Positions 1 through 64,000 of a DNA stretch of 64,000 nt are shown here, piece after piece (within the stretch, counting starts at the first letter, position 1; every line of letters begins with the position of its first letter). Below the pieces are notes generated by a model. That model was given only the letters and a program-made list of their open reading frames with translations. It was not told the origin of the DNA and made no database searches. Source of the stretch: Candidatus Flexifilum affinis (GTDB lineage: Bacteria > Chloroflexota > Anaerolineae > Aggregatilineales > Phototrophicaceae); NCBI GenBank assembly GCA_016713325.1, contig JADJPJ010000097.1:12596-76595 (forward strand), written 5' to 3'. The translations under genes and the position numbers were made by a program.

Positions 1-350
1 CGGTCACGCACCGCGCCGCCGAGCAGGCGGTAGACCGGCTGATTGGTGGCCTTGCCCATGATGTCCCAGCAGGCGATCTCGATCAGGGCGATGCCGGTCA
101 TCACCACTTCGCCCGATCGGGCATAATCTTCGCGGAACATGCGATGCGTCAGCTTCTCGACTTCGAACGGGTCCGCGCCCAAAACGTAACGGGGCAGCAC
201 CTCTTTTAGATAGCCGAGCACCGACTCCGTCCGACCGATCGGGCGGGCCTCGCCCACGCCGACCAGACCGTCATCCGTCTCGACTTTGACGAACAGCAGT
301 TCCCGCCAGGGCGTCCCCATGACCATCGGGGTGACTTTTGAGATTTTCAT
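1..350 (-). CDS. Mandelate racemase/muconate lactonizing enzyme family protein, N-terminal part (cut by window edge)
   Basis: The first 116 residues are visible and the 3' end lies off the left edge. The protein starts MKISKVTPMVMG and contains a GLVGVGEARP segment followed by a helical stretch ending GKATNQPVYRLLGG. This is the capping-domain pattern of the enolase superfamily MR/MLE group, whose members abstract a proton alpha to a carboxylate, often in acid-sugar dehydration. The catalytic barrel is missing, so the substrate cannot be predicted. Its ATG overlaps the TGA of the upstream U32-like gene (TGATG) and AGGA sits just before it, so the two are translationally coupled. A role in acid-sugar catabolism is an inference from the family and from the uronate genes further along. 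Confidence 0.85.
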   Translation of the reverse strand, partial: MKISKVTPMVMGTPWRELLFVKVETDDGLVGVGEARPIGRTESVLGYLKEVLPRYVLGADPFEVEKLTHRMFREDYARSGEVVMTGIALIEIACWDIMGKATNQPVYRLLGGAVRD

Positions 351-1288
351 CAGGGTTCCTCCACCACAGGGATGCCGAGGTCCGCCGTGCCGACCTCCGA
401 CATCGTTGCCTCGGGAATGTACCGCTGAATCAGCCCCTGGACCAGTTCCGCGCGGCGCACCCGTTCGCGCGCCAGCCTGACCGCGCCATCCTCGATGTGC
501 ATGCCAGAGGGGTAGAGGTCCGGCGAATTGCGCACGCCCAGCTTGACATAGACCGGCGCCGCGATGCGGATGATCTCCGGGACTTCGTAATGCCGGACAA
601 AGCCGCCGAAGTTGTCGGGAACTTCGACGTAGATGTCGAGCGGCAGTGAGGTGGCCGCGCGGATGGCGGCGATCTGCGGCAGGCTGAGATCGGTCGGAAT
701 ATTGTAGGTGGTCGCGCCCAGCCCCTCGATCAGCCGGATGGAGATCGGGTTGGCCGCGCCCATCTGCACCGAGATCTTGAAGACGAAGTTGGCGGGCAGC
801 TCTCCGGCTTTCTTCATCTCGTTGACCAGCCAGAGCTGTCCCTCGTCGGCGATCAATACCGATCGGATGCCCAGCGCCGCCGCCCGGCGAACGTCCTCCG
901 TCGCGTACACCACCTGATCCATGCCGCGCAGCCGGGCGCCCAGGTTCTTGCCCGCCGCGGCGGTGATCTGCGCGCCGGTGTCCCAGGCAGCGCGCGGTCC
1001 GACAAACAGACTCACCTCGATGCCGGCCTTGCGTCCCAGGGCAGCCATCTCGCGCAGTTCGGAGTCCGTCAGCATCATGATACCGCTGCCCTGCGACACC
1101 CGGTGGACGCGCACGCCGCGTTTGGCCGCTTCGTCGAGCACGCCCGCCAGCGCCTTCGGACCTTCGACGCTGGGAATTTCGATGCGGTACTGCGCGCCAT
1201 CGGGGAAGCGCTTTGTCGAGGTGGGCAACGCCGACAGGTCGCCGCCCGGCAAGCCCAATCGTTCCAAGAATTTTCGGGTCGCATCCAT
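350..1288 (-). CDS. U32-peptidase-like TIM-barrel protein
   Basis: 312 residues starting MDATRKFLERLGLPG. The chosen ATG has AGGA eight bases upstream; an ATG six bases earlier is too close to that site. Alternating strand/helix segments (for example RVSQGSGIMML and IRSVLIADEGQLWL) suggest a TIM barrel. The layout resembles short proteins commonly labelled U32 family peptidase that sit beside enolase-superfamily enzymes. I do not see a recognisable collagenase-type U32 signature, so proteolysis is doubtful and a metabolic role with the coupled MR/MLE enzyme is more likely. There is no signal peptide. The family label is from memory of similar gene pairs and is moderately uncertain. Confidence 0.6.
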   Translation of the reverse strand: MDATRKFLERLGLPGGDLSALPTSTKRFPDGAQYRIEIPSVEGPKALAGVLDEAAKRGVRVHRVSQGSGIMMLTDSELREMAALGRKAGIEVSLFVGPRAAWDTGAQITAAAGKNLGARLRGMDQVVYATEDVRRAAALGIRSVLIADEGQLWLVNEMKKAGELPANFVFKISVQMGAANPISIRLIEGLGATTYNIPTDLSLPQIAAIRAATSLPLDIYVEVPDNFGGFVRHYEVPEIIRIAAPVYVKLGVRNSPDLYPSGMHIEDGAVRLARERVRRAELVQGLIQRYIPEATMSEVGTADLGIPVVEEP

Positions 1289-1340
1289 GATCATTTCCTG
1301 AAAGTGTCTGATTCTGGGCAACAGCATAACGCCGGCAGGC

Positions 1341-1375
1341 CAGAGAAACAAAAGCGGGGAGATTGCTCTCCCCGC
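1341..1375 (-). terminator. Rho-independent terminator of secreted paralogue A
   Basis: Perfect 9-bp stem GCGGGGAGA/TCTCCCCGC with a 4-base loop at 1354-1375, followed on the minus strand by TTTTGTTTCTC. It lies 46 bases after the stop of the secreted protein gene. The equivalent hairpin, with a different loop, follows the paralogue at 2380-2401. Confidence 0.7.
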
Positions 1376-1420
1376 CGCACGATGGTTATCCAGGTTTTCG
1401 CCTCGTGGTGAGGCCTGCTG

Positions 1421-2101
1421 CTAGCGCAGGACGGCGTTGGCCGGAACCCACACAGGTTCGGCCTGGCAGGCGATCCACAGCTTGGCGAAGTCACCGCTGA
1501 ATTCGCTGATGTACCAGTCTCCCGCCGGGATATTGAAGTTCGTCTGCGTGCTCAGATCCGCATCAAAGAACGCCGGGGCGCCCGCGGGAAGCTGGTACAC
1601 GATCGAGCCGGGTGGCAGCGGGTACGGGCAGGCGACGCCGGCGCCGGCGAAGGTGACGTTGCCCGGTCCGCTGATGGTCAGTGTGTAGTCCCCGCCGGCT
1701 TGTCCGAAAGAGTCATCGAACGGCACGGCGATATAGGTGGTATTCGCTGCCAGGGCAAAACTCACGCTGATCACACCGCTGTTGTCTGCCGCAAGGCAGT
1801 TGGGAAAAGCGGCGGCCGGGTTGAAATCCGCCGTCATCAGGTACATCGACAGATTGCCGCTACTATCGGCCAGGTCGAGCGTGTAGACGCCCGCGGTATC
1901 GACTGAGAAGGCATAGGCGTCATAGAGGACCAGGGACGCACCCTGGCCGGTGCAGTTGGGTGTGGAGATAAAGACGACCGGCATTTTGGGATCTGCCGCG
2001 TCAAGAGTCCCGGAAACCGAGGACGAACCGGCGAATACCGACCATACGCCAAGAGCGGCGATGGCGACGAGAAGGACAAATAGCAGAATCCGAAGACGCA
2101 T
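1421..2101 (-). CDS. Secreted protein of unknown function, paralogue A
   Basis: 226 residues with an N-terminal signal segment (MRLRILLFVLLVAIAALGVWSVFAG) and a predicted cleavage after FAG. The mature part is acidic and beta-rich. It has Cys residues near NCTGQG, FPNCL, VACPYPLP and WIACQAEP, which could form two disulphides. The segment around VDTAGVYTLDL resembles the beta-sandwich of pre-peptidase C-terminal type domains, but that is only a resemblance. The protein ends WVPANAVLR. A ribosome site GGGAG precedes the ATG, and TATAAT at 2166-2171 is a candidate -10 box. The neighbouring gene at 2447-3127 is a same-length paralogue. I do not recognise a function. Confidence 0.75.
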   Translation of the reverse strand: MRLRILLFVLLVAIAALGVWSVFAGSSSVSGTLDAADPKMPVVFISTPNCTGQGASLVLYDAYAFSVDTAGVYTLDLADSSGNLSMYLMTADFNPAAAFPNCLAADNSGVISVSFALAANTTYIAVPFDDSFGQAGGDYTLTISGPGNVTFAGAGVACPYPLPPGSIVYQLPAGAPAFFDADLSTQTNFNIPAGDWYISEFSGDFAKLWIACQAEPVWVPANAVLR

Positions 2102-2165
2102 TACGGTTGTTCTCCCAGGTGAGACGCTGCCATCTATGGGGCAGTGAAACAGAATATCGACTTTA

Positions 2166-2171
2166 ATTATA
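2166..2171 (-). promoter_or_regulatory. Candidate -10 box for secreted paralogue A
   Basis: Minus-strand TATAAT lies 65 bases upstream of the start codon. There is no convincing -35 hexamer at 17 bases, so this is a tentative call. Confidence 0.35.
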
Positions 2172-2200
2172 CGCGCTTAGGAGACAAACGAACAAACTGA

Positions 2201-2350
2201 GCGAATCGCGAAAGTTCACCTTGACCATCAATAGCTGCGTTTTTGAGCCAACCTCACCTCAAAAATCGAACGACTTTTTGCCCCTCTCCGCACGGAGAGG
2301 GGCGGTTGAGCGCAGCGAAGCGGGGTGAGGTTAAGCAATCGGTGATTCAC
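2201..2350. repeat. MITE-like nested palindromic repeat, copy 1
   Basis: 150-bp unit whose ends form a terminal inverted repeat (GCGAATCGC on the left, GTGATTCAC on the right, imperfect). Inside is a second inverted repeat, CCTCACC/GGGGTGAGG, and a central hairpin at 2280-2303 with arms GCCCCTCTCCG/GGAGAGGGGC. Copy 2 at 3328-3480 is nearly identical along its length. No coding capacity is visible. Together with the flanks this fills the 344-base gap between the two secreted paralogues. Confidence 0.8.
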
Positions 2351-2379
2351 TGAAACTGGCACCCCTCCAGGAATCGCTG

Positions 2380-2401
2380 GCGGGGAGAACGATCTCCCCG
2401 C
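2380..2401 (-). terminator. Stem-loop after secreted paralogue B
   Basis: Perfect stem GCGGGGAGA/TCTCCCCGC with loop ACGA, equivalent to the hairpin after paralogue A. The minus-strand 3' side lacks a T-run, so it may be a weak terminator or an RNA 3' stabiliser. Confidence 0.5.
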
Positions 2402-2446
2402 CGCACGATGGTTATTCAGGTTTTCGCCTCGTGGTGAGGCCCGCTG

Positions 2447-3127
2447 CTAGCGCAGGACGGCGTTGGCCGGCACCCACACCGGCTGGGCCTGGCAGGCGAT
2501 CCACAGCTTGGCAAAATCGTCGGTGAATTCGCTCACGTACCAGTCCCCCGCCGGGATATTGAAGTTCGTCTGCGTGCTCAGATCCGCATCAAAGAACGCC
2601 GGGGCGCCCGCGGGAAGCTGATAGACGACGGAGCCTTCCGGGAGCGGGTAAGGGCAGGCGACCCCTGCACCGCCAATCGAAATATTGCCTGGACCGCTGA
2701 TGTTCAGCGTGTAGGTGGCGCCGGTCTGCGCCAAGGAGTCATCGAAGGGCACGGCGATGTAGGTGGTATTGGCGGCCAGCGCGAAGCTCACACTGATCGG
2801 GTCGGCATTGTCCCCTGCAAGGCAGGTGGGGAATCCGGCGGCCGGGTTGAATCCCGCGCTCATCAGATAAAGCGACGGATTACCACTGCCGACGGCCAGA
2901 TCGAGCGTATACACGCCAGCGGTGTCTACGGTGAACGAGATCGCCTCGTAACTGACAAGACTCGCACCCTGGCCGGTGCAGTTGGGTGAGCTGATAAAGA
3001 CGACCGGCATATCCGGGTCGCTGCCATCAATCGTGCCGGACACGGAAGCGGTTCCGGCCAGCGCCGACCAGGCGCCAAAGGCGGCGATGAGTACTACGAG
3101 GCCGATGAACGAGAGTCTGCGGATCAT
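2447..3127 (-). CDS. Secreted protein of unknown function, paralogue B
   Basis: 226 residues, the same length as the downstream neighbour A. The signal segment runs from MIRRLSFIGLVVLIAAFG to a cut near LAG. In the last 74 residues (from GAGVACPYPLP to WVPANAVLR) 68 are identical to A, while the signal peptide and the first half differ more. The Cys positions are all conserved. The start is set by a strong GAGGAGGG ribosome site seven bases upstream. Each gene has a copy of the same MITE-like element upstream and a GCGGGGAGA hairpin downstream. That suggests the whole unit was duplicated, although the spacer between element and gene is about 100 bases for A and 200 for B. Function unknown. 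Confidence 0.75.
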   Translation of the reverse strand: MIRRLSFIGLVVLIAAFGAWSALAGTASVSGTIDGSDPDMPVVFISSPNCTGQGASLVSYEAISFTVDTAGVYTLDLAVGSGNPSLYLMSAGFNPAAGFPTCLAGDNADPISVSFALAANTTYIAVPFDDSLAQTGATYTLNISGPGNISIGGAGVACPYPLPEGSVVYQLPAGAPAFFDADLSTQTNFNIPAGDWYVSEFTDDFAKLWIACQAQPVWVPANAVLR

Positions 3128-3281
3128 AAGTTACCCTCCTCACATATTCTCGGCTATTCGGGTGTAGGGGAACGACGAACTTGCCAAATGGATCATAAAT
3201 GCCTATTCCACTGATGAAATCGGCCGGGTGACCCCTTTCCTCTCGTATTGAGTCTTTTGGAAAGACTAAAACGATAAGTCT

Positions 3282-3312
3282 AAAAAAAAGGGCGCTCACA
3301 GAGTGAACGCCC
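3282..3312 (-). terminator. Rho-independent terminator for the MFS transporter gene
   Basis: Stem GGGCGCTCAC/GTGAACGCCC (one mismatch) at 3290-3312, followed on the minus strand by eight T residues. It faces transcription arriving from the transporter gene that ends at 3505. MITE-like copy 2 lies between that stop codon and this terminator. Confidence 0.75.
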
Positions 3313-3327
3313 GTAAATTCAGTCTTG

Positions 3328-3480
3328 GTGAATCACGAAAGTTCATCTTGTGACCCATCAATAGCTGCGTTTTTGAGCCAACCTCACCCCAAAAGTCTGA
3401 CGACTTTTTGCCCCTCTCCGCACGGAGAGGGGCGGTTGAGCGTAGCGAAACGGGGTGAGGTTAGGCAATCCGTGATTCAC
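3328..3480. repeat. MITE-like nested palindromic repeat, copy 2
   Basis: 153-bp unit bounded by perfect 9-bp terminal inverted repeats, GTGAATCAC at 3328-3336 and GTGATTCAC at 3472-3480. The internal CCTCACCCC/GGGGTGAGG arms and the central hairpin at 3410-3433 match copy 1. No ORF. A shorter diverged relative of the core occurs at 12386-12464. Confidence 0.85.
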
Positions 3481-3504
3481 TGAGTCCATGTCTTCTTGGC
3501 CCGA

Positions 3505-5525
3505 CTACGGCGACGCATTCCCGAAAATCGCCGCATCCTCTTCCCGGGCAATACGCTGCCCCTCTTCGATGTTCACCCGTGTGAGCAGGAAGCCGCCGAC
3601 GATGAAGAACACGATCAGGCTGATGATCGCCGGGCGGCTGCTGCCAAACGCCGCCACTGCCAGCGCGAACAGCAGCGGACCGAGGATTGACGAGAAGCGC
3701 TCCATGATGCCGTACAACCCGAAGAACTCGCCGCTCTTGGCCGCGGGCGACATGCTGGAATACAGGCTGCGGCTCAACGCCTGGCTGCCGCCCTGCACGA
3801 TCGCCACCATCCAGGCCAGGAACCAGAACTCGACGGTCGAATTCAGCAGATACCCCAGATGGCGATGACGGCGTAGACAATCAGCGCCAGCAAGATCGCG
3901 CGGCGAGTGTCGATAGTGCCGGCCAACCCGGCGAACAGCCGCTGACCGATAGTGAAGGCGAACAGCGCGCCGACGGCCTGCACGGCCAGCAGCAGCCCGA
4001 TGATGATGGGCAGGCTGTTCTCGCGCGCCGGCTCGACCACGCGAACCTGCGAAAGAGCCACAACGGTTCCGCCCGCCGGGCCGGCGCCAGTGTTGGTGAA
4101 CGTCAGAGTATGCTCACCGACTTCCGGCGCGGTGATGAGCACCGTCCTGCCATAGCGCGTTGTCTCGCTGAAGGTGTCGAGCACGGCCGGCTCATCCTCG
4201 TCGAGGGGCACAGCCACGCCGTCGATTGTCCAGGCCACCTGCCCGCCATCCGGCCGACTGGCATAGGTAATTTCGACCGATCGCCCGTTGAAGACCAGCT
4301 CGACGGCATCGCCCGGCGCGCCGCTCACCGCATAGACCACCTGACTCTCCGTACCGGTCAGGTCGGCGCTGACCGTCTCCTGCGCCCAGGTTCCGGTGAA
4401 GGCCAGCGCCCCCGGATTGGACTCTGCGCTGCGCTGATCGGTGGCAAGATATGTCCCCTGCCCGACAGCCGTCGCGGTCGATTGATAGGGTGCGGGCTGG
4501 TCGCCGGAAATGTCGATGGGCAGCGCGCCACGCAGCACGATCCCGGCGATCGGCAGCGCGACCAGGTTGAACACGATGAAGGCCAGGTAGAGCGGCCGCC
4601 GCTTTTCCGCCTGACTGGGCAGCCGCCCGAAGATCAGACTGAAGGGAATGCCGACGAACTGCACCAGCAGCAGCGCCAGGATGAGTTCCACCGATCCGAA
4701 GCCGAGTTCCGCCCCGTAGATGGTGGCCACGCCGATGATCGTGCCGATGGCGTCGTTGTAGATCAGAAAGGCGACCAGGTACTTGAACAGTTCCCGGTAA
4801 TGGCGGATGTCGCGGAAGGTGGCGATCAGCCGCTTGAATCCCTCGCCGATCACCGACTGCCCCGGTTCGAGAAGCCCCGTCGCCGAGGCAGGTTCCGGCA
4901 CCTGACGGAAGATCGGAATGCTGAACACGGCCCACCAGATGGCCACGCTCAGGAAGGACAGGCGCGGGCCCCAGTTGTCCGGCAGGACGAAGATCATGAC
5001 CACGTTGATCGCCAGCAGCAGGCCGCCGCCCAGATAGCCCATCGCATAGCCGCGCGCCGAGACACTGTCCCGATCCTCGGATCTGGCCACGTGCGGCAGC
5101 AGCGCGTCATAAAAGGTATAGGCCGCCACAAAGCCGATACGCCCGAACACGAACAGGATCGACGCCAGCACCCAGTCGCCAGTGCTGACCAGGACGAGCA
5201 GACCCGTTGCCACGACGCCGACGGCCGTGAAGAAGGCGAGGAATTTCTTCTTCCCCCGCGAGACATCGCTGATCGTCCCGAGGATGGGCGCGAGGAGCGC
5301 GGTCACAAACAGGGAGATACTGAGGTTCAGGCTCCAGTAGGCAGTGGCCATCGCCTCGCTGGGCAGGGTCGCGCCGGCCACCTGGCTGAAATAGACTGGC
5401 AGGACTGCCGCCAGGATGGTGGTCGCGAAGGCGCTGTTCGCCCAGTCATAGAGCGTCCAGGCGCGTATGCGACGTCGATAGGTTGCGCTGTCGGGTGTGC
5501 TCAGAGGAACACCGGCGGCCGTCAT
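3505..5525 (-). CDS. UMF1-type MFS transporter with large extramembrane insertion (one frameshift)
   Basis: About 673 residues if one missing base is restored near the CCCC run at 3853-3856. The upstream frame then stops with IWGIC, and the next frame continues YLLNSTVEFWFLAW...GGSQALSRSLY to the stop at 3505. The N-terminus RIRAWTLYDWANSAFATTI is characteristic of the UMF1/Atg22-like branch of the major facilitator superfamily. About twelve membrane segments are present. Between membrane segments, roughly residues 336-500, lies a hydrophilic beta-rich stretch of about 160 residues that contains no membrane segment. This is unusual because members are normally about 420-450 residues. A minus-strand terminator follows at 3282-3312. 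Substrate unknown. The frameshift may be a sequencing error. Confidence 0.8.
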
Positions 5526-5641
5526 AGTGAAAAATCCCCGCTGTGCAGTTCAAAGTGGGCGCAATAAAACATAACACCCCGATGGTGCAAATGTAATCCT
5601 TCTACTTTATCCCATCGTTAAAGGATGCGCCGCACCACTTT

Positions 5642-8600
5642 TCAACCGGCCGCGGGCAAGAGGACCGTGAAGGTCGTCCCCACCCCCATTTCGCTGTCCA
5701 CCGCGACACTGCCCCCATGCTGCTCGATCGCCTGTTTGGTGATGCTCAATCCCAGGCCCGTCCCGGAGACCGCGCCCACATTCGAAGCGCGGCGGAACGG
5801 CTCGAACAGGTGCGGCAGGTCTTTTTCGGGGATGCCAATGCCTTCGTCGCGGATGCGGAACGTGACGACCTGTGAATCCGTCAGCAGCTCGATGCTGATC
5901 GGCTTCTCGACAGGCGAGTACTTCAGCGCGTTGGAGATCAGGTTGGTGAACGACTGCCGGATCAACCGGGCGTCGACCTGCGCCCGCACGGGGGAGACCG
6001 GGCAGTGGTACTGAATGCGCGCCTCAGCTTCGGGCGTACGGCTGAATTCGGCGATGACCTCCTGGCACAGCTTGTCCAGGTCGATCTCCACCGGGTTGAA
6101 CTCGATCCGGCCCGACTGTATCCGTCCGAGCTGAAGCACATCCTCCATGATGCCGGTCATATGCTGCACCTGACCGCGAATGTTCTCCAGCCGGTTGACG
6201 ATCTCCTCTTCGCGCATCTTATGGCGGTAGTTGACGATCATCTCCGTCGAGGACAGAATGCCTGCCAGAGGCGTACGGAATTCATGGGACGCCATGGACA
6301 CGAACCGCGTCTTCAGCTCGCCCAGTTCCTTCTCCTTTTCCAGAGCCTGCACCAGCGCTTGCTCGGCCCGTTTGCGCTCCGTGACATCCCGCGCCACGCC
6401 GACCACCTCCAGAACTCGGTCAGTCCCGGCCTCGCGAATGATGCTGTAGGTGCCTTCGATCCACACATAGTGGCCCTGCTTGTGAAGCATCCGCTGCGTG
6501 ACTGTGAACGTCAACCTGGATTCCTGCATCACGGCCATCGTAGAGTCGCGATCATCAGGATGCACAAGATCCTTTTCAGAGGAACCGATCAACTCTTCAG
6601 GCGAATAGCCCAAAAGCACCTTGACCGAAGGCGACACATAGGTCCGTGTCCCGTCCGGACTCATCTTGACGATCACATCGCTGACATTCTCCGCCAGGAG
6701 TCGGTAACGCTGTTCGCTTTCCACCAGCGCCGCCTGCGCCTGTTTGAGCGCCGAAATATCGAAGACTGTGGACCGGCTCATCAGGTACTGGCCGTCGGCA
6801 TCATAGATCGCAGAGCCGTTCACCAGCACGGGAAAGACGCTGCCGTCCCTGCGTACCATATCGAATTCAAGATCGTTGATCGATCCCTGCGCCAGAAATT
6901 GTGGGAACGTCGCCGGAATCTCGTCACACTTTCTGGAGTGAAGAAGTCGCTGATCCGACGCTTGCCCACGACCTCCTCGCGCGTATAGCCCAACCAGCGC
7001 AGTTCGGTATCATTCATCTGAGTGATCAGCCCATCCCCGGCCAGTGAGTGGTAACCGCATGGGGCGTTGTTGTACAGATCGTAGATCTCTTCCGCGTACT
7101 TGCGCAGCGCTTCCTCCGCCTGCTTGCGCTCCGTAATGTCGTGGTTCACCGAGACGATGCTCGGAGGAATACCTGGCCCTTCTTCAAGCCGGGTAACGGA
7201 ACCCAGGATGTAGCGCAAGCTGCCATCGCGGTGATACTGAATCACCTCCCCTGCCACCAACCCTGGTCGCGCAGAGTACGAATGCTCTGCTCGCGGGCGT
7301 CCTGGGTTGGAAAGGACGACTGAAGGATCTGAGGGGTCGGTTTGCCGAGCACTTCGTCGGCACGCCAGCCGTAAATGCGCTCAGCAGCCCGGTTCCAGCT
7401 CTGAATGATGAACTGTTCGTCGGTGACGATTACCGCGTCACTCATGTTGTCCTGCACCCGGGCATTGGCACGCAGTTGCCGTTCGTAGACCTTACGCGCA
7501 GTCATATCATGAACGGTGCAGACGGCGCCGCCGGCCGGGACTCTTCCGATGCCGATCTCCACCTCCAGCAGCGTACCATCCTGGCGAACGAGTCGCACTT
7601 CGATGAACTGCCCGTGACTGGGGCCATCCTCTGCCGATGTCACCGCTTCCATCGCAGTCCGGAACGCGATCTGGTCGCCAGCGTCTACCAGCGTGGGGAA
7701 AGCAATCTGATAAGGGTCGACCACCTCATAGCCCAGCAGCGCGCCGAACGCCGTGTTCGCCTGCACTATGCGCAGCCGGGAGTCGAGGAACACGACTCCA
7801 TCCAGGCTGTTGTTCAGAATCGCCTCGACATGGTCCTTGGCCACCTGCAGGTCGGCGGTGCGCTCGATCACCCGCTGGGTCAGGTCCGCGGCGTGCTGCT
7901 TGAGCGCGTCAGCCAACTGCATCTGCCGGATGGCAATCGCGATCTGATTCGCGACCTGCGCAGCGATCTCGCGATCTTCCGGGGTGAAGAACCCCGGCGT
8001 GGGCGCGTTCAGAGCGATCACGCCTGCTGGACGCCCCTGAATCTTCAGAAGCGCGTACAAAACTGACCGTATCCCCTCGTCGAGCAAACGCTTATAGCGG
8101 GCGCGCATTTCGACCTGATCCTGAAGGTCGTCGATCACTCGGACCGTGCCGGCGTCAAATAGATCGAGGAAGCCCGAAGGGAGGGGGTGCCGGTTGCCAA
8201 CCTGGATGAACGATCCGGGTTCTGAATCAACCGCGAAGATCGTTGCCTCCGTCGCGGTCTCGTCGAACAGCGAAACGCGTACCTGCTGGCAGGGGATGAG
8301 CCGGCGAAGGTTCCAGACTGTCGTCTCCACAATCGATTGGACTGTTTGGGCGTTGATGATGCCGACGTCGATGTCATGCAGGATCTCGATGCGCTGCGCA
8401 TACCGCTGCAGCGACCGCTCCCCTTGAAGGCGTTTCACTTCCTGTTCGGCAAATTCCATGGCAAAGGCAATATCACCTGCCATCTCGTCGAGCAGACGCA
8501 CTTCGGCATCGTCGAAGAAGGCCGCTTCTGAAGCATAGAGCGTCAGAACGGCGTGCACCTTGCCCCCCACCTTCAACGGAAAAACCGCTTCGGCGCGGTA

Positions 8601-9833
8601 ACCCAGCCGGCGAATCTCCTCCTGCCAGCGGACGAGCGCCGGTCCATCGGTCATCTCTTCGCTGACGAGCACGCGTTCACCCGTTCGAACCGCGGCTACG
8701 GTCGGGCTGTATTGCGATTCTGCGTCGTCCGAGTTCAGATCCAGCTCTTCCAGCGCCTCTGCCGCCACCCCGGCAGAGGCTGCCGGGACGATGCGCTGTC
8801 CAACCTGCGTAACCTCGCCGATCCAGACGGCCGCATAGTCGCCCTTTTCGACGGCGATCTGGCAGACGATTTGAAACAACGCGCGCAGATCGCGAACGCG
8901 CACAATCGCCTGGTTCACGTCGCTCAGCACCGCCAGGATGCGGTTGAGTTTGTGAATCTGTTCCTCGCTGCGCCGCCGGTCCGTGATATCGCGAACAATG
9001 GCCGAATAGCCAAGGATTTCGCCGTTGCTGTCGGTCACGGTGGTGATGGCGCCATTGATCCAGAAGCGGGTGCCATCTTTGCGCAGACGCCAGCCTTCGG
9101 TTTCAGCACGCCCCTGGAGCTGCGCCGCATTGAACCCGGAATGAGCCACTCCGCTCCGTACGTCCTCGGGCGCGAAGAAGATGGCATAGTGCTTCCCCAT
9201 GACATCGCTGGCGGCGTACCCGGTGATTTTCTCTGCGCCCAGGTTCCAGCTTGCGATGCGCCCGTCGACATCCATGGAAAAGATCGCGTAGTCCTCAACC
9301 GTCTCGACGACACGGCGGAAGCGCTCCTCACTACTACGCAGCGCCTCCTCGGAACGTTTCCGCTCCGTGATATCCTGCGTCAGGATGAAGATCCCCTCCG
9401 GGCAAGGCTGCACACGGAAGGCGAACCAGGCCACGCGGCCATCGGGAAACGTAAAAGGGATCTCTGCATCTTCGGCCCGGCGCTCCGACATACAGCGGTG
9501 CAGCATCCGGTAGACGTCGCTCTCCGAAAACCCGGGGAAGCGTTCCTCGATGGTGTGGCCGATCATCTCCTCTTTGACCTGCCCGCCAAAGCGGGCCGCC
9601 GCATGGTTGATGTACAGGTAGCGCCAGTCGTAGCTGATCACCTGGCAGCCTTCCAGGAGATCGTCGAACACGGGGGCGTAGCGGCTGGACAGCGTGTCCA
9701 GCTGCGACGGCGCGGTGGACGACGCAAGCTGAGCTTCCAGCTGCGCGATTCGTTCCTGCGCTGCCCGCAGTTGCTGACGACCGTGCTCGATGCTGCTCAA
9801 GGAAGGTTCGTGAGCATCAGGCGTGTTTTCCAC
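5642..9833 (-). CDS. Multi-PAS/GAF hybrid sensor histidine kinase (two frameshifts)
   Basis: About 1397 residues if one base is restored near 7248-7251 (a CCCC run) and one near 6915; three reading frames then join without loss. From the N-terminus: a short coiled coil, two PAS domains (second near YAIFSMDVDGRIASWN), two GAF domains, a helical linker, then about four more PAS/PAC units marked by DITERK- or DVTERKR-type ends, and finally HisKA and HATPase_c. The H box is SHEFRTPL, the N box NLISNALKYSP, the G boxes DEGIGIP and GTGLGLSI. No receiver domain or membrane segment is seen, so it is probably a soluble cytoplasmic kinase. The start is a GTG (MENTPDAHEP) with a weak ribosome site. No response regulator gene is adjacent. 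Confidence 0.9.
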
Positions 9834-9975
9834 AATACGAGTCTCGGGTCTTGATCCGCCACATAATTAAAAACATTCTAACGCGGATCATCGCCATTAG
9901 CACTTAAGAAAGCTATTGATGGTTCATTTTCATGCTTTTGCCACCCAACCATGACCACGGCACAGGCCAGATTAC

Positions 9976-9984
9976 TGCTATAAT
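9976..9984 (+). promoter_or_regulatory. Extended -10 promoter for the AraC regulator
   Basis: TGCTATAAT gives a perfect -10 hexamer with the extended TG motif, 67 bases upstream of the AraC start. No good -35 box is present, which extended -10 promoters tolerate. Confidence 0.5.
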
Positions 9985-10051
9985 AGAACAGGCGTACATT
10001 CTTCCATAATCCGAATCCCGGGTGACCCGGTCAGGTGAAAGGAACAGGACC

Positions 10052-10732
10052 ATGAGTATTGTTTTCACGGCCCGACCCTCAGACTCGCCCTTTGTCGAGT
10101 CCGTCACCCACGGCTGGACACTCGCCGCCGGCACACCCACGCGTCCGGCCGAGTGCAGTTGGCATATGGTCTTCGTCAAGGTTCATGGGGAGCAGCGTGC
10201 GATCATTACCGGCCCGCAGTCGACCTCCGGCATCGCCCGATACGGAGAAGGTGCAGAGATCGTCTGGTTGAAGTTTGGCCTGGGCACGTTCATGCCTCAT
10301 CTGCCGACGCGCGACCTCCTGGACAGCGAGACGCTGCTGCCGGAGGGCGCGGGCAGGTCCTTTTGGCTGAAGGGAAGCACGTGGGAGTTTCCCAGCGCCG
10401 ACAACGTCGAGACATTCGTCAGCCAACTGGTCCGCGAAGAAATCCTGGTTCGCGACCCGCTGGTGGACGAAGTGCTGAAGGGGCACACACTGGACGTCGC
10501 CTCGCGTACCATCCGCCACCGTTTTCTGCGCGCGACAGGCCTCTCGCAGAACCACATCCGCCAGTTCGAACGCGCCCGGGAAGCGGCGGCACTCCTGGAG
10601 CGGGGCGTCTCGGTGCTCGATACCGTCTACGAGGCGGGCTATTTCGATCAGCCGCACCTGACCCGTTCGATGAAGCGATTCCTGGGGTACACCCCTGCCG
10701 AACATGTAGCCGAAACATCACGATCGGCGTAG
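10052..10732 (+). CDS. AraC-family transcriptional regulator
   Basis: 226 residues from ATG at 10052, chosen because GGAACAGG sits just upstream; longer in-frame starts lack a site. The C-terminal third holds a helix-turn-helix pair of AraC/XylS type: the GLSQNHIRQFERAREAAAL region, then SVLDTVYEAGYFDQPHLTRS and MKRFLGYTPAEH. The N-terminal part, about residues 1-130, looks like a cupin-like sensing domain similar to those of short AraC proteins with a GPQS...GIARY segment. It is convergent with the VOC gene and shares a bidirectional hairpin with it. The target is unknown; the divergent kinase gene upstream is one possibility. Confidence 0.88.
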   Translation: MSIVFTARPSDSPFVESVTHGWTLAAGTPTRPAECSWHMVFVKVHGEQRAIITGPQSTSGIARYGEGAEIVWLKFGLGTFMPHLPTRDLLDSETLLPEGAGRSFWLKGSTWEFPSADNVETFVSQLVREEILVRDPLVDEVLKGHTLDVASRTIRHRFLRATGLSQNHIRQFERAREAAALLERGVSVLDTVYEAGYFDQPHLTRSMKRFLGYTPAEHVAETSRSA

Positions 10733-10790
10733 GGGCGCACCTGTGTCTGTACCCGCCAGATCATGAGGTTGCAGATATATGGTCAGCCCC

Positions 10791-10838
10791 AAAAAAACAA
10801 TCGCCCGCCAGCGCGTGATCGAGCACCGGCGGGCGATT
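10791..10838 (-). terminator. Terminator between AraC and VOC genes
   Basis: Perfect 11-bp stem AATCGCCCGCC/GGCGGGCGATT. The plus-strand A-run at 10791-10797 gives a T-run on the minus strand, so it is strongest for the VOC gene; it could also stop AraC transcription. Confidence 0.75.
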
Positions 10839-10874
10839 GCTTTCCCAGGAGAAACGATGACGAGCGTGCCGACG

Positions 10875-11330
10875 TCAGGTGCTGCTCACCGCACCGTTCG
10901 CAGGGGCAGCGGCCCCCATGTTGGCGCCGTCGTACTGAAGCATCCAGCGAATCCCGTACCGATCGGTCAAATCGGCGTACGTCCCGAAGAACTCCTCGCG
11001 CAGCGGGTTGGTCACCTGCCCATCTTCGGAAAGTCGGGAGAAGAAGCGCTCGATGTCTTCTTTGCTGCTGCACACCAGACACAGCGCCACCGCATTGCCG
11101 CGGTTCAGACTACCGCCCATGCCAAGGCTGTCCGCTCCCATCAGCTTGATGCTGGCGTTGGTCAGGCTCCCATGCAGCACCTGATCGTGCAGCGACGCCG
11201 GCACGTCTTTGGCCATCGGCGACTCCCCGACCTTCTGGAATTCGTAATTTCCGCCCAGGCAGTGCTGGTAGAACTCGAACGCCTCACGGCAGTTCCCGTC
11301 GAACGACAGGTACGCGACAAGCTGCGACAT
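10875..11330 (-). CDS. VOC family protein, PhnB-like
   Basis: 151 residues beginning MSQLVAYLSFDGNCREAFEFYQ, the typical opening of PhnB/DUF3332-like vicinal-oxygen-chelate proteins, with the later block FGTYADLTDRYGIRWML at the C-terminal end. These are small cytosolic proteins of the glyoxalase/bleomycin-resistance fold. Most of the PhnB group have no assigned reaction and it is not clear that they bind metal. It stands alone, has its own promoter (TTGAAA-N17-TATTAT) and ends at a good terminator. No operon partner, so no functional clue from context. Confidence 0.85.
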   Translation of the reverse strand: MSQLVAYLSFDGNCREAFEFYQHCLGGNYEFQKVGESPMAKDVPASLHDQVLHGSLTNASIKLMGADSLGMGGSLNRGNAVALCLVCSSKEDIERFFSRLSEDGQVTNPLREEFFGTYADLTDRYGIRWMLQYDGANMGAAAPANGAVSST

Positions 11331-11368
11331 GGGTTTTCACTTTCCATTCTCTATTGGGCTATGAACTT

Positions 11369-11397
11369 ATAATAGCACACATGTTCTAACTTTTCAA
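11369..11397 (-). promoter_or_regulatory. Sigma-70 promoter of the VOC gene
   Basis: Minus strand TTGAAA (11392-11397), 17-base spacer, TATTAT (11369-11374) preceded by TGC, an extended -10. It is 39 bases from the ATG at 11330. Confidence 0.6.
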
Positions 11398-11479
11398 GTC
11401 TCCTCGTCGTCTTCGGCGCGAAGCCGTCAATTGCAGGTAAGATCAGGCTACTACTGGCTGAGTTTGAAGGAAGACCGAC

Positions 11480-12310
11480 ATGCGGATTGACGTCGAGACG
11501 CCTCGAACAGCGGACCTCTTCGCGCCGATGCGCGCCGAGTTGCTGCGGGTGCTGCGCGGTTTGAGCGATGCGGAATGGAACGCACCGACGGCCTGCGCCG
11601 AATGGTCCGTGCGCGATGTGGCGCTCCATTTGTTCGGCGACGACGTCGGCCTGCTCTCCAACTTGCGCGACGGCGACAGCCCACCCGGCCGCTTCGAGGC
11701 ATTCGACGATCTGGTTGCCTACATCAACGACCGCAACGCCACCTGGATCGACGCCTCGCGGCGCATGAGCCGGCGGCTGCTCCTCTCACTGCTGGAGTTC
11801 ACCGGCGCGCAGTGGGTGGAATACGTTTTGTCGGTCGATCCGGAGGAACCCGCCGGACCAATCGGCTGGACGGGCAACGCGCAGGACTCGATGGGACTGC
11901 ATCTGGCGCGGGAATTCACGGAATTCTGGATGCACCACCAGCACATCTGCGAAGCGGTGGGCGTGGTCAGCATGAAGGACGCGCCTGCCATGCGTGCGGC
12001 GCTGGGGACCTTCATTCACTGCCTGCCGCGCACCTACAGCGCCGTCGATGCCCGCGTCGATACGCTGGTGAAAGTCGTCATCACCGGCGAGGGCGGCGGC
12101 ACATGGCACCTGGTCCGCGAGGCCGACCGCTGGCGGCTCTATGCCGATACCGATCTGCGCCCGGCGGCCACCGTCACGCTCGATACCGATACCGCCTGGC
12201 GGCTGTTCACCAAGGGCATCGACCAGGGATCGCTGGAGGCGCGCACGCACATCGACGGCGATCAGGCGCTCGGCCGGGTCTTTCTCACCGCCGTTGCTAT
12301 TCTCGCGTGA
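11480..12310 (+). CDS. Mycothiol-dependent maleylpyruvate isomerase family protein
   Basis: 276 residues. The N-terminal two thirds have the DinB-like four-helix bundle typical of the MDMPI_N family: RAELLRVLRGLSDAEWNAPTAC...WSVRDVALHLFGDD. The His in ALHLFGDD is in the position of a metal ligand, and FTEFWMHHQHICEAV gives further His candidates. The C-terminal part (LVREADRWRLYADTDLRPAATVTLDTDTAWRLFT) fits the MDMPI C-terminal or SCP2-like cap. Family members use a low-molecular-weight thiol or are uncharacterised. Whether this organism makes mycothiol cannot be seen here. GGAAG precedes the ATG. Confidence 0.8.
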   Translation: MRIDVETPRTADLFAPMRAELLRVLRGLSDAEWNAPTACAEWSVRDVALHLFGDDVGLLSNLRDGDSPPGRFEAFDDLVAYINDRNATWIDASRRMSRRLLLSLLEFTGAQWVEYVLSVDPEEPAGPIGWTGNAQDSMGLHLAREFTEFWMHHQHICEAVGVVSMKDAPAMRAALGTFIHCLPRTYSAVDARVDTLVKVVITGEGGGTWHLVREADRWRLYADTDLRPAATVTLDTDTAWRLFTKGIDQGSLEARTHIDGDQALGRVFLTAVAILA

Positions 12311-12385
12311 TCAACCGCGTCCTTTGTCTCATTCATAAACCGTAGAACAACATCAGTGATGGCGTGCAGGAAATCGTGTTCGATT

Positions 12386-12464
12386 ACCCTCACCCCGACC
12401 TGTGGTCGCGCCCTCTCCCGTGACACGGGAGAGGGCAGCCAAGCGCAGCGCAGCGGGTGAGGGT
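12386..12464. repeat. Nested palindromic repeat, third diverged copy
   Basis: 79-bp unit with outer arms ACCCTCACCCC/GGGTGAGGGT and inner hairpin GCCCTCTCCCG/CGGGAGAGGGC at 12410-12436, plus the linker AAGCGCAGCG. It shares this layout with the core of the elements at 2201 and 3328 but lacks their outer GTGAATCAC ends. It lies between two convergent genes and may act as a transcription terminator. Confidence 0.7.
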
Positions 12465-12473
12465 CGCTCGCAT

Positions 12474-13292
12474 CTACTGCTGCGACGCCACTTCGGCCAG
12501 AAAGCGCGCGTAGACCTGTCCCAGCAGCGCGCCGCCATTGAGGAAGACGTGCGCCACCGAGGGCACCGTCTCCAGGCGCGCCTGCGGCAGGTATTCACAC
12601 ATCCGGTGTGCCAGTTCGAGGGGATGCAGTGAATCGTTGGGCCAGGCGATGATGCAGATCGGCATGGTGAGCTGCGCGATCTCCGAGAGGTCGTCGAAGA
12701 TGATCCAGTCCTTGACGGTGTCCAGCGCCGTGATCAGGCTGCCCTCGTCATGGGCGCTCTGCATGAAGCGCACCGCCTCGATGACCTCTTCCGGCGCCCC
12801 CCAGTTCACCCGCATCCGTTCCGCCGACCGCTGGAGATAGCCCTCCAGCCCGTACTCCTGCATTTCTATGGCCATGTTGTGCAGCGACGGAATCTCGGGG
12901 TTGGACATGTCGCCGAAGGCAGGGCCGGTCAGCAGCAGAGCGCTGACCCGGTGCGGATATTTGAGCGTGAACAGCAGCGTCGTCGCCGCGCCCATCGACT
13001 CGCCCTGTACGATCGCCTTTTCGATGCCATAGGCATCCATGACGGCGCGCATGTCCTCGGCCATCCGGTCGGGATTGTACAGACTGGGGTTCGTGATGGG
13101 CGTGGAATCACCATGGCCACGCTGATCGTAGAGGATGATGCGATAGCGGTCGGCCAGGTTGGTGAGCTGACGACGCGTCACCTGACGGCTGCCCGACAGA
13201 CCGTGAGCGGCGATCAGCGGCGGCCCGCTGCCGAAGCTCTCGGCCACCAGTTCCAGACCATCCGACTGCACGTGCACAATTTCTTGGTTCAT
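12474..13292 (-). CDS. Alpha/beta hydrolase
   Basis: 272 residues from ATG at 13292, supported by GGAG nine bases upstream; a 40-residue longer frame has no site. The fold is clear: the oxyanion segment PPLIAAHGLSGS, strand/loop YDQRGHGDS, nucleophile elbow GESMGA (catalytic Ser), acid region IAWPNDSLHP (Asp) and terminal His in VPSVAHVF. There is no signal peptide or lid expansion, so it is likely a cytosolic small-molecule esterase or C-C hydrolase. Substrate unknown. It is followed by the DeoR gene on the same strand, after a gap of 82 bases. Confidence 0.88.
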   Translation of the reverse strand: MNQEIVHVQSDGLELVAESFGSGPPLIAAHGLSGSRQVTRRQLTNLADRYRIILYDQRGHGDSTPITNPSLYNPDRMAEDMRAVMDAYGIEKAIVQGESMGAATTLLFTLKYPHRVSALLLTGPAFGDMSNPEIPSLHNMAIEMQEYGLEGYLQRSAERMRVNWGAPEEVIEAVRFMQSAHDEGSLITALDTVKDWIIFDDLSEIAQLTMPICIIAWPNDSLHPLELAHRMCEYLPQARLETVPSVAHVFLNGGALLGQVYARFLAEVASQQ

Positions 13293-13374
13293 CCACAAAA
13301 CTCCATTCGAAAAGAGACGATGGCGCGGAGAAAGCAGGCAAGACCCTTTTCGGCGCCGCGGCGGCCCCGCCGCC

Positions 13375-14175
13375 TTAGTGTTCGACCGTGGCGACCAGGA
13401 CCTGAACCCCACGTTCGCGCAGCGCTTCGATCATCTCCGGCGGCGCGCTGTCCTCAGTGACCACGTAGTCGAGTTGATCGAGTCGGGCATACGAGGCCAG
13501 GCCGGTATGCCCGAACTTGCTGCCATCGACGACGGCGATCACCTCGCGGGCACTTTCGACCATGAACTGGCGAATCTCGATCTCCAGCGGGTCATTGCCA
13601 GACAGTCCGTCCTCCAGCGTCAGCCCCAGCGCGCCGACAAACGCCTTGTTGATATTGTATTTGCCCAGCATTTCGCGCGTGATCGGCCCGCTGATCGACC
13701 CTGACGAGCTGCCCAGGCTGCCGCCGGCCACAATCGTGTGGATATTGGGAGAGTCCATGATGGCTACCGCGGTCCACAGACCAGTCGTGAGCACGGTGAC
13801 GTTGCTGATCGCGGGCGACGCCTTGATGGCCTGGGCGACGGCCAGAGCCGTCGTGCTGGAATCGAGCAGGATGGAGTCAACCGGCCTGACCAGCGTCGCC
13901 GCCAGTTTCGCCACTGCGTGCTTTTGGGCCGCTCGCTGCCGCTGACGCGCGGCGAAGGTCATTTCATGGCGCATGCTCGGCTTCGCCAGGGCGGCGCCGC
14001 CATGTACCCGAACGACACGCCCTTCCTCTGCAAGAAAATTCAGATCGCCGCGCACCGTGACTGACGATACGTTCAGCATTTCGCTCAGTTCATTGACGGT
14101 GACGCGCTCGCGCTCGCTCAGAATATTGACGATCTGATCGCGCCGTTCGTTCATCAGTCTGATGTGTACGGCCAT
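13375..14175 (-). CDS. DeoR-family sugar-responsive repressor
   Basis: 266 residues from ATG at 14175 (MAVHIRLMNERRDQIV). The N-terminal winged HTH shows the DeoR pattern VTVNELSEMLNVSSVTVRGDLNFLAEEGRVVRVHGGA. The C-terminal DeoRC sensor domain has the sugar-phosphate isomerase-like motifs LLDSSTTALAVAQ and VVDGSKFGHTG. DeoR proteins usually sense phosphorylated sugars. The gene is divergent from the importer operon beginning at 14546, across a 370-base promoter region with two inverted repeats, so it very likely controls that operon and itself. Confidence 0.9.
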   Translation of the reverse strand: MAVHIRLMNERRDQIVNILSERERVTVNELSEMLNVSSVTVRGDLNFLAEEGRVVRVHGGAALAKPSMRHEMTFAARQRQRAAQKHAVAKLAATLVRPVDSILLDSSTTALAVAQAIKASPAISNVTVLTTGLWTAVAIMDSPNIHTIVAGGSLGSSSGSISGPITREMLGKYNINKAFVGALGLTLEDGLSGNDPLEIEIRQFMVESAREVIAVVDGSKFGHTGLASYARLDQLDYVVTEDSAPPEMIEALRERGVQVLVATVEH

Positions 14176-14263
14176 AGGCAGGACTTCGCCTTTCGTCAGA
14201 ATATGCAGATGGGTGATAGATTTACGACAGAATACCACGAGCACACGGCTCGCTCAGCGACTT

Positions 14264-14277
14264 CTTTCATTTGAAAG
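14264..14277. promoter_or_regulatory. Inverted repeat, candidate DeoR operator 1
   Basis: Perfect palindrome CTTTCA-TT-TGAAAG about 90 bases upstream of the DeoR start, in the intergenic region shared with the importer operon. Confidence 0.4.
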
Positions 14278-14305
14278 TCATAAGCAAGTTAAAAACAAGC
14301 ATTCA

Positions 14306-14319
14306 CTTACGAATGTAAG
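14306..14319. promoter_or_regulatory. Inverted repeat, candidate DeoR operator 2
   Basis: CTTAC-N4-GTAAG, 62 bases upstream of the -35 box of the importer promoter. Its sequence differs from the repeat at 14264, so at most one of them need be the DeoR site. Confidence 0.35.
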
Positions 14320-14380
14320 CATCATGATTTTATTGAGATTTCTTTTGGGTGTCAATGAGCCTTCGTTTTTCTCAAAATCG

Positions 14381-14410
14381 TTGACAAGCACTAAATTCGT
14401 GGCGTAAACT
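14381..14410 (+). promoter_or_regulatory. Sigma-70 promoter of the first CUT1 importer operon
   Basis: Consensus TTGACA at 14381-14386, 18-base spacer and TAAACT at 14405-14410. It is the only strong promoter in the 370-base gap between the divergent DeoR gene and the binding-protein gene, leaving a leader of about 130 bases. Confidence 0.7.
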
Positions 14411-14545
14411 CTGTCAAAAGTCGAACTTTGGCAGAAGCACAGAGCGCACAAGCTGTAAAGGAGGGACGCGAACGACTCGGAAATCGCCGCCAGTTGAATG
14501 CTTACTCGAAATGCTTCACCGCTTTTGGTGTGAGGAGCAACTCAT

Positions 14546-16060
14546 ATGAACGCATCGCGTCAGTCATGGTTCAAACTATGCCTTCTTCTCTGTCTTGTGG
14601 CGCTCTCGGTTGCAGGAGCGTCCGCGCAGGATACCCCGGCGCACGGGGCCGATTTCGCCGGTGAGCTGCGCGTCGCCGTCTGGGGTCAAATCGATCAGGC
14701 GGTTGGCCGGCCAGACGTCACCGTCGTCCACGACCTGATGCAGGAGTGGGCGGCCATGTACCCCAACGTCGAACTCAAATACGACTACATCGGCGGGACC
14801 AACGTCGCCGAGCGCTTCACCTGGATCAACACCAACCTGCTGGCGGGTACCCTGCCGGATGTCGTGATGATCTACTTCCCCGGCCCGGATGTCTACAATG
14901 CGGCGGACCTGCTCTACAACTTCGGCGACGATCTGACCGCCGCCAATCCCTACAGCGAAAATGCGACCTGGGAAGAAGATTTCCCGCTTGACAGCCTGGT
15001 GCTGAACCAGACCGTCTCGTCGGATGGCGGCCACCGCGTCATCGGCTTCACGCTCTCCGGCGATTCCGGCGTGACCACCTACGCCTACAACAAAAGCATG
15101 TTCGACGAAGTCGGCATTGAACCGCCGCAGACCTGGGGCGAGTTCCTGGAAATTCAGCAGAAGCTGAAGGACGCCGGCTACACCCCCTTCCAGATGCCCA
15201 CCGCCGGCCCGCTCGGCTGGGTGTGGAACTGGTCGGAATGGACCATTCGCGAGCAGTTGATGGACGATGTCATCCAGCAGTGCGACTTCGAAGCGCCATT
15301 TGATCAGCTCAACGACAAAGAAGTGGTCTACTGCATCGTCACCGGCAAGCTCTCCCTGGAAGATCCACGCCTGACCGAGACCTGGGAGCTGATGAAGACC
15401 TGGTCGCAGTACTGGCAGGAAGACTTCCTGGCGCCGCCGCCCGATTCCGACCTGTTCGCTCAGGGCGAGGTCGCCATCATCAACACCATGAATCTGTGGC
15501 TGGGACAGATCGCCGCCAACCCGAACATCGCCTTCGAATGGGGCACGTTCTATCAGCCGCCGGTCACCCCCGACGACAGCGAGTTCGGCAATGACATCCC
15601 GCCGCGCCGCGTCGGCAACCAGGGTGCAGCCGGCAGCGGCAGCGTCTACTTCTTCATCCCGACGACTACCGTCGAGCGCAGCCCGGAGAAATTCGCGATG
15701 GGCCGCGACCTGATTCAGTACATGACCGCGCCGGCCCAGCTTGACCAGTGGTGCGCCGCGCAGCCGATCCCCTGCTACGAACCAGGCACGCCGATCGACG
15801 AAGTCTACAGTGACCCCGCCATGGTCGTCCGCATGCTCGGCTTCTTCGAGCCGGGCGCCTATGAGAATGGTGTCGGCAACCTGAACTGGGCGACCTTTGA
15901 CCGCGCGCTCGACGCCGAATGGTCGCGCCTGTTCGTCGAATATATGAGCGACAGCATGACCATTGAAGAGGTCTTCGCCGAATTCCAGCCGCTGCTCGAC
16001 GATGCCGTCCAGCGCGCTCTCCGCGCCCATCCGGAATGGGATGCCGACTCCTGGGAGTAG
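14546..16060 (+). CDS. CUT1 ABC importer, sugar-binding protein (first operon)
   Basis: 504 residues. A signal peptide runs to about residue 28 (MNASRQSWFKLCLLLCLVALSVAGASAQ) with cleavage after SAQ. There is no lipobox Cys, so it is released or held by another means. The mature part follows the family-1 solute-binding layout: ELRVAVWGQID, ...EWAAMYPNVELKYDYIGG..., GTLPDVVMIYFPGPDVYNA, and YNKSMFDEVGIEPPQTWGEF. It delivers a sugar or oligosaccharide to the permeases at 16244 and 17200. At just over 500 residues it is longer than many (about 420). The operon also holds a GH78-like glycosidase, so a rhamnose-containing ligand is a reasonable guess. Confidence 0.9.
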   Translation: MNASRQSWFKLCLLLCLVALSVAGASAQDTPAHGADFAGELRVAVWGQIDQAVGRPDVTVVHDLMQEWAAMYPNVELKYDYIGGTNVAERFTWINTNLLAGTLPDVVMIYFPGPDVYNAADLLYNFGDDLTAANPYSENATWEEDFPLDSLVLNQTVSSDGGHRVIGFTLSGDSGVTTYAYNKSMFDEVGIEPPQTWGEFLEIQQKLKDAGYTPFQMPTAGPLGWVWNWSEWTIREQLMDDVIQQCDFEAPFDQLNDKEVVYCIVTGKLSLEDPRLTETWELMKTWSQYWQEDFLAPPPDSDLFAQGEVAIINTMNLWLGQIAANPNIAFEWGTFYQPPVTPDDSEFGNDIPPRRVGNQGAAGSGSVYFFIPTTTVERSPEKFAMGRDLIQYMTAPAQLDQWCAAQPIPCYEPGTPIDEVYSDPAMVVRMLGFFEPGAYENGVGNLNWATFDRALDAEWSRLFVEYMSDSMTIEEVFAEFQPLLDDAVQRALRAHPEWDADSWE

Positions 16061-16079
16061 TGGCGCACAGCAGGCGTAA

Positions 16080-16100
16080 GGGCGAGGCGTTGCCTCGCCC
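16080..16100 (+). other. Intercistronic stem-loop between binding protein and permease genes
   Basis: Perfect stem GGGCGAGGC/GCCTCGCCC with loop GTT, 20 bases after the binding-protein stop and 144 before the permease. There is no T-run. Hairpins in this position usually protect the upstream mRNA or cause partial termination, which raises the binding protein:permease ratio. Confidence 0.6.
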
Positions 16101-16243
16101 GATGTTCTTCGGGCGCCCCGATCGGTCGCCCTGATCCTGTTCATCGTTGTCTTGCGTATAAACCTGAGAATGCGGCCCAGGCAGCGCTTCCAGCGCCCGA
16201 GTCGCATTCTCTCCGCTCTTGTCCGAGGTAGCCTGGGCGAACA

Positions 16244-17185
16244 ATGTCTTCAAACGGCACATTATCCGCGGTCGCGGTGAGCGCACCTAGGCGCCGCGGG
16301 TTCAACTGGGCGCGGTTACGCCACTTCGCCCCGCTCTACCTGATGGTGCTGCCCACCGTCGTCATGCTGCTCGTCTTTTTCTACTACCCGGCTATCAATG
16401 GCTTTTTGACGTCTTTCCAGTACATCGACGTGCGCGGTGCGCAGTGGATCGGCTGGGAAAATTACGAGCGCCTCTTCAGCGACACCCGCCTGATCCAGTC
16501 GTTCCGCAATCTGATCTTCCTGGCCGGCTTCAACGTGGTCGTCGTCACCACCTTTCCGCTCCTGGTGGCGGTGCTGATCTTCCGCGTCAAGAGCGCGGCG
16601 GCGCAGTACTGGTGGCGCATCGTCTTCGTCCTTCCCATCGTGGTCCCGGCCGTAGCGAGCATCCTGGTCTGGCGCTGGATGTATTCCGAAGACGGCGGCC
16701 TGAATATCCTGCTGAACCTCGTCGGGCTGGGGGATCTGGCGCGCAGTTGGCTGGGCGACCGCGACGTGGTCATGTGGGCGCTGGCCTTCACCCACTTCCC
16801 CTGGGTGGCCGGCATCAACTTCCTGATCTACTACGCCGGCTTGCAGGACATCTCGCCGGAAGTGCTGGACGCCGCCGTCGTCGATGGTGCGACCAGCTTC
16901 CGACGCTTCCGCAGCATCGAACTCCCGCTGCTCCGCCCGCAGATGCGTCTGCTCGTCCTGCTCACCCTGATCTACTGGATGCGCAGTTTTGAACTCCCCA
17001 TGATCATGACCAACGGCGGACCGGGTTATGCCAGCATGGTGCCCGGCCTGCGCATGTACTATGCCATTAATCGAGACTTCGATCTGGGGTACGGCTCGGC
17101 GATCGGCACCATCCTCTTCCTGATCGTGCTGGTCATCACGCTGGTTCAACTGCGTCTGACCCGGTCGCGCGATGATGTGGTCTAG
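16244..17185 (+). CDS. CUT1 ABC importer, permease (MalF/UgpA-like)
   Basis: 313 residues, six membrane segments, starting with a cytoplasmic tail and LYLMVLPTVVMLLVFFYYPA. The EAA loop that docks the ATPase reads DAAVVDGATSFRRFRSIELPLL near residues 210-230. It forms the heterodimeric channel with the permease encoded 14 bases downstream. The typical CUT1 order (binding protein, F-type, G-type permease) is kept, but no ATPase gene lies in the operon. Confidence 0.92.
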   Translation: MSSNGTLSAVAVSAPRRRGFNWARLRHFAPLYLMVLPTVVMLLVFFYYPAINGFLTSFQYIDVRGAQWIGWENYERLFSDTRLIQSFRNLIFLAGFNVVVVTTFPLLVAVLIFRVKSAAAQYWWRIVFVLPIVVPAVASILVWRWMYSEDGGLNILLNLVGLGDLARSWLGDRDVVMWALAFTHFPWVAGINFLIYYAGLQDISPEVLDAAVVDGATSFRRFRSIELPLLRPQMRLLVLLTLIYWMRSFELPMIMTNGGPGYASMVPGLRMYYAINRDFDLGYGSAIGTILFLIVLVITLVQLRLTRSRDDVV

Positions 17186-17199
17186 CCAGGAGGCCCGGC

Positions 17200-18027
17200 G
17201 TGCCAAAACCTAGAGTATTTCGCAGAGACCTGCCGCTGCACCTGGTCCTGCTGCTGATCGCCATCCCGACGTTCTTTCCGGTCTTCGTCATGCTGTCCAT
17301 CTCCGGCAAAGACTTCTTCCAGTATGGTCAGCAGCCCCTGATGCCGACTCTGCCCTTCAACTTTGCCAATTACGAAGTGGCCTGGTCGTTCATGTCGTCC
17401 ACCTACTTCAACAACACGCTCATCATCGGCACCGGGGTCGCCGGCATTCTGCTGTTCGCCTCGCTGACGGCCTTCGCCCTGGCCCGCTTCGACTTCCCCG
17501 GCCGCAAGGTGCTGTTCTACTTCGTGCTGGCCGTGCTGGCCATCCCGTCGACGGTCATCCTCGTGCCGCTGTTCATGCTGATGGTCGACTTACGGTTGAT
17601 CAACACGCGCTGGGCCGTCATCCTGCCCTACATCGCCAGCCAGAGCTTCGCCATCCTGGTCTTCTACACCTTCTTCTATACCCTCTCCAAAGAGATTTTC
17701 GAGTCGGCCGAGATCGACGGCGCCAGCTTCTTCCAGATGTACCTCCATCTGGGGCTGCCGCTGGCCCGCCCGATCATGAGCGCCATCGGCGTCTTTCTGA
17801 TCTGGCTGCTGTGGAACGACTACATCTGGCCCAGCCTGGTGCTGTCCGACCCGAATCTTCAGACCGTCGCCCTCAAACTGGTCGTCTTCTACCTGGGGCG
17901 CGGCATTCCAGAACCGGGGCAGGGTATGGCCGCGTCGGTGATCAGCTCGATTCCGCTGGTCGTCCTGTTTCTGGTCAGCATGCGCACCTTCATCGCCGGT
18001 CTGACGGCCGGGGCCATCAAGGGCTGA
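17200..18027 (+). CDS. CUT1 ABC importer, permease (MalG/UgpE-like)
   Basis: 275 residues from a GTG start placed seven bases after a perfect AGGAGG. Six membrane segments; the EAA loop is ESAEIDGASFFQMYLHLGLPLARP and the C-terminus RTFIAGLTAGAIKG is typical of the G-type subunit. Pairs with the F-type permease just upstream. The GH78-like gene begins 40 bases downstream, so it is in the same transcript. Confidence 0.92.
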   Translation: MPKPRVFRRDLPLHLVLLLIAIPTFFPVFVMLSISGKDFFQYGQQPLMPTLPFNFANYEVAWSFMSSTYFNNTLIIGTGVAGILLFASLTAFALARFDFPGRKVLFYFVLAVLAIPSTVILVPLFMLMVDLRLINTRWAVILPYIASQSFAILVFYTFFYTLSKEIFESAEIDGASFFQMYLHLGLPLARPIMSAIGVFLIWLLWNDYIWPSLVLSDPNLQTVALKLVVFYLGRGIPEPGQGMAASVISSIPLVVLFLVSMRTFIAGLTAGAIKG

Positions 18028-18067
18028 CGCAGGAATGATCGGCGACGCCCGCCCGGAGAATCCCACT

Positions 18068-20648
18068 ATGACCAAGTTCGAGCGGCGCGCCGAGTGGATC
18101 TGGCGGCAGCGCGGCCTGGGCGCCATCGCCTTCAGCACCGCCAGTCCGTGGCTGGCCGAAGAGACCAACCGCTACGTCACCTTCCGCCGCCGCTTCGACC
18201 TGCCGGGCGCAGTCACGCAGGCGCTGGCTCACGTCTCCGCCGACGGCCGCTATCAGTTGTTCGTCAACGGTCAGTTCGTCCGCCGCGGTCCGGCGCGCTG
18301 CAATCCGGCCTGGCAGTATGTCGACCCGATCGATCTCGCGCCCTACCTGCGCCCCGGCCCCAACGTGATTGCCGCCCTGGCGCACAGCTACGGCCGTCAC
18401 ACAGCCTGGTACGAACTGCCCTCGTTTGAGCACATCCGGGCTTTCGGCTGCGGCGGATTCTTCCTACAAGGCGAGGCGGTTACACCCCTGAAGGAACAAT
18501 AGTACTCGACACCGGCGCCGACTGGCGCTGCCTGGAGTCGGCGGCGTGGCAGCGCGATGTGCCGTCGGGCAGCCTGGGCTTCATCGAAATCTACGACGCG
18601 CGCCGTGCGCCGGAGGGATGGACCGCCGCCGATTTCGACGACTCCGCGTGGGATACTGCCGAAGTCTGCGCGTGCCGGGGCGCAACTTCGCCGCCGATGT
18701 CGTGCCCTTCCCCGTCATGGTCCCAACCGACATCCCGCCGCTGACGGAGTCGCTTCGTCTTCCCGAGGCGATCGTTCGCGTCGCCGAGGTCGCTCACGCG
18801 CCGGGAGCGCTCGATGCACCCGCCGAGATCGCGCCGCTCTTTCAACAGGAGACGCTGGTCGATCTGGCGCACTGTCAGGTCAGCGGTGCCGAAGGACTCG
18901 TGGACGGCAGCGGCGTTGCGACGATCACCACCGATGCCGATCATGGCGTCAGCCTGGTGTTCGACTTCGGGCAGACGCAGCCCGGTCGCGTGCGCTTCGA
19001 CGTCGATGCCCCTGACGGCGCCATTCTCGACTTCACGTACAGCGAACGCCTGCACGCCGACGGCCGGGTGCACATCCACCGGGGCATCCCGGCCTTTGAC
19101 ATCCTCGCCGCCCACCGCGTCACCCTGCGCGAAGGTCGGCAGATCTGGGAAGCCTTCGAATTGAGCGGCTTCCGCTACTTGCAGGTCACGGTGCGGAGCT
19201 GCACACGTCCGCTGCACCTACACGCCGTGCACCTCAATTTCAGCGCCTATCCGGTCCAGGAACGAGGCCAGTTCGTCTGCTCCGACGATCTGCTCAACCG
19301 CATCTGGCAGGTCGGCGCGAATACGCTCCACTTCTGCATGCTCGACGGCTATGTCGACTGCCCCTCGCGCGAACAGCGTCAATGGCTCGACGCCTACGTT
19401 GACTCGCTGATCAATTACGCCGCCTTTGGCGATACCCTGCTGGCGGCCAAGATGCTGCGCCAGGTCGCCCAATCGCAGCAGCCCGACGGACTGACAATGA
19501 TGGTCGCGCCCGGCGACTTCGCCGTCCTGCGCTTCACCAACATCCCGGACTTCTGCCTCTACTGGATTCTGGCCATCGAGGCCTATCTGGACTACGCCGG
19601 CGACCTGAGCATCGCCGACGAACTCTACCCGTCGGTGGTCAGGGCCATCGGTTGGTTCGAGCGTCACCTGAATGCCGACTCCCTGCTGACCGATGTGCCG
19701 CACTGGGTATTCGTCGACTGGGCAGAGATCGACAAGCGCGGGCAGGTCACCGCGCTGAACGCCCAGTTCGTGGGCGCGCTGCGCGTCGCTGCGCGGCTGG
19801 CCCGGCTGGTGGAAGCGCCCCGTGACGCCATCCGCTTCGGGGATCTGGCTGAGCGAATCAGCAGCGCTATCAACGCACTGCTCTGGGACGAAACACGCGG
19901 CGCCTACATCGACTGCCGGCACGGCGGCGCCCTCAGCCGGCGCATCAGCCAGCAGACCAACGCCGCGGCCATCGCCTATGGCGTGGCCCCGCAGGAGCGC
20001 TGGCCGCACCTGTTCGACGCCATTCTGGACGACCAAAGGCTGGTGCTGACGCGCTTCGGCGCGGCCCAGGCCGAGCGAGTGGACTTCGACGAAGAGGCCC
20101 ACGTCGTGCTGGCCCAGCCCTTCACCATGCACTTCCTGCACCGCGCGCTGTGCCGGGCCGGCCATCACCAGACAATGATCGACAACATCCGTAAGCGCTG
20201 GGGCGCGCTGATCGCCGCCGGCGACCGCACCTTCCGCGAATCCTGGCAGATCATCGAACTGACCAGCCTGTGCCATGCCTGGGCCGGTACGCCGACCTTC
20301 GACCTGTCAACGGAGGTGCTGGGCGTCAGGCCGCTCCTGCCCGGCTTCGCCCGCTTCAGCGTCGCCCCCCACCCCGCCGATCTGGCCTGGGCGCACGGCG
20401 TCTTTCCCTCACCGCACGGCGACATCGCAGTCGAATGGAGTCTGGCGGACGACCGCTTCGACCTGGCCGTGACCGTGCCGCCAGGTACCGAAGCGCGCGT
20501 GCGCCTGCCGGAGATTGCCGGCTGCACGTGGAAATCCGTGTGCATCGACGGACCGCCGGCCCAAAGTGATGATGCCTTCACGCTGCCGGGTCCGGCGACG
20601 TACAGCATCACCGCATTCCGATCGACACCTCCTGCGACAACCGCTTGA
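18068..20648 (+). CDS. GH78 alpha-L-rhamnosidase-like enzyme (two frameshifts)
   Basis: About 860 residues if one base is restored at the CCCC run 18485-18488 and one near 18664; frames then run without a gap from MTKFERRAEWIWRQ to the stop. The N-terminal part is a beta-sandwich (DGRYQLFVNGQFVRRGPAR, then GFIEIYDARRAPEGW), followed by a jelly-roll with PGRVRFDVDAPDG. The (alpha/alpha)6 catalytic domain starts near YVDCPSREQRQWLDAYVDS, which corresponds to the DCPQRDER block of GH78. There is no signal peptide, so it acts on imported oligosaccharides in the cytoplasm. It is downstream of the importer permeases. Rhamnosidase is the best family fit, but other terminal sugars are possible. Confidence 0.8.
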
Positions 20649-20677
20649 GCCAACTTTTCACAGAAACGGATAGCATC

Positions 20678-21658
20678 ATGGACGCAGCGCAGTTCCACCG
20701 CGACAGCATCATCATCGACGGCCTCAACGCCAGTTGGTTCCTCGACGATGGGGTCATCGAACGGATTCACCAGGGCGGTACGACGGCGGTCAACGGCACC
20801 CTCGCCGCCTGGCACGAGCCGGCCGAGGCGCTCGACATCATCGCGCAGATGTACGCGCAGATGGAGAAGCACAGCGCCATCGCCATGCTTGCCCGCACCG
20901 TGGCCGACATCCACGCCGCCAAGGCCGCCGGCAAGACGGGAGTCATCCTCGGATTCCAGGATACCAACCCGATCGCCGACAAGATCCACCTGCTGCGCGC
21001 CTACTATGCTCTGGGCGTGCGTATCATCCAGATCACCTACAACTTCGAGAATCGCGTCGGTTTTGGCTGCCAGGCCCCGGAAGATCGCGGTCTGACCGAT
21101 TTCGGTCGGGCGGTCGTGGCGGAGATGAACCGGCTCGGCATCCTGATCGATCTGTCGCACTGCGGCCCACGCACCACGCTGGAGGCAATCGACCGCTCGG
21201 CAAAGCCGGTGGCCATCACCCACTCCAACGCGGCTTCGCAGTTCAACCACCCGCGCAACAAGACCGACGAGGCCATCAAGGCCTGTGCCGCCCGCGGCGG
21301 CGTGATCGGCGCGGTCTCCTTCCCAGCCATGCTCACACCGAACCTGCCTGCCACGGTGGACGACTACGTCCGCGCCATCGACAAGCTGGTCGAGCTGGCC
21401 GGTATCGACCACGTCGCCATCGGTCCCGATCTGATGGAGTCGATGCCGGCGGAAGTGGTCGCGGTGGTGCTTAAGGGGCTGCCGGTCGATGTGGTCAACT
21501 TCATGGCCAGCATCCCGCCGATTCAGGGCTTCGCCACCGCCGCCGACATGCCCAACGTCACCGCCGCCCTGCTCAAGCGCGGCTACAGCACCGCCGACAC
21601 ACAGAAGATCATGGGAGGGAACTGGCTCCGCCTGTACGGGGAAGCCTGGCTAACCTGA
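20678..21658 (+). CDS. M19 (renal dipeptidase) family protein with altered metal site
   Basis: 326 residues from ATG at 20678; an in-frame TTG at 20645 overlaps the upstream stop and has no site. The barrel fits peptidase M19: LIDLSHCGPRTTLEAI and VAITHSNA carry the two expected His ligands, and NHPRN the Arg. The first HxD pair of the family is replaced (DGLNASWF), and the bridging Glu position reads GFQDTNPI, so a binuclear zinc site of the usual kind is doubtful. It is the last gene of the DeoR-controlled sugar operon, an unexpected place for a dipeptidase, and it may act on another amide or a sugar derivative. Confidence 0.75.
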   Translation: MDAAQFHRDSIIIDGLNASWFLDDGVIERIHQGGTTAVNGTLAAWHEPAEALDIIAQMYAQMEKHSAIAMLARTVADIHAAKAAGKTGVILGFQDTNPIADKIHLLRAYYALGVRIIQITYNFENRVGFGCQAPEDRGLTDFGRAVVAEMNRLGILIDLSHCGPRTTLEAIDRSAKPVAITHSNAASQFNHPRNKTDEAIKACAARGGVIGAVSFPAMLTPNLPATVDDYVRAIDKLVELAGIDHVAIGPDLMESMPAEVVAVVLKGLPVDVVNFMASIPPIQGFATAADMPNVTAALLKRGYSTADTQKIMGGNWLRLYGEAWLT

Positions 21659-21663
21659 GGTAC

Positions 21664-21693
21664 GGGGCTGCGAAGCACCGCTTCACAACCCCG
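21664..21693. terminator. Stem-loop between convergent genes
   Basis: Imperfect stem CGGGGCTGCGAAGC/GCTTCACAACCCCG with loop ACC, between the M19 gene (ending 21658) and the TPR-like gene (ending 21715). No clear T-run on either strand. Confidence 0.45.
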
Positions 21694-21714
21694 CATATTG
21701 CCCCCTTCGACCAC

Positions 21715-22872
21715 CTACGCCCCCGGCACGCCGATCGGGGCAACGGGCGCTTCCGCGCCTGGGGTCAGGAACCAGTTGGGGTCGGTGGTCGGCACGGCCA
21801 GCGCCGCGCAGGAGGCCTGCGCCGATGCATATTTGCCGCTCGCTGAGCCCGAGGCGAAAACGGCCAGCGCCTGCTGGTATTCGCTCAGCGCGCCGCACGG
21901 ATTGCCCTGCCCGACCAGCCCATCACCGCGCCGGACGTAAGCGTTGTAGAGCATCTGCTGGGCGTCGGCGTAGTAGCGCCCGCCCGCTCCCAGGCCGAGC
22001 AGTTCATTCAGCGCATTGATCGCCGTCTGGCTGCCGGTGCTGACGCCTGCCCGCGCCGTCAGATACAGCTCGGCGGCGTAACGCTCAAAGCTCAGCCCTT
22101 CTTCCAGCGTGCCGAATTCCTCGGCGCGGCCGACGATCAGGTTGGCGGCGGCCGGCTGGGCGGCGTTGTACAGGGCGCGGGCATAGTTGTTGAGCGCCTG
22201 GCTCATCATGCTGCGCACCTGCGCCGACTGGAACGTCGGGTCGACGGCCAGGATGACGTCGAGCAGTTCGATGACGTCTTCCCACTGCGACGAGGTCATG
22301 GCCGCCTGCGCCTGTGCCAGAATGGCGGCCAGATCGTAGCCCCCACTGCTCGAAGCGGTGGGCGCGACGACCTGCTGTGAGCTGCCATCGGGCGTCGGGC
22401 TCGGCGGAATGGTCGGCGAGGGGGTGAAGGTCGCGGTCGGCTGGATGCTGAAGAAGAGCGCCGTGCCGGTGGCGACGATGCCATCCAGCCCTGGAACGCC
22501 GGGGGTCTGGGTGGCCAACCAGCGGATGCGGGCGTCGAGCAGGATCAGGTTGCCATCGGCAACGTCATTGGCGACGTCGTTCAACTGAGCCTGGATGGCG
22601 CTTTGCTGGGTGGCGGCGATCAGCTTGTTGCCCTCGCGCTGGCCGCTGGTCCAACCGGCGAGCGCGGCCAGGGCGACGATGGCCAGAGAAAACAGCAGAA
22701 GGATGCCGCCAACCAGAATTTGTGTCAGGCAGCCGCGCCGCCGGCCTTCCCCTTCCGGGTCAATCGTCGGAGTCAGAGGGCCTTCGTCGGCGAAGGGATT
22801 GTTCACCGGGCGGATCGGCTGGGTATCGCTGAGGTTATCGGTCACTGTCCATGTTCCGTCGTGCAAAGACAC
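21715..22872 (-). CDS. Membrane-anchored protein with Pro-rich linker and TPR-like C-terminal domain
   Basis: 385 residues from a GTG start. Residues 1-45 are polar and acidic (cytoplasmic), followed by one membrane segment, CLTQILVGGILLLFSLAIVALAAL. A helical stretch follows, then a Pro/Thr-rich linker (PTATFTPSPTIPPSPTP). The C-terminal 200 residues are helical repeats of TPR type: AQAAMTSSQWEDVIELLDVILAVDP, ALYNAAQPAAANLIVGRAEEFG and GALSEYQQALAVF. This tripartite layout is common in Chloroflexota proteins of unknown role, with the repeats outside the cell as a binding platform. No partner is evident nearby. Confidence 0.7.
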   Translation of the reverse strand: MSLHDGTWTVTDNLSDTQPIRPVNNPFADEGPLTPTIDPEGEGRRRGCLTQILVGGILLLFSLAIVALAALAGWTSGQREGNKLIAATQQSAIQAQLNDVANDVADGNLILLDARIRWLATQTPGVPGLDGIVATGTALFFSIQPTATFTPSPTIPPSPTPDGSSQQVVAPTASSSGGYDLAAILAQAQAAMTSSQWEDVIELLDVILAVDPTFQSAQVRSMMSQALNNYARALYNAAQPAAANLIVGRAEEFGTLEEGLSFERYAAELYLTARAGVSTGSQTAINALNELLGLGAGGRYYADAQQMLYNAYVRRGDGLVGQGNPCGALSEYQQALAVFASGSASGKYASAQASCAALAVPTTDPNWFLTPGAEAPVAPIGVPGA

Positions 22873-22972
22873 GGCAGGGATTATACGGATGGCGTGAAAG
22901 CCTGTACAGCGACGGATGCCCTACGGTGCGACAGAGCAGCGACCCGCCCGGTCAGCAGCGCGGCGCTTGCGC

Positions 22973-24106
22973 TCAGGAATCAGAGCTGTAGCTGTAGGTG
23001 ATCTCCACCGTCTCGCCCGCCGGCAATGTCAGGTTCCAGCGGAGCTGGTTGCCCGGTTCAAAGGCCGGCTCTGTCGAGTACGTGAAGTCCAGGGCAGAGG
23101 GCATGTAGAAGTCGACCACCTCGACGGCCAGATCCTCGTCGCTGAAGCTGGTCAGCGTCAGCGTGACCTCATGCAGCGTATCCTGGTTGAACATCAGCTC
23201 CTGCCGATAGGTGATCGTCTCGGCCCGGTTGACGCGCACATCCTGCACACCGCCCACCGTCACACTGCCCTCGCTGCCGATGGGCGTGAATTCGATGAAG
23301 TCGCTGCCGACGAACAGATCGTCCTGATAGGAACGGACGGTCCCCTCGGCGAGCGGCACATTCGACCCGTTCTCGACTTTGTAGATGACGCTGATCTGCT
23401 GGTCGTCGCGCGCGTTCCACAGCAGCAGTCGGCGTGCGGGCAGGGCCCCGCCGAACAACTGGGTATAGAGCGTCTCGGCCGGCTCGGCGGTGACGGCCTC
23501 TGACAGCGGATAGATGTACTGGATAGTGACGGCGCCCTGGGTCAGAGACGCCGTGTCTGATTCGCGATAACCGGCAATGTACTGGTTCATGGTGACCGTC
23601 GAAATGTCATCGATGAGGTGGGTGGTGCTGACATTTCCAGCCGCCAGCGTCACCTCGACGTCCTCCAGCGACAGGCTGTCGACCTGAAGTTCCGCGAAGA
23701 AGTTGAAATCGACGCCGGTCTCAACGTCCTCGGTGAAGGTCATGTCATAGACCGGCTTCCAGCGGATTCCGGCCGTCAAATACTCCAAAGTGATGCTGCG
23801 CAGATCGGTCGTGCCATCCGGGGCGATCAGCAGCAGGGTGTCGCCGCCGGCCCGATTGACGCGGTACTGCCCGAGACGCCCCTCGCCGTCGTGAACCAGC
23901 AGCGTGTCGGAAAAGACCTCCGGCGGCAGGACGATGCGGGCCTCGGCATCGCCGGGGATGCGCAGCGTATCGCGCACATAGGCGACGTCGTTGAGGAACA
24001 CGACCAGCTCGTCCGGCTGGCTGACGTAACGGATCTCGTCGGCGGAAGCGGGGACGGCGGCAAGGAGCGCGCTGAGCGCCAGGGTCACAAGAATCAGGGT
24101 TTTCAT
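22973..24106 (-). CDS. Secreted DUF4139-like protein
   Basis: 377 residues from ATG at 24106, fixed by GGAAGG six bases upstream. The signal peptide MKTLILVTLALSALLAAVPASA is clear. The mature protein is nearly all beta and contains the block LEYLTAGIRWKPVYDMTF followed later by NQDTLHEVTLTLTSF, LPAGETVEITYSYSSDS. This matches the DUF4139 pattern (mucoidy-inhibitor A-like), found in surface or secreted proteins of unknown function. There is no membrane anchor or LPXTG-like end. The gene is divergent from GH51, with a G/C artefact-like tract in the promoter region. Confidence 0.7.
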   Translation of the reverse strand: MKTLILVTLALSALLAAVPASADEIRYVSQPDELVVFLNDVAYVRDTLRIPGDAEARIVLPPEVFSDTLLVHDGEGRLGQYRVNRAGGDTLLLIAPDGTTDLRSITLEYLTAGIRWKPVYDMTFTEDVETGVDFNFFAELQVDSLSLEDVEVTLAAGNVSTTHLIDDISTVTMNQYIAGYRESDTASLTQGAVTIQYIYPLSEAVTAEPAETLYTQLFGGALPARRLLLWNARDDQQISVIYKVENGSNVPLAEGTVRSYQDDLFVGSDFIEFTPIGSEGSVTVGGVQDVRVNRAETITYRQELMFNQDTLHEVTLTLTSFSDEDLAVEVVDFYMPSALDFTYSTEPAFEPGNQLRWNLTLPAGETVEITYSYSSDS

Positions 24107-24194
24107 CGCATGCCTTCCAATCGAAGCTGAAGAACTCCTGGACCATCTCTGGATTGTAAGGCGCAAATTTATGCAACCGGGGGATCGTAGGCAG

Positions 24195-24297
24195 CGGGGG
24201 AGCGGCCCGGGGGGGGGGGGGCCCCCGGCGGGGGGGGGCCGGGGGGGCCCCCCCCCCCCGGCGGGCGGGGGGGGGGGGGCCCCCCCCCCCCCCCCCC
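24195..24297. other. Pure G/C low-complexity tract, probable assembly artefact
   Basis: About 100 bases made almost entirely of runs of G and runs of C up to about 20 long, in the 280-base gap between the DUF4139 gene and GH51. Nothing else in the window has this composition. It probably replaces or corrupts the divergent promoter sequence. Confidence 0.75.
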
Positions 24298-24386
24298 TTC
24301 TCAGCAGCGTCAGTGTCTTGCCAGCACTGAATTCCTGAGTCACACTGTCCGCAATTGTTCATGCATTCGTATTCAGGACGTCTAAA

Positions 24387-25892
24387 ATGATTGAATCCCG
24401 CCTTACTGTTCGAGAAGATCGGCCCATCGGGACCATTTCGTCGCGCCTGTATGGGCACTTCGCCGAGCACCTGGGCCGCTGCTGCTACGACGGCCTGTGG
24501 GTGGGACTCGGCGACGTGGGCATTCCGACCACCGGCGGTTTTCGCAATGACGTGATCGCCGCGCTCAAGGCCATGCCCGTGCCGCTGCTGCGCTGGCCGG
24601 GCGGCTGCTATGCCGATCACTACCACTGGCGCGATGGCATCGGCGCGCCGGAAAGCCGCCCCCGCCGACTGGGCATGTCGTGCGGCTTGCAGGTCGAGGA
24701 CGACAACGGGCTGGGCACCCACGAGTTCATCGCCCTGTGCCGGCTGATCGGTGCAGAGCCGTATCTGGCGGGCAACATGGGCAGCGGCACGCCGCAGGAG
24801 CTGTGCGACTGGCTGGAGTACTGCAACGCGGCCATCAATACGACGCTGGCGGCCGAGCGGCGAGCCAACGGAGCGGCAGCGCCGTTCGGAGTCAAGCTGT
24901 GGGGCGTGGGCAACGAGAACTGGGGCTGCGGCGGCCACTTCGACGCCGAAAGCTACGCCGTCGAATACCGCCGCTTCGCGACCATGCTGCGCCACGTCGA
25001 TCCCACCGCCGAACTGGTGATCTGCGGCCACGACGACGCCTGGAATGAAACGCTCATCGAGGCCAGTCGGCGCCATATGTTCCTGATGGACCACTTCTCG
25101 ATCCACCGCTACTGGATTAACGGCGGCAAGGAACTCGACTTCGACGTCGATCACTACTACGGTCTGCTGGCCGAGGCCGATGCGACCGAGGACTTCGTCA
25201 TCCGTACCGCCGAGAAGATCCGCGGCACGCTGGCGGGTTCAGCGCACCCGACACACAGAGTTGGTATCGCGCTGGACGAGTGGGGGGTGTGGCATCCCGA
25301 GGCTCGGTCGTGGGGGCCGGATGGCGCCGAACTGCATCGTGATCCGACCACTTACGAGCAAGCCGGCACGCTGCGCGACGCGTTAGCCGCTGGCGCCGCC
25401 TTCGAGGGTTTCCACCGGCAGTGCAACGTGCTGACTCTGGCCAACCTGGCGCAGATCGTCAACGTACTGCATGCTCCGGTCATGACGGAAGGCCCGACGA
25501 TGTGGGTGACGCCGACCTACTATGCCTTCCAACTGCACGCGCCGCACATGGGCGCGCAGGCGCTGCCGGTCGAGGTGGCCTACGGCGCCTCCCTGCCCGG
25601 CTCTGCGTTCTCCAGCGCGGTGACCGGCACCGCCTCGGCCAGCGACGGCGGCACGGCGGTCACAGTGATGAACCGCCACATCGACCAGAGCGCGACGGTG
25701 ACGATCGACGTGGCCGGCACCAGCCGCTGCGTGGAAGCGCGTTTGCTCTCCGGCGACTCCCCGCGGGCCGTCAACAGCGCTCAGGAACCGGACCGCGTCG
25801 GCCTGTCGACGCTGGCAGTCAGCGCCGATGGGGCAGGCCGCTGGCGCGTCGAACTGCCGCCGCACTCCATGGCGACAATGAGGTTGGCTTAG
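24387..25892 (+). CDS. GH51 alpha-L-arabinofuranosidase
   Basis: 501 residues, the usual GH51 size. The TIM-barrel N-terminus reads ISSRLYGHFAEHLGRCCYDGLWVG and LLRWPGGCYADHYHWRDGIG. The acid/base Glu is in WGVGNENWGCGGH and the nucleophile Glu in IALDEWGVWHPE. The C-terminal 110 residues form the beta-sandwich (VTVMNRHIDQSATVTIDVAG). The enzyme removes terminal alpha-L-arabinofuranosyl units from arabinan or arabinoxylan oligosaccharides. It has no signal peptide, so it acts inside the cell on imported fragments. It stands alone between a divergent secreted protein and a convergent membrane protein. Confidence 0.95.
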   Translation: MIESRLTVREDRPIGTISSRLYGHFAEHLGRCCYDGLWVGLGDVGIPTTGGFRNDVIAALKAMPVPLLRWPGGCYADHYHWRDGIGAPESRPRRLGMSCGLQVEDDNGLGTHEFIALCRLIGAEPYLAGNMGSGTPQELCDWLEYCNAAINTTLAAERRANGAAAPFGVKLWGVGNENWGCGGHFDAESYAVEYRRFATMLRHVDPTAELVICGHDDAWNETLIEASRRHMFLMDHFSIHRYWINGGKELDFDVDHYYGLLAEADATEDFVIRTAEKIRGTLAGSAHPTHRVGIALDEWGVWHPEARSWGPDGAELHRDPTTYEQAGTLRDALAAGAAFEGFHRQCNVLTLANLAQIVNVLHAPVMTEGPTMWVTPTYYAFQLHAPHMGAQALPVEVAYGASLPGSAFSSAVTGTASASDGGTAVTVMNRHIDQSATVTIDVAGTSRCVEARLLSGDSPRAVNSAQEPDRVGLSTLAVSADGAGRWRVELPPHSMATMRLA

Positions 25893-25966
25893 GACATTCC
25901 ATCTTCCGGTCCTCCTTTTCTCCGCTCGATACGGCGGGAAGAGGAGGACAACTCCGACGACAGGCT

Positions 25967-27373
25967 TTACATGCCGCCCGGCATAGTGGCCGTGGCCATG
26001 AAGAACACCGCTACGCCAACGATCGCCACCGCGAAGAGGGACATCGCGCGCATCACAGACGCCGCGATCGTTGGCTGCTCCTGCGGAACCTCGAAGCGGA
26101 CGGTTCTGACGACGGCGTCGCCCAGAACCCCACTCATCCACGAGGACAGCAGCGCGCCACCGAACATTGCCACCACCATCAGCGGGATATTGCCGGCGCT
26201 CAGCACCGGGTCGGTGAACGAAAGAGCGATCTGCGGCAGGACGGCAACAGCGCCAGCGACGGTGGCGATCGCGGCCGTCAGCACCGCGCTCGGCGGCTTA
26301 TTCCGTGACGCGCGGACCCACGCCGCGATGTCCACGGCGACGACGAATGGCAGTATCAGAAACATGGTGTTCATGCCTGTATCGCCGTAGCCGAAGGCCA
26401 GGAACAGCAGGCTGCGCGCCACCGAGGCGATCAGCCAGACCAGCGTTGCTGTCCCTACCCGCTTGGTGATGCGCAGCGCAATCGTCGTCGTGAAGATGGC
26501 CACAAACGCCGCGAGAAAGGGCATGGACCAGTCCGGCCGTTCGGCGACCAGCGCCGGCAGGCGCGGCAAAGCGTGGGTCTGGAGGGCGATCGCCTCCCAG
26601 TCGCCGATCGTCGGCATCAGCATCGAGATCAGGATGAACGCCAGAGAGGACACCATCAGGAGTTCGACGCCTCTGATCTTGAAGAGGCTCTCCCATTGGG
26701 TGCGCACCGGCGTATACGAGATCAGGATGCTCAGGGTGCCGATGAGCGAAAGGAATGTGGACACATTGAAGACGAAGTGCGGCACGCTGAGGCCTGTGAG
26801 GTCTTCGCCATAGATGAGATGCCAGAGGGGATCGGCGGGAAGGATGAACAGCATCGACAGGCCGCCCAAAAAGATCAGGGTCACCGGCACATCGGCGTTG
26901 AAGCGCTGACGCATGATGCCCGAACTGTTGCGCATGAACCGGAACCACACGAAAGCCGCGATGGCGATCGGCGCGAAGAGGGCGGCATAGATGAACTGGT
27001 GGGGCTGCCAGAAGAAATCTTCGCCAAAGGGAATGCCGGAATGCACATGCCAGGTGATATCCCACAGGCCGCCGGCGACGCCAACCATCGACATGATCGT
27101 CAGGAAAATCGCCATGCCCTGGCGCAGTGCATGCGAGAGTGGCAGCTTTTTACTGGGCGCCAGGTTCGCCGGCAGGGGTTTGACAATCGCATACCAGCCA
27201 AAACCGAGAAAGGCGACGATAGCCAGAAACAGGACCACCAGGCCGATGACGAATGACCCCATATTGGCGCCCGCCGGCAGACCGCCAAACAGGCCCAGCA
27301 GCGTGAAAATCAGCCCAGACGCGAGAAGGAATCTGACAATGACGGAATCAGCACTACGCCTGGCGGTCTCCAT
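25967..27373 (-). CDS. Polytopic membrane protein with two His-containing repeat motifs
   Basis: 468 residues from ATG at 27373, with AGGA just upstream; a longer open frame upstream lacks coding character. About 12 membrane segments. Two similar blocks stand out: WDITWHVHSG...FWQPHQFIYAA near residues 95-125 and DPLWHLIYGEDL...VPHFVFN near residues 185-215. Each has Trp-His followed by Pro-His at the next helix start. The repeated His pairs resemble metal or haem ligands, but I know no assigned function for this family. It is downstream, on the same strand, of the uronate operon, after a 145-base gap; whether it belongs to that transcript is unclear. Confidence 0.65.
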   Translation of the reverse strand: METARRSADSVIVRFLLASGLIFTLLGLFGGLPAGANMGSFVIGLVVLFLAIVAFLGFGWYAIVKPLPANLAPSKKLPLSHALRQGMAIFLTIMSMVGVAGGLWDITWHVHSGIPFGEDFFWQPHQFIYAALFAPIAIAAFVWFRFMRNSSGIMRQRFNADVPVTLIFLGGLSMLFILPADPLWHLIYGEDLTGLSVPHFVFNVSTFLSLIGTLSILISYTPVRTQWESLFKIRGVELLMVSSLAFILISMLMPTIGDWEAIALQTHALPRLPALVAERPDWSMPFLAAFVAIFTTTIALRITKRVGTATLVWLIASVARSLLFLAFGYGDTGMNTMFLILPFVVAVDIAAWVRASRNKPPSAVLTAAIATVAGAVAVLPQIALSFTDPVLSAGNIPLMVVAMFGGALLSSWMSGVLGDAVVRTVRFEVPQEQPTIAASVMRAMSLFAVAIVGVAVFFMATATMPGGM

Positions 27374-27518
27374 GGGCAGTCCTCTGAACCTGGTTGCGGA
27401 AATCGATTGAGGACCAAATCGTAACACGATTCTCCGCCAGTGTGGATGAATCTTGTTTGAGCCTGTTCTCGCCCGCGGCGCTCCACCTTGAGAGAGAGCG
27501 CCGCGGCGATCGAGAGAG

Positions 27519-28961
27519 TCACGGATGGGTCTTGAACGCCTCCAGGTGGCGGTCGAAGTGCGCCCGCACGGTGTCGGCGTAGGCCTGGGCATGGTCGCGC
27601 AGCATCTGCCGGAGTTCCGCGCCGAAGTGGTCGAGCACTGAGCCGAAAGTGACGTGCAGCACCTGCCGGGCGTCAAACTGATCGAGCAGGCCGGGCAGCG
27701 CGGAGTCGGCGAGATCGGCGGAGGCCGGCACGCGTTCCAGCACCGCCGAGACGTGGTAGGTCTTGCGGTCGTTTTCGTAGCGATCGCGGGCGAAATCCAG
27801 CACACGGCGGAACAGCCCCGGATCGACGCGCGACATGACTCGCAGCGCCTCCAGGTAGCTGGTGCCGGCAGTCTTGAGATGCACCAGCCCGCCGGTGTGG
27901 CGCATGGCAATGGGATAAACCCCGAATTTGTCCGACCCGGTGTGCAGGCTCAGCTTATAGCGGCCGCCGAAGTGGCGCATGATGGCGGCGTGACCGGCGA
28001 TGTTCGTGTCCAGTTCGCCCAGATCGCCGATGTAGTCTACGCCCTTCTCGAAGCGGCCGACGAAGCGCGGTGCCAGGCTGACGAACGGCACGTTCAGGCG
28101 CGTCAGTTCCGTGGCGATGAAGAAGTGCTCATGCAGCGAGGTGGTGGTGCCGGTTTCGTCCACCGACATCTCCATCTCGAAGGGCTTCCCGGCCATGCTG
28201 ACTTCGAGCTGCCGAGTCATGCGCAGCGTATGGGTGACGGCTTTGCCGTACTTGGCCAGCGCCTTGAGCAGTGCGTGCTCGTCGAAGGACAGCGACAGCC
28301 CGTCCAGGTTGAAGGTACGCAGATACGCCATGTGAGCGTCCGCCAGCGAACTGCCCAGCAGATCCCAGTCGAGCGCGGCGGCTTTGGCGCGCAGGGCCGC
28401 CAGATCGTCGTGCTCGGCGGCGTCATCAACGTGATCGCCGGGGTCGATGGTGAAGAAGGTGTAGCCGGCGTCGGCAAAGGGCGCGATGTCGGCCGGCGTC
28501 TTGAGGTGATCGGCATCCGCACCCCACGGATCTCGCCAGCCGCATTCGAAGACGCTCCACATGGCGTCGTCGAGGACCTGCTGCGGCGTGCGGCCGGTGC
28601 GAGTGTTTTCGCGCACCGACTGCTGGGCGAAGATCGGCGCCACGCCCGTCCCCTGCACCGCGGCGATGTGTCCCGCTGTGGCCACGCCCAGTCGATCGCC
28701 GAAGCCGGCGGAGGTGCGCAGGCCGAGCGGGACCGGGTTCAGCCAGGACAGCCGACGGCGCAGTTCGGCGGCATTGGCCGGGGTGAGCGGGACCCGCACC
28801 GACCCGTCACCGGCGGCTTCTCCGCCGCTGAAACCGGCCGCGTCGCCGCGCACGGAGAGGCGGCGCTCCCCTGTCTCCGGGGCAGTCACCAGTTCGTAGG
28901 CCGTGCCGTTCTGCTCAACCGCGGAGGCCGGGGCGCTCCGCCACTGTGGTTCAAGAACCAT
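27519..28961 (-). CDS. uxaE: D-tagaturonate epimerase UxaE
   Basis: 480 residues from ATG at 28961 with GGGGGG upstream. The protein matches the UxaE/tagaturonate 3-epimerase family described from Thermotoga: SFDEHALLKALAKYGKAV, EMSVDETGTTTSLHEHFF, and RYKLSLHTGSDKFGVYPIAMRHTGG. The Asp, Glu and His residues in these blocks are the likely metal and catalytic ligands. UxaE interconverts D-tagaturonate and D-fructuronate, linking galacturonate to the glucuronate branch and avoiding a separate altronate route. The gene follows uxaC on the same strand after a 270-base gap containing REP-like hairpins, which may lower its expression relative to uxaC. Confidence 0.85.
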   Translation of the reverse strand: MVLEPQWRSAPASAVEQNGTAYELVTAPETGERRLSVRGDAAGFSGGEAAGDGSVRVPLTPANAAELRRRLSWLNPVPLGLRTSAGFGDRLGVATAGHIAAVQGTGVAPIFAQQSVRENTRTGRTPQQVLDDAMWSVFECGWRDPWGADADHLKTPADIAPFADAGYTFFTIDPGDHVDDAAEHDDLAALRAKAAALDWDLLGSSLADAHMAYLRTFNLDGLSLSFDEHALLKALAKYGKAVTHTLRMTRQLEVSMAGKPFEMEMSVDETGTTTSLHEHFFIATELTRLNVPFVSLAPRFVGRFEKGVDYIGDLGELDTNIAGHAAIMRHFGGRYKLSLHTGSDKFGVYPIAMRHTGGLVHLKTAGTSYLEALRVMSRVDPGLFRRVLDFARDRYENDRKTYHVSAVLERVPASADLADSALPGLLDQFDARQVLHVTFGSVLDHFGAELRQMLRDHAQAYADTVRAHFDRHLEAFKTHP

Positions 28962-29029
28962 ATTGTTTTCCCCCCAAGATCACCACTTCAAATTTCCCGA
29001 TAGGGCACAAAAGGTCATCATCAATTCGT

Positions 29030-29200
29030 AGGGACGGTTCGTGAACCACCCACCGTCATGGGCGCATCGCGATGCGCCCCTACGACTATAGATAGAGACG
29101 AAAGGGATGAGGAGCGTGGGCAGGCACAGGCAAACTTCGTTTGCACGCCCGCCCCACCAATCACACGTGGTGACGTAGGGGCGGACCAGCGTGTCCGCCC
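29030..29200. repeat. Cluster of REP-like hairpins between uxaC and uxaE
   Basis: Three stem-loops in the 270-base gap: a perfect 20-base palindrome GGGCGCATCGCGATGCGCCC at 29060-29079, an interrupted stem at 29118-29155 around GCAAACTTCGTTTGC, and GGGCGGAC-N7-GTCCGCCC at 29178-29200. GTAGGG flanks recur next to them, a pattern typical of scattered intergenic palindromes. No ORF. Confidence 0.65.
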
Positions 29201-29231
29201 GGCTAAACCACCGATTCGCGATGTTGCTGCT

Positions 29232-30629
29232 CTACAGCCCATACGTCCGCTTCGCCAGGCCATACGCCAGGTCGACGATCATCGCCTGGGCATCTTCCTC
29301 GTCGATGATACCGCGAGTCACCAGACCGGCCAGCCAGTCGGCGCTGACCCGCCGCCAGACGTCATGCCGCGCCGGAATCGACGGGTAGGCGCGCGTGTCG
29401 TCGTTGAAGCCGGCAGTGTTGTAGATGCCCGCCGTTTCGACCACTGCATCGAAGAAACGGCTCATGCCGTTGACGCTGTCGAAGAACCACCAGGGCGGCC
29501 CCAGGCGCAGCGCGGGGTAGTGCCCGGCCAGCGGCGCGAGCTCGCGGCTGTAGGTCGTCTCGTCCAGGTTGAAGAGCACCAGCGTCAGGCGCGGATCGCT
29601 GCCGAACAGGTCGAGCAGCGGCTTCAGGCTGCGCGTGAACTCGGCCGCCAGCGGGATGTCGGCGCCCATGTCGCGGCCGAACTTCGTCAGAATGCCGGGG
29701 TTGTGGTCGCGCTCGCTGCCGACGTGGAGCTGCATCACCAGGCCGTCCTCGGTGCTCATACGCGCCATCTCGATCAGCATGTGGCCGGTGAAGCGCGGCG
29801 GATCCTCGACGGTGCACTCGCCGCGCAACGCCCTGGCGAACAGCGCCTCGGCGTCGGCATCGCTGAGGCGCGCGGTATAGGCCGAGCGAGCAGCGTGGTC
29901 GGTGGCGGTAGCGCCCATCGACTTGAAGAAGGCACGCCGGTTCTCCAGCGCATGGATGAAGTCGCGGTAGCCGTGAATGGTGATGCCGGCGGCAGCGCCC
30001 AGCCGATCGATGTTGCCTCGCCAGTCATGGGCATCCAGGTTGACCACGGCGTCCGGGCGGAAGGTTGGAATGACCCGCCCCCTCCAGCCAGATGCGCGAA
30101 TCGCCTGATGATGCTCCAGCGTATCGGCGGCGGCATCGGTCGTGGCCAGCACTTCGATATTGAAGCGCTCGAACAGGCGGCGAGGGCGAAACTCCGGCGT
30201 CGCGAGCTGCGCGGCGATCCGGTCGTACAGATCCTGGGCGTTGGCGCTGCTCAGCTTCTCTTCGATGCCGAAGACGTCGGCCAGCTCCTCGCGCAGCCAC
30301 AGGCCGGTTGGCGTGCCGCGGAAGAGATGCCAGTGATCGGCGACGATCTGCCAGATCTTGCGGTGGTCGGTCTCGACCACGCCGCCGTCTTTGCGCGGGA
30401 TGCCGAGCGCTTCGAGCGAAATGCCCTGCGAGTAGAGCATCCGAAAGATGTAGTGATCCGGGATAATCAGCAGATCGACTGGGGATCCCCAGTCGTAGGC
30501 TTCATCGGCCAGCAGGCGCGGGTTGACGTGGCCGTGCGGGCACACCAGCGGCAGTTCGCGCACCGCCGCGTAGAGCGACCGCGCGATCTGCCGCCGGGCC
30601 GGGTCGGGCGAGAACAGATGATCCTTCAT
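29232..30629 (-). CDS. uxaC: Glucuronate/galacturonate isomerase UxaC
   Basis: 465 residues from ATG at 30629 with GGAGGAAG upstream. The amidohydrolase-like barrel starts with LVCPHGHVNPRLLADE, which carries the HxH metal-ligand pair, followed by RMLYSQGISLEALGIP. Later blocks VMQLHVGSERDHNPG and GFNDDTRAYPSIPARHDVWRR are typical of the longer UxaC group. The enzyme converts D-glucuronate to D-fructuronate and D-galacturonate to D-tagaturonate in the cytoplasm. It lies between the Gfo/Idh oxidoreductase and uxaE in the LacI-controlled uronate operon. Confidence 0.95.
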   Translation of the reverse strand: MKDHLFSPDPARRQIARSLYAAVRELPLVCPHGHVNPRLLADEAYDWGSPVDLLIIPDHYIFRMLYSQGISLEALGIPRKDGGVVETDHRKIWQIVADHWHLFRGTPTGLWLREELADVFGIEEKLSSANAQDLYDRIAAQLATPEFRPRRLFERFNIEVLATTDAAADTLEHHQAIRASGWRGRVIPTFRPDAVVNLDAHDWRGNIDRLGAAAGITIHGYRDFIHALENRRAFFKSMGATATDHAARSAYTARLSDADAEALFARALRGECTVEDPPRFTGHMLIEMARMSTEDGLVMQLHVGSERDHNPGILTKFGRDMGADIPLAAEFTRSLKPLLDLFGSDPRLTLVLFNLDETTYSRELAPLAGHYPALRLGPPWWFFDSVNGMSRFFDAVVETAGIYNTAGFNDDTRAYPSIPARHDVWRRVSADWLAGLVTRGIIDEEDAQAMIVDLAYGLAKRTYGL

Positions 30630-30726
30630 ATGCTTCCTCCGGGTTCGTGACGGCGCGCCCGCAGCGGTGGCGTGCCAACATCGGCGCGCCGGCACTGAGG
30701 GCGCAAGCCTGCGATGATTGTACCGG

Positions 30727-32073
30727 TCAGCGCGACGTGTCTGCCACCGGAGCGGAGGCTTTTTCAGGCAGCGGGAAAAGATCGTCGATGGCGATCATCC
30801 GCCCGGTACGCATCGACTCGTTGGCGGAGATGCCGACGATCACCGAGGCCGCGCCGTCGATGTGCGAGGCCGCGCGCTGGAACGGATCGGGCGGCGGGTT
30901 GGGCGAGAAGATCTGTTCCAGCATGACCGGATCGGCGCCGCCATGACCGCCATCCCCGGCCGGGACGTCGACGTCGTACGACTCGCCGAACATCGGATAG
31001 ACGCGCATGCGGGTGTTCTTGAATGCTCCCTTGCTGGCCGACGCCTCGTTGACACGGCCGTCGCCAAGCAGATGGTTGACGTTTTCGGCGATGTCCATCT
31101 CGATGCGACCCTTCGTGCCTGTGATAGCCACTCGCAGTCCTTCCCAGGGCGAGTAGGCGATCAGGCAGTAGGAGAGGAGGACGCCGTTCCGGTAGCGGAC
31201 GGAGACGCTCATCGTGTCTTCGATGGTGATCGGCTCGCCAAAGACGTTGCGGTCGCGCAGGTAGCCGGTCTCAGCCTCGGCGTTCAGATACAGCCCGCGG
31301 AACGCCTCTTTGTCGGTGAGGAAGAGGGCGAACGGGTCATCCGCGGCTTCCGGCGCGCCGGTGTAGCGGGCATACGGGTAATGCTCGCCGCGCGCCTCGG
31401 CATTCTGCTTACCGTAGAAGAGCAGATCGCCCATGGCCGTGACCTGGCGTGGGTAGGAGTCGATCCACCAGTTGACCAGATCGAAGTGATGGGTGGCCTT
31501 GTGCACCAGCAGGCCGCCGCTGTTGGCCTTTTCGCGGTGCCAGCGGCGGAAGTAGTCGGCGCCATGGCTGGTGTCGAGCAGCCAGGAGAAGTCGACGGAG
31601 AGCGGCCGGCCGACCGCGCCATCCATGACGAGCCGGCGGAACTGGGTGTAGGCCGGGGCGTAGCGGTAATTGAAGGTCACCCGCAGCGAGCGGCCCGTCC
31701 GGTCGATGGCCTCGAAAATGGCCTTCATTTTGGCCAGCTCGGTGGTCATCGGCTTCTCGCTGATCACGTCGCAACCCAGCTCCATGGCGCGGACAATGTA
31801 CTGGTGGTGCGTGCTGTCCACCGTGGCGACGATGACGATGTCGGGCCGCGTTTCGCCGATCATGCGGTCGAAGTCGGCAGCCAGATAGGTCGGGCGAGGG
31901 GGCAGTCCCTGCTCCTCGCCCAATTTGCGGTTGTACCAGTCCATGCGCGTCTGGCTCAGGTCGCACAGGCCGACCAGTTCGGCATGATCGCGGTAGGTGG
32001 CGGTGATGGCCTGAACAAACATGCCGGCGCGCGAACCGGTGCCGACAATCGCATAGCGCTTTCGGGAGGTCAT
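30727..32073 (-). CDS. Gfo/Idh/MocA family oxidoreductase (uronate operon)
   Basis: 448 residues. The N-terminal Rossmann fold starts [19 protein letters not shown] and contains the family signature SEKPMTTE. The substrate domain follows, with [18 protein letters not shown] giving the usual catalytic His region. It belongs to the longer Gfo/Idh group and binds NAD(P). It lies between the YesL-like gene and uxaC. The window has no UxaB or UxuB homologue, so this enzyme is a candidate for reducing fructuronate or tagaturonate, but that is inference only; sugar-derivative oxidation is equally possible. Confidence 0.9.
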
Positions 32074-32094
32074 GGTAAGGCGGTCTTCCTTATT

Positions 32095-32799
32095 TCACGA
32101 TTTCGCGGCAGGCTGAAACTCTGCCAGCAGTTCCGGCGAGAGATGCTGACGAATGGCGCGCCACGTCCCGGCGCAGGCGATCAGCGTCGAGGCGGAGACG
32201 GTGGCGAGGACGAAGATGCCCTGCGGCAGAAACAGGCTGATGATGACCGGCAGCGCGGTAACGATCAGCACGATCATCGACCAGACCGGGTGCGCGAAGG
32301 CCAGCGACGCCGACGACGCCAGGATCTGACGCAGGGTCAGGCTGTCGAGCAGCACCAGCAGCGTCCAGGCATACAGGTTGATGAGCAGCGCCGCCAGCGC
32401 GACGAAGAAGGTCACACTGCGGGCGAGAAAGGCGATCGGGTCGGCGCCCAGATCCATGCTCGGCAGGATCAGCGCGTTGGCGACGACCAGACCGCCGACG
32501 CCAAGGTCGATCAGCGCCAGCAGGGTAGCTTTGCGCCAGTGCTGGCGCATCCCACCCATGAAGGTGCGGAAGAAATCCGGCTGGCGTCCGCGCGCCCGCT
32601 CCGACATGAAGGCGAACAGGCCGGCAGTGGCCGCCGGCAGGGTGACGAGCGGGATCGACAGGATGGCCCACAGGACGTTGGCCAGCACGAAGGTGCTCCA
32701 CTTTTCGGCGTGTTCGGCCAGTTCGGCGCGTTCGCTGGCCGGTGTGGGCCGGCGTCGAGCCGTCGCGGCGGCGCCGTTTGTCGTCTCGGCGTGGGTCAC
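32095..32799 (-). CDS. YesL/DUF624 family membrane protein
   Basis: 234 residues from a GTG start seven bases after the permease stop. It has about five membrane segments, with LANVLWAILSIPLVTLPAATAGLFAFM near residues 40-65, followed by the polar loop RQPDFFRTFMGGMRQHWRKA. This order is characteristic of YesL. In Bacillus, yesL sits with the yesOPQ importer for rhamnogalacturonan fragments, and the same association holds here. The molecular role is not established; it is thought to support importer function. Its presence supports a pectin-oligosaccharide assignment for this operon. Confidence 0.8.
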   Translation of the reverse strand: MTHAETTNGAAATARRRPTPASERAELAEHAEKWSTFVLANVLWAILSIPLVTLPAATAGLFAFMSERARGRQPDFFRTFMGGMRQHWRKATLLALIDLGVGGLVVANALILPSMDLGADPIAFLARSVTFFVALAALLINLYAWTLLVLLDSLTLRQILASSASLAFAHPVWSMIVLIVTALPVIISLFLPQGIFVLATVSASTLIACAGTWRAIRQHLSPELLAEFQPAAKS

Positions 32800-32806
32800 T
32801 GCGCCA

Positions 32807-33688
32807 TCAGCCTTTCAACCCGGTGGTGGCGATTCCCTCCACCAGATAGCGCTGGAAGAAGACGAAGATCAGGATGACCGGCACCAGCGAGAGCGTGAGC
32901 ATGGCGAGGACCGCACCCCAGTTGTTGACGCTGCCCAGGTCGGTATAGGCGCGCAGGGCAAGGGCGACGGTGTAGAGACTCGGGCTTTGCAGGTAGACCA
33001 GCGGGCCGAGGAAGTCCTCCCACGTCCAGTAGAACGAGAAGATGGCGGCGGTGACGAGCGCCGGGACAATCTGAGGCAGGATGATGCGGAAGAAGATTCC
33101 GGCCTTGCTGCACCCGTCGATCATGGCCGCCTCGTCGAGTTCAATCGGGATGCTGCGGATGAACTGGACGATCATGAAGATGAAGAAGACGTCACCGCCG
33201 AGCCTCGGAACAAGCAGAGGGAGGAAGGTGTTGATCCAGCCCAGCTCGTTGAAGATGATGTACTGCGGGATCATCAGGATCTGGCTGGGCAGCATCAGCG
33301 TCAGCAGCATGATCGAGAACCACAGGTCGCGCCCGCGGAAGCGGAGCCGGGCGAACCCGAAAGCGACGATGCCTGAACTGACGACGGTGAACAGGGTGCC
33401 GAGGCCGGCGTGCAGGAAGGAATTGCCGAAGAAGATCTGGAAGCTGATTCCGCCGAACCCGGTCCAACCTTCGGCATAGTTCTCGAAGCGGAGCGTGCTG
33501 GGAATGAGTGACGTGACATTGGCCCAAATCTCGTCGAGCGGCTTGAGCGAGCTGGACACCAGCCAGGCCACCGGGTAGAGCATGACGATGGCGAGCAGGA
33601 TCACGCCGACATAGTAGACGATGGTGCGGGTGAGGTTGGCGCGTCGGCGCTGGCGCTTGTAGATCTCGAAGTCGAGCGTTTGAGCCAT
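32807..33688 (-). CDS. CUT1 ABC importer, permease (MalG-like, uronate operon)
   Basis: 293 residues, six membrane segments. The EAA loop reads EAAMIDGCSKAGIFFRIILPQIVP, and the C-terminus RYLVEGIATTGLKG is that of a G-type subunit. It starts four bases after the stop of the partner permease, with AAGGAAGG as ribosome site. No ATPase gene is present in this operon. Confidence 0.92.
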   Translation of the reverse strand: MAQTLDFEIYKRQRRRANLTRTIVYYVGVILLAIVMLYPVAWLVSSSLKPLDEIWANVTSLIPSTLRFENYAEGWTGFGGISFQIFFGNSFLHAGLGTLFTVVSSGIVAFGFARLRFRGRDLWFSIMLLTLMLPSQILMIPQYIIFNELGWINTFLPLLVPRLGGDVFFIFMIVQFIRSIPIELDEAAMIDGCSKAGIFFRIILPQIVPALVTAAIFSFYWTWEDFLGPLVYLQSPSLYTVALALRAYTDLGSVNNWGAVLAMLTLSLVPVILIFVFFQRYLVEGIATTGLKG

Positions 33689-33692
33689 CGCG

Positions 33693-34676
33693 CTACCCTT
33701 CCTTGGTCTCGTAGAATACCCACCGTCGGGAGAGGCGGAAGTTGACGAAGGTAAAGAAGGCGATGATCAGCAGCAGCACCCAGGCCATCGCCGAGGCGTA
33801 ACCCATCTGGAAGTCGTTGAAGGCGCGCCGGTAGAGGTAGAGCGCATAGAACAACGTGCTGTCCAGCGGGTTGCCGGCAGTGATCACGAAAGCCTGTGTA
33901 AAGACGCGAAAGCCAGAGATGATTTGCATGATCAGGTTGAAGAAGATGATCGGCGTGAGAAGCGGCAGGGTGACGCTCAGCAGCTTCTGCCAGCCGTTGG
34001 CGCCGTCGATCGACGCCGCCTCGCACATCTCCGACGGGATCTGGCGCAGGCCGGCCAGGAAGATTAGCATAGGCGAACCGAACTGCCAGACCGCGAGCAG
34101 AATCAGTGTCCAGATGGCGGTATCGGGGTTGCCGAACCAGTTGAGCCGCTCGATGCCGACGAAGCCGAGCAGGGTGTTGACGACACCCTCGTTGACGCGC
34201 CCATCCCCGCCGAACAACTGCCGCCACATAACAGCGACGGCAACGCTGCCGCCGATGACCGAGGGGATATAGTAGGCCGCGCGGAACCAGTAGACCCCGC
34301 GACGTTTGGTATTCAGGAGGAGAGCAACCGCCAGCGCGAAGATCAGACGCAGGGGGACGGCCACCATCACGTATTTAAAGGTGGCGACCACAGATCTGCC
34401 ATAGCGAATGTCCGACGTGAACATGCGCTCAAAGTTGGCCAGACCGACCCACTCGCCGCCACGCAGCAGATGATAATCGGTGAAAGCCAGGTACAGCGAG
34501 ATGGCGATGGGGATGAACCCGAACAGGAAAAAGCCAATCAGCCAGGGAGAAACGAACAGATAACCGGCCAGATTGTTGATCCTGAAGTCTTTTGATTTTC
34601 GCTTCGTCTTCGATGTGGCCAGAGCGGCGTCCTGCGCGTTGTTCGCTCCCGGAAGGACTGCTGCGGGCTCGCTCAT
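33693..34676 (-). CDS. CUT1 ABC importer, permease (MalF-like, uronate operon)
   Basis: 327 residues: a polar N-terminal tail of about 30 residues, then NLAGYLFVSPWLIGFFLFGFIPIA and five further membrane segments. The EAA loop is EAASIDGANGWQKLLSVTLPLLTP, the usual ATPase contact. TTAGGAAAA precedes the ATG. It heterodimerises with the next permease to import the ligand of the binding protein encoded upstream. Confidence 0.92.
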   Translation of the reverse strand: MSEPAAVLPGANNAQDAALATSKTKRKSKDFRINNLAGYLFVSPWLIGFFLFGFIPIAISLYLAFTDYHLLRGGEWVGLANFERMFTSDIRYGRSVVATFKYVMVAVPLRLIFALAVALLLNTKRRGVYWFRAAYYIPSVIGGSVAVAVMWRQLFGGDGRVNEGVVNTLLGFVGIERLNWFGNPDTAIWTLILLAVWQFGSPMLIFLAGLRQIPSEMCEAASIDGANGWQKLLSVTLPLLTPIIFFNLIMQIISGFRVFTQAFVITAGNPLDSTLFYALYLYRRAFNDFQMGYASAMAWVLLLIIAFFTFVNFRLSRRWVFYETKEG

Positions 34677-34721
34677 CAGATTTTCCTAAAGGTCTATGGT
34701 CACAAGGTCGCCGATCTGTCC

Positions 34722-34744
34722 GGGCCGACCCACTGGGCCGGCCC
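34722..34744 (-). other. Intercistronic stem-loop between binding protein and permease genes
   Basis: Strong stem GGGCCGACCCA/TGGGCCGGCCC (one mismatch) between the binding-protein stop at 34799 and the permease start at 34676. No T-run. Same position as the hairpins in the other two importer operons. Confidence 0.6.
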
Positions 34745-34798
34745 GCGATAGCATTTTTACGGACACCCTACTCCGATTAGCCGGTTCGGGTCAAGGAC

Positions 34799-36088
34799 TC
34801 AGTTTCCGGAGAGGATGGCTTCACCCTCGGAACGGAAGATAGCGAGACCTTCTTCGAGCGGAATCTGGCCGTACAGTACCGGGTCGTGGAACAGTGGCGT
34901 CCAGACGTTGTTGCGGAGGTCATTGTAGCCGGGCGGGTTGGGCGGGAAGATCGGGCTGACGTCCTGAGCGACCATTTCCAGGAAGCTGAAGGTCTCGGCA
35001 CCAACGGCGTCCAGCGAGGGCTGCATGGCGGCGCGAATGGCCGAGGAGATCGGCACGCCGCGCTCGGCCGCGAGAATCTCGTTGGCCGCTTCGTCATTGG
35101 TGAAGAAATTGATGAAGTCGGCAGCGACTTCCGGCATGTCGCAGGATGCGGTGATGGAGAAGAACATCGACGGCTTCAGGTAGTTGGCCGCACCAGTAGC
35201 GTTCGCCGGGCGGGGCATCGGCCACAGCTTGAAGTTGCGGTCTTCGCCCGCTGCTGCGAAAATGGCGACCACCTGGTTGCTCCACTGATACTGCATGGCG
35301 GCGGCGCCCGCGACAATCGGCGAATTTTCCGGGCCGCCCGAGTACTGCGACTGCTCTTCCAGAGTCATGATCGCGCCGGCTTCCTGCAGACGGAGCAGAC
35401 GGCTGAAATGATCGGCAATCGGCGCATCATCTTCGAAACCAAAGGCGGTGTTGTCTGCGCTGAACGGGTTAGTGCCGAGCGACACCATCATGCCGGTCCA
35501 GATCTGGTCATCACCCAGTGACGGTGAGCCGTAGGCCCAGGTGCCGAGCTTCTCGTGCAGTTCGAGCGCGATGGCTTCGAAGTCATCCCAGGTCCAGTCG
35601 ATCGCGGGCAGTTCTACGCCGGCGGCTTCGAAGGCGCCCACGTCGATGATGATCGACTGCGAGTTGGTGCCCAGGCTGACGCCGTAGAGCTGGCCGTCGA
35701 CGCGGCCACCGGCGACAAAGACGTCGTCCACGCTCGAGAGGTCGATCGCGCCCGATTCGACAAACGGATCGAGCGGCGCCAGCAGACCGTTGCGGGCCCA
35801 CTCGGCCAGATAGGCATAGTAGTGCTGCATCAGGCAGGCGAGCTGACCACCGGCGGCCTGCGTGTTCATCAGGGTCCAGTAGTCGTTGAAATTGGCGAAT
35901 TCGTAGACAATATCGACCTCAGGATGGGCGGCTTCGTACATCTCGACGACGGCGATGGTGCGGTCGTGGCGACTCTGCGACCCCCACCAGACCATGCGCA
36001 TTTCCTGAGTGTCCTGCGCCAGGGCGGCGCTGCCCATGACGAGCAGCAAAACGGATAAAGAAAGAAGGAGCAAGAGTTTGCGCTGCAT
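34799..36088 (-). CDS. CUT1 ABC importer, sugar-binding protein (uronate operon)
   Basis: 429 residues from ATG at 36088; the 17 residues of longer open frame do not look like a signal peptide. The signal peptide is MQRKLLLLLSLSVLLLVMGSAALAQ, without a lipobox Cys. The mature part starts DTQEMRMVWWGSQSRHDRTIAVVEMYEAAHPEVDI, a family-1 binding-protein opening with Trp-rich and polar residues that could contact a sugar acid. First gene of the LacI-controlled operon. From the downstream uxaC and uxaE, an oligogalacturonide or glucuronide ligand is likely. Confidence 0.92.
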   Translation of the reverse strand: MQRKLLLLLSLSVLLLVMGSAALAQDTQEMRMVWWGSQSRHDRTIAVVEMYEAAHPEVDIVYEFANFNDYWTLMNTQAAGGQLACLMQHYYAYLAEWARNGLLAPLDPFVESGAIDLSSVDDVFVAGGRVDGQLYGVSLGTNSQSIIIDVGAFEAAGVELPAIDWTWDDFEAIALELHEKLGTWAYGSPSLGDDQIWTGMMVSLGTNPFSADNTAFGFEDDAPIADHFSRLLRLQEAGAIMTLEEQSQYSGGPENSPIVAGAAAMQYQWSNQVVAIFAAAGEDRNFKLWPMPRPANATGAANYLKPSMFFSITASCDMPEVAADFINFFTNDEAANEILAAERGVPISSAIRAAMQPSLDAVGAETFSFLEMVAQDVSPIFPPNPPGYNDLRNNVWTPLFHDPVLYGQIPLEEGLAIFRSEGEAILSGN

Positions 36089-36127
36089 TTCCCAAATATC
36101 CTTTCGAACGGACCAGGGCAGATAAAC

Positions 36128-36139
36128 TTGACCGGTCAA
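36128..36139. promoter_or_regulatory. LacI-family operator O1 (uronate operon)
   Basis: Perfect 12-base palindrome TTGACCGGTCAA with the CG centre typical of LacI-family sites. It lies just downstream of the minus-strand promoter, so bound repressor would block initiation or elongation. Confidence 0.75.
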
Positions 36140-36154
36140 TCGCTATTGATATAG

Positions 36155-36183
36155 AAATAACAGAAAAGGGCCGCACTTGTCAA
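36155..36183 (-). promoter_or_regulatory. Promoter of the uronate operon
   Basis: Minus-strand consensus TTGACA (36178-36183), 17-base spacer, TTATTT (36155-36160). The expected start site is near 36148, about 60 bases before the binding-protein ATG, and operator O1 follows it. Confidence 0.6.
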
Positions 36184-36221
36184 GTTGATGAGGAATAGTT
36201 TGTTGAGAAAAGAAGTCGTGC

Positions 36222-36227
36222 TATGAT
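36222..36227 (+). promoter_or_regulatory. -10 box of the lacI-type regulator gene
   Basis: Plus-strand TATGAT, 41 bases upstream of the regulator start, immediately followed by operator O2. The -35 region is weak. Confidence 0.45.
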
Positions 36228-36228
36228 A

Positions 36229-36240
36229 TTGAACGGTCAA
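36229..36240. promoter_or_regulatory. LacI-family operator O2 (autoregulatory)
   Basis: TTGAACGGTCAA differs from O1 by one base. The two centres are 101 bp apart. O2 overlaps the start of the regulator transcript, so it predicts autorepression and possible looping with O1. Confidence 0.7.
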
Positions 36241-36268
36241 GTTTCGCGGCTGCACGGGTAGGGTGCTG

Positions 36269-37279
36269 ATGATGGCCAACAGCAGAAAACAACCCACCAT
36301 TCGCGATATCGCCAGGATGGCAGGCGTTTCATACCAGACGGTTTCGCTGGTGATCAACGACAAGCCCGGCGTTTCAGAGAAAACGCGGCGCGAGATTCTG
36401 CGCCTCATGGAAGAAGTCGACTACCGGCCCAACCGCGCCGCGCAAATGCTCACCACCAATCGCTCCAACACGCTGGAGCTGATCGTGGTCGACGTCGATT
36501 ACGGCGGACGGCTGGCCGATTCCACCAAGAACATGACGCGGGCGGCCAAGGAAGCCGGTTATAATCTGCTCGTCTCGGATGCCCCGGCAGTGGGCCTGGA
36601 GCAGGCGCTGGAGAGCGCGGCGGCGCGCCTGGTGGACGGAGTCATTCTGTACGCGCCGCGCCTCAATATCGAAGATGACGAACTCGCCCGCATCTGCCGG
36701 GGCATTCCGATGGTGCGCCGCGACTACCTTCCCAGTTCGCGACTGGCCTGGGTCGGCTTCGATCAGGTCTACGCGGCGCGGTTGGCGGTCGAGCATCTGA
36801 TCGCGCTGGGACACCGGCAGATCGCCGCGGTGCCGCCGACATCGGCGCTGCACAACGGCTACTGGCGGCATACGACGATTCGCAGCGTGCTGCACGAGCA
36901 CGATCTGAAGCTGACGGCGGTGGCCGAGGGCGACTACTCGATGCGCAGCGGCTACGACGGCGTGAAGCAGATTCTGGCGACCGGCGCCCCCTTCACCGGC
37001 CTGATCGTCGGCACCGACGGGATGGCCATGGGCGCGCTGCGGGCGCTGCACGAGGTCGGACTGCGCATTCCTGAGGACGTGTCGGTGGTCAGCTTCGATA
37101 ATTCCGAGCTGTCGCTGTACACTGAGCCACCCCTGACGACCGTGGAGTTTCGGTTCAGCAAGCAAGATGAACTGTCGATCAAATATCTGATAGAGATCAT
37201 CGCCGACCCGCAGATGGAACTGCACCACCGCATCCTGATGCCGAGCCTGCTGGTGCGCGAGAGCACCCGGTCGATTTAG
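36269..37279 (+). CDS. LacI-family regulator of the uronate operon
   Basis: 336 residues from ATG at 36269, favoured over the GTG at 36263 because AGGG is well spaced for it. The N-terminal HTH and hinge read PTIRDIARMAGVSYQTVSLVINDKPGVSEKTRREILRLM and YRPNRAAQML. The periplasmic-binding-like sensor domain ends PLTTVEF...LLVRESTRSI. The gene is divergent from the importer/uxaC/uxaE operon, and two near-identical palindromes lie between them, so it very likely represses both. The effector is unknown; a uronate or an intermediate is expected. Confidence 0.93.
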   Translation: MMANSRKQPTIRDIARMAGVSYQTVSLVINDKPGVSEKTRREILRLMEEVDYRPNRAAQMLTTNRSNTLELIVVDVDYGGRLADSTKNMTRAAKEAGYNLLVSDAPAVGLEQALESAAARLVDGVILYAPRLNIEDDELARICRGIPMVRRDYLPSSRLAWVGFDQVYAARLAVEHLIALGHRQIAAVPPTSALHNGYWRHTTIRSVLHEHDLKLTAVAEGDYSMRSGYDGVKQILATGAPFTGLIVGTDGMAMGALRALHEVGLRIPEDVSVVSFDNSELSLYTEPPLTTVEFRFSKQDELSIKYLIEIIADPQMELHHRILMPSLLVRESTRSI

Positions 37280-37332
37280 AATCTCGCTGCCGGTTCACCC
37301 GGCAGCCCACGTTCACGAGGAAGTCTTGAGCG

Positions 37333-38775
37333 ATGACGTACAAACGCGTGGCCCAGTTACGAACGGCGGCTGATTTCCGCGACTATCTGGAGCAGATTGG
37401 CGCGCGCCTCGATTTCGACGAGGTGGTGGAGCATGGGGAGAGCTCGCCCCTGGCGCAGCCGTACACCTTCGATGGTGTACGCATTGGCAACCGCTTCACG
37501 GTGCTGCCGATGGAGGGGTGGGATGGCGAACTGGACGGTCTGCCGACCGATCTGGTGCGGCGGCGCTGGGAGCGCTTCGGCCAGAGCGGCGCCAAGCTGA
37601 TTTTCGGCGGCGAGGCGACAGCGGTGCGCTATGACGGCCGCGCCAATCCCAACCAGCTCGTCATCAACGAGGCGACCGTGAGCGAGCTGGCCGATCTGCG
37701 CGATGGGCTGGCGAATGCCCATGGCGAGCGACACGGAGAAACGGCCGATCTGCTGGTTGGCTTGCAGCTCACGCACTCCGGTCGCTTTGCGCGGCCGTTC
37801 GACAAAAAGCGACTGGAGCCGCAGATCCTCTACCACCATCCCCTGCTGGACGCCAAGTTCAAGGTGGCGCAGCATCAGGCGCTGATGACCGACGGTGAGA
37901 TCGAGACGCTGATCGAGGATTACGTCCGCGCCGCCATTCTGGCGCAGCAGGCGGGCTTCCACTTCGTCGACGTCAAACACTGCCACGGCTACCTGGGGCA
38001 TGAGTTCCTGACGGCCTTCGACCGTCCAGGCAGCTACGGCGGAAGCTTCGAGAACCGGACGCGCTTCCTGCGGGAGATCGTCCTCGGCATTCACCGCCGC
38101 GCGCCGGGTCTGCGGATAGGCGTGCGGCTGAGCGCCTTCGACTGGCTGCCCTTCCGTCCTGGCGCCGATGGCAGTGGCGAGCCAGAGTCGTGGTCGGGTG
38201 CGTATCCCTATGCCTTTGGCGGCGATGGCAGCGGCACCGGCATCGATCTGAGCGAGACGAACCGCTTCCTGACCCTGCTGGAAGAACTGAACATCCGGCT
38301 GGTGTGCCTAACGGCCGGCAGCCCGTACTATAACCCGCACATCCAGCGGCCCGCCCTGTTCCCGCCGTCGGACGGCTACCAGCCGCCGGAGGATCCGCTG
38401 CGCGGCGTGGCCCGGCAAATCGCCGTCACCGCCGAACTGAAGCGGGCGCATCCCAACCTGTTCATGGTCGGGTCGGGTTACTCCTACTTGCAGGACTGGC
38501 TGCCCAATGTGGCGCAGCATGTGGTGCGCACCGGCATGGCCGACTCGGTCGGGTTGGGGCGAATGGTACTCAGCTACCCGGAGATGCCGGCCGACATTCT
38601 GGCCGGCCGAACGCTCCAGCGCAAGAGCATCTGCCGAACCTTCAGCGACTGCACGACCGGCCCGCGCAACGGCCTGGTCTCCGGCTGCTACCCGCTCGAC
38701 CCATTCTACAAAGAGCGGCCGGAACACGATCAACTGGAAGCGATCAAGCATCCCGACCGGCAAAAAGAGCAATAG
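37333..38775 (+). CDS. NADH:flavin oxidoreductase, old yellow enzyme family
   Basis: 480 residues, about 100 more than a classical OYE. The TIM-barrel blocks are recognisable: [28 protein letters not shown], then [16 protein letters not shown] and [17 protein letters not shown]. The His-Cys-His region after VDVK replaces the more usual HAAHGYL. The C-terminal end has Cys residues ([27 protein letters not shown]) that resemble remnants of the 2,4-dienoyl-CoA reductase iron-sulphur segment. There is no second FAD/NAD domain. It is expected to bind FMN. It follows the LacI gene in the same direction, with a Gfo/Idh gene after it, so all three may be co-transcribed. Confidence 0.85.
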
Positions 38776-38828
38776 TCAGGCTTTAGAGGCGTCGGCAGAG
38801 TAGACGCCCGTGAGGACAGAAGATCATC

Positions 38829-39929
38829 ATGACCGCACCTGCATCCCATCGACTCGCCATTATCGGAACCGGCAAATCGGTCGGCAATCACATGAGCGCG
38901 ATCCGCGCCATGGGCGACCGCGTTGAACTGGTCGCCGCCGTCGATCTGGACGAGGCGCGGGTTCGGGCCTTCAGCGAGGCCAACGGCATCGCGCGCTGGT
39001 ACACCGACGCCGAGGCGATGCTGTCGGCGGAACAGCCCGATCTCGTCCACATCGTCACCCCGCCGGCACCGCACAAGACCCTGATCGTGCAGGCGCTGGA
39101 GGCAGGGGCGTGGGTGTACTGCGAGAAACCGCTGGTGGCTTCGCTGGCGGAGTTCGACACCATCACCGAAGCGGAAGCGCGCACCGGCCGCTACGTCAGC
39201 ACGGTCTTCCAGTGGCGCTTCGGGTCGGCGGCCAAGCACCTGAAGCGGCTGATCGAGACCGAGGCGCTGGGGCGGCCGCTGGTCGGGCTGTGCAACACAC
39301 TGTGGTACCGCACGCAGGACTACTACGACGTCGAGTGGCGCGGCAAATGGCGAACCGAGGTCGGCGGCCCGACGGTGACCCTGGGCGTGCACCTGGCCGA
39401 TCTCTTCCTGTGGCTGATGGGCGACTGGTGTGAGCTGACGGCCATGGCCGGGACGCTCGACCGGGCGATCGAGGTCGAGGACGTGTCGATGGCGCTGGTG
39501 CGCTTTGCCAATGGTGCGCTGGGGACGATCACCAACAGCGCGCTCTCGCCCCGGCAGGAAACGCACATGCGCATCGACTTCCAGCAGGCCAGCGTCGAGG
39601 TCAAGGCGCTGTACCGCTACCGCAACGAACACTGGACCTTCAGCCTGCCGGAGAGTGTCGAGAACCCGGCGGCTCAGGCGCACTGGGCATCATTGACCGA
39701 AGATGCGGGCGGCACTCACGACTCGCAGCTCCGCGATGTGCTCGGCTGCATCGAGCGAGGCGAGCGCCCGCCGGTCAGCGGAGAGGATGCCCGCCGCATT
39801 CTGGAGTTCGCCGCCAGCCTCTACAAGTCGGCATTCACCGGCCAGCGCGTGACCCGCGGCGAGATCACGCCGGAGGACCCCTACTACTTCGCCATGAACG
39901 GCGACCCGGCGGCCGTGGCCCACATCTGA
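38829..39929 (+). CDS. Gfo/Idh/MocA family oxidoreductase
   Basis: 366 residues. Rossmann start [19 protein letters not shown] and the signature CEKPLVAS; the second domain contains [22 protein letters not shown], with the catalytic His after GV. Family members oxidise or reduce sugars, inositols or derived acids with NAD(P). It follows the OYE-type gene by 53 bases with GAGGACAG as ribosome site and is probably co-transcribed with it and the LacI gene. It is distinct from the longer Gfo/Idh enzyme at 30727. Confidence 0.9.
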
Positions 39930-39932
39930 CGG

Positions 39933-40625
39933 CTACCGCCGCGCCAGCATCAGGTACGTCAGTTCCCCCTGTTTGACGAAATTCAGCGCCTGGTAGGCGT
40001 GCTGGGCGGGTGTGTTGTGGGCCAGCACATGCAGGAACGGCGTCTTGCCCCGCGCCCAGATCCCCTCCGCGATCACCGCCGTCACGAATTTCGCATACCC
40101 CCGCCCACGCCAATCGGGATGGGTACAGACGGCGGCCACTTCGCAGTAGCCCGGCAAGTGCATCCGTTCGCCGGCCATGGCCACCAGCGCGCCTTCCTGG
40201 CGAATACCCACGAAGCGCCCCCTGTCGATCAGCGCCGGGCGGAGCGATCCCAGGCCGGACACTCGGAGAAGCTGCGTCATGTCCTGGACATCATCAGAGG
40301 TCAGCTCGACGAGTTCGCTGTTGTAGCCGTCACATTGCGGGACCGGCGTATGACGCTGGCAGACGAGCTGATCCACCGGGAAGCGGGCGCGACTCTCGAA
40401 GCCGGGAATTTCCTGCGGCGGGTCCAGGGCATAGAGCGAGATCACCTCCTTCACCCTGACCAGGCGCCCCAGATCCTCCAGGGCGCTGGCGCCGTAGTCG
40501 GCCAGCGCCGCGAGCGGAACGACCGCCGGATCGCAGCGCTTTGCCCGCGCGGTTCCGACGGCGAACCCGGCCAGATCGTGACACAGCATGTGCCACACGG
40601 GATTGTCAAGAACCTGTGGTTCCAC
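39933..40625 (-). CDS. GNAT family N-acetyltransferase (FR47-like)
   Basis: About 230 residues from a GTG at 40625 (VEPQVLDNPVWHML), chosen because related proteins begin at LDNPxWHAL; the longer frame runs into the VOC gene. An ATG at 40589 is an alternative. The C-terminal half is a GNAT fold: motif A is VAAVCTHPDWRGRGYAKFVTAVI (acetyl-CoA loop RGRGYA) and the end is TPAQHAYQALNFVKQGELTYLML. Substrate unknown. It starts eight bases after the VOC stop, so it forms an operon with it. Confidence 0.82.
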   Translation of the reverse strand: MEPQVLDNPVWHMLCHDLAGFAVGTARAKRCDPAVVPLAALADYGASALEDLGRLVRVKEVISLYALDPPQEIPGFESRARFPVDQLVCQRHTPVPQCDGYNSELVELTSDDVQDMTQLLRVSGLGSLRPALIDRGRFVGIRQEGALVAMAGERMHLPGYCEVAAVCTHPDWRGRGYAKFVTAVIAEGIWARGKTPFLHVLAHNTPAQHAYQALNFVKQGELTYLMLARR

Positions 40626-40632
40626 GGAAGCG

Positions 40633-41028
40633 CTAGCCCAGCGGCGCAAACAGGTCGATGACGTTGCCATCCGGGTCGAGCACCTGAGCGTAGCGCTGGC
40701 CCCAGAAGGCATCCCACGGCGCTTTGTGCGCGCGAACACCCATGCCCGTCAGACGCGCGAAGACCTCATCCACCTGAGCGGGGCTGTCGCACAGAAAAGC
40801 CATGCCGATGCCGTGGCTGCAGGCCGGGGGCTGCCAGTGCTCGTCGAAGCTGCGGATCACGTCCTGGGTGTCCCAGGCCATGCGCAGGCCGCCGGGCAGC
40901 ACCGTCTCGACGTGGCCTTCAGCTTCCGCGCCGGCGGGGATGTCGAGGCCGAGCTGCCGATAGAAGGCCAGCGAGGCCGCCATATCGCGGACGATGATGC
41001 CGATCAGATCCAGTTTGGGCTGTGCCAT
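40633..41028 (-). CDS. VOC family protein (glyoxalase/bleomycin resistance-like)
   Basis: 131 residues. The two beta-alpha-beta-beta-beta modules are marked by LDLIGIIVRDMAASLAFYRQLG and QVLDPDGNVIDLFAP, the common VOC start and end. The terminal DPDGN...DLF block contains the usual last metal-ligand region. AGGAGGAG precedes the ATG. It is the first gene of a pair with the GNAT acetyltransferase. No specific reaction can be assigned. Confidence 0.9.
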   Translation of the reverse strand: MAQPKLDLIGIIVRDMAASLAFYRQLGLDIPAGAEAEGHVETVLPGGLRMAWDTQDVIRSFDEHWQPPACSHGIGMAFLCDSPAQVDEVFARLTGMGVRAHKAPWDAFWGQRYAQVLDPDGNVIDLFAPLG

Positions 41029-41093
41029 GCGTCTCCTCCTGATGGTTCTGACTCTGCTGGTTACAACACGGCGGGATCTGGCGCCGCCTTATA

Positions 41094-42035
41094 TCACACT
41101 TTCAGCGCGTCATGCAGCAGAAAGGCATGTACGCCCATGGCCGGGTTGGCGATCTGCGTGATGTGCAGGTCCACGATCGCGCTCGCCAGGCCCAGCGCCT
41201 GCTTGCGTGACGGCAGACCGTACTGCGCCACCATCAGGTCGACCATGCCGTCCAGCGCCTGCATGGTCGCCTTCTCCAGGTCCTCGCTGAAGCCGAAGGT
41301 CAGCCAACCGGCCGGCGTCCAGGCGCGCGGCGCGACGCTCGGCGCATCCAGCAGGTCGAAGCGCAGGCGCACGCGCTGCATCGGGCACTCGATGGCGGTC
41401 ACGCTGACCTCACCGTGACCCTGGGCCGCATGGCCGTCGCCGAAAGAGAACAGGCCGCCCTCGACCGGGATGGGCAGGTACAGGCGCGTGCCCGCCACCA
41501 GATCGCGACAGTCGAGGTTTCCGCCCCACACCCGCGGCGGGTCAGTGTAATGGAAACCCGGCTCGGGCGGGGTCATGCCCATCACCCCGAGGAACGGCTT
41601 CATGCGCACCCGGTGCCCGTGCTGGTCGGTCGCGACCATGCGCTCGACATCCAGATCCCAGAGGAACAGTTCTTCTCCAGAATCGACGAATCCCAGCGCC
41701 TGGTGCACTCGGTGAGGCCAGCCGCCGGAGATGGTGAAGCCAAAAGCGCCGGGGATCACCTCTTCGATGTGCACAACCAGCGTCTTGCCCGGCTCTGCGC
41801 CTTCGATCCAGATCGGGCCGATGAGCGCGTGACCCTGCTGCTCAGCTGCTTCGGGGACCGGGTATTTCTTGCGCGGGCTGCCGTCAAAATGCAGTTGCTC
41901 CATCCCCCAACCGGCGTCCACAGTGGAAGCCTCGACGGCGTCGCCGGGTTGCAGGCGCAGAATCGGCGGACGGTCGGGAGAGAAAGCCCCGTGCAGAGTG
42001 TTCGGTCCCGGCGTCAGTTGATATACGACAGACAC
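41094..42035 (-). CDS. Acetamidase/formamidase family protein
   Basis: 313 residues from a GTG at 42035 (VSVVYQLTPGPNTLHG); the longer open frame overlaps the methyltransferase. The FmdA/AmdA beta-fold is clear from LRLQPGDAVEASTVDA, HALIGPIWIEGAEPGKTLVVHIEEV, WGGNLDCRDLVAGTRLYLPIPVEGGLFSFGDGHAAQGHGEV. The Asp, His and Glu residues in the last block are the expected zinc/active-site ligands. These enzymes hydrolyse short amides such as formamide to ammonia and the acid. It follows the methyltransferase gene by 34 bases in the same direction. Confidence 0.9.
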   Translation of the reverse strand: MSVVYQLTPGPNTLHGAFSPDRPPILRLQPGDAVEASTVDAGWGMEQLHFDGSPRKKYPVPEAAEQQGHALIGPIWIEGAEPGKTLVVHIEEVIPGAFGFTISGGWPHRVHQALGFVDSGEELFLWDLDVERMVATDQHGHRVRMKPFLGVMGMTPPEPGFHYTDPPRVWGGNLDCRDLVAGTRLYLPIPVEGGLFSFGDGHAAQGHGEVSVTAIECPMQRVRLRFDLLDAPSVAPRAWTPAGWLTFGFSEDLEKATMQALDGMVDLMVAQYGLPSRKQALGLASAIVDLHITQIANPAMGVHAFLLHDALKV

Positions 42036-42069
42036 GTTGGTTTTCCGATCGATGAGCAGGAGATACGGG

Positions 42070-42816
42070 CTATTCCGGCTTGCGCGCGCAGAGAAGAAAG
42101 CGCCGAATAGTGAACTGGAGCGGCTTGGGCCGGCGGTGCAGCAGCAGGAGCGCCTCGAAGTAGCGGTCGACCGAGAACGTCTCCGGGATGATGGCATGCA
42201 GGAAGTAGACGAGCGTCGCCACGTCGGCAAAGGTCGCCCGCCCGCTCCAGTCGTGGGCCTGCTCGACCACCAGGCCGGCCCGTTCCAGTTCGGCCCGGCA
42301 GTTGTCGAGCGTGACGTGCGGATAGTCGAGTGGCAGGTTGAGCACTTCCCACAGATCGGCTAGGTCGCGACCATCCACCTGCTGCGTCAGAAAGATTCCG
42401 CCGGGAGTCAGGATGCGCTGGATCTCGACGGCGTCGTAGGCTTCGTGCCGGTTGATGACCAGTGGAAGACACGCGTCCGCGAAGGGCATGACCGGGTCCG
42501 TCGCCACGTCATAGGCGACGACCTGGACGCCGTGGGGTTCGAGGTTGGCCATGGCGACAGGGAGGTTGGGCGGGTAGCCCTCGGTGGCGAAGGTGCAGCC
42601 CGGCAGCAGATCGCGAAATTCGAGCAGCTTCTCGCCGCCGCCGGTGCCCATGTCCAGCACCGCGTCGACATTCCTCAAATGCGCCCGGACCATCGCTTCG
42701 TAGGAGAACGAAGGGCGATCTTCCGAATAGCGCCCGCGCAGGTAGGAGAAATCCCAGCCCTCGAAGGGGTGTTCTTCTTCGGCGCGCCAGCGGCTGATGA
42801 GCTGTTGTTCGTCCAT
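42070..42816 (-). CDS. Class I SAM-dependent methyltransferase
   Basis: 248 residues. The SAM-binding glycine loop is VLDMGTGGGEKLLEF (motif I), with Asp/Glu-type motif II near TEGYPPNLPVA and motif IV around LVINRHEAYDAVEIQRILTPGG. No membrane segment. The substrate cannot be predicted. It lies between a GNAT gene and the acetamidase-like gene, all on the minus strand with short gaps. Confidence 0.88.
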   Translation of the reverse strand: MDEQQLISRWRAEEEHPFEGWDFSYLRGRYSEDRPSFSYEAMVRAHLRNVDAVLDMGTGGGEKLLEFRDLLPGCTFATEGYPPNLPVAMANLEPHGVQVVAYDVATDPVMPFADACLPLVINRHEAYDAVEIQRILTPGGIFLTQQVDGRDLADLWEVLNLPLDYPHVTLDNCRAELERAGLVVEQAHDWSGRATFADVATLVYFLHAIIPETFSVDRYFEALLLLHRRPKPLQFTIRRFLLCARKPE

Positions 42817-42830
42817 GAGACTTGGCCTGT

Positions 42831-43301
42831 TCAGTCGGGATCAATCCATTTTTCATAGGCAAAGAGCGGCGTGCCATCGTGTTCGTGCTCCGACACAATG
42901 CGATAGCCGAATTTTTCGTAAAAGTGCTGGTTGCGCACCGCCCACTGCGGCGTGTCGAGCGTCCACAGGCGGGCGGGAAAGATCTGTTCGATGAACTGCA
43001 TGGCGTAGGTGCCGATGCCGTAATTCTGGTAGGCCGGGTCCAGGAATATCACGTCCAGATGATAGTGCCCATCGCCCATGTCGAAGACGACGATCCCGCC
43101 GACGCAGCGGTCCTCATAGAGGATTTTGAAACATTCATCCTCGTTGATCTTCTGGCGCATCACGTCCACGGAGTCGTATCCCGGCGGCCCTCCCTCTTCG
43201 ACTCCGGGATAAAGCACTGAGTCGTAGTGAAACGAGGCGATCTGCACCTGGACCATCGTTTCAGCATCGGACAGATGGGCGCGCTCAAAGGTGACGGACA
43301 T
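42831..43301 (-). CDS. GNAT family N-acetyltransferase
   Basis: 156 residues from ATG at 43301 (MSVTFERAHLSDAETM), seven bases after the DinB-like stop. GNAT motif A/B are visible: YHLDVIFLDPAYQNYGIGTYAMQFI, with the loop QNYGIG, and the end VRNQHFYEKFGYRIVSEHEHDG, which is very typical. Substrate unknown. Translation is probably coupled to the upstream gene. Confidence 0.9.
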   Translation of the reverse strand: MSVTFERAHLSDAETMVQVQIASFHYDSVLYPGVEEGGPPGYDSVDVMRQKINEDECFKILYEDRCVGGIVVFDMGDGHYHLDVIFLDPAYQNYGIGTYAMQFIEQIFPARLWTLDTPQWAVRNQHFYEKFGYRIVSEHEHDGTPLFAYEKWIDPD

Positions 43302-43308
43302 AACGCGC

Positions 43309-43821
43309 TCACCAGTCGCCCGCGTAGCCGAGATGGTAGGGATTGGCCTGCTCACGCAGGTAGAGATACCGCAGTTCGACGAGCTGGCGCTGGTGCAGGA
43401 GGTCGTGCGCCAGCCAGGCCATCAGCATATCGCCGGCACTCAGACCGCCAAAGGGCGTCTCGATGCGAACGTCCAGAGTCGGGTTGTCCAGGGTTCGCAG
43501 CCAGGCCAGTGACTCCTCACGCGCGGCCAGAAAGCGGGCCAGCGACTCGTCGGGGTCGCGCTGGTTGTAGCCCCGACCGGTGATCCATCCCTGCGGATCG
43601 ATATTCGGCGGCATGCCCTCGACCTGATCGAGAATGTGCTTGAAGCGGGTGCGGAAGTCCTCCCGCTCTTCGTCAGCGAGGTGGTTGACCACTTCCAGGA
43701 TTGACCAGGACTCCGGGTCGGGTTTCCAGCGCGCCTGCTCAAGGCTGATCCCGGAGGCCAGTGAGCGGAGAGTCTGCGTCTGCTGGCTGAACTGGTCGAT
43801 ACATGCGGCAAGATCGATCAT
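43309..43821 (-). CDS. DinB family protein
   Basis: 170 residues forming a four-helix bundle: LAACIDQFSQQTQTLRSL, SWSILEVVNHLADEEREDFRTR and DMLMAWLAHDLLHQRQLVEL. His in VVNHLADEE and the two His of HDLLHQ are in the positions of the three metal ligands of DinB-like enzymes, which are usually thiol-dependent transferases or uncharacterised. It is the first gene of a run with GNAT, methyltransferase and acetamidase genes. Confidence 0.88.
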   Translation of the reverse strand: MIDLAACIDQFSQQTQTLRSLASGISLEQARWKPDPESWSILEVVNHLADEEREDFRTRFKHILDQVEGMPPNIDPQGWITGRGYNQRDPDESLARFLAAREESLAWLRTLDNPTLDVRIETPFGGLSAGDMLMAWLAHDLLHQRQLVELRYLYLREQANPYHLGYAGDW

Positions 43822-43915
43822 GCGGCCCTCCTGTCATCGTTCGGTGACCAGTGTACCGGAAATGAGAGGGTGTGTCATGCACCGCGTCATTCGGAACCGG
43901 CGCGTCGATCCTGCA

Positions 43916-44926
43916 TCACGACGACTCGCGCACGACGAGTTCGCTATAGACGATACTCTTGATCGGAATTGTCTCTTTGCCCTCAATCAGACGATGAAGT
44001 TTGCGCAGCGCCAGGACACCGATCTCGAATTTCGGGATATGAACGGTCGTCAGGGGAGGACGCGTATAGCCACTCTCCCTCGTGTTGTCGATGCTCGCAA
44101 TCGCGATGTCTCCTGGGATGCTCAGGCCAGCTTCCCGAATCGCCTCGATCGCGCCAAACGCGGTCTTGTCGCTGACCGCGATCACGGCAGTTGGGTGATC
44201 TCGCAATTCCAGAATCGCCTTCATCTGAACGTAACCCTTCAGCGGATGGCCGGATACGGGTTCTGGCATCCACTCTGCGGGGGGAAGGAGATACGATTCG
44301 GCCATGGCCGCCAGGCAGCCCCGAAATCGATCGACCAGACTGCTGTACTTGCTCGGCCCCTTCAGGATGGCGATTTTCCGGTGTCCACGGTCAAGCATAT
44401 GCCGGGCAATTTTGTAGCCGGCCATAAAATTGTCCCCTAACACACAGGGGAGTTTCTGTCCTTCGATATGGCTCTCGATCAACACAACCGGCACGTTGGG
44501 AGCCTGAAGTTGAATGACCATCTCCGGGAGGATATCGCCGTCATTGGCGACGGCAAACCCGGCCACAGTCTGAGCGAAGCCCGTCTTCAGCAAATCCAGA
44601 TCCTGAGTGTTGCGATCAAACGTCGACAGCAGGACGTGGTAACCCAGAGTTCCTGCTTCCGCCTGGAAGCCGCGAATGACATCGCCATAGAATACGTCAC
44701 TGATGGCCGGGATCGAGGATTGCTCGATGAGCAGACCGACCGACTCCGTCTTCGAACCATTTTGATCTGGCTTGATGACGTAGGACAGTTTCTCAATCGC
44801 TGTTCGGACCTTCTCAATGGTCTCCTCGGGAATTCCGGGTTTATTGTGAACAACCATCCATACCGTCGTCGCAGAGACTTCCGCCACCTGCGCTACATCA
44901 CGCATGGTTGCTTTCGACTTGGCCAA
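43916..44926 (-). CDS. LacI-family regulator of the third CUT1 operon
   Basis: 336 residues from a TTG start, supported by AGGAG eight bases upstream. The HTH reads ATMRDVAQVAEVSATTVWMVVHNKPGIPEETIEKV. The linker (YVIKPDQNGSKTESVGLLI) is slightly different from the standard hinge. The sensor domain ends PLTTVHIPKFEIGVLALRKL...ELVVRESS. The gene is divergent from the importer at 45362; a palindrome TGTTTACTAAACA lies 27 bases before its start and a related one sits in the operon leader, so it probably controls both units. Confidence 0.93.
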   Translation of the reverse strand: MAKSKATMRDVAQVAEVSATTVWMVVHNKPGIPEETIEKVRTAIEKLSYVIKPDQNGSKTESVGLLIEQSSIPAISDVFYGDVIRGFQAEAGTLGYHVLLSTFDRNTQDLDLLKTGFAQTVAGFAVANDGDILPEMVIQLQAPNVPVVLIESHIEGQKLPCVLGDNFMAGYKIARHMLDRGHRKIAILKGPSKYSSLVDRFRGCLAAMAESYLLPPAEWMPEPVSGHPLKGYVQMKAILELRDHPTAVIAVSDKTAFGAIEAIREAGLSIPGDIAIASIDNTRESGYTRPPLTTVHIPKFEIGVLALRKLHRLIEGKETIPIKSIVYSELVVRESS

Positions 44927-44952
44927 TCACGCTCTCCTGGATTCGCGACACC

Positions 44953-44965
44953 TGTTTACTAAACA
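44953..44965. promoter_or_regulatory. Candidate LacI operator (third importer operon)
   Basis: Perfect 6+1+6 palindrome TGTTTA-C-TAAACA, between the LacI start and the -35 box of the divergent importer promoter. A second site matching at 11 of 13 positions occurs at 45128-45140. Confidence 0.6.
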
Positions 44966-44992
44966 GACCGATGATATCCGTTTGACAATCAT

Positions 44993-45021
44993 TTGACAAG
45001 TGCAGCCAAGCGTAGTATTTT
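44993..45021 (+). promoter_or_regulatory. Sigma-70 promoter of the third importer operon
   Basis: Consensus TTGACA at 44993-44998, exactly 17 bases, TATTTT at 45016-45021. The start site would be near 45028, giving a leader of about 330 bases before the binding-protein gene. Confidence 0.65.
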
Positions 45022-45115
45022 TTAACTCGTTTAAGGGACAATTTCTTTCGTGAGACCTGATGATAACTCTTGGCACTCTGAAGATATCGGAATCTTCTCA
45101 AAATACGCTCGCTCG

Positions 45116-45160
45116 CTGCGTCAGGCATGTTTAGTGAACATGTCTGACGCAGTTTTGTTT
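45116..45160 (+). terminator. Terminator-like hairpin in the leader of the third importer operon
   Basis: Long stem with arms CTGCGTCAGGCATGTT/AACATGTCTGACGCAG (one G-T pair) around a TAGTG loop, followed by TTTTGTTT. No gene ends upstream on the plus strand, so it lies inside the leader of the importer transcript. Its apex contains TGTTTAGTGAACA, a near copy of the LacI operator at 44953. It may be an attenuator, an extended operator, or both. Confidence 0.6.
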
Positions 45161-45361
45161 GATGATGCTTGAGCGTGTTCACTATCATGAGGTCAACGAG
45201 CCTGATACGAAGGCCATGAACTCGTTTGGCCAGCCGGACCGGCTTGGAGTCAGAGAAGCGGTCACCACCGCAGAAAGGAGTTCACTGACGGATCCAATGG
45301 AGCCGTATCTGAGAACTGCACTTGAATGGCCATTCAATTAAAACTGAATCTGGAGGACACA

Positions 45362-46678
45362 ATGAGTAAGCGAATGTCGCTTTTGCTGGTCATCGCCATC
45401 CTGGTTGGGACTTTCGGGATTGGCGTGACACAGGCTCAGGATGCGACCGAGTTGAGCCTGTGGGTTTTTGTCGAGCGGCACGGCACTTTCATGCAGAATC
45501 AGGCCGCGCGCTGGAACGAGGTCAACCCGGACCGTCCGATCAACCTCACTTTCGAGACGATCGAATACACACAGATGCACGACAACCTGCTGGCATCGCT
45601 GCTGGTCGGCATGGGCGCGCCAGATCTCGCAGATGTGGAGATCAAGAAATTCGCGACCTTCACCAAGGGCGATATCCAGTTTGTTCCGCTGAACGATGCC
45701 ATTGATCCCTACCGCGCCGACATCATTGAGTCGCGCCTGGCGCCCTATACGGCCGGCGGAAACAACTATGGTATCGACTACCATCTGGGGTCGTTCGTGA
45801 TGTATTACAACACCGCGATCCTGGAAGCTGCCGGTGTGGATGTCAACAGCATCGTGACGTGGGATGACTATATCGAAGCAGGCAAGAAGGTCACCCAGGA
45901 TACCGACGGCGACGGCACGCCCGATGTCTATATGACCACCATCGAAACCACCGACATCTTCTCGACCTACCCGATCATGCTGATGATGGGCGGCGGCACT
46001 TACAACGCCGAGGGCGACATCATCCTGGACAGCCCCGAAAACGTGGCCGCGCTCCAGTTCGTGCAGGATCTCGTCCATGTTCACGGCATTGCCCGCCCTG
46101 TCTCCGGTGGTAACCATCACTCCGCAGATAACTACCTTGACCTGACGGAGGGCCGCGTGGCTTCGCTGTGGATGCCGCAGTGGTACATGACGCGCTTCCC
46201 GGACAACATGAGCAGCGCCCTGGCGGCCGTCGAGGTTGTGCGGCCCATGCCGATCTTTGAAGAAGGCGGCTACACCACGACGATGGGCGGCGGCACCGGC
46301 ACCGTCATCACTAACCAGATCGACCCGAGCAAGGTGGAACTGGCGAAGGAATTCCTGGCGTTCGCGAAGCTGACCTACGATGCCAACGTCGCCCTGTGGA
46401 CGGACCTTGGTTTTGACCCGATGCGCGTCGACGTGTATGAAGACCCGGCGCTGCTGATCACCATGGACGACTTCATGGGCGAGGTTCCCTTCACCTACAT
46501 TAAGGCAGGGCTGGGCAACGTGGCGCCGGAATACACCGGCCCATTCTATCCGGAGATCGCGACGATCTTCCAGACGACTGTACTCTATGACCTGCTCGAA
46601 AATCAGATGGCGCCGGATGAGGTCATTGCGGCGGCACTCTCTGAGCTACAGGCCATGGGTGCTCCTGTGGGCGGCTAG
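45362..46678 (+). CDS. CUT1 ABC importer, sugar-binding protein (third operon)
   Basis: 438 residues from ATG at 45362, supported by GGAGG seven bases upstream. The signal peptide is MSKRMSLLLVIAILVGTFGIGVTQAQ, with no lipobox. The mature part has the family-1 layout: TELSLWVFVERHGTFMQNQAARW, ADVEIKKFATF, GSFVMYYNTAILEAAGVDVNSIVTWDDY, and DTDGDGTPDVYMTTIE, a possible calcium loop. Ligand unknown; unlike the other two operons, no catabolic enzyme follows the permeases. Confidence 0.92.
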   Translation: MSKRMSLLLVIAILVGTFGIGVTQAQDATELSLWVFVERHGTFMQNQAARWNEVNPDRPINLTFETIEYTQMHDNLLASLLVGMGAPDLADVEIKKFATFTKGDIQFVPLNDAIDPYRADIIESRLAPYTAGGNNYGIDYHLGSFVMYYNTAILEAAGVDVNSIVTWDDYIEAGKKVTQDTDGDGTPDVYMTTIETTDIFSTYPIMLMMGGGTYNAEGDIILDSPENVAALQFVQDLVHVHGIARPVSGGNHHSADNYLDLTEGRVASLWMPQWYMTRFPDNMSSALAAVEVVRPMPIFEEGGYTTTMGGGTGTVITNQIDPSKVELAKEFLAFAKLTYDANVALWTDLGFDPMRVDVYEDPALLITMDDFMGEVPFTYIKAGLGNVAPEYTGPFYPEIATIFQTTVLYDLLENQMAPDEVIAAALSELQAMGAPVGG

Positions 46679-46690
46679 CTGCCTCGCATG

Positions 46691-46728
46691 CGTGGAAGAG
46701 GTACCCTGGAGAGGGCACCTCTTCCACG
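46691..46728 (+). other. Intercistronic stem-loop between binding protein and permease genes
   Basis: Long stem CGTGGAAGAGGTACCCT/GAGGGCACCTCTTCCACG, 12 bases after the binding-protein stop and 43 before the permease start. No T-run. Same arrangement as at 16080 and 34722. Confidence 0.65.
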
Positions 46729-46771
46729 GTATCGCCTGAAGCCAGAATGATAGTGTCAGAGGACAAGTAAA

Positions 46772-47671
46772 TTGCTACGTTCACTCTCCACGACACTGAA
46801 CAACAAGAAGGTCGTTCCTTTCGTATTCCTGATTCCCTTCCTGGCAGTGTTCACGGTCTTCAAAATCTACCCGGTCATTCTGGCCGTGATCATGAGCTTC
46901 CAGAATTTCCAGGGCATCCAGAGTCAGGAATGGGTGGGTCTGGCCAACTATCAGAATGTCTTCCAACTGGTGCGCTTCAACCAGGCGCTGGCCAACACCA
47001 CGATCTACACTATCGGGACCCTGCTGATACTGATTCCGCTACCCTTGGTCCTGGCGGTGCTGCTGGATTCGGGGCGCGTGGTTCAGACCACGGTGTTCAG
47101 GACGCTCATCTTCCTGCCTGCGCTGACCTCGCTGGTCGTCGCAGGGACCGTCTTCCGGCTGATCCTTTCCGAAAATGGTTTTCTCAACCTCTTTCTTGAA
47201 TCAACCCTGGGCATCCGGCCGTTACGCTGGCTCGAGGTCTCCGATCTGGCCCTGCCCTCCCTGATCCTGGTCGCGGCCTGGCGCTGGACCGGCATCAACA
47301 TCCTTTATTTCAACGCGGGGTTGGTCAACATCCCCCGCGAGTATTACGAAGCCGCGGTGATTGATGGGGCCAATCCCTTCCAGATCTTCTGGCGCATCAC
47401 CCTTCCGCTGCTCAGGCCCACCACCCTGTTCGTCATCGTGCTGAGCATCATCGGCGGTTATCAGGTCTTCGTCGAGCCGTTCATCATCTACCTGGGCGGT
47501 GCAGGCCCGGGTGATGGCGCCCTCACGATGGCCCTGTTGATCTACCGTACCGCATTCACCTCGTTCAACTTCGGCACGGCCGCTGCCATGGGCGTGATCC
47601 TGGCCGCGATCATCTTTGTATTCTCGCTCATCCAGTTCCGCTTCTTCGGCGTGTTTAGGCAGGAGGATTGA
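46772..47671 (+). CDS. CUT1 ABC importer, permease (MalF-like, third operon)
   Basis: 299 residues from a TTG start with AGAGGA upstream. Begins MLRSLSTTLNNKKVVPFVFLIPFLAVFTVFKIYP, an F-type subunit opening, with six membrane segments. The EAA loop is EAAVIDGANPFQIFWRITLPLLRP. The following permease begins six bases after its stop. Confidence 0.92.
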   Translation: MLRSLSTTLNNKKVVPFVFLIPFLAVFTVFKIYPVILAVIMSFQNFQGIQSQEWVGLANYQNVFQLVRFNQALANTTIYTIGTLLILIPLPLVLAVLLDSGRVVQTTVFRTLIFLPALTSLVVAGTVFRLILSENGFLNLFLESTLGIRPLRWLEVSDLALPSLILVAAWRWTGINILYFNAGLVNIPREYYEAAVIDGANPFQIFWRITLPLLRPTTLFVIVLSIIGGYQVFVEPFIIYLGGAGPGDGALTMALLIYRTAFTSFNFGTAAAMGVILAAIIFVFSLIQFRFFGVFRQED

Positions 47672-47676
47672 ATTCG

Positions 47677-48606
47677 ATGTCTGAACAGGCTTCCGACGCG
47701 GCATTGACCAAACAGGCTACCCGCAGCGCCCTGGCCAACCAGGTGTCCACCTCTCCGACGCGGGGACCGGTACGTCACAGAAGACGCCTGGATCCCACCA
47801 AGGTCGTGCTGACCCTGTTTTTCGTCGTCCTGGCCATCGTATTCGTGTTTCCTCTCTACTGGATGGTGATCAGCTCGCTGCGTCCTGAAGGACGCGTCTT
47901 TGTGGACGCCTTTGATCTCATTCCCAACGCGCTGTCGCTCGACACCTACCGCACGCTTTTTGAAGAGGAACCGTTCGGGCGCTGGATCATCAACTCGGTC
48001 GTGCAGACCGGCGGTTTTGCCTTCACCGCGCTGTTCCTCTGTACGACCGGGGGCTACGCACTGGCGAAGTTCAACTTCCGCGGACGAAATCTGCTGTTCC
48101 TGCTGATCCTCGTCTCGCAGATGATTCCGTTCCACCTGCTGATCGTCTCGCTGTTTCTGATCATCATCCAGCTGGGATTGGTGGAGAGCTACCTGGGCGC
48201 GATTATTCCGATTGCGGCATCGCCCATCGGCATCTTCTTCGTCCGGCAGTACATGCTCTCGATCGACGACGAAATGCTGAACGCGGCGCGGGTCGACGGC
48301 GCGAACGAGTATCAGATCTTCTTCTCGATCGTTCTGCCCAACGCCCGCCCGGCGATTGCCACTTTGTTTATCCTGTTCTCGCTGGAGTACTGGAATAACC
48401 TGCTCTGGCCCCTGATCGTGTTCCGAGAGGCGGAGAACATGCCGCTGGCGGTAGGCATCCAGCGGTTGGTTAACCAGTATCGGCAGGCATATGATCTGGT
48501 CATGGCCGGCTCGACCCTCGCGACCTTACCGATCGTCGTCCTCTTCCTGTTCCTGCGCCGGCAGGTCATGGAAGGACTGGCGTCAACCGGTACAGGCATG
48601 AAATAG
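47677..48606 (+). CDS. CUT1 ABC importer, permease (MalG-like, third operon)
   Basis: 309 residues from ATG at 47677, placed ten bases after AGGAGG; an in-frame TTG at 47668 is too close to that site. A polar N-terminal region of about 40 residues precedes KVVLTLFFVVLAIVFVFPLYW and five further membrane segments. The EAA loop is NAARVDGANEYQIFFSIVLPNARP. C-terminus RRQVMEGLASTGTGMK, as in G-type subunits. Last gene of its operon; no ATPase. Confidence 0.92.
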   Translation: MSEQASDAALTKQATRSALANQVSTSPTRGPVRHRRRLDPTKVVLTLFFVVLAIVFVFPLYWMVISSLRPEGRVFVDAFDLIPNALSLDTYRTLFEEEPFGRWIINSVVQTGGFAFTALFLCTTGGYALAKFNFRGRNLLFLLILVSQMIPFHLLIVSLFLIIIQLGLVESYLGAIIPIAASPIGIFFVRQYMLSIDDEMLNAARVDGANEYQIFFSIVLPNARPAIATLFILFSLEYWNNLLWPLIVFREAENMPLAVGIQRLVNQYRQAYDLVMAGSTLATLPIVVLFLFLRRQVMEGLASTGTGMK

Positions 48607-48670
48607 GAAAACAGGAGCGACACTCAGACGAGGTCCACTCTACAGGCGACTCTCCTTCTGATCGAGACAC

Positions 48671-48708
48671 GCAGAGCGAAGGCGTACCCGAGTATGCCTT
48701 CGCTCTGC
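48671..48708 (+). terminator. Stem-loop after the third importer operon
   Basis: Perfect 13-bp stem GCAGAGCGAAGGC/GCCTTCGCTCTGC around a 12-base loop, between the convergent permease and flavodoxin genes. It lacks a T-run. Confidence 0.5.
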
Positions 48709-48755
48709 GCATTCATGGCTCATTCTGGTTGGCGTATCGGAAGTGGCAGATTGGC

Positions 48756-49214
48756 CTAAAACTTTGGCGTCAGGTTGTACGCCGCCGTCTGGCCGGTCGC
48801 CGAGTCGATCACGCTGCGCACGAACTCCCCTGCGCCCTCTTCGACCATAGACCGGTGGAAGGCGTGCTGCGCCACCACGTTCGCGCCCCGGTCCGACACC
48901 CACAGGCTGAGCGTATCCAGGCTGTTGCGCGGGTTGTAGCGATAGGTGCAGAACACACCCGTCGGCTTGTTCATCAGATTCGGCAGTGAAGGCGCCCACA
49001 GCTCCACCCCGGCCGGTTTGACCCCGAACAGGATGAACCCGCGAATCCAGGTGCCGATGAACAGCAAGTCACACTGGGCCACATCCGTTCCCCGTACCTC
49101 GGCCACCGAGCGCACGGTCGCGAAATGCTTCTCTTCACGCACTGCCCTGGAGATCGCCTCCGCCGCTGCCCGCGTGTGCCCACTGCGGCTGTTGTACAAC
49201 ACGAGAACATTCAT
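48756..49214 (-). CDS. Flavodoxin-domain protein
   Basis: 152 residues beginning MNVLVLYNSRSGHTRAAAEAI, the FMN phosphate-binding loop of flavodoxins (S-R-S-G-H-T). The second FMN-contact region is CDLLFIGTWIRGFILFG. The fold is complete but short, as in the MioC/flavodoxin-like group. It probably carries electrons or is a small FMN oxidoreductase. GGGGAGAC precedes the ATG. No obvious redox partner is next to it. Confidence 0.88.
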   Translation of the reverse strand: MNVLVLYNSRSGHTRAAAEAISRAVREEKHFATVRSVAEVRGTDVAQCDLLFIGTWIRGFILFGVKPAGVELWAPSLPNLMNKPTGVFCTYRYNPRNSLDTLSLWVSDRGANVVAQHAFHRSMVEEGAGEFVRSVIDSATGQTAAYNLTPKF

Positions 49215-49448
49215 GGTCGTCTCCCCTTCAAAGTCTGCAAAAGGCGAACTCGGGCGACCTGGGCTGCGACGCGCGCAACCTCATAGCCCATTCTGTCGTA
49301 ATAGAAGATGAAATGGCACAAACAAGCCCAGCTTTTTCTGCCATCGCTGATGATACCTCTAAAGATGGGGCGCATCCCAATGAGCCGCCATCCGACAGGC
49401 AGTAATCTTCCTCTGATTGTACGAAAGGAACCCCGACAAGGCGAGACA

Positions 49449-49928
49449 ATGATGAACATGACCCGTATGACCCATCGCGAGCGTGTGGATGATTTTCTGG
49501 CACAGAAGCGGATCGCCATCAGCGGACTGTCGCGCACCAAGGACAGCGGCGCGGGCGCAATTTATCTCAAGCTGCGCGCCCACGGTTATCAGGTTTTCCC
49601 GATTCATCCAACGGCCGAAGCACTGCACGGCGACGACTGCTACCCCACGCTCAGCGCCATCCCCGGCGGCGTCGACGCGGTCTTCATCATGAACAGCCCG
49701 GACATCAGCGAACAACTGGTGGATGAAGCGCTGCAGCTCGGCGTAAAGCGCGTATGGATGCACAACAACACGCTGATGGGCTCCAGCGCATCAGAGACGG
49801 CGGCTGCCCGCTGCCGCCAGGCCGGCATCAACGTGATCGACGTCGGCTGCCCGATGATGTTCCTCGAGCCGGACTTTGGGCACAAATGCATGCGCTGGAT
49901 CATCCAGGTGCAGGGGAAAATGAAATAG
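49449..49928 (+). CDS. CoA-binding domain protein
   Basis: 159 residues from ATG at 49449, supported by AAGGCGAG. The single Rossmann-like CoA-binding domain is seen from RIAISGLSRTKDSGAGAIYLKLRAHGYQVFPIHPTA to GVDAVFIMNSPDISEQLVDEALQLGVKRVWMHNN. It matches the stand-alone CoA_binding_2 family, also known as YccU-like, which binds CoA and has no assigned reaction. The C-terminus has a Cys pair (DVGCPMMFLEPDFGHKCM). Confidence 0.88.
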   Translation: MMNMTRMTHRERVDDFLAQKRIAISGLSRTKDSGAGAIYLKLRAHGYQVFPIHPTAEALHGDDCYPTLSAIPGGVDAVFIMNSPDISEQLVDEALQLGVKRVWMHNNTLMGSSASETAAARCRQAGINVIDVGCPMMFLEPDFGHKCMRWIIQVQGKMK

Positions 49929-49960
49929 AGGAAGGTATGAGGGGCGAGGACTGAGGAAAA

Positions 49961-50110
49961 CGAAGTAATGAGAAATGAGAGACGAGAAATGAGTCAACCG
50001 AACGTTGCGATCGGCGTTCCTGGCGACGGTTGACCACTCCGTCACCGCAAAACTCATCTCCCTGTCTCTAGCTTTTCCTCATCTCTCATTTCTCGTTTCT
50101 CATAACTTCG
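49961..50110. repeat. 150-bp inverted-repeat element next to the lipoprotein gene
   Basis: Left arm CGAAGTAATGAGAAATGAGA and right arm, read inverted, CGAAGTTATGAGAAACGAGA; the similarity continues for about 30 bases. The arms are purine-rich on the left and pyrimidine-rich on the right. No ORF. The right end is three bases from the lipoprotein stop at 50114. It may be a small non-autonomous element or a large 3' hairpin. Confidence 0.55.
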
Positions 50111-50113
50111 CTT

Positions 50114-50905
50114 CTAGCATCCAAACGGCACGGTGATGTTGAAGTCCGTGCCGGCGTCGTACAGATCGTAGCGCAGGCGCACGGACCCGCTCACTGGGAG
50201 CTGCCGGTCGAACAGGATCACATTCTCCACGTCCAGGTTGAGGTAGTAGCGCACGGCAGCGTTGAGGGACGGGGCGATCCACAGCTCACCGCTTACCAGC
50301 GTCACCCGTCCGCCATCGGCCGGGCGAATCGGCGGCAGGATGAGATCCGCCTCGGTGAAGCTGAACAGGTACACCGTCTGCCCGTTGATCACCGCCTGAC
50401 GGCCGCCGGGCGTCGCCTGGCGCACCCCGCCGACCAGTGACCCTGCCCGCAGATCCGCCGTCGTCTGGGCGTCTCCTTGCGCCCCAACCAGACACGCGCC
50501 ATCGCGCACCAGGAACGAGTCCGGTCCCAGGCGCACTGCCTCATAGGCGCTGTTCTCGCTCTGGCCGATCAGCTCGCCGGTCGTGGTCAGGTTGACCCGC
50601 CGCGCCGACGCCAGTTGGTTGAACCACACTTCGGCCCGCGCCGAGGCGCTGGTCTGTCGGGGCGTGCCGGCAAACGTGCCGTCGAACTCCAGCCGCACTT
50701 CGTAGCGCCACCCCGACACTTCGTTCAGGTTATTGTCGATCTGGTCGAAGGTCGTCTGCACCCGGTTGAGCGGCGCGGGCGGCGCGTTCTGCGTCAGCGG
50801 CAGAGCCGTCTGCATGTCCTCGATCGAGGCCACCGTCGGGATCTGATCGAGCGTCTGCCCGCGCGTCGATTCGCACGCCGTCAGCGCCAGCGCCGCCAGA
50901 AGCAC
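50114..50905 (-). CDS. Lipoprotein of unknown function
   Basis: 263 residues as drawn from a GTG. The lipobox LTAC at residues 8-11 marks a lipidated Cys. The mature part has RVQTTFDQIDNNLNEVSGWRYEVRLEFDG and a C-terminal VRLRYDLYDAGTDFNITVPFGC with a terminal Cys. It resembles the LppX/LprAFG-type beta-sheet lipoproteins only loosely. As drawn the signal peptide lacks positive charges. The in-frame upstream codons read KWARRRLDPTLLV, a proper n-region, but no ATG, GTG or TTG precedes them before a TAA. The true start may have been lost by an indel or by insertion of the element beginning near 50968. Confidence 0.65.
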   Translation of the reverse strand: MLLAALALTACESTRGQTLDQIPTVASIEDMQTALPLTQNAPPAPLNRVQTTFDQIDNNLNEVSGWRYEVRLEFDGTFAGTPRQTSASARAEVWFNQLASARRVNLTTTGELIGQSENSAYEAVRLGPDSFLVRDGACLVGAQGDAQTTADLRAGSLVGGVRQATPGGRQAVINGQTVYLFSFTEADLILPPIRPADGGRVTLVSGELWIAPSLNAAVRYYLNLDVENVILFDRQLPVSGSVRLRYDLYDAGTDFNITVPFGC

Positions 50906-50967
50906 GACAAGCAGCGTAGGGTCGAGGCGGCGCCTGGCCCACTTTTAGGCGCACCCCTGTGTTCACG

Positions 50968-51220
50968 GACGCGCCGTTGCGCGCCCCATAAGTGCCAAGT
51001 AGGTTGCGAAGACGCGATCGATGCAACGCGGAATAGCGCTTGCCGCGCCGTCCGAAGGGTGCTAAACACCCGGCTACTGCGGCCTGGGTCCCTTTAAAGG
51101 GACCAAGACGCAGTCAGGGAAGCCCCTTCAGTGGGCTTGTCGGGACGAGCCGACCAGCTTTATGCCTCGACGGCGCCGATCAGCCTAACTTGGTGCTTAT
51201 GGGACGCGCTTCTGCGCGTC
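50968..51220. mobile_element. MITE-like element with 33-bp terminal inverted repeats
   Basis: The 33-base left end (50968-51000) and right end (51188-51220, inverted) agree at 27 positions; both contain CCCATAAG and a GCGCG-rich mini-hairpin. The interior holds a perfect 18-base palindrome at 51087-51104 and no ORF. The element sits directly upstream of the lipoprotein gene and fills most of the 323-base gap to the glycosyltransferase gene. No transposase is nearby. Confidence 0.55.
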
Positions 51221-51228
51221 TGAATTCA

Positions 51229-53339
51229 TCACTCATTTTTCCACCCGTAGAGTGTATACCGCAGGCCGTCGGTCCAGACCGGGGTCATGGCCGCATCGAT
51301 GGCGGTCCTGAATTCCTCGTCCAGCGCCCGATCGCGCGAGACGGTCAGCACCTGATCGTACAGCGCATGGAACACCAGCAGATAGTCGTCCCCCGCCGCC
51401 TTGTACGACTCGAACACCGCCTCCGCCGAATCCCCGGCCAGCCTCGGCCGCAGCCAGTGGTCGAACAGCACATCCGGCAGGCAGCGAACCGTCTCCGGGC
51501 AGTACAGGCTGCGCGGCTCGTACATCAGCCGTACCTGCGAACCGGCCGGCAGGCTGACCATGGCGTTGGCGTAGGCCCCTGTATTCTCGTACAGATACTC
51601 GTCCAGCGCGATCTCGCCGAAGAGATAGGCCGCGGCACGGTCACGGATCAGCGTCCCGGCGGCGTCGAAGAAGGTCAGCGCCAGGGTTGCGACGAAGATC
51701 GCCCGCACGATGAAGCCGACCATCACCGGCTTTTCCGGGAAGCGCCGCAGCCCGACAAAGACCAGCCCGCCCGCCGCCGCGAAGGCGGGAAAGGCCATGA
51801 TCATCAGTCGCGTCTGGATGCCCACCCCGCTCGACCAGCCGGCGGCGATCCAGAAGGCCCACAGCACGGCGATGAACATCCCCGCCATCCGGGCCAGCGT
51901 TCGCTCTCGCGGGGTCAGCCAGCGCCACAGCAGCGGCAGCGCGGCGACGCTGGTCAGCAGCCAGGCGCCAAGCGTGAAGCCGTAGCCGTCAACGTTGTCC
52001 TGCCCGAAGATCGTCGCCGCGAAAGGCAGAATCGGCAGGTGCCACAACCACCCTCGCCCACTGAAGCTGAAATCAGGAAAGCTGAAGGCGGCGGTGCGCC
52101 CGGCGTCCCACTCCAGGCCGCCCAGAGCGAACGGGTAGACCGGGTTGCCATAGAGCAGCAGGCCTTTCAGCGCCCACGGTGCGAAGACCAGCGCCGCAAC
52201 GGCCGCCATGATCAGCCCATTCTGAACGGCGCGGCGCGGGTCGGTCAGCAGCACGGCGGCGCCCATTGCCAGCCCGAGCGCCCCGGCATTGTACTTGACG
52301 CCCGCCGCCAGCCCGGCAATGATGCCCATCACGATAATCCAGCGCGTCCGCTTGGATTCGCCAAAGGCGGTGACGGCAATCAGCGCCAGCGTCCCGTAGA
52401 GCAGCGTCCCCAGATCGACGTAGGCCCAGCCCATCAGGGCCCACAGGTTGTAGCTGCTCAGCAGGATCAGGGCCGCCGTCCAGCCCGCCCAACGCCCGGC
52501 ATGACGCCCGGCATGACGCCGCACCAGGCCGACCAGCCCCAGCAGCGCCAGCAGACCGATCCCCAAGTGGATCGGGGCCGCGGCCGTCGTCCGCCCGAAC
52601 AGGCCGACGGTGGTGCTGTACAGCATCTCGACGTTCTGCGAAAAACCCAGGTAGAAGACATCCGGCTGCGCGGCGATTCGGCCCTCGCGCAGGTAGCGCG
52701 TCGGCCCGACCAGATGGTAGGTCAGCGAATCCCAGTGCACCGGCGGGGCGAGGCCGTAGATCAGCGCCATGACCAGCATCACGCCCAGATAGATCAGCGC
52801 CAGTTTCTCCCAGGGGCTATCCGCGCGATCGCACCCGCGACCGCCCGCCACCCGCGCGCCGTCTCCGCGACCGATCGCCGCAGGATCAGCGCCAGCAGGA
52901 CGACCCCACCCCACAGGATCGCCGGCTGGAACAACCCGAGCAATCCGAGGGCCAGCGCCAGCAGCGCCCATGCCCCCAGGCCGATCCCCGCTTCCAGTGC
53001 CAGCCACTCCAGCCGCGACAGGCTGACCGTCTCACGCAGCCGCAAGCGTGCGACCACCCATTTGCCGATCCCGCCGGTCACCAGGAACAGCACCGCCGCC
53101 GTCGCCAGGTCGAGCGCAGCGCCACCCAGCGTCAACACAATGGGCGGGATGCCGGTCGTCGCCAGTGTCTCCGGCTCGATGCCGAAGGGACGATGCGACC
53201 AGAAGTAGCCGACCACCACCACCAGCAGGCCGAAAAAGATGATCAGCGCGCGGGCCGCCACCCCGGCGCGGGCCGCCGGAGGACTGGTTTCGTTTGTGGG
53301 CGTCGTCGTTTGCGGCTCCGCTGGGGTCGCTGAAGTCAT
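51229..53339 (-). CDS. Membrane glycosyltransferase, ArnT-like (one frameshift)
   Basis: About 703 residues if one base is restored in the GGGG run at 52813-52816: the upstream frame ends PGRNWR and the next continues PWEKLALIYLGVMLVMALIYGL. It has about 13 membrane segments and the first loop PPVHWDSLTYHLVGPTRYLREG, where the acidic residue is in the position of the GT-C catalytic Asp. A soluble C-terminal domain of about 150 residues follows (EYLYENTGAYANAMV..., RDRALDEEFRTAID). GT-C enzymes transfer sugar from a polyprenyl-phosphate donor to lipid or protein at the outer membrane face. The ATG overlaps the rsmG stop by four bases. Confidence 0.8.
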
Positions 53340-54046
53340 AAAAGGGGCTTTTGCGTCGGCAGACCAGGTCGGCGCGGGTAAAGGGGCGGCGTCGGCGCGA
53401 CCTTTTCGACGATCGCCAGATGATGCGGTTCATCAAGTCCGGGCAGGTGGAAGGTTTCGATCCCGCGCAGCCGTCCGCCCAGCGCATGCAGCGCCTTTTG
53501 CGAGGCCGCCTCGACATGAGCTGTGCTGCCCTTCATGGCGATGGCCAGCCCGCCCACCGCCGTCAGCGGCAGCAGATATTCCAGCAGGATCGGCAGGCGG
53601 GCCACCGCCCGAGCCACGGTCACGTCGTAGGCGGCGCGGTGGGCGGGGTCCTGCCCGGCTTCTTCGGCGCGCGCATTCACGAACCCCACGCCGCTCAGTC
53701 CGAGACGCTCGCAGATATGGCGCAAAAAGGCGACCTTTTTGCCGGTCGCCTCCAACAGAGTCACGTCGAGTTCAGGGTAAACGATCTTGAGCGGCAGGCC
53801 GGGAAAACCCGCCCCGGAGCCCACGTCGATCAGCCGAAGACCGGGGCGCAGAGGGATGACCTGCGCCACCGTCAGCGAGTCCAGAAAATGGCGAATGCGC
53901 ACGGCGTCGGCGTCAATGATGGCTGTCAGGTTGGTGTGTGCGTTCCAGGCGGCCAGTTCGCTGGCGTACACGTCGAACAGAGCTTCCTGTTCCGGCGTGA
54001 TCGCCATGCCGAGCACCTGGGCCGCCTCCGCCGCCAGCGCCGTCAT
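53336..54046 (-). CDS. rsmG: 16S rRNA (guanine527-N7)-methyltransferase RsmG
   Basis: 236 residues from ATG at 54046. The family blocks are present: FDVYASELAAWNAHTNLTAI, RHFLDSLTV, the SAM loop LIDVGSGAGFPGLPLKI, LLEATGKKVAFL and VTVARAVARLPILLEYLLPL. It methylates G527 of 16S rRNA using SAM. In many bacteria the gene lies near the origin with mnmG and parAB, but here its neighbours are a secreted protein and a glycosyltransferase. It starts two bases after the upstream stop (TGATCATG) and overlaps the downstream gene, so it sits in a tight three-gene operon. Confidence 0.95.
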   Translation of the reverse strand: MTALAAEAAQVLGMAITPEQEALFDVYASELAAWNAHTNLTAIIDADAVRIRHFLDSLTVAQVIPLRPGLRLIDVGSGAGFPGLPLKIVYPELDVTLLEATGKKVAFLRHICERLGLSGVGFVNARAEEAGQDPAHRAAYDVTVARAVARLPILLEYLLPLTAVGGLAIAMKGSTAHVEAASQKALHALGGRLRGIETFHLPGLDEPHHLAIVEKVAPTPPLYPRRPGLPTQKPLL

Positions 54047-54048
54047 GA

Positions 54049-55143
54049 TCAGTCGGTGTTGATGTTGTGCACCGGCCCCGTGGTCGGGAAATAAAGACCC
54101 GTGTAGACCACCGATGTGCCATCCGGGTTCGGCAGCACGTCGAAGTTGCACAGGCCCCGGCTCGCCGGGTTCGATGTCCCCGGCCCGTAATCGCTGTAGC
54201 CGTCGTTGACCACCTGCGTCCAGGTCAGGTCATAACCGACTTCGTAGTGGCCCGGCCGCAGATTGCCGACCGTCGCCGTGTAGAACACCCAGTAGTTGCC
54301 GTCGCGCCGCACCGGTTCGCTGCGTTGGGTCATGGGCAGATTGGCGGTGTTCAGCCGCACGTTATAGACGGCGGCGTTCAGGTGTTCCGTCATCTGATCC
54401 AGTGTCTTGGTATACCACGACCAGAAAATGGTCACGCTGTCGCTGTCGTAGACCAACCCCGGCTCGGCCAGCGGAAAGGCATCGCACTCGGCGAAGATCA
54501 GCCCCGGCGTGTCCGAGCGGTAGCGATCGGTCTGGCGCGCGCCGATCACGACCTCGGCCTCCGTGAGCAGGTTGGAGTTCAGCACCGTGCCGTTGGGTCC
54601 CAGAATGCCCCGTCCGACGCCGTACAGCGCGTTGCTGGTGGTGGTCACGCCCGTCGTCCCGCCGACATCCGTGGCGGTGGTCGGGGCGTTCTCCGGGTCG
54701 GCGCAGCCATCCTGCACGTCGTTGACGGTGAACTCGAAGTCGACCGTCGCACTGTCGGATTCGCGTCCAACCCACACCCGCGCGCTTCCCGTCACCGCTG
54801 CGGCGAGTGTGCCGCCGGTATAGGTCACTGTATCGCTCACAGAGTATTCGCCGGCGACCGCGACCTGGCGGATGCCGGTCAGGGCCGTGCCGGTGGCGTT
54901 GGCCGCGCTGAAGACCTGATAGTACAGATCCCAGCCCACCAGCGACACGCCGGTGGCGTTCAGAACTGCCCTGGTATCGCAGGCGATGAAGTTCACCTGC
55001 GTCTCGTTCGATGGGCCGGTGGTCGTCGCCGCCGGAGTCGGGGTGGTCGTGGTCGTCTGGCCGGCGGCCGGCGCAACGAGCAGCAGCGCCGCCGTCATGA
55101 TCAGCATCAGTGCTGACAGAGTGGTCAAAGTTCGTCGTTTCAC
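54049..55143 (-). CDS. Secreted protein of unknown function
   Basis: 364 residues from a GTG with GAGGG upstream. Signal peptide MKRRTLTTLSALMLIMTAALLLVAPAAGQ, then a Thr/Pro-rich stretch (TTTTTPTPAATTTG) and a beta-rich body with scattered Cys residues. Recurrent blocks such as VSLVGWDLYYQVFSAANATG and VNDGYSDYGPGTSNPASRGLCNFDVLPNPDG suggest an extracellular beta-sandwich. No catalytic motif is recognised. It is the first gene of the operon with rsmG. Confidence 0.7.
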   Translation of the reverse strand: MKRRTLTTLSALMLIMTAALLLVAPAAGQTTTTTPTPAATTTGPSNETQVNFIACDTRAVLNATGVSLVGWDLYYQVFSAANATGTALTGIRQVAVAGEYSVSDTVTYTGGTLAAAVTGSARVWVGRESDSATVDFEFTVNDVQDGCADPENAPTTATDVGGTTGVTTTSNALYGVGRGILGPNGTVLNSNLLTEAEVVIGARQTDRYRSDTPGLIFAECDAFPLAEPGLVYDSDSVTIFWSWYTKTLDQMTEHLNAAVYNVRLNTANLPMTQRSEPVRRDGNYWVFYTATVGNLRPGHYEVGYDLTWTQVVNDGYSDYGPGTSNPASRGLCNFDVLPNPDGTSVVYTGLYFPTTGPVHNINTD

Positions 55144-55311
55144 AGCTCAATCCCTCGTGTTCGTCTGGCACACGATGTTGCTTAAGTGCGCCTATGATAG
55201 CGCAAAACCGTGTGCCATGCGTACCACGGCGGGACCTAAGCGCTATGCCCGCGCCTAACGCGTAGCCGACAGCACAGCCGACAGCATAGCCTACAGCGTA
55301 GGGAAAGCGCC

Positions 55312-56122
55312 TTACTCGCTCGACCAGGCGGTGCGGAAGTCGGCAAACAGCGTCAGCCCGCCGTCGACGAAGATCGTCTGCCCAGTGATGTAGCCGCCCA
55401 AATCGCTGCACAGGAAGGCCGTCACTTCGGCAACTTCCTCAGCTTCGCCGGCCCGCCCCATCGGAATGTGCGACTCCACCTGCTCGCGCTTCTCCGGGTC
55501 ATCCACCCAGGCCCGGTTGATCGGCGTGACCGTCGCGCCTGGCCCGATGCCATTGACGCGAATCCTGCGCCCGGCATATTCCAGCGCCAGGGTGCGGGTC
55601 AGGTTCCGCATGCCGCCCTTGCTCATGCTGTAGCCGGCGAAGCGTGGCTTGGGGATGAGCTGGTGCACACTGCTCATGCTGATGATCTGGCCGGGCTTGT
55701 CCTGCTTCCAGCCAGTGGCAGATCGCCCGCTGCGCGCACAGGAAGGCCCCGCGCAAATTGACGTTCATCACCTGGTCGTACTGCTCCAGCGTCATTTCAT
55801 GGCTGTCGGCGGCAATCTGAATGCCGGCGTTGTTGATCAGGATGTCAATCGTGCCCCACTCTCCCAGCACCGTGTCAAACATCCGCTCGACATCTTCGGG
55901 AATGCCGACGTTGGCCTGCACCAGCATACTTTTGGCGCCGTGGTCCGCCACGCAGCGCTGGCACCATTGAATGGCTTCTTCGGTCTTTTCGGCGTCTTCC
56001 CGGCTGCGATTGTAGTTGATGACGACATCCGCGCCGTACTCCGCGAACTTGATCGCCACCTGCTGGCCGATGCCGCTGCTGCCGCCGGTCACCAGCACCT
56101 TCTTATCCTGAAGTCCCCGCAT
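55312..56122 (-). CDS. SDR family NAD(P)-dependent oxidoreductase (one frameshift)
   Basis: About 269 residues if one extra base near 55707 is removed. The first frame gives [20 protein letters not shown], the NAD(P) loop TGxxxGIG, and later [34 protein letters not shown]. The second frame carries on with [26 protein letters not shown], holding the catalytic Ser and YxxxK, to the C-terminus [16 protein letters not shown]. It is a classical SDR of the glucose-1-dehydrogenase/3-oxoacyl-reductase type. Substrate unknown. It may be co-transcribed with the glycosidase gene upstream. Confidence 0.88.
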
Positions 56123-56200
56123 GATTCACCTTGTCCTCTCGCTGTCACGGATATCGCAACCTCACCCACAGGGTGAGGCTGAATCGGAATGCAATCGCTG

Positions 56201-58826
56201 CTAGCCGCCGCCCATCGTCTGGATCAGTTCGGCCACCAGTCCCGTCCAGCCGGTCTGATGGCTGGCGCCCAGGCCGGCCCCGTTGTCCCCGTGGAAGTAC
56301 TCGTGGAACAGGATGTAATCGCGCCAGTGCGGGTCTTCCTGAAAAGCGGTCTGCCCGCCGTACACCGCGCGCCGCCCATGCTCGTCGCGCGCGAAGATGC
56401 TGATCAGCCGGCGGCTCAGGTCGTCGGCCACCTGCTCCAGCGTCATCATGCGGCCGCTGCCGGTTGGGCACTCGACCAGACAGGAATCGCCGTAGTAGCG
56501 GTGGTACTTGCGCAGCGCCTCGATCAACAGGAAGTTGATCGGAAACCACACCGGTCCGCGCCAGTTGCTGTTGCCGCCGAACAGACCGCTCCAGCTTTCC
56601 GCCGGCTGGTAGTCGATGGCAAACGTCTCGCCTCCCACCTCCAGCGTATAGGGTTGGTGATCGTGCACCCTGGAGACGGAGCGGATGCCATGCGGGCTCA
56701 GGAATTCGCCCTCGTCAAGCAAATAGCGCAGCACCGAGCGCAGCCGATCCTCGCTTGGAATGGCGAAGAGATGCGCGCTGCCTGAACCGGGCACGTCGGC
56801 GCGCGCCAGGTTGGCCGTCAGATGCGGCCGGTGCCGCTGCATCCAGGCGATGCTGCGCGCGAACTCTGGGAAGCGTTCCAAAGTTGCCGGCCCAATCGTC
56901 TCCACAGCGATCAGCGGCATCAGCCCGACCAGCGAACGCACCTTCAGCGGCATGGTCCGGCCGTCCGGAAGTTTGAGCACGTCGTAGAAGAACCCATCGT
57001 CGTCATCCCACAGGCCAACGCCCCCGCGCGTGCTGCCGCTGATGGCCACCGCGATCCACAGGAAATGCTCGTAGAATTTGATCGCCATATCCTCGTAGGC
57101 CTGGTCATCTTTGGCCAGTTCGAGCGCGATATTGAGCATGACAAGGCAGTAGAAGCCCATCCAGGCGGTGCCGTCGCTCTGGTTGATCGTGCCTCCGGTC
57201 GGCAGCGCGCTGCTCCGGTCGAACAGGCTGATGTTGTCCAGTCCCAGGAAACCGCCCTGAAAGATGTTGCGCCCTTCCGCATCCTTGCGGTTGACCCACC
57301 AGGTGAAATTCAGCAGCATCTTGTTGAAGATCCGCTCCAGAAAGGTCCGGTCGCGCCCGCCGTCGATCTGGTAAACGTGCCAGGCCGCCCACGCCTGGAC
57401 CGGCGGGTTGACGTCGTCGAAGGCCCATTCATAAGCGGGAAGCTGACCGTTGGGGTGCATGTACCATTCGCGTGAACAGCAGAAGCTGCTGCTTGGCGAA
57501 CTCAGAGTCGAGGCGGGCCAGCGGCAGAGTGTGAAACGCCACGTCCCAGACGGCGTACCAGGGATACTCCCACTTGTCCGGCATGGAGATGATGTCGAAG
57601 TTGTTCAGGTGCAGCCAGCCTGCATTGCGCGCATGGCGGCGCTCTGGCATGGGCAGCGCCGGGTCGCCGCCAGCCACTGCTCGATGTCGTAATAATACAA
57701 CTGCTTGCTCCATAGCATTCCGGCGTAGGCCTGCCGCTGAATGGAGCGCTCGTCGTCGTTCAGAGTGGCGGGCTGCAGCGCGGCGTAAAAACCATCGGCC
57801 GCCGCCTGACAACCAGTCATGACGGCGTCGAAAGCGGCGAAGGGATCGGCATGCTCCGGCGCGCTCAGACGCAGCCGCACTGTCGCCGTTTCGCCACCTT
57901 CGATACTCGAACGATAGACGGCGGCGGCTTTCGTGCCGCGCTTCTGCGGGTTGACCGCCTCACCGTCGCCCTCGACAAGATAGCGTTGGAAGGCATCTTT
58001 GGGGTAACGGCTTTCTTCCGCCACGCCATACAACAGCGCGGTGTTCGTCTCGTTATCGCAGAAGACAATATCCCCGGCGGACTCGGCGTACCAGTGGTAG
58101 CGCCCCAGCACCGGATGTTCCGTCACGGCGGTGCTCTCCGCGACGGTTTCAGCGATGGATGGGCGAGTCGGGACGTCACCCATCGGGCCAGCCGGATAAC
58201 CCCACGACCGGTATTGCGAAACCACAGGGTCGGCAGCAGCACCAGATCGGCGCGCTCGCTCGACCGGTTCGCAGCGGTGATGCGGATCAGGATATCGTCT
58301 GGCGCCGCTTTTGGCATATTCCACCGTCACATCGAAATAGCGGTTCTCGGCGAAGACCCCGGTATCGAGCAGTTCGTATTCAAAAGCGAAGTGGCCCCGC
58401 CAGCCGTTTTCACCCGACGGATCGTCGTAAGGGTAAGCCGACTGCGGATACTTGTAGAGCATTTTCATGTAAGCGTGCGTCGGGCTGCTGTCGAGGTAAA
58501 AGTAGTATTCCCTTGACATCTTCCCCGTGGTTGCCCTCCGGGCCGGTCAATCCGAAGAGCCGTTCCTTCAGGATCGGATCGCGCCCATTCCACAGCGCCA
58601 GAGCGAAACAGAGATACCCGTGATCATCGCTGATCCCGGCGATGCCGTCCTCGCCCCAGCGGTAGACGCGACTGCGGGCGTGGTCGTGCGGGAAGCTGTA
58701 CCAGGCGCCGCCGTCAGCGCTGTAGTCCTCTCGCACCGTCCCCCAGGCGCGTTCGCTCAGGTAGGGTCCCCACTGCTTCCAGCGCCGATCGTCCCGCGCT
58801 CCGGTCTTCGGGTCTTCCGTTGCCAT
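56201..58826 (-). CDS. MGH1/GH63-like glycoside hydrolase (five frameshifts)
   Basis: About 874 residues when five indels are resolved: extra bases near 58510, 58310 and 57470, and missing bases near 58210 and 57650. The N-terminus reads [24 protein letters not shown] and [30 protein letters not shown]. The (alpha/alpha)6 barrel contains [53 protein letters not shown] and [28 protein letters not shown]. This is the pattern of MGH1-like (mannosylglycerate hydrolase/GH63) enzymes that act on alpha-glucosyl or alpha-mannosyl compatible solutes. No signal peptide. The donor compound is uncertain. Ribosome site AAAGGA. Confidence 0.82.
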
Positions 58827-58924
58827 AGGGTTTTCCTTTCGTGCTGTGTGCTCTTTATTGTCCTCGGAAAAGCCGATTTGTTTCAAATTGGCCTCATGTT
58901 CGCTTCAGACAGAAGGAGATGGCA

Positions 58925-58954
58925 GAAGAAAACACCCCGAAAGCGTCGGGGTGT
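58925..58954 (-). terminator. Terminator after the WD40 gene
   Basis: Perfect 9-bp stem ACACCCCGA/TCGGGGTGT, followed on the minus strand by TTTTCTTC. It is 52 bases past the WD40 stop. Confidence 0.75.
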
Positions 58955-59006
58955 CTGAGTATGGATCTGTAGACCGCGAGATGAGGATGCTCGCAGACCA
59001 GCGTGT

Positions 59007-61132
59007 CTATCCGGGGATAGCCCAGACCCGGATCAGTCCGCCCCAGTCGGCGGTGACGATCATCCGGCCATCGCTGCTGACATGCAGACGGTTGTTGGGC
59101 ACAAAGGACTCCTGTTCGTCAAACAGCAGATCGCCGGTCGCGGCATCCCAGACGTGCAGCCGATTTTCGTCGGTGATCGCCGCGATCAGCGTCCCGTCAG
59201 GGCTGAAGGTCAGACCATTGACCACATTGGTACTGGTCTGGTAGAGCAGACGGGTCATCTCCGCACCGGTTTCGAAATCGTAGACGACGATATTGCTGAT
59301 GGTGTCCGTGAACTTTTCGCCGACCGCCAGACGTGACCCGTCCGGGCTAAAGGCAATGGCAACGCTCGGTTTGAAGAAGCGCTCGGCGAGTTCAACCCGT
59401 TGTTCACCGGAGTCCGCATCGTAGAAGCGCAGCACATGATCCCAACCGATCGCAGCGATCAGGGCACCATCCGGTGTGTACTGGAGCGCTTCGATCCCCT
59501 CCGGGACATCAAACAGCGGCGCCCCCTGCGCCAGATCCTCGTCTTCCCTCCAGTTCCATGTCTGCACGTTCGCGTCGTTCGATTCGTAGGCGGCCAGCGT
59601 CTCCCCATCCGGGCTGAAGGCCATCCTGACGAAGTACCGCGTGCTGTTGTCGAGCTGGCCAACAGGCTCACCCGTCTCGGCGTCCAGCAGGGCGATGCCG
59701 CCGCGCGTGTTGGCGATATAGTTCCCATCAAGCCCACCCTCGGTAAAGCCGGTATAGGCCAGGGTCGAACCATCCGGACTGAACGCGAGATCCGTCAGGA
59801 ACTGCCGATCTGCGTCGATGACCCGCTCTTCTCCCGTTTCGAGATCCCATAGATGGATCGGCCCACTCCGTCCCGCCGTGGCCACCGTCCGATTGTCGGG
59901 ACTCAGGTCTGACAGCGCAATCGACCGGGCTGTGAGCAGTCGCGCAGCGGAACCGGCGATGCGTCGTCTCCCGCCGACAGCGTGAAATGCAGTTCGCTGC
60001 CAGCGCACGCTGGCCAGCATGGGATCGGTCAGCGCGTCGTTGAAAGCAAAGGCATGGACATCCTGCGCTCCGTTTGTCGCCATGGGCGGCCCGTCCTGAA
60101 ACGCTCCGGCCCGACATCCCCAGATGTTCAGGCCGAAGTTCCGGCTGGCAATGGCGAGGAGCATGCATCAGCGCTGAAGCTCACATCGGTGATAAACGGC
60201 TTCAACCTGCGATCGACCGGGATTTCCTGACCGTGTCTGCCGCCAGATCCCAAGGATGACCCTGCTGTCGCGCCGAAGGCCAGCGTTTGACCATCCGAGC
60301 GATAGTCCAGCCCACTGTCCTGTTGCTGATCGAGGTGTTGAGATGTTGCGCCAGCGCAGCCTCCGCCTTCCAGGCCGAAGACAGTAACGCCCCCAGGTCT
60401 GACCGCGAACCGGTTCAAGCGCAAAGGATTAAAGTCAATATTCGAAATCGGCCAGTCGAACTCCCGGCGGAAGATCGGTTCGCCCATCACCTGATCCGAC
60501 AGCACGAATGCGCACTGCCTTGTTCCTTAAGGCGGCGGAAGCTCCCGCCGCCCGCGACGATGCGGCCGTCCGGGCTGATCGCCACCGTGGTGAATCGCCG
60601 GTTTTCTTCACCGAATGCGCCGATCTCGTCGCCGGAGTCCACGTCCCACACGTGAATCTGTCCATCATCCGGTGCGGCCGCCAGAACTCCAATCTCGTCC
60701 GTACTGGCCAGCGTCACCTGTCGCCCGTACGTCGGTTCGTCGCTTTCGAGCAGGCGAGGCTCGTCGGATAGGTTCCGGCGTCGTAGATCCATACCCCGCG
60801 TGTGCCGCCCAGGGCGAGGACATCGCCATCCCAATCCACGTCGTAGACGGCGCCGTTCCCAGCCGGGCGATCTCCACCAGATCGTCGGCGTTGTTCACGC
60901 CGATTGGCTGGAGGGAGTCGAAGAACCCTGTTTCGATCTGGGTGAGCTGCGGCGGCGTGCTGACCGCGAGTACAGCCGCCGCCCCAATAGGGAATGGCCC
61001 ACGGCGGGCAGCGATGCGGGTCATCGGCAGCGCGGCGCTGTCGTCCTCCTCCGCCTTCAGCCGACGGTACAGGTCTTCGGCAAAAGCTCTGTTCGGCGCT
61101 TTGCGGTGCTTGCGCAGAAAATCATCATTCAT
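59007..61132 (-). CDS. WD40-repeat protein paired with ECF sigma factor (multiple frameshifts)
   Basis: About 710 residues in total, but at least five missing bases split the first half. The C-terminal 385 residues are intact and hold WD40 blades such as NRTVATAGRSGPIHLWDLETGE, FSPDGSTLAYTGF and GLTFSPDGTLIAAITDENRLHVWD. The N-terminus reads MNDDFLRKHRKAPNRAFAEDLYRRL, followed by a weakly hydrophobic GAAAVLAVS segment. The gene starts seven bases after the stop of the sigma factor gene. By analogy with sigma factor/anti-sigma pairs it may be the partner of that sigma factor, but no anti-sigma domain is recognisable; the N-terminal 40 residues would be the candidate contact. Confidence 0.75.
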
Positions 61133-61139
61133 GGCAGGT

Positions 61140-61659
61140 TCACTCGTCCCACTGCTGGCGCAGTTTCTGGATAATGCGATGGAGCGTCGTCCCCACGTTG
61201 GATTCGCTCAGGCCGGTCACCTCGGCAATGGCCCGATTGGTCAGTTCCGCCCCGTACTTGAGCGCGATCAGCTCCCGTTCGCGCAGCGTGAGCCGTTCAG
61301 GGAAAGGTCTTCAGCCGCGCTGTCGGCCCGGCGCTGGATCAGATCCTCGAGCGGGTTCTCGTCGGCGGTGTGGCAGATCGTCGAGCGGAACACCACTTTG
61401 ATGATGGCGGAAATGATCCACCGCCACGTTGTGGGCGATGCTGAACAGCCCGGTCGAGAGGCCGCGACATCGCTGGCATAGCGGTCGCGCGCCCGCCGAG
61501 GCCTTCAGCAAACGTGGTCGCCGTCAGATCCTCGGCCAGCGCATCGTCGCCGACGCGGTAGCGAGAAAAAGTTGTAGACGCGGCATCGTATCCCCAGTAG
61601 ACCGAGTCCCAGTTGACGGCGGTGCTGCCGTCCGGAAAGAGGTGGAGTCGTGCGCTCAT
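61140..61659 (-). pseudogene. ECF sigma-70 family factor, broken by frameshifts
   Basis: Pieces in several frames together give a full ECF sigma factor of about 175 residues. Region 2 is read from VGDDALAEDLTATTFAEGL and FSIAHNVAVDHFRHHQ. Region 4 is read from LTLRERELIALKYGAELTNRAIAEVTGLSESNVGTTLHRIIQKLRQQW, ending at the stop at 61140. The start is MSARLH at 61659 or an ATG six bases earlier. It controls transcription of target genes in response to a signal, probably including itself and the WD40 gene. The breaks are likely sequence errors, since conserved residues continue across them. Confidence 0.75.
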
Positions 61660-61849
61660 AGGCATTGATACGCGGCGGCGGCCAAAGTATCACAGGGCAA
61701 CTTGTGGAAGTCTGCGAGCCAGTGGTCTATCGATGAGTCGCCAACTGCCTGCGGGTTGCCTCTGCAGATCAAAACCCTTTTTATCGTCAGTGCAATGATC
61801 TGTTAAAATATCAGCGCTTCGACATTCATCAATCAAAGGACCTACTATT

Positions 61850-62898
61850 GTGACCAAGCCGATTATCGCCGTGTTGGAAGGCGATCAGACCGGGCAGGAA
61901 CCCCTCGTACAGGGACTGCGCGTCCTTGATCCGTCTGTGACGCGCTTTGAAGTGGACTTTCGCCATTTCGACCTCTCCCTCAGCAACCGGCGCGCCACCA
62001 AGAACGGCATCGTGCACGACGCAGCGGCCTGCGTGCGCGAAATGGCTACGGCATCGAAAGCCGCGACCATCACGCCCGGCAACCCGGACGACGGCAGCCC
62101 CAACGCCTGATTGCGAACCGATCAACGGCCAGGTTATCCTGCGCACCGGCCGTATTCCATCGGTCCGCCCGCTGGCCGGCGTTTACGCGCCCATTTCCGT
62201 CGTCCGCATGGCCGTCGAGGACCTACGGCGCGAAGGAATGGCGTGAGGGCAGCGGCCTTGATGAGATTGCCTCCAGCACCCGCAGGCCTATCCCGTCGCA
62301 TCTGCCGTGCGGTCTGCGAATTCACCTTCACACGCGCGCCGGACCGGCTCCGAAGGTCTTCGGAGGGCCGAAGTACACCGTGAGCACCGTCTACGAAGGT
62401 ATCTTCAAGGAAGATGGATGCGGCGGCGGCGCGTTACCCTGATGTGCGCTATGATCCGCAGCTCATCTGATCGCGACCTATGCGCTCCTGCTGGAGACTG
62501 ACCGGTGAGCGCCGGTTATTCCGTCCCCAACCCATGATGGCGACAGTCTGAGCGATCTGGTGCTGGAAGATGTTTGGCAGCATTGCCGGAAGCCGGTCGG
62601 TGATCCTGTCGATGAACGACGACTTCGAGGTGCAGACGGTCCTCACGCAAAGCGCCGCACGGGACTGCGCCAAGCCTGAAGGCAAGCAGTCATCGCCAAT
62701 CCGATGGCCCATGATCCTGGCTGGTGCTGCGCTGCTGCGTTGCGCGAAGCACGAGAACGCGCATCGCGCCAGCCGTGCGATGTATGGGCCAGTCTGTTGG
62801 AAGCGGGCCATGACGGCATACGCACGCCGCCGACCTAGGCGGACAGGCCCACCACCGACTTTACTGACGAGGTTATCCGTCGCGTACGCGAAAACTAG
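61850..62898 (+). pseudogene. Isocitrate/isopropylmalate dehydrogenase family protein, broken by frameshifts
   Basis: Reading across frames gives a nearly complete enzyme of about 350 residues. It starts at a GTG with AAAGGA upstream: MTKPIIAVLEGDQTGQEPLVQGLRVLDP, then FRHFDLSLSNRRATKNGI and KAATITPGNPDDGSPNA. Later frames carry INGQVILRTGR, PKYTVSTVYEGIFKEDG, YPDVRYDPQLI, LVLEDVWQHCRKPVGDPVDE and the region of NPMAMILAGAALL, and it ends VIRRVREN at 62898. The enzymes oxidatively decarboxylate 2R,3S-hydroxy acids with NAD(P) and Mg. Whether the substrate is isocitrate or isopropylmalate cannot be told from this damaged sequence. Confidence 0.75.
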
Positions 62899-62922
62899 AA
62901 GTGTGGGATGCAATCGGCGAAT

Positions 62923-63382
62923 AATGAAGCTGCATAACGCGACGCAGCACTTGCTGCCGATATCCGAAACAGCTCTGGACGATGTTGTTCCAGCATGCGG
63001 ATGCCGGCACATCGCCCAGCAGCTTGCCCAGCATGGGTTGACGACACCGCAGTTCTACATGCTGAAAACCCCTGATCGAACAAGGCGGGCTGCCCCATTG
63101 GCGAAATCGCGCGCCTGCACGGGCTGTCGCCACCATGACCGGGCTGGTCGGACGAATGGGTGTCCGACCCGCCTCGTCGTGCGCACCAGACACCACAGCG
63201 ATAAGCGCTCCGTGATCGTAGATGCTGACCGATGCCGGAAATGAACGCTTTCTGGCCGTGCAGCAGCGTTTGATAGAACTGCTCCGCAGCATCTTCGGGC
63301 TGATTGACCCTGAAGCCCGTGATTTCCTGATGGGGAACTGGCCCGCTATATCGACCTGATTCGCACGGCGATCGCCCTGTAA
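62923..63382 (+). pseudogene. MarR-family regulator, broken by frameshifts
   Basis: Pieces in different frames assemble into a MarR protein of about 150 residues: AQQLAQHGLTTPQFYMLKT, then GEIARLHGLSP.TMTGLVGRM, APDTTDKRSVIVDAD, FLAVQQRLIELLRSIFGLIDPEARDFL and YIDLIRTAIAL before the TAA at 63382. The winged helix (GEIARLHGLS...) and the wing DTTDKRSV are characteristic. No single frame covers more than about 60 residues. It lies 24 bases after the dehydrogenase stop. Target and effector unknown. Confidence 0.7.
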
Positions 63383-63417
63383 CAGGTTCCACTGCAAGTA
63401 AGCGCGGCGGAATACAA

Positions 63418-64000
63418 TCAGGCAGCCCGCGTTATTTGGATTGTCTCCGGGTCCCGCCAGTTTCGCTTGATGAGCGGGCGCGCAGGCACGCCGACGACCA
63501 CCTGCTTGTCCAGCGCGTCGCTTCACCAGCACAGCGCCCGCGCCGATCACAGCTCGGTTGCCAACGCGCACCGGACCGATGATGGTGGCCTGGGCCGCCA
63601 GATACATCCGCCGATCTCATTTGCGCTCCAGCCCTTCGCCGCGCCCACTCGGATGTGCCGACCCAGTTGCCGCCCGTCAGGACCCAGATTGTAGGCAACC
63701 TTGGTATGGGCACGGACACCACCACCCTGGCGACGGATGCAGGACGCGAAAACCCGGCCCGATATCCGCTTCGTAGTGAATTTGGCGGTTGGTTCCGAAC
63801 CAGGGGCGGAGCAGAAAGCGCAGGGGCAGCGTCAGCGCATGAATGACCCGGATACGCGCCCCAGCAGCAGATACCCAAAGCGCATCAGGCGATGCTCGAT
63901 CACGGCCAGCGCGGACATGCTAAACCAGCAGGTCAGCCAGCGCAGCGAGTGGTGTCGGTTGATCTTTTTTTCAGATCGATGTAGAGCCAGGAGAACTGCT
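63418..64000 (-). pseudogene. Hexapeptide-repeat acyltransferase (serine acetyltransferase-like), partial and frameshifted
   Basis: The N-terminal part lies beyond the right edge. Pieces in more than one frame give LPLRFLLRPWFGTNRQIHYEADIGPGFRVLHP, then MYLAAQATIIGPVRVGNRAVIGAGAVLVK with the isoleucine-rich hexapeptide pattern of left-handed beta-helix transferases, and the end WRDPETIQITRAA at 63418. Such enzymes transfer acetyl or other acyl groups from CoA to serine or a sugar. Serine acetyltransferase-like is the closest fit; capsule or polysaccharide acetyltransferase is the alternative. Confidence 0.65.

Follow-up and report, generated by a model that had tools for sequence, protein, structure and literature searches.

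An operator-like palindrome forms the apex of a terminator-like hairpin in a Chloroflexota importer operon leader

Sequence comparison supports the view that a single segment in the leader of an importer operon of Candidatus Flexifilum affinis carries both an operator-like and a terminator-like signal, as it does in most loci of a small clade. The operon (a solute-binding protein and two permeases) lies divergent from a lacI gene in the stretch of 64,000 nucleotides analyzed here, hereafter the window. The downstream operator of this LacI-family repressor would form the tip of a terminator hairpin, acting as a repressor site in DNA first and as a terminator in RNA once copied, a reading to which we give an even chance. 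The features of the locus are as follows.

43916-44926, minus strand: gene for a LacI-family repressor, with a TTG start codon; PF00356 and PF13377 both exceed their Pfam cut-offs; binding to O1 and O2 predicted
44953-44965, no strand assigned: O1, operator-like palindrome TGTTTACTAAACA, covering the putative start site of lacI and retained, with at most two mismatches, in 23 of 27 loci
44971-44999, minus strand: promoter-like pair of lacI, TTGTCA-17-TATCAT, from a consensus scan only
44993-45021, plus strand: predicted operon promoter TTGACA-17-TATTTT, between O1 and O2, with a putative start at about 45028
45060-45134, plus strand: predicted short leader open reading frame (ORF) of 24 codons, its stop inside the hairpin loop
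45115-45153, plus strand: terminator-like hairpin of 18 pairs with a 3-base loop, its apex being O2
45128-45140, no strand assigned: O2, operator-like palindrome TGTTTAGTGAACA, an 11/13 copy of O1, centred at about +107 of the predicted transcript
45153-45160, plus strand: T-rich tail TTTTGTTT, with a tail score of 4.95 (background mean 2.09)
45165-45341, plus strand: C-terminal remnant of a deleted alpha-L-arabinofuranosidase gene (BLASTP to locus L002; tblastn 45186-45338)
45362-46678, plus strand: importer solute-binding protein (PF01547)
46772-47671, plus strand: importer permease 1 (PF00528)
47668-48606, plus strand: importer permease 2 (PF00528)

The repressor is a member of the LacI/GalR family, with a helix-turn-helix domain (PF00356, 40.5 bits against a cut-off of 27) and a periplasmic-binding-protein-like domain (PF13377, 112.5 bits against 26.5). 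Its named relatives were mainly from Anaerolineae and other Chloroflexota MAGs, and a cultured relative, Aggregatilinea lenta, carries a homologue of 67% identity. Scanning genome contigs for relatives retrieved 34 loci, of which 29 were orthologous (53-84% identity) and five were distant paralogues (L030-L034, 25-29% identity) that were excluded from every comparison. A wider search matched 12 of the 154 genomes of the order at E<=1e-150, and by place, identity and contig these were loci already in the set. The recognition helix of the window LacI is unusual (VSATTVWMV), and alignment positions V22 and W23 are invariant across 29 rows. LacI proteins usually have a hinge helix just after the helix-turn-helix; no such stretch was recognizable in the window LacI, which, aligned with CcpA, is missing the residues at that point, and this gap may be linked to the odd operator described below. 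The E. coli LacI carries a C-terminal tetramer helix. The window protein ends at residue 336 and has no room for one, so that a DNA loop would need GalR-like pairing.

An earlier reading of the same DNA, the first-pass annotation, had placed a promoter at 44993-45021, a long hairpin followed by TTTTGTTT in the leader and, at the hairpin apex, a 13-base near copy of the palindrome upstream of lacI. Sequence and coordinates of the promoter proved correct, as did the count of 11 matching bases out of 13, and the hairpin was recovered as the 18-pair stem with its adjoining tail. Among the seven close loci, the -35 and -10 elements of this promoter are conserved (0.96 and 0.86) compared with the spacer between them (0.48). 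The leader of about 330 bases agrees in length with the 334 bases separating the predicted start from the importer ATG, but only the first ~137 of these are leader, and 45165-45338 encodes the remnant of a gene.

That gene encoded an alpha-L-arabinofuranosidase, of which the last ~51 codons are left in the window and the rest is gone. The remnant shares 53% identity over 51 residues with its counterpart in L002 (BLASTP, E 1.9e-14; best of 100 shuffles 0.005), and a Pfam search with its 58 residues returned no family. An alpha-L-arabinofuranosidase gene adjoins lacI on the operon side in 14 of the 29 loci (L001-L005, L008, L011, L012, L015, L018, L020-L022 and L025), and is likewise missing beside lacI in L006. 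In L004 it encodes PF06964 and PF22848 and starts ~65 bases past the centre of O2. The ancestral operon most likely comprised the arabinofuranosidase and the importer, and an arabinose-containing sugar may be the inducer. A second, distant arabinofuranosidase-like gene (31% identity) is located at 24396-25880 of the window. We also observed a stretch, CCTACTATA, common to L001, L004 and L005 and located past the T tract but ahead of the arabinofuranosidase start, which might be a second -10 element. In L008, L010 and L011, leader ORFs of 60, 53 and 57 codons have stop codons overlapping the next ATG (ATGA). This ATG begins the arabinofuranosidase gene in L008 and L011, and the overlap may reflect translational coupling.

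The conservation of O1 and O2 was assessed in 27 regions that include at least 400 bases upstream of lacI, one from the window and 26 from other loci (L009, L019 and L028 had fewer and were excluded from this count). In 23 of the 27 regions one site was located no more than 45 bases from the lacI start and another at 46-300 bases, each with at most two mismatches, compared with a maximum of 2 in any of 60 surrogate sets. The first site had zero mismatches in 20 regions and both sites did in 11, while the pair was absent from L023, L024, L026 and L027, which form the group with 53-56% identity. Searches with the exact motif in six close genomes (~37 Mb) retrieved 6 sites in 5 genomes (9 strand-wise matches), all beside orthologous lacI genes; a reversed control pattern gave 5 strand-wise matches in the same genomes. 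A wider regulon was rejected, with zero exact sites away from the locus in the six genomes. These comparisons support O2 as a conserved operator-like site. Both palindromes are odd and lack a central CG, and they belong among the 4% of non-canonical operators, the section of a LacI-family survey on motif symmetry (section 9, PMC4052901) giving even motifs for 1251 of 1303 factors and a CG centre for 1173. A weaker operator-like copy was observed 20-24 bp from O1 in L002, L003 and L004 and from O2 in L010, L012, L014 and L029, resembling the cooperative tandem LacI-family sites seen as spacing peaks in the same section of that survey (PMC4052901), and the number of operators may therefore exceed two in several relatives.

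The plus strand of the window was scanned for stems with perfect or G-U pairing that enclose loops of 3-8 bases. The O2 hairpin was second in length, level with an 18-pair stem at 48670-48709, behind a palindromic G and C homopolymer run of 19 pairs (24241-24286) that adjoins the distant arabinofuranosidase-like gene and is possibly an assembly artefact. Twelve first-order surrogates of the window yielded at most 14 pairs on the plus strand, and when the 13 operator bases were kept fixed and both 20-base flanks were shuffled, none of 500 sequences folded as well (z -7.3), placing the O2 hairpin beyond chance. Long stems as such are not unique in the window, given the stem at 48670-48709, situated at the operon end, and another of 17 pairs at 46691-46728 (minus-strand scan) after the solute-binding protein gene. 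A dispersed repeat was rejected: besides its own arms, the 16-base arm has two matches in the window, with 3 mismatches each, and the hairpins of the relatives differ in letters. The exact hairpin had no match in viral contigs.

We then compared the 24 loci with O2, the O2 positions having been hand-picked among matches with at most two mismatches. A hairpin centred on O2 and better than its flank shuffles was present in five (the window, L001, L002, L004 and L005; z -3.0 to -8.0), and L003 and L006 had weak stems on O2 (z -1.4). The other 17 had no O2 hairpin better than flank shuffles; the fold of L007 (z -2.9) is not centred on O2. Weak O2 hairpins were also seen in L021 (-7.4 kcal/mol, z 0.0) and L022 (-5.0 kcal/mol, z -0.5), two related loci outside the clade described next, to which O2 hairpins are thus not strictly confined. 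In a LacI tree built without L029 (broken lacI frame, 137 aa), the window and L001-L006 form one clade (support 100/99) within a larger set that has O2 and no comparable hairpin. This distribution would be explained most simply if the hairpin was gained in this seven-locus clade and weakened in two of its loci.

The pairing within the clade is maintained despite divergence in sequence. In the seven-locus alignment 83.9% of cells pair, compared with 31-46% after sliding one side along by 1-3 columns. Ten of the 17 pairs have changed on both sides, a number reached by 2 of 500 shuffles, and the covariation score was reached by none of 500; seven sequences make a small sample, and their kinship inflates the shuffle control, so that the sliding control is the better one. 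Identity is 0.41 in the arms, 0.40 in the leader background and 0.82 in O2, indicating that the letters of the arms drift while their pairing is kept. The five strong hairpins have T-tail scores of 3.2-5.4 on the operon strand versus 1.5-2.8 on the other (background: 11.3% at 2.9 or above), with stem ends set by hand; L003 (1.6) and L006 (1.7) have no T tail. The sequence pattern of an intrinsic terminator, a G+C-containing stem followed by a T-rich tract, thus appears in five loci and not in L003 and L006. With a compensated stem and T-rich tails in the clade, and O2 without a comparable hairpin outside it, it appears that an intrinsic terminator was assembled around a repressor site of older date.

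We found no sign of an RNA switch. Rfam gave zero matches at gathering score in the whole window, which led us to reject a riboswitch or known RNA family; within 44900-45400 its output was limited to a pair of weak microRNA matches (E 0.86 and 1.5). An RNA antiterminator was also rejected, as the leader up to the apex folded no better than shuffled upstream sequence in the seven loci (z -0.4 to +1.6). Neither an aptamer nor a competing upstream structure, as expected of a riboswitch or RNA-switch attenuator, was therefore seen. The first-pass annotation had assigned a dual role to this segment, as repressor site and as RNA attenuator or roadblock. The operator-like O2, the compensated stem and the T-rich tails argue for that duality, but regulated attenuation gained no support, there being no competing structure and no Rfam match.

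Readthrough could instead be controlled by a ribosome, which is the main rival explanation: a ribosome on the short leader ORF would enter the 5' arm and prevent the terminator from forming, and readthrough would follow translation, not LacI. All seven clade loci have an ATG 67-74 bases ahead of the O2 centre, the frame reaches or passes the apex in five of them, and the block containing this ATG (45058-45065), which could be the start of the ORF or another site, is the best-conserved stretch of the leader (0.66 versus a median of 0.38 in the window and L001-L006). However, the peptides of the clade have no common sequence and range from 6 to 83 codons, those of L003 and L005 stop before the hairpin, and no clear ribosome-binding site was apparent by eye. 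The leader ORFs of the outgroup loci L008 and L011 differ at 5 synonymous and 8 non-synonymous codons, with no sign of protein constraint. On balance we consider control by translation unlikely.

Much the same standing is given to an RNA element that is no terminator, and that would protect or process the 5' region of the mRNA or make up the 3'-terminal part of a small leader RNA that has a role of its own. A compensated stem fits any RNA function and the L004 arabinofuranosidase start is close behind O2, but T-rich tails follow directly on the five strong stems, on the operon strand only, and the tailless stem at 48670-48709 suggests that such tails are no general habit of stems here. The strand bias of the tails also speaks against a role in DNA only, in which the long palindrome would serve as an extended operator or form a cruciform, leaving the RNA idle. 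LacI-type proteins do bind palindromes, and O2 is one; yet the arms vary between loci while staying complementary, which base-reading proteins do not demand, and O1 has no arms like those flanking O2, making this a very improbable explanation. Chance or an assembly artefact, for which the further long stems of the window might be cited, can be almost wholly discounted, since the hairpin is common to, and compensated in, independent genomes of one clade.

If the downstream operator is indeed the tip of a terminator, the locus would most likely work as a two-stage lock. Without inducer, LacI bound to both operators would enclose the intervening promoter in a loop, and LacI at O2 would block the polymerase. 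Leaked transcripts would fold the hairpin and stop at 45153-45160, ~130 bases in. A polymerase halted by LacI would presumably stand before the 3' arm is made, and the roadblock and the terminator would thus act in sequence: a polymerase passing O2 would copy the 3' arm and stop in the T tract. Inducer would release LacI from the DNA, and the terminator, of moderate strength, would let enough polymerases pass. LacI binding, looping, the roadblock, termination, readthrough and the inducer are all put forward here as predictions.

The position of O2 at about +107 favours a roadblock, being near the 102-bp spacer used in the E. coli LacI roadblock construct described in PMC4132739. Several points count against the lock. 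The weak, tailless stems of L003 and L006 suggest that these two loci can do without the hairpin, expression under induction would also be reduced by a fixed terminator, and GalR at the gal OI operator did not block transcription in vitro on the native sequence, as outlined in PMC4693257. Looping finds no clear support in the helical phasing of the O1-O2 spacings, for which Rayleigh tests gave p values of 0.018, 0.057 and 0.0008 at 10, 10.5 and 11 bp for 24 loci, and of 0.065, 0.41 and 0.015 for the 14 distinct spacings. In evolutionary terms, an old leader palindrome may have been extended outwards into a terminator, its apex read by protein and its arms by RNA pairing, so that the two stages of the lock would have become inseparable in evolution. 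We hold this view tentatively, rating it slightly lower because of the weak O2 hairpins in L021 and L022.

Roadblock, termination and control of initiation usually reside in separate DNA segments; here one segment of 37 bases would be under two constraints. Some relatives have the operator but nothing comparable to the hairpin, others the complete structure and others again a weak version of it. With such a series one can test how an RNA function is acquired by a repressor site, and also if the off state becomes tighter when a terminator is added to a roadblock. If true, the arrangement would offer a compact design for tight switches. The locus also suggests arabinofuranosides as the substrate of an otherwise anonymous importer.

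The looped complex of gal repression in E. coli includes HU. As in gal, a LacI/GalR-family repressor of a sugar operon would have one operator upstream and one in the transcribed region, with the promoter between, and O1 and O2 do lie one on each side of the promoter, as a gal-type loop requires; the gal operators for GalR are OE at -60.5 and OI at +53.5, according to the gal review (PMC4693257). The operators are 113 bp apart in gal (PMC4693257) and 175 bp apart here, and, unlike in gal, the second site caps a terminator-like stem, with a divergent lacI sharing the region; a term search of the review text did not turn up any hairpin. Each component (an operator within a transcribed region, a roadblock, a leader terminator) is already known, as indicated by the parts of PMC4693257, PMC4132739, PMC6504234 and PMC10310618 that deal with them. 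The first-pass annotation knew of no described case of the exact arrangement, and a fixed-word search of titles and opening abstracts in the open-access literature agreed, retrieving no operator at a terminator-hairpin apex, which is weak evidence of absence. Leader attenuators and riboswitches share the terminator-like leader hairpin before the first gene; in this leader no aptamer or competing structure was found. In the E. coli LacI roadblock the repressor stops polymerase ~100 bp downstream of the start, as proposed here, but in the account of PMC4132739 this is an engineered reporter in which the stalled polymerase is removed mainly by Mfd and not by a terminator hairpin. The YtgR operator of Chlamydia trpRBA differs in being iron-dependent and in not lying in the leader of its own first gene, and its authors suggest steric blockage, maybe independent of RNA structure; like the segment proposed here, however, it is described in PMC6504234 as a site at which a DNA-bound repressor both represses initiation and ends transcripts arriving from upstream.
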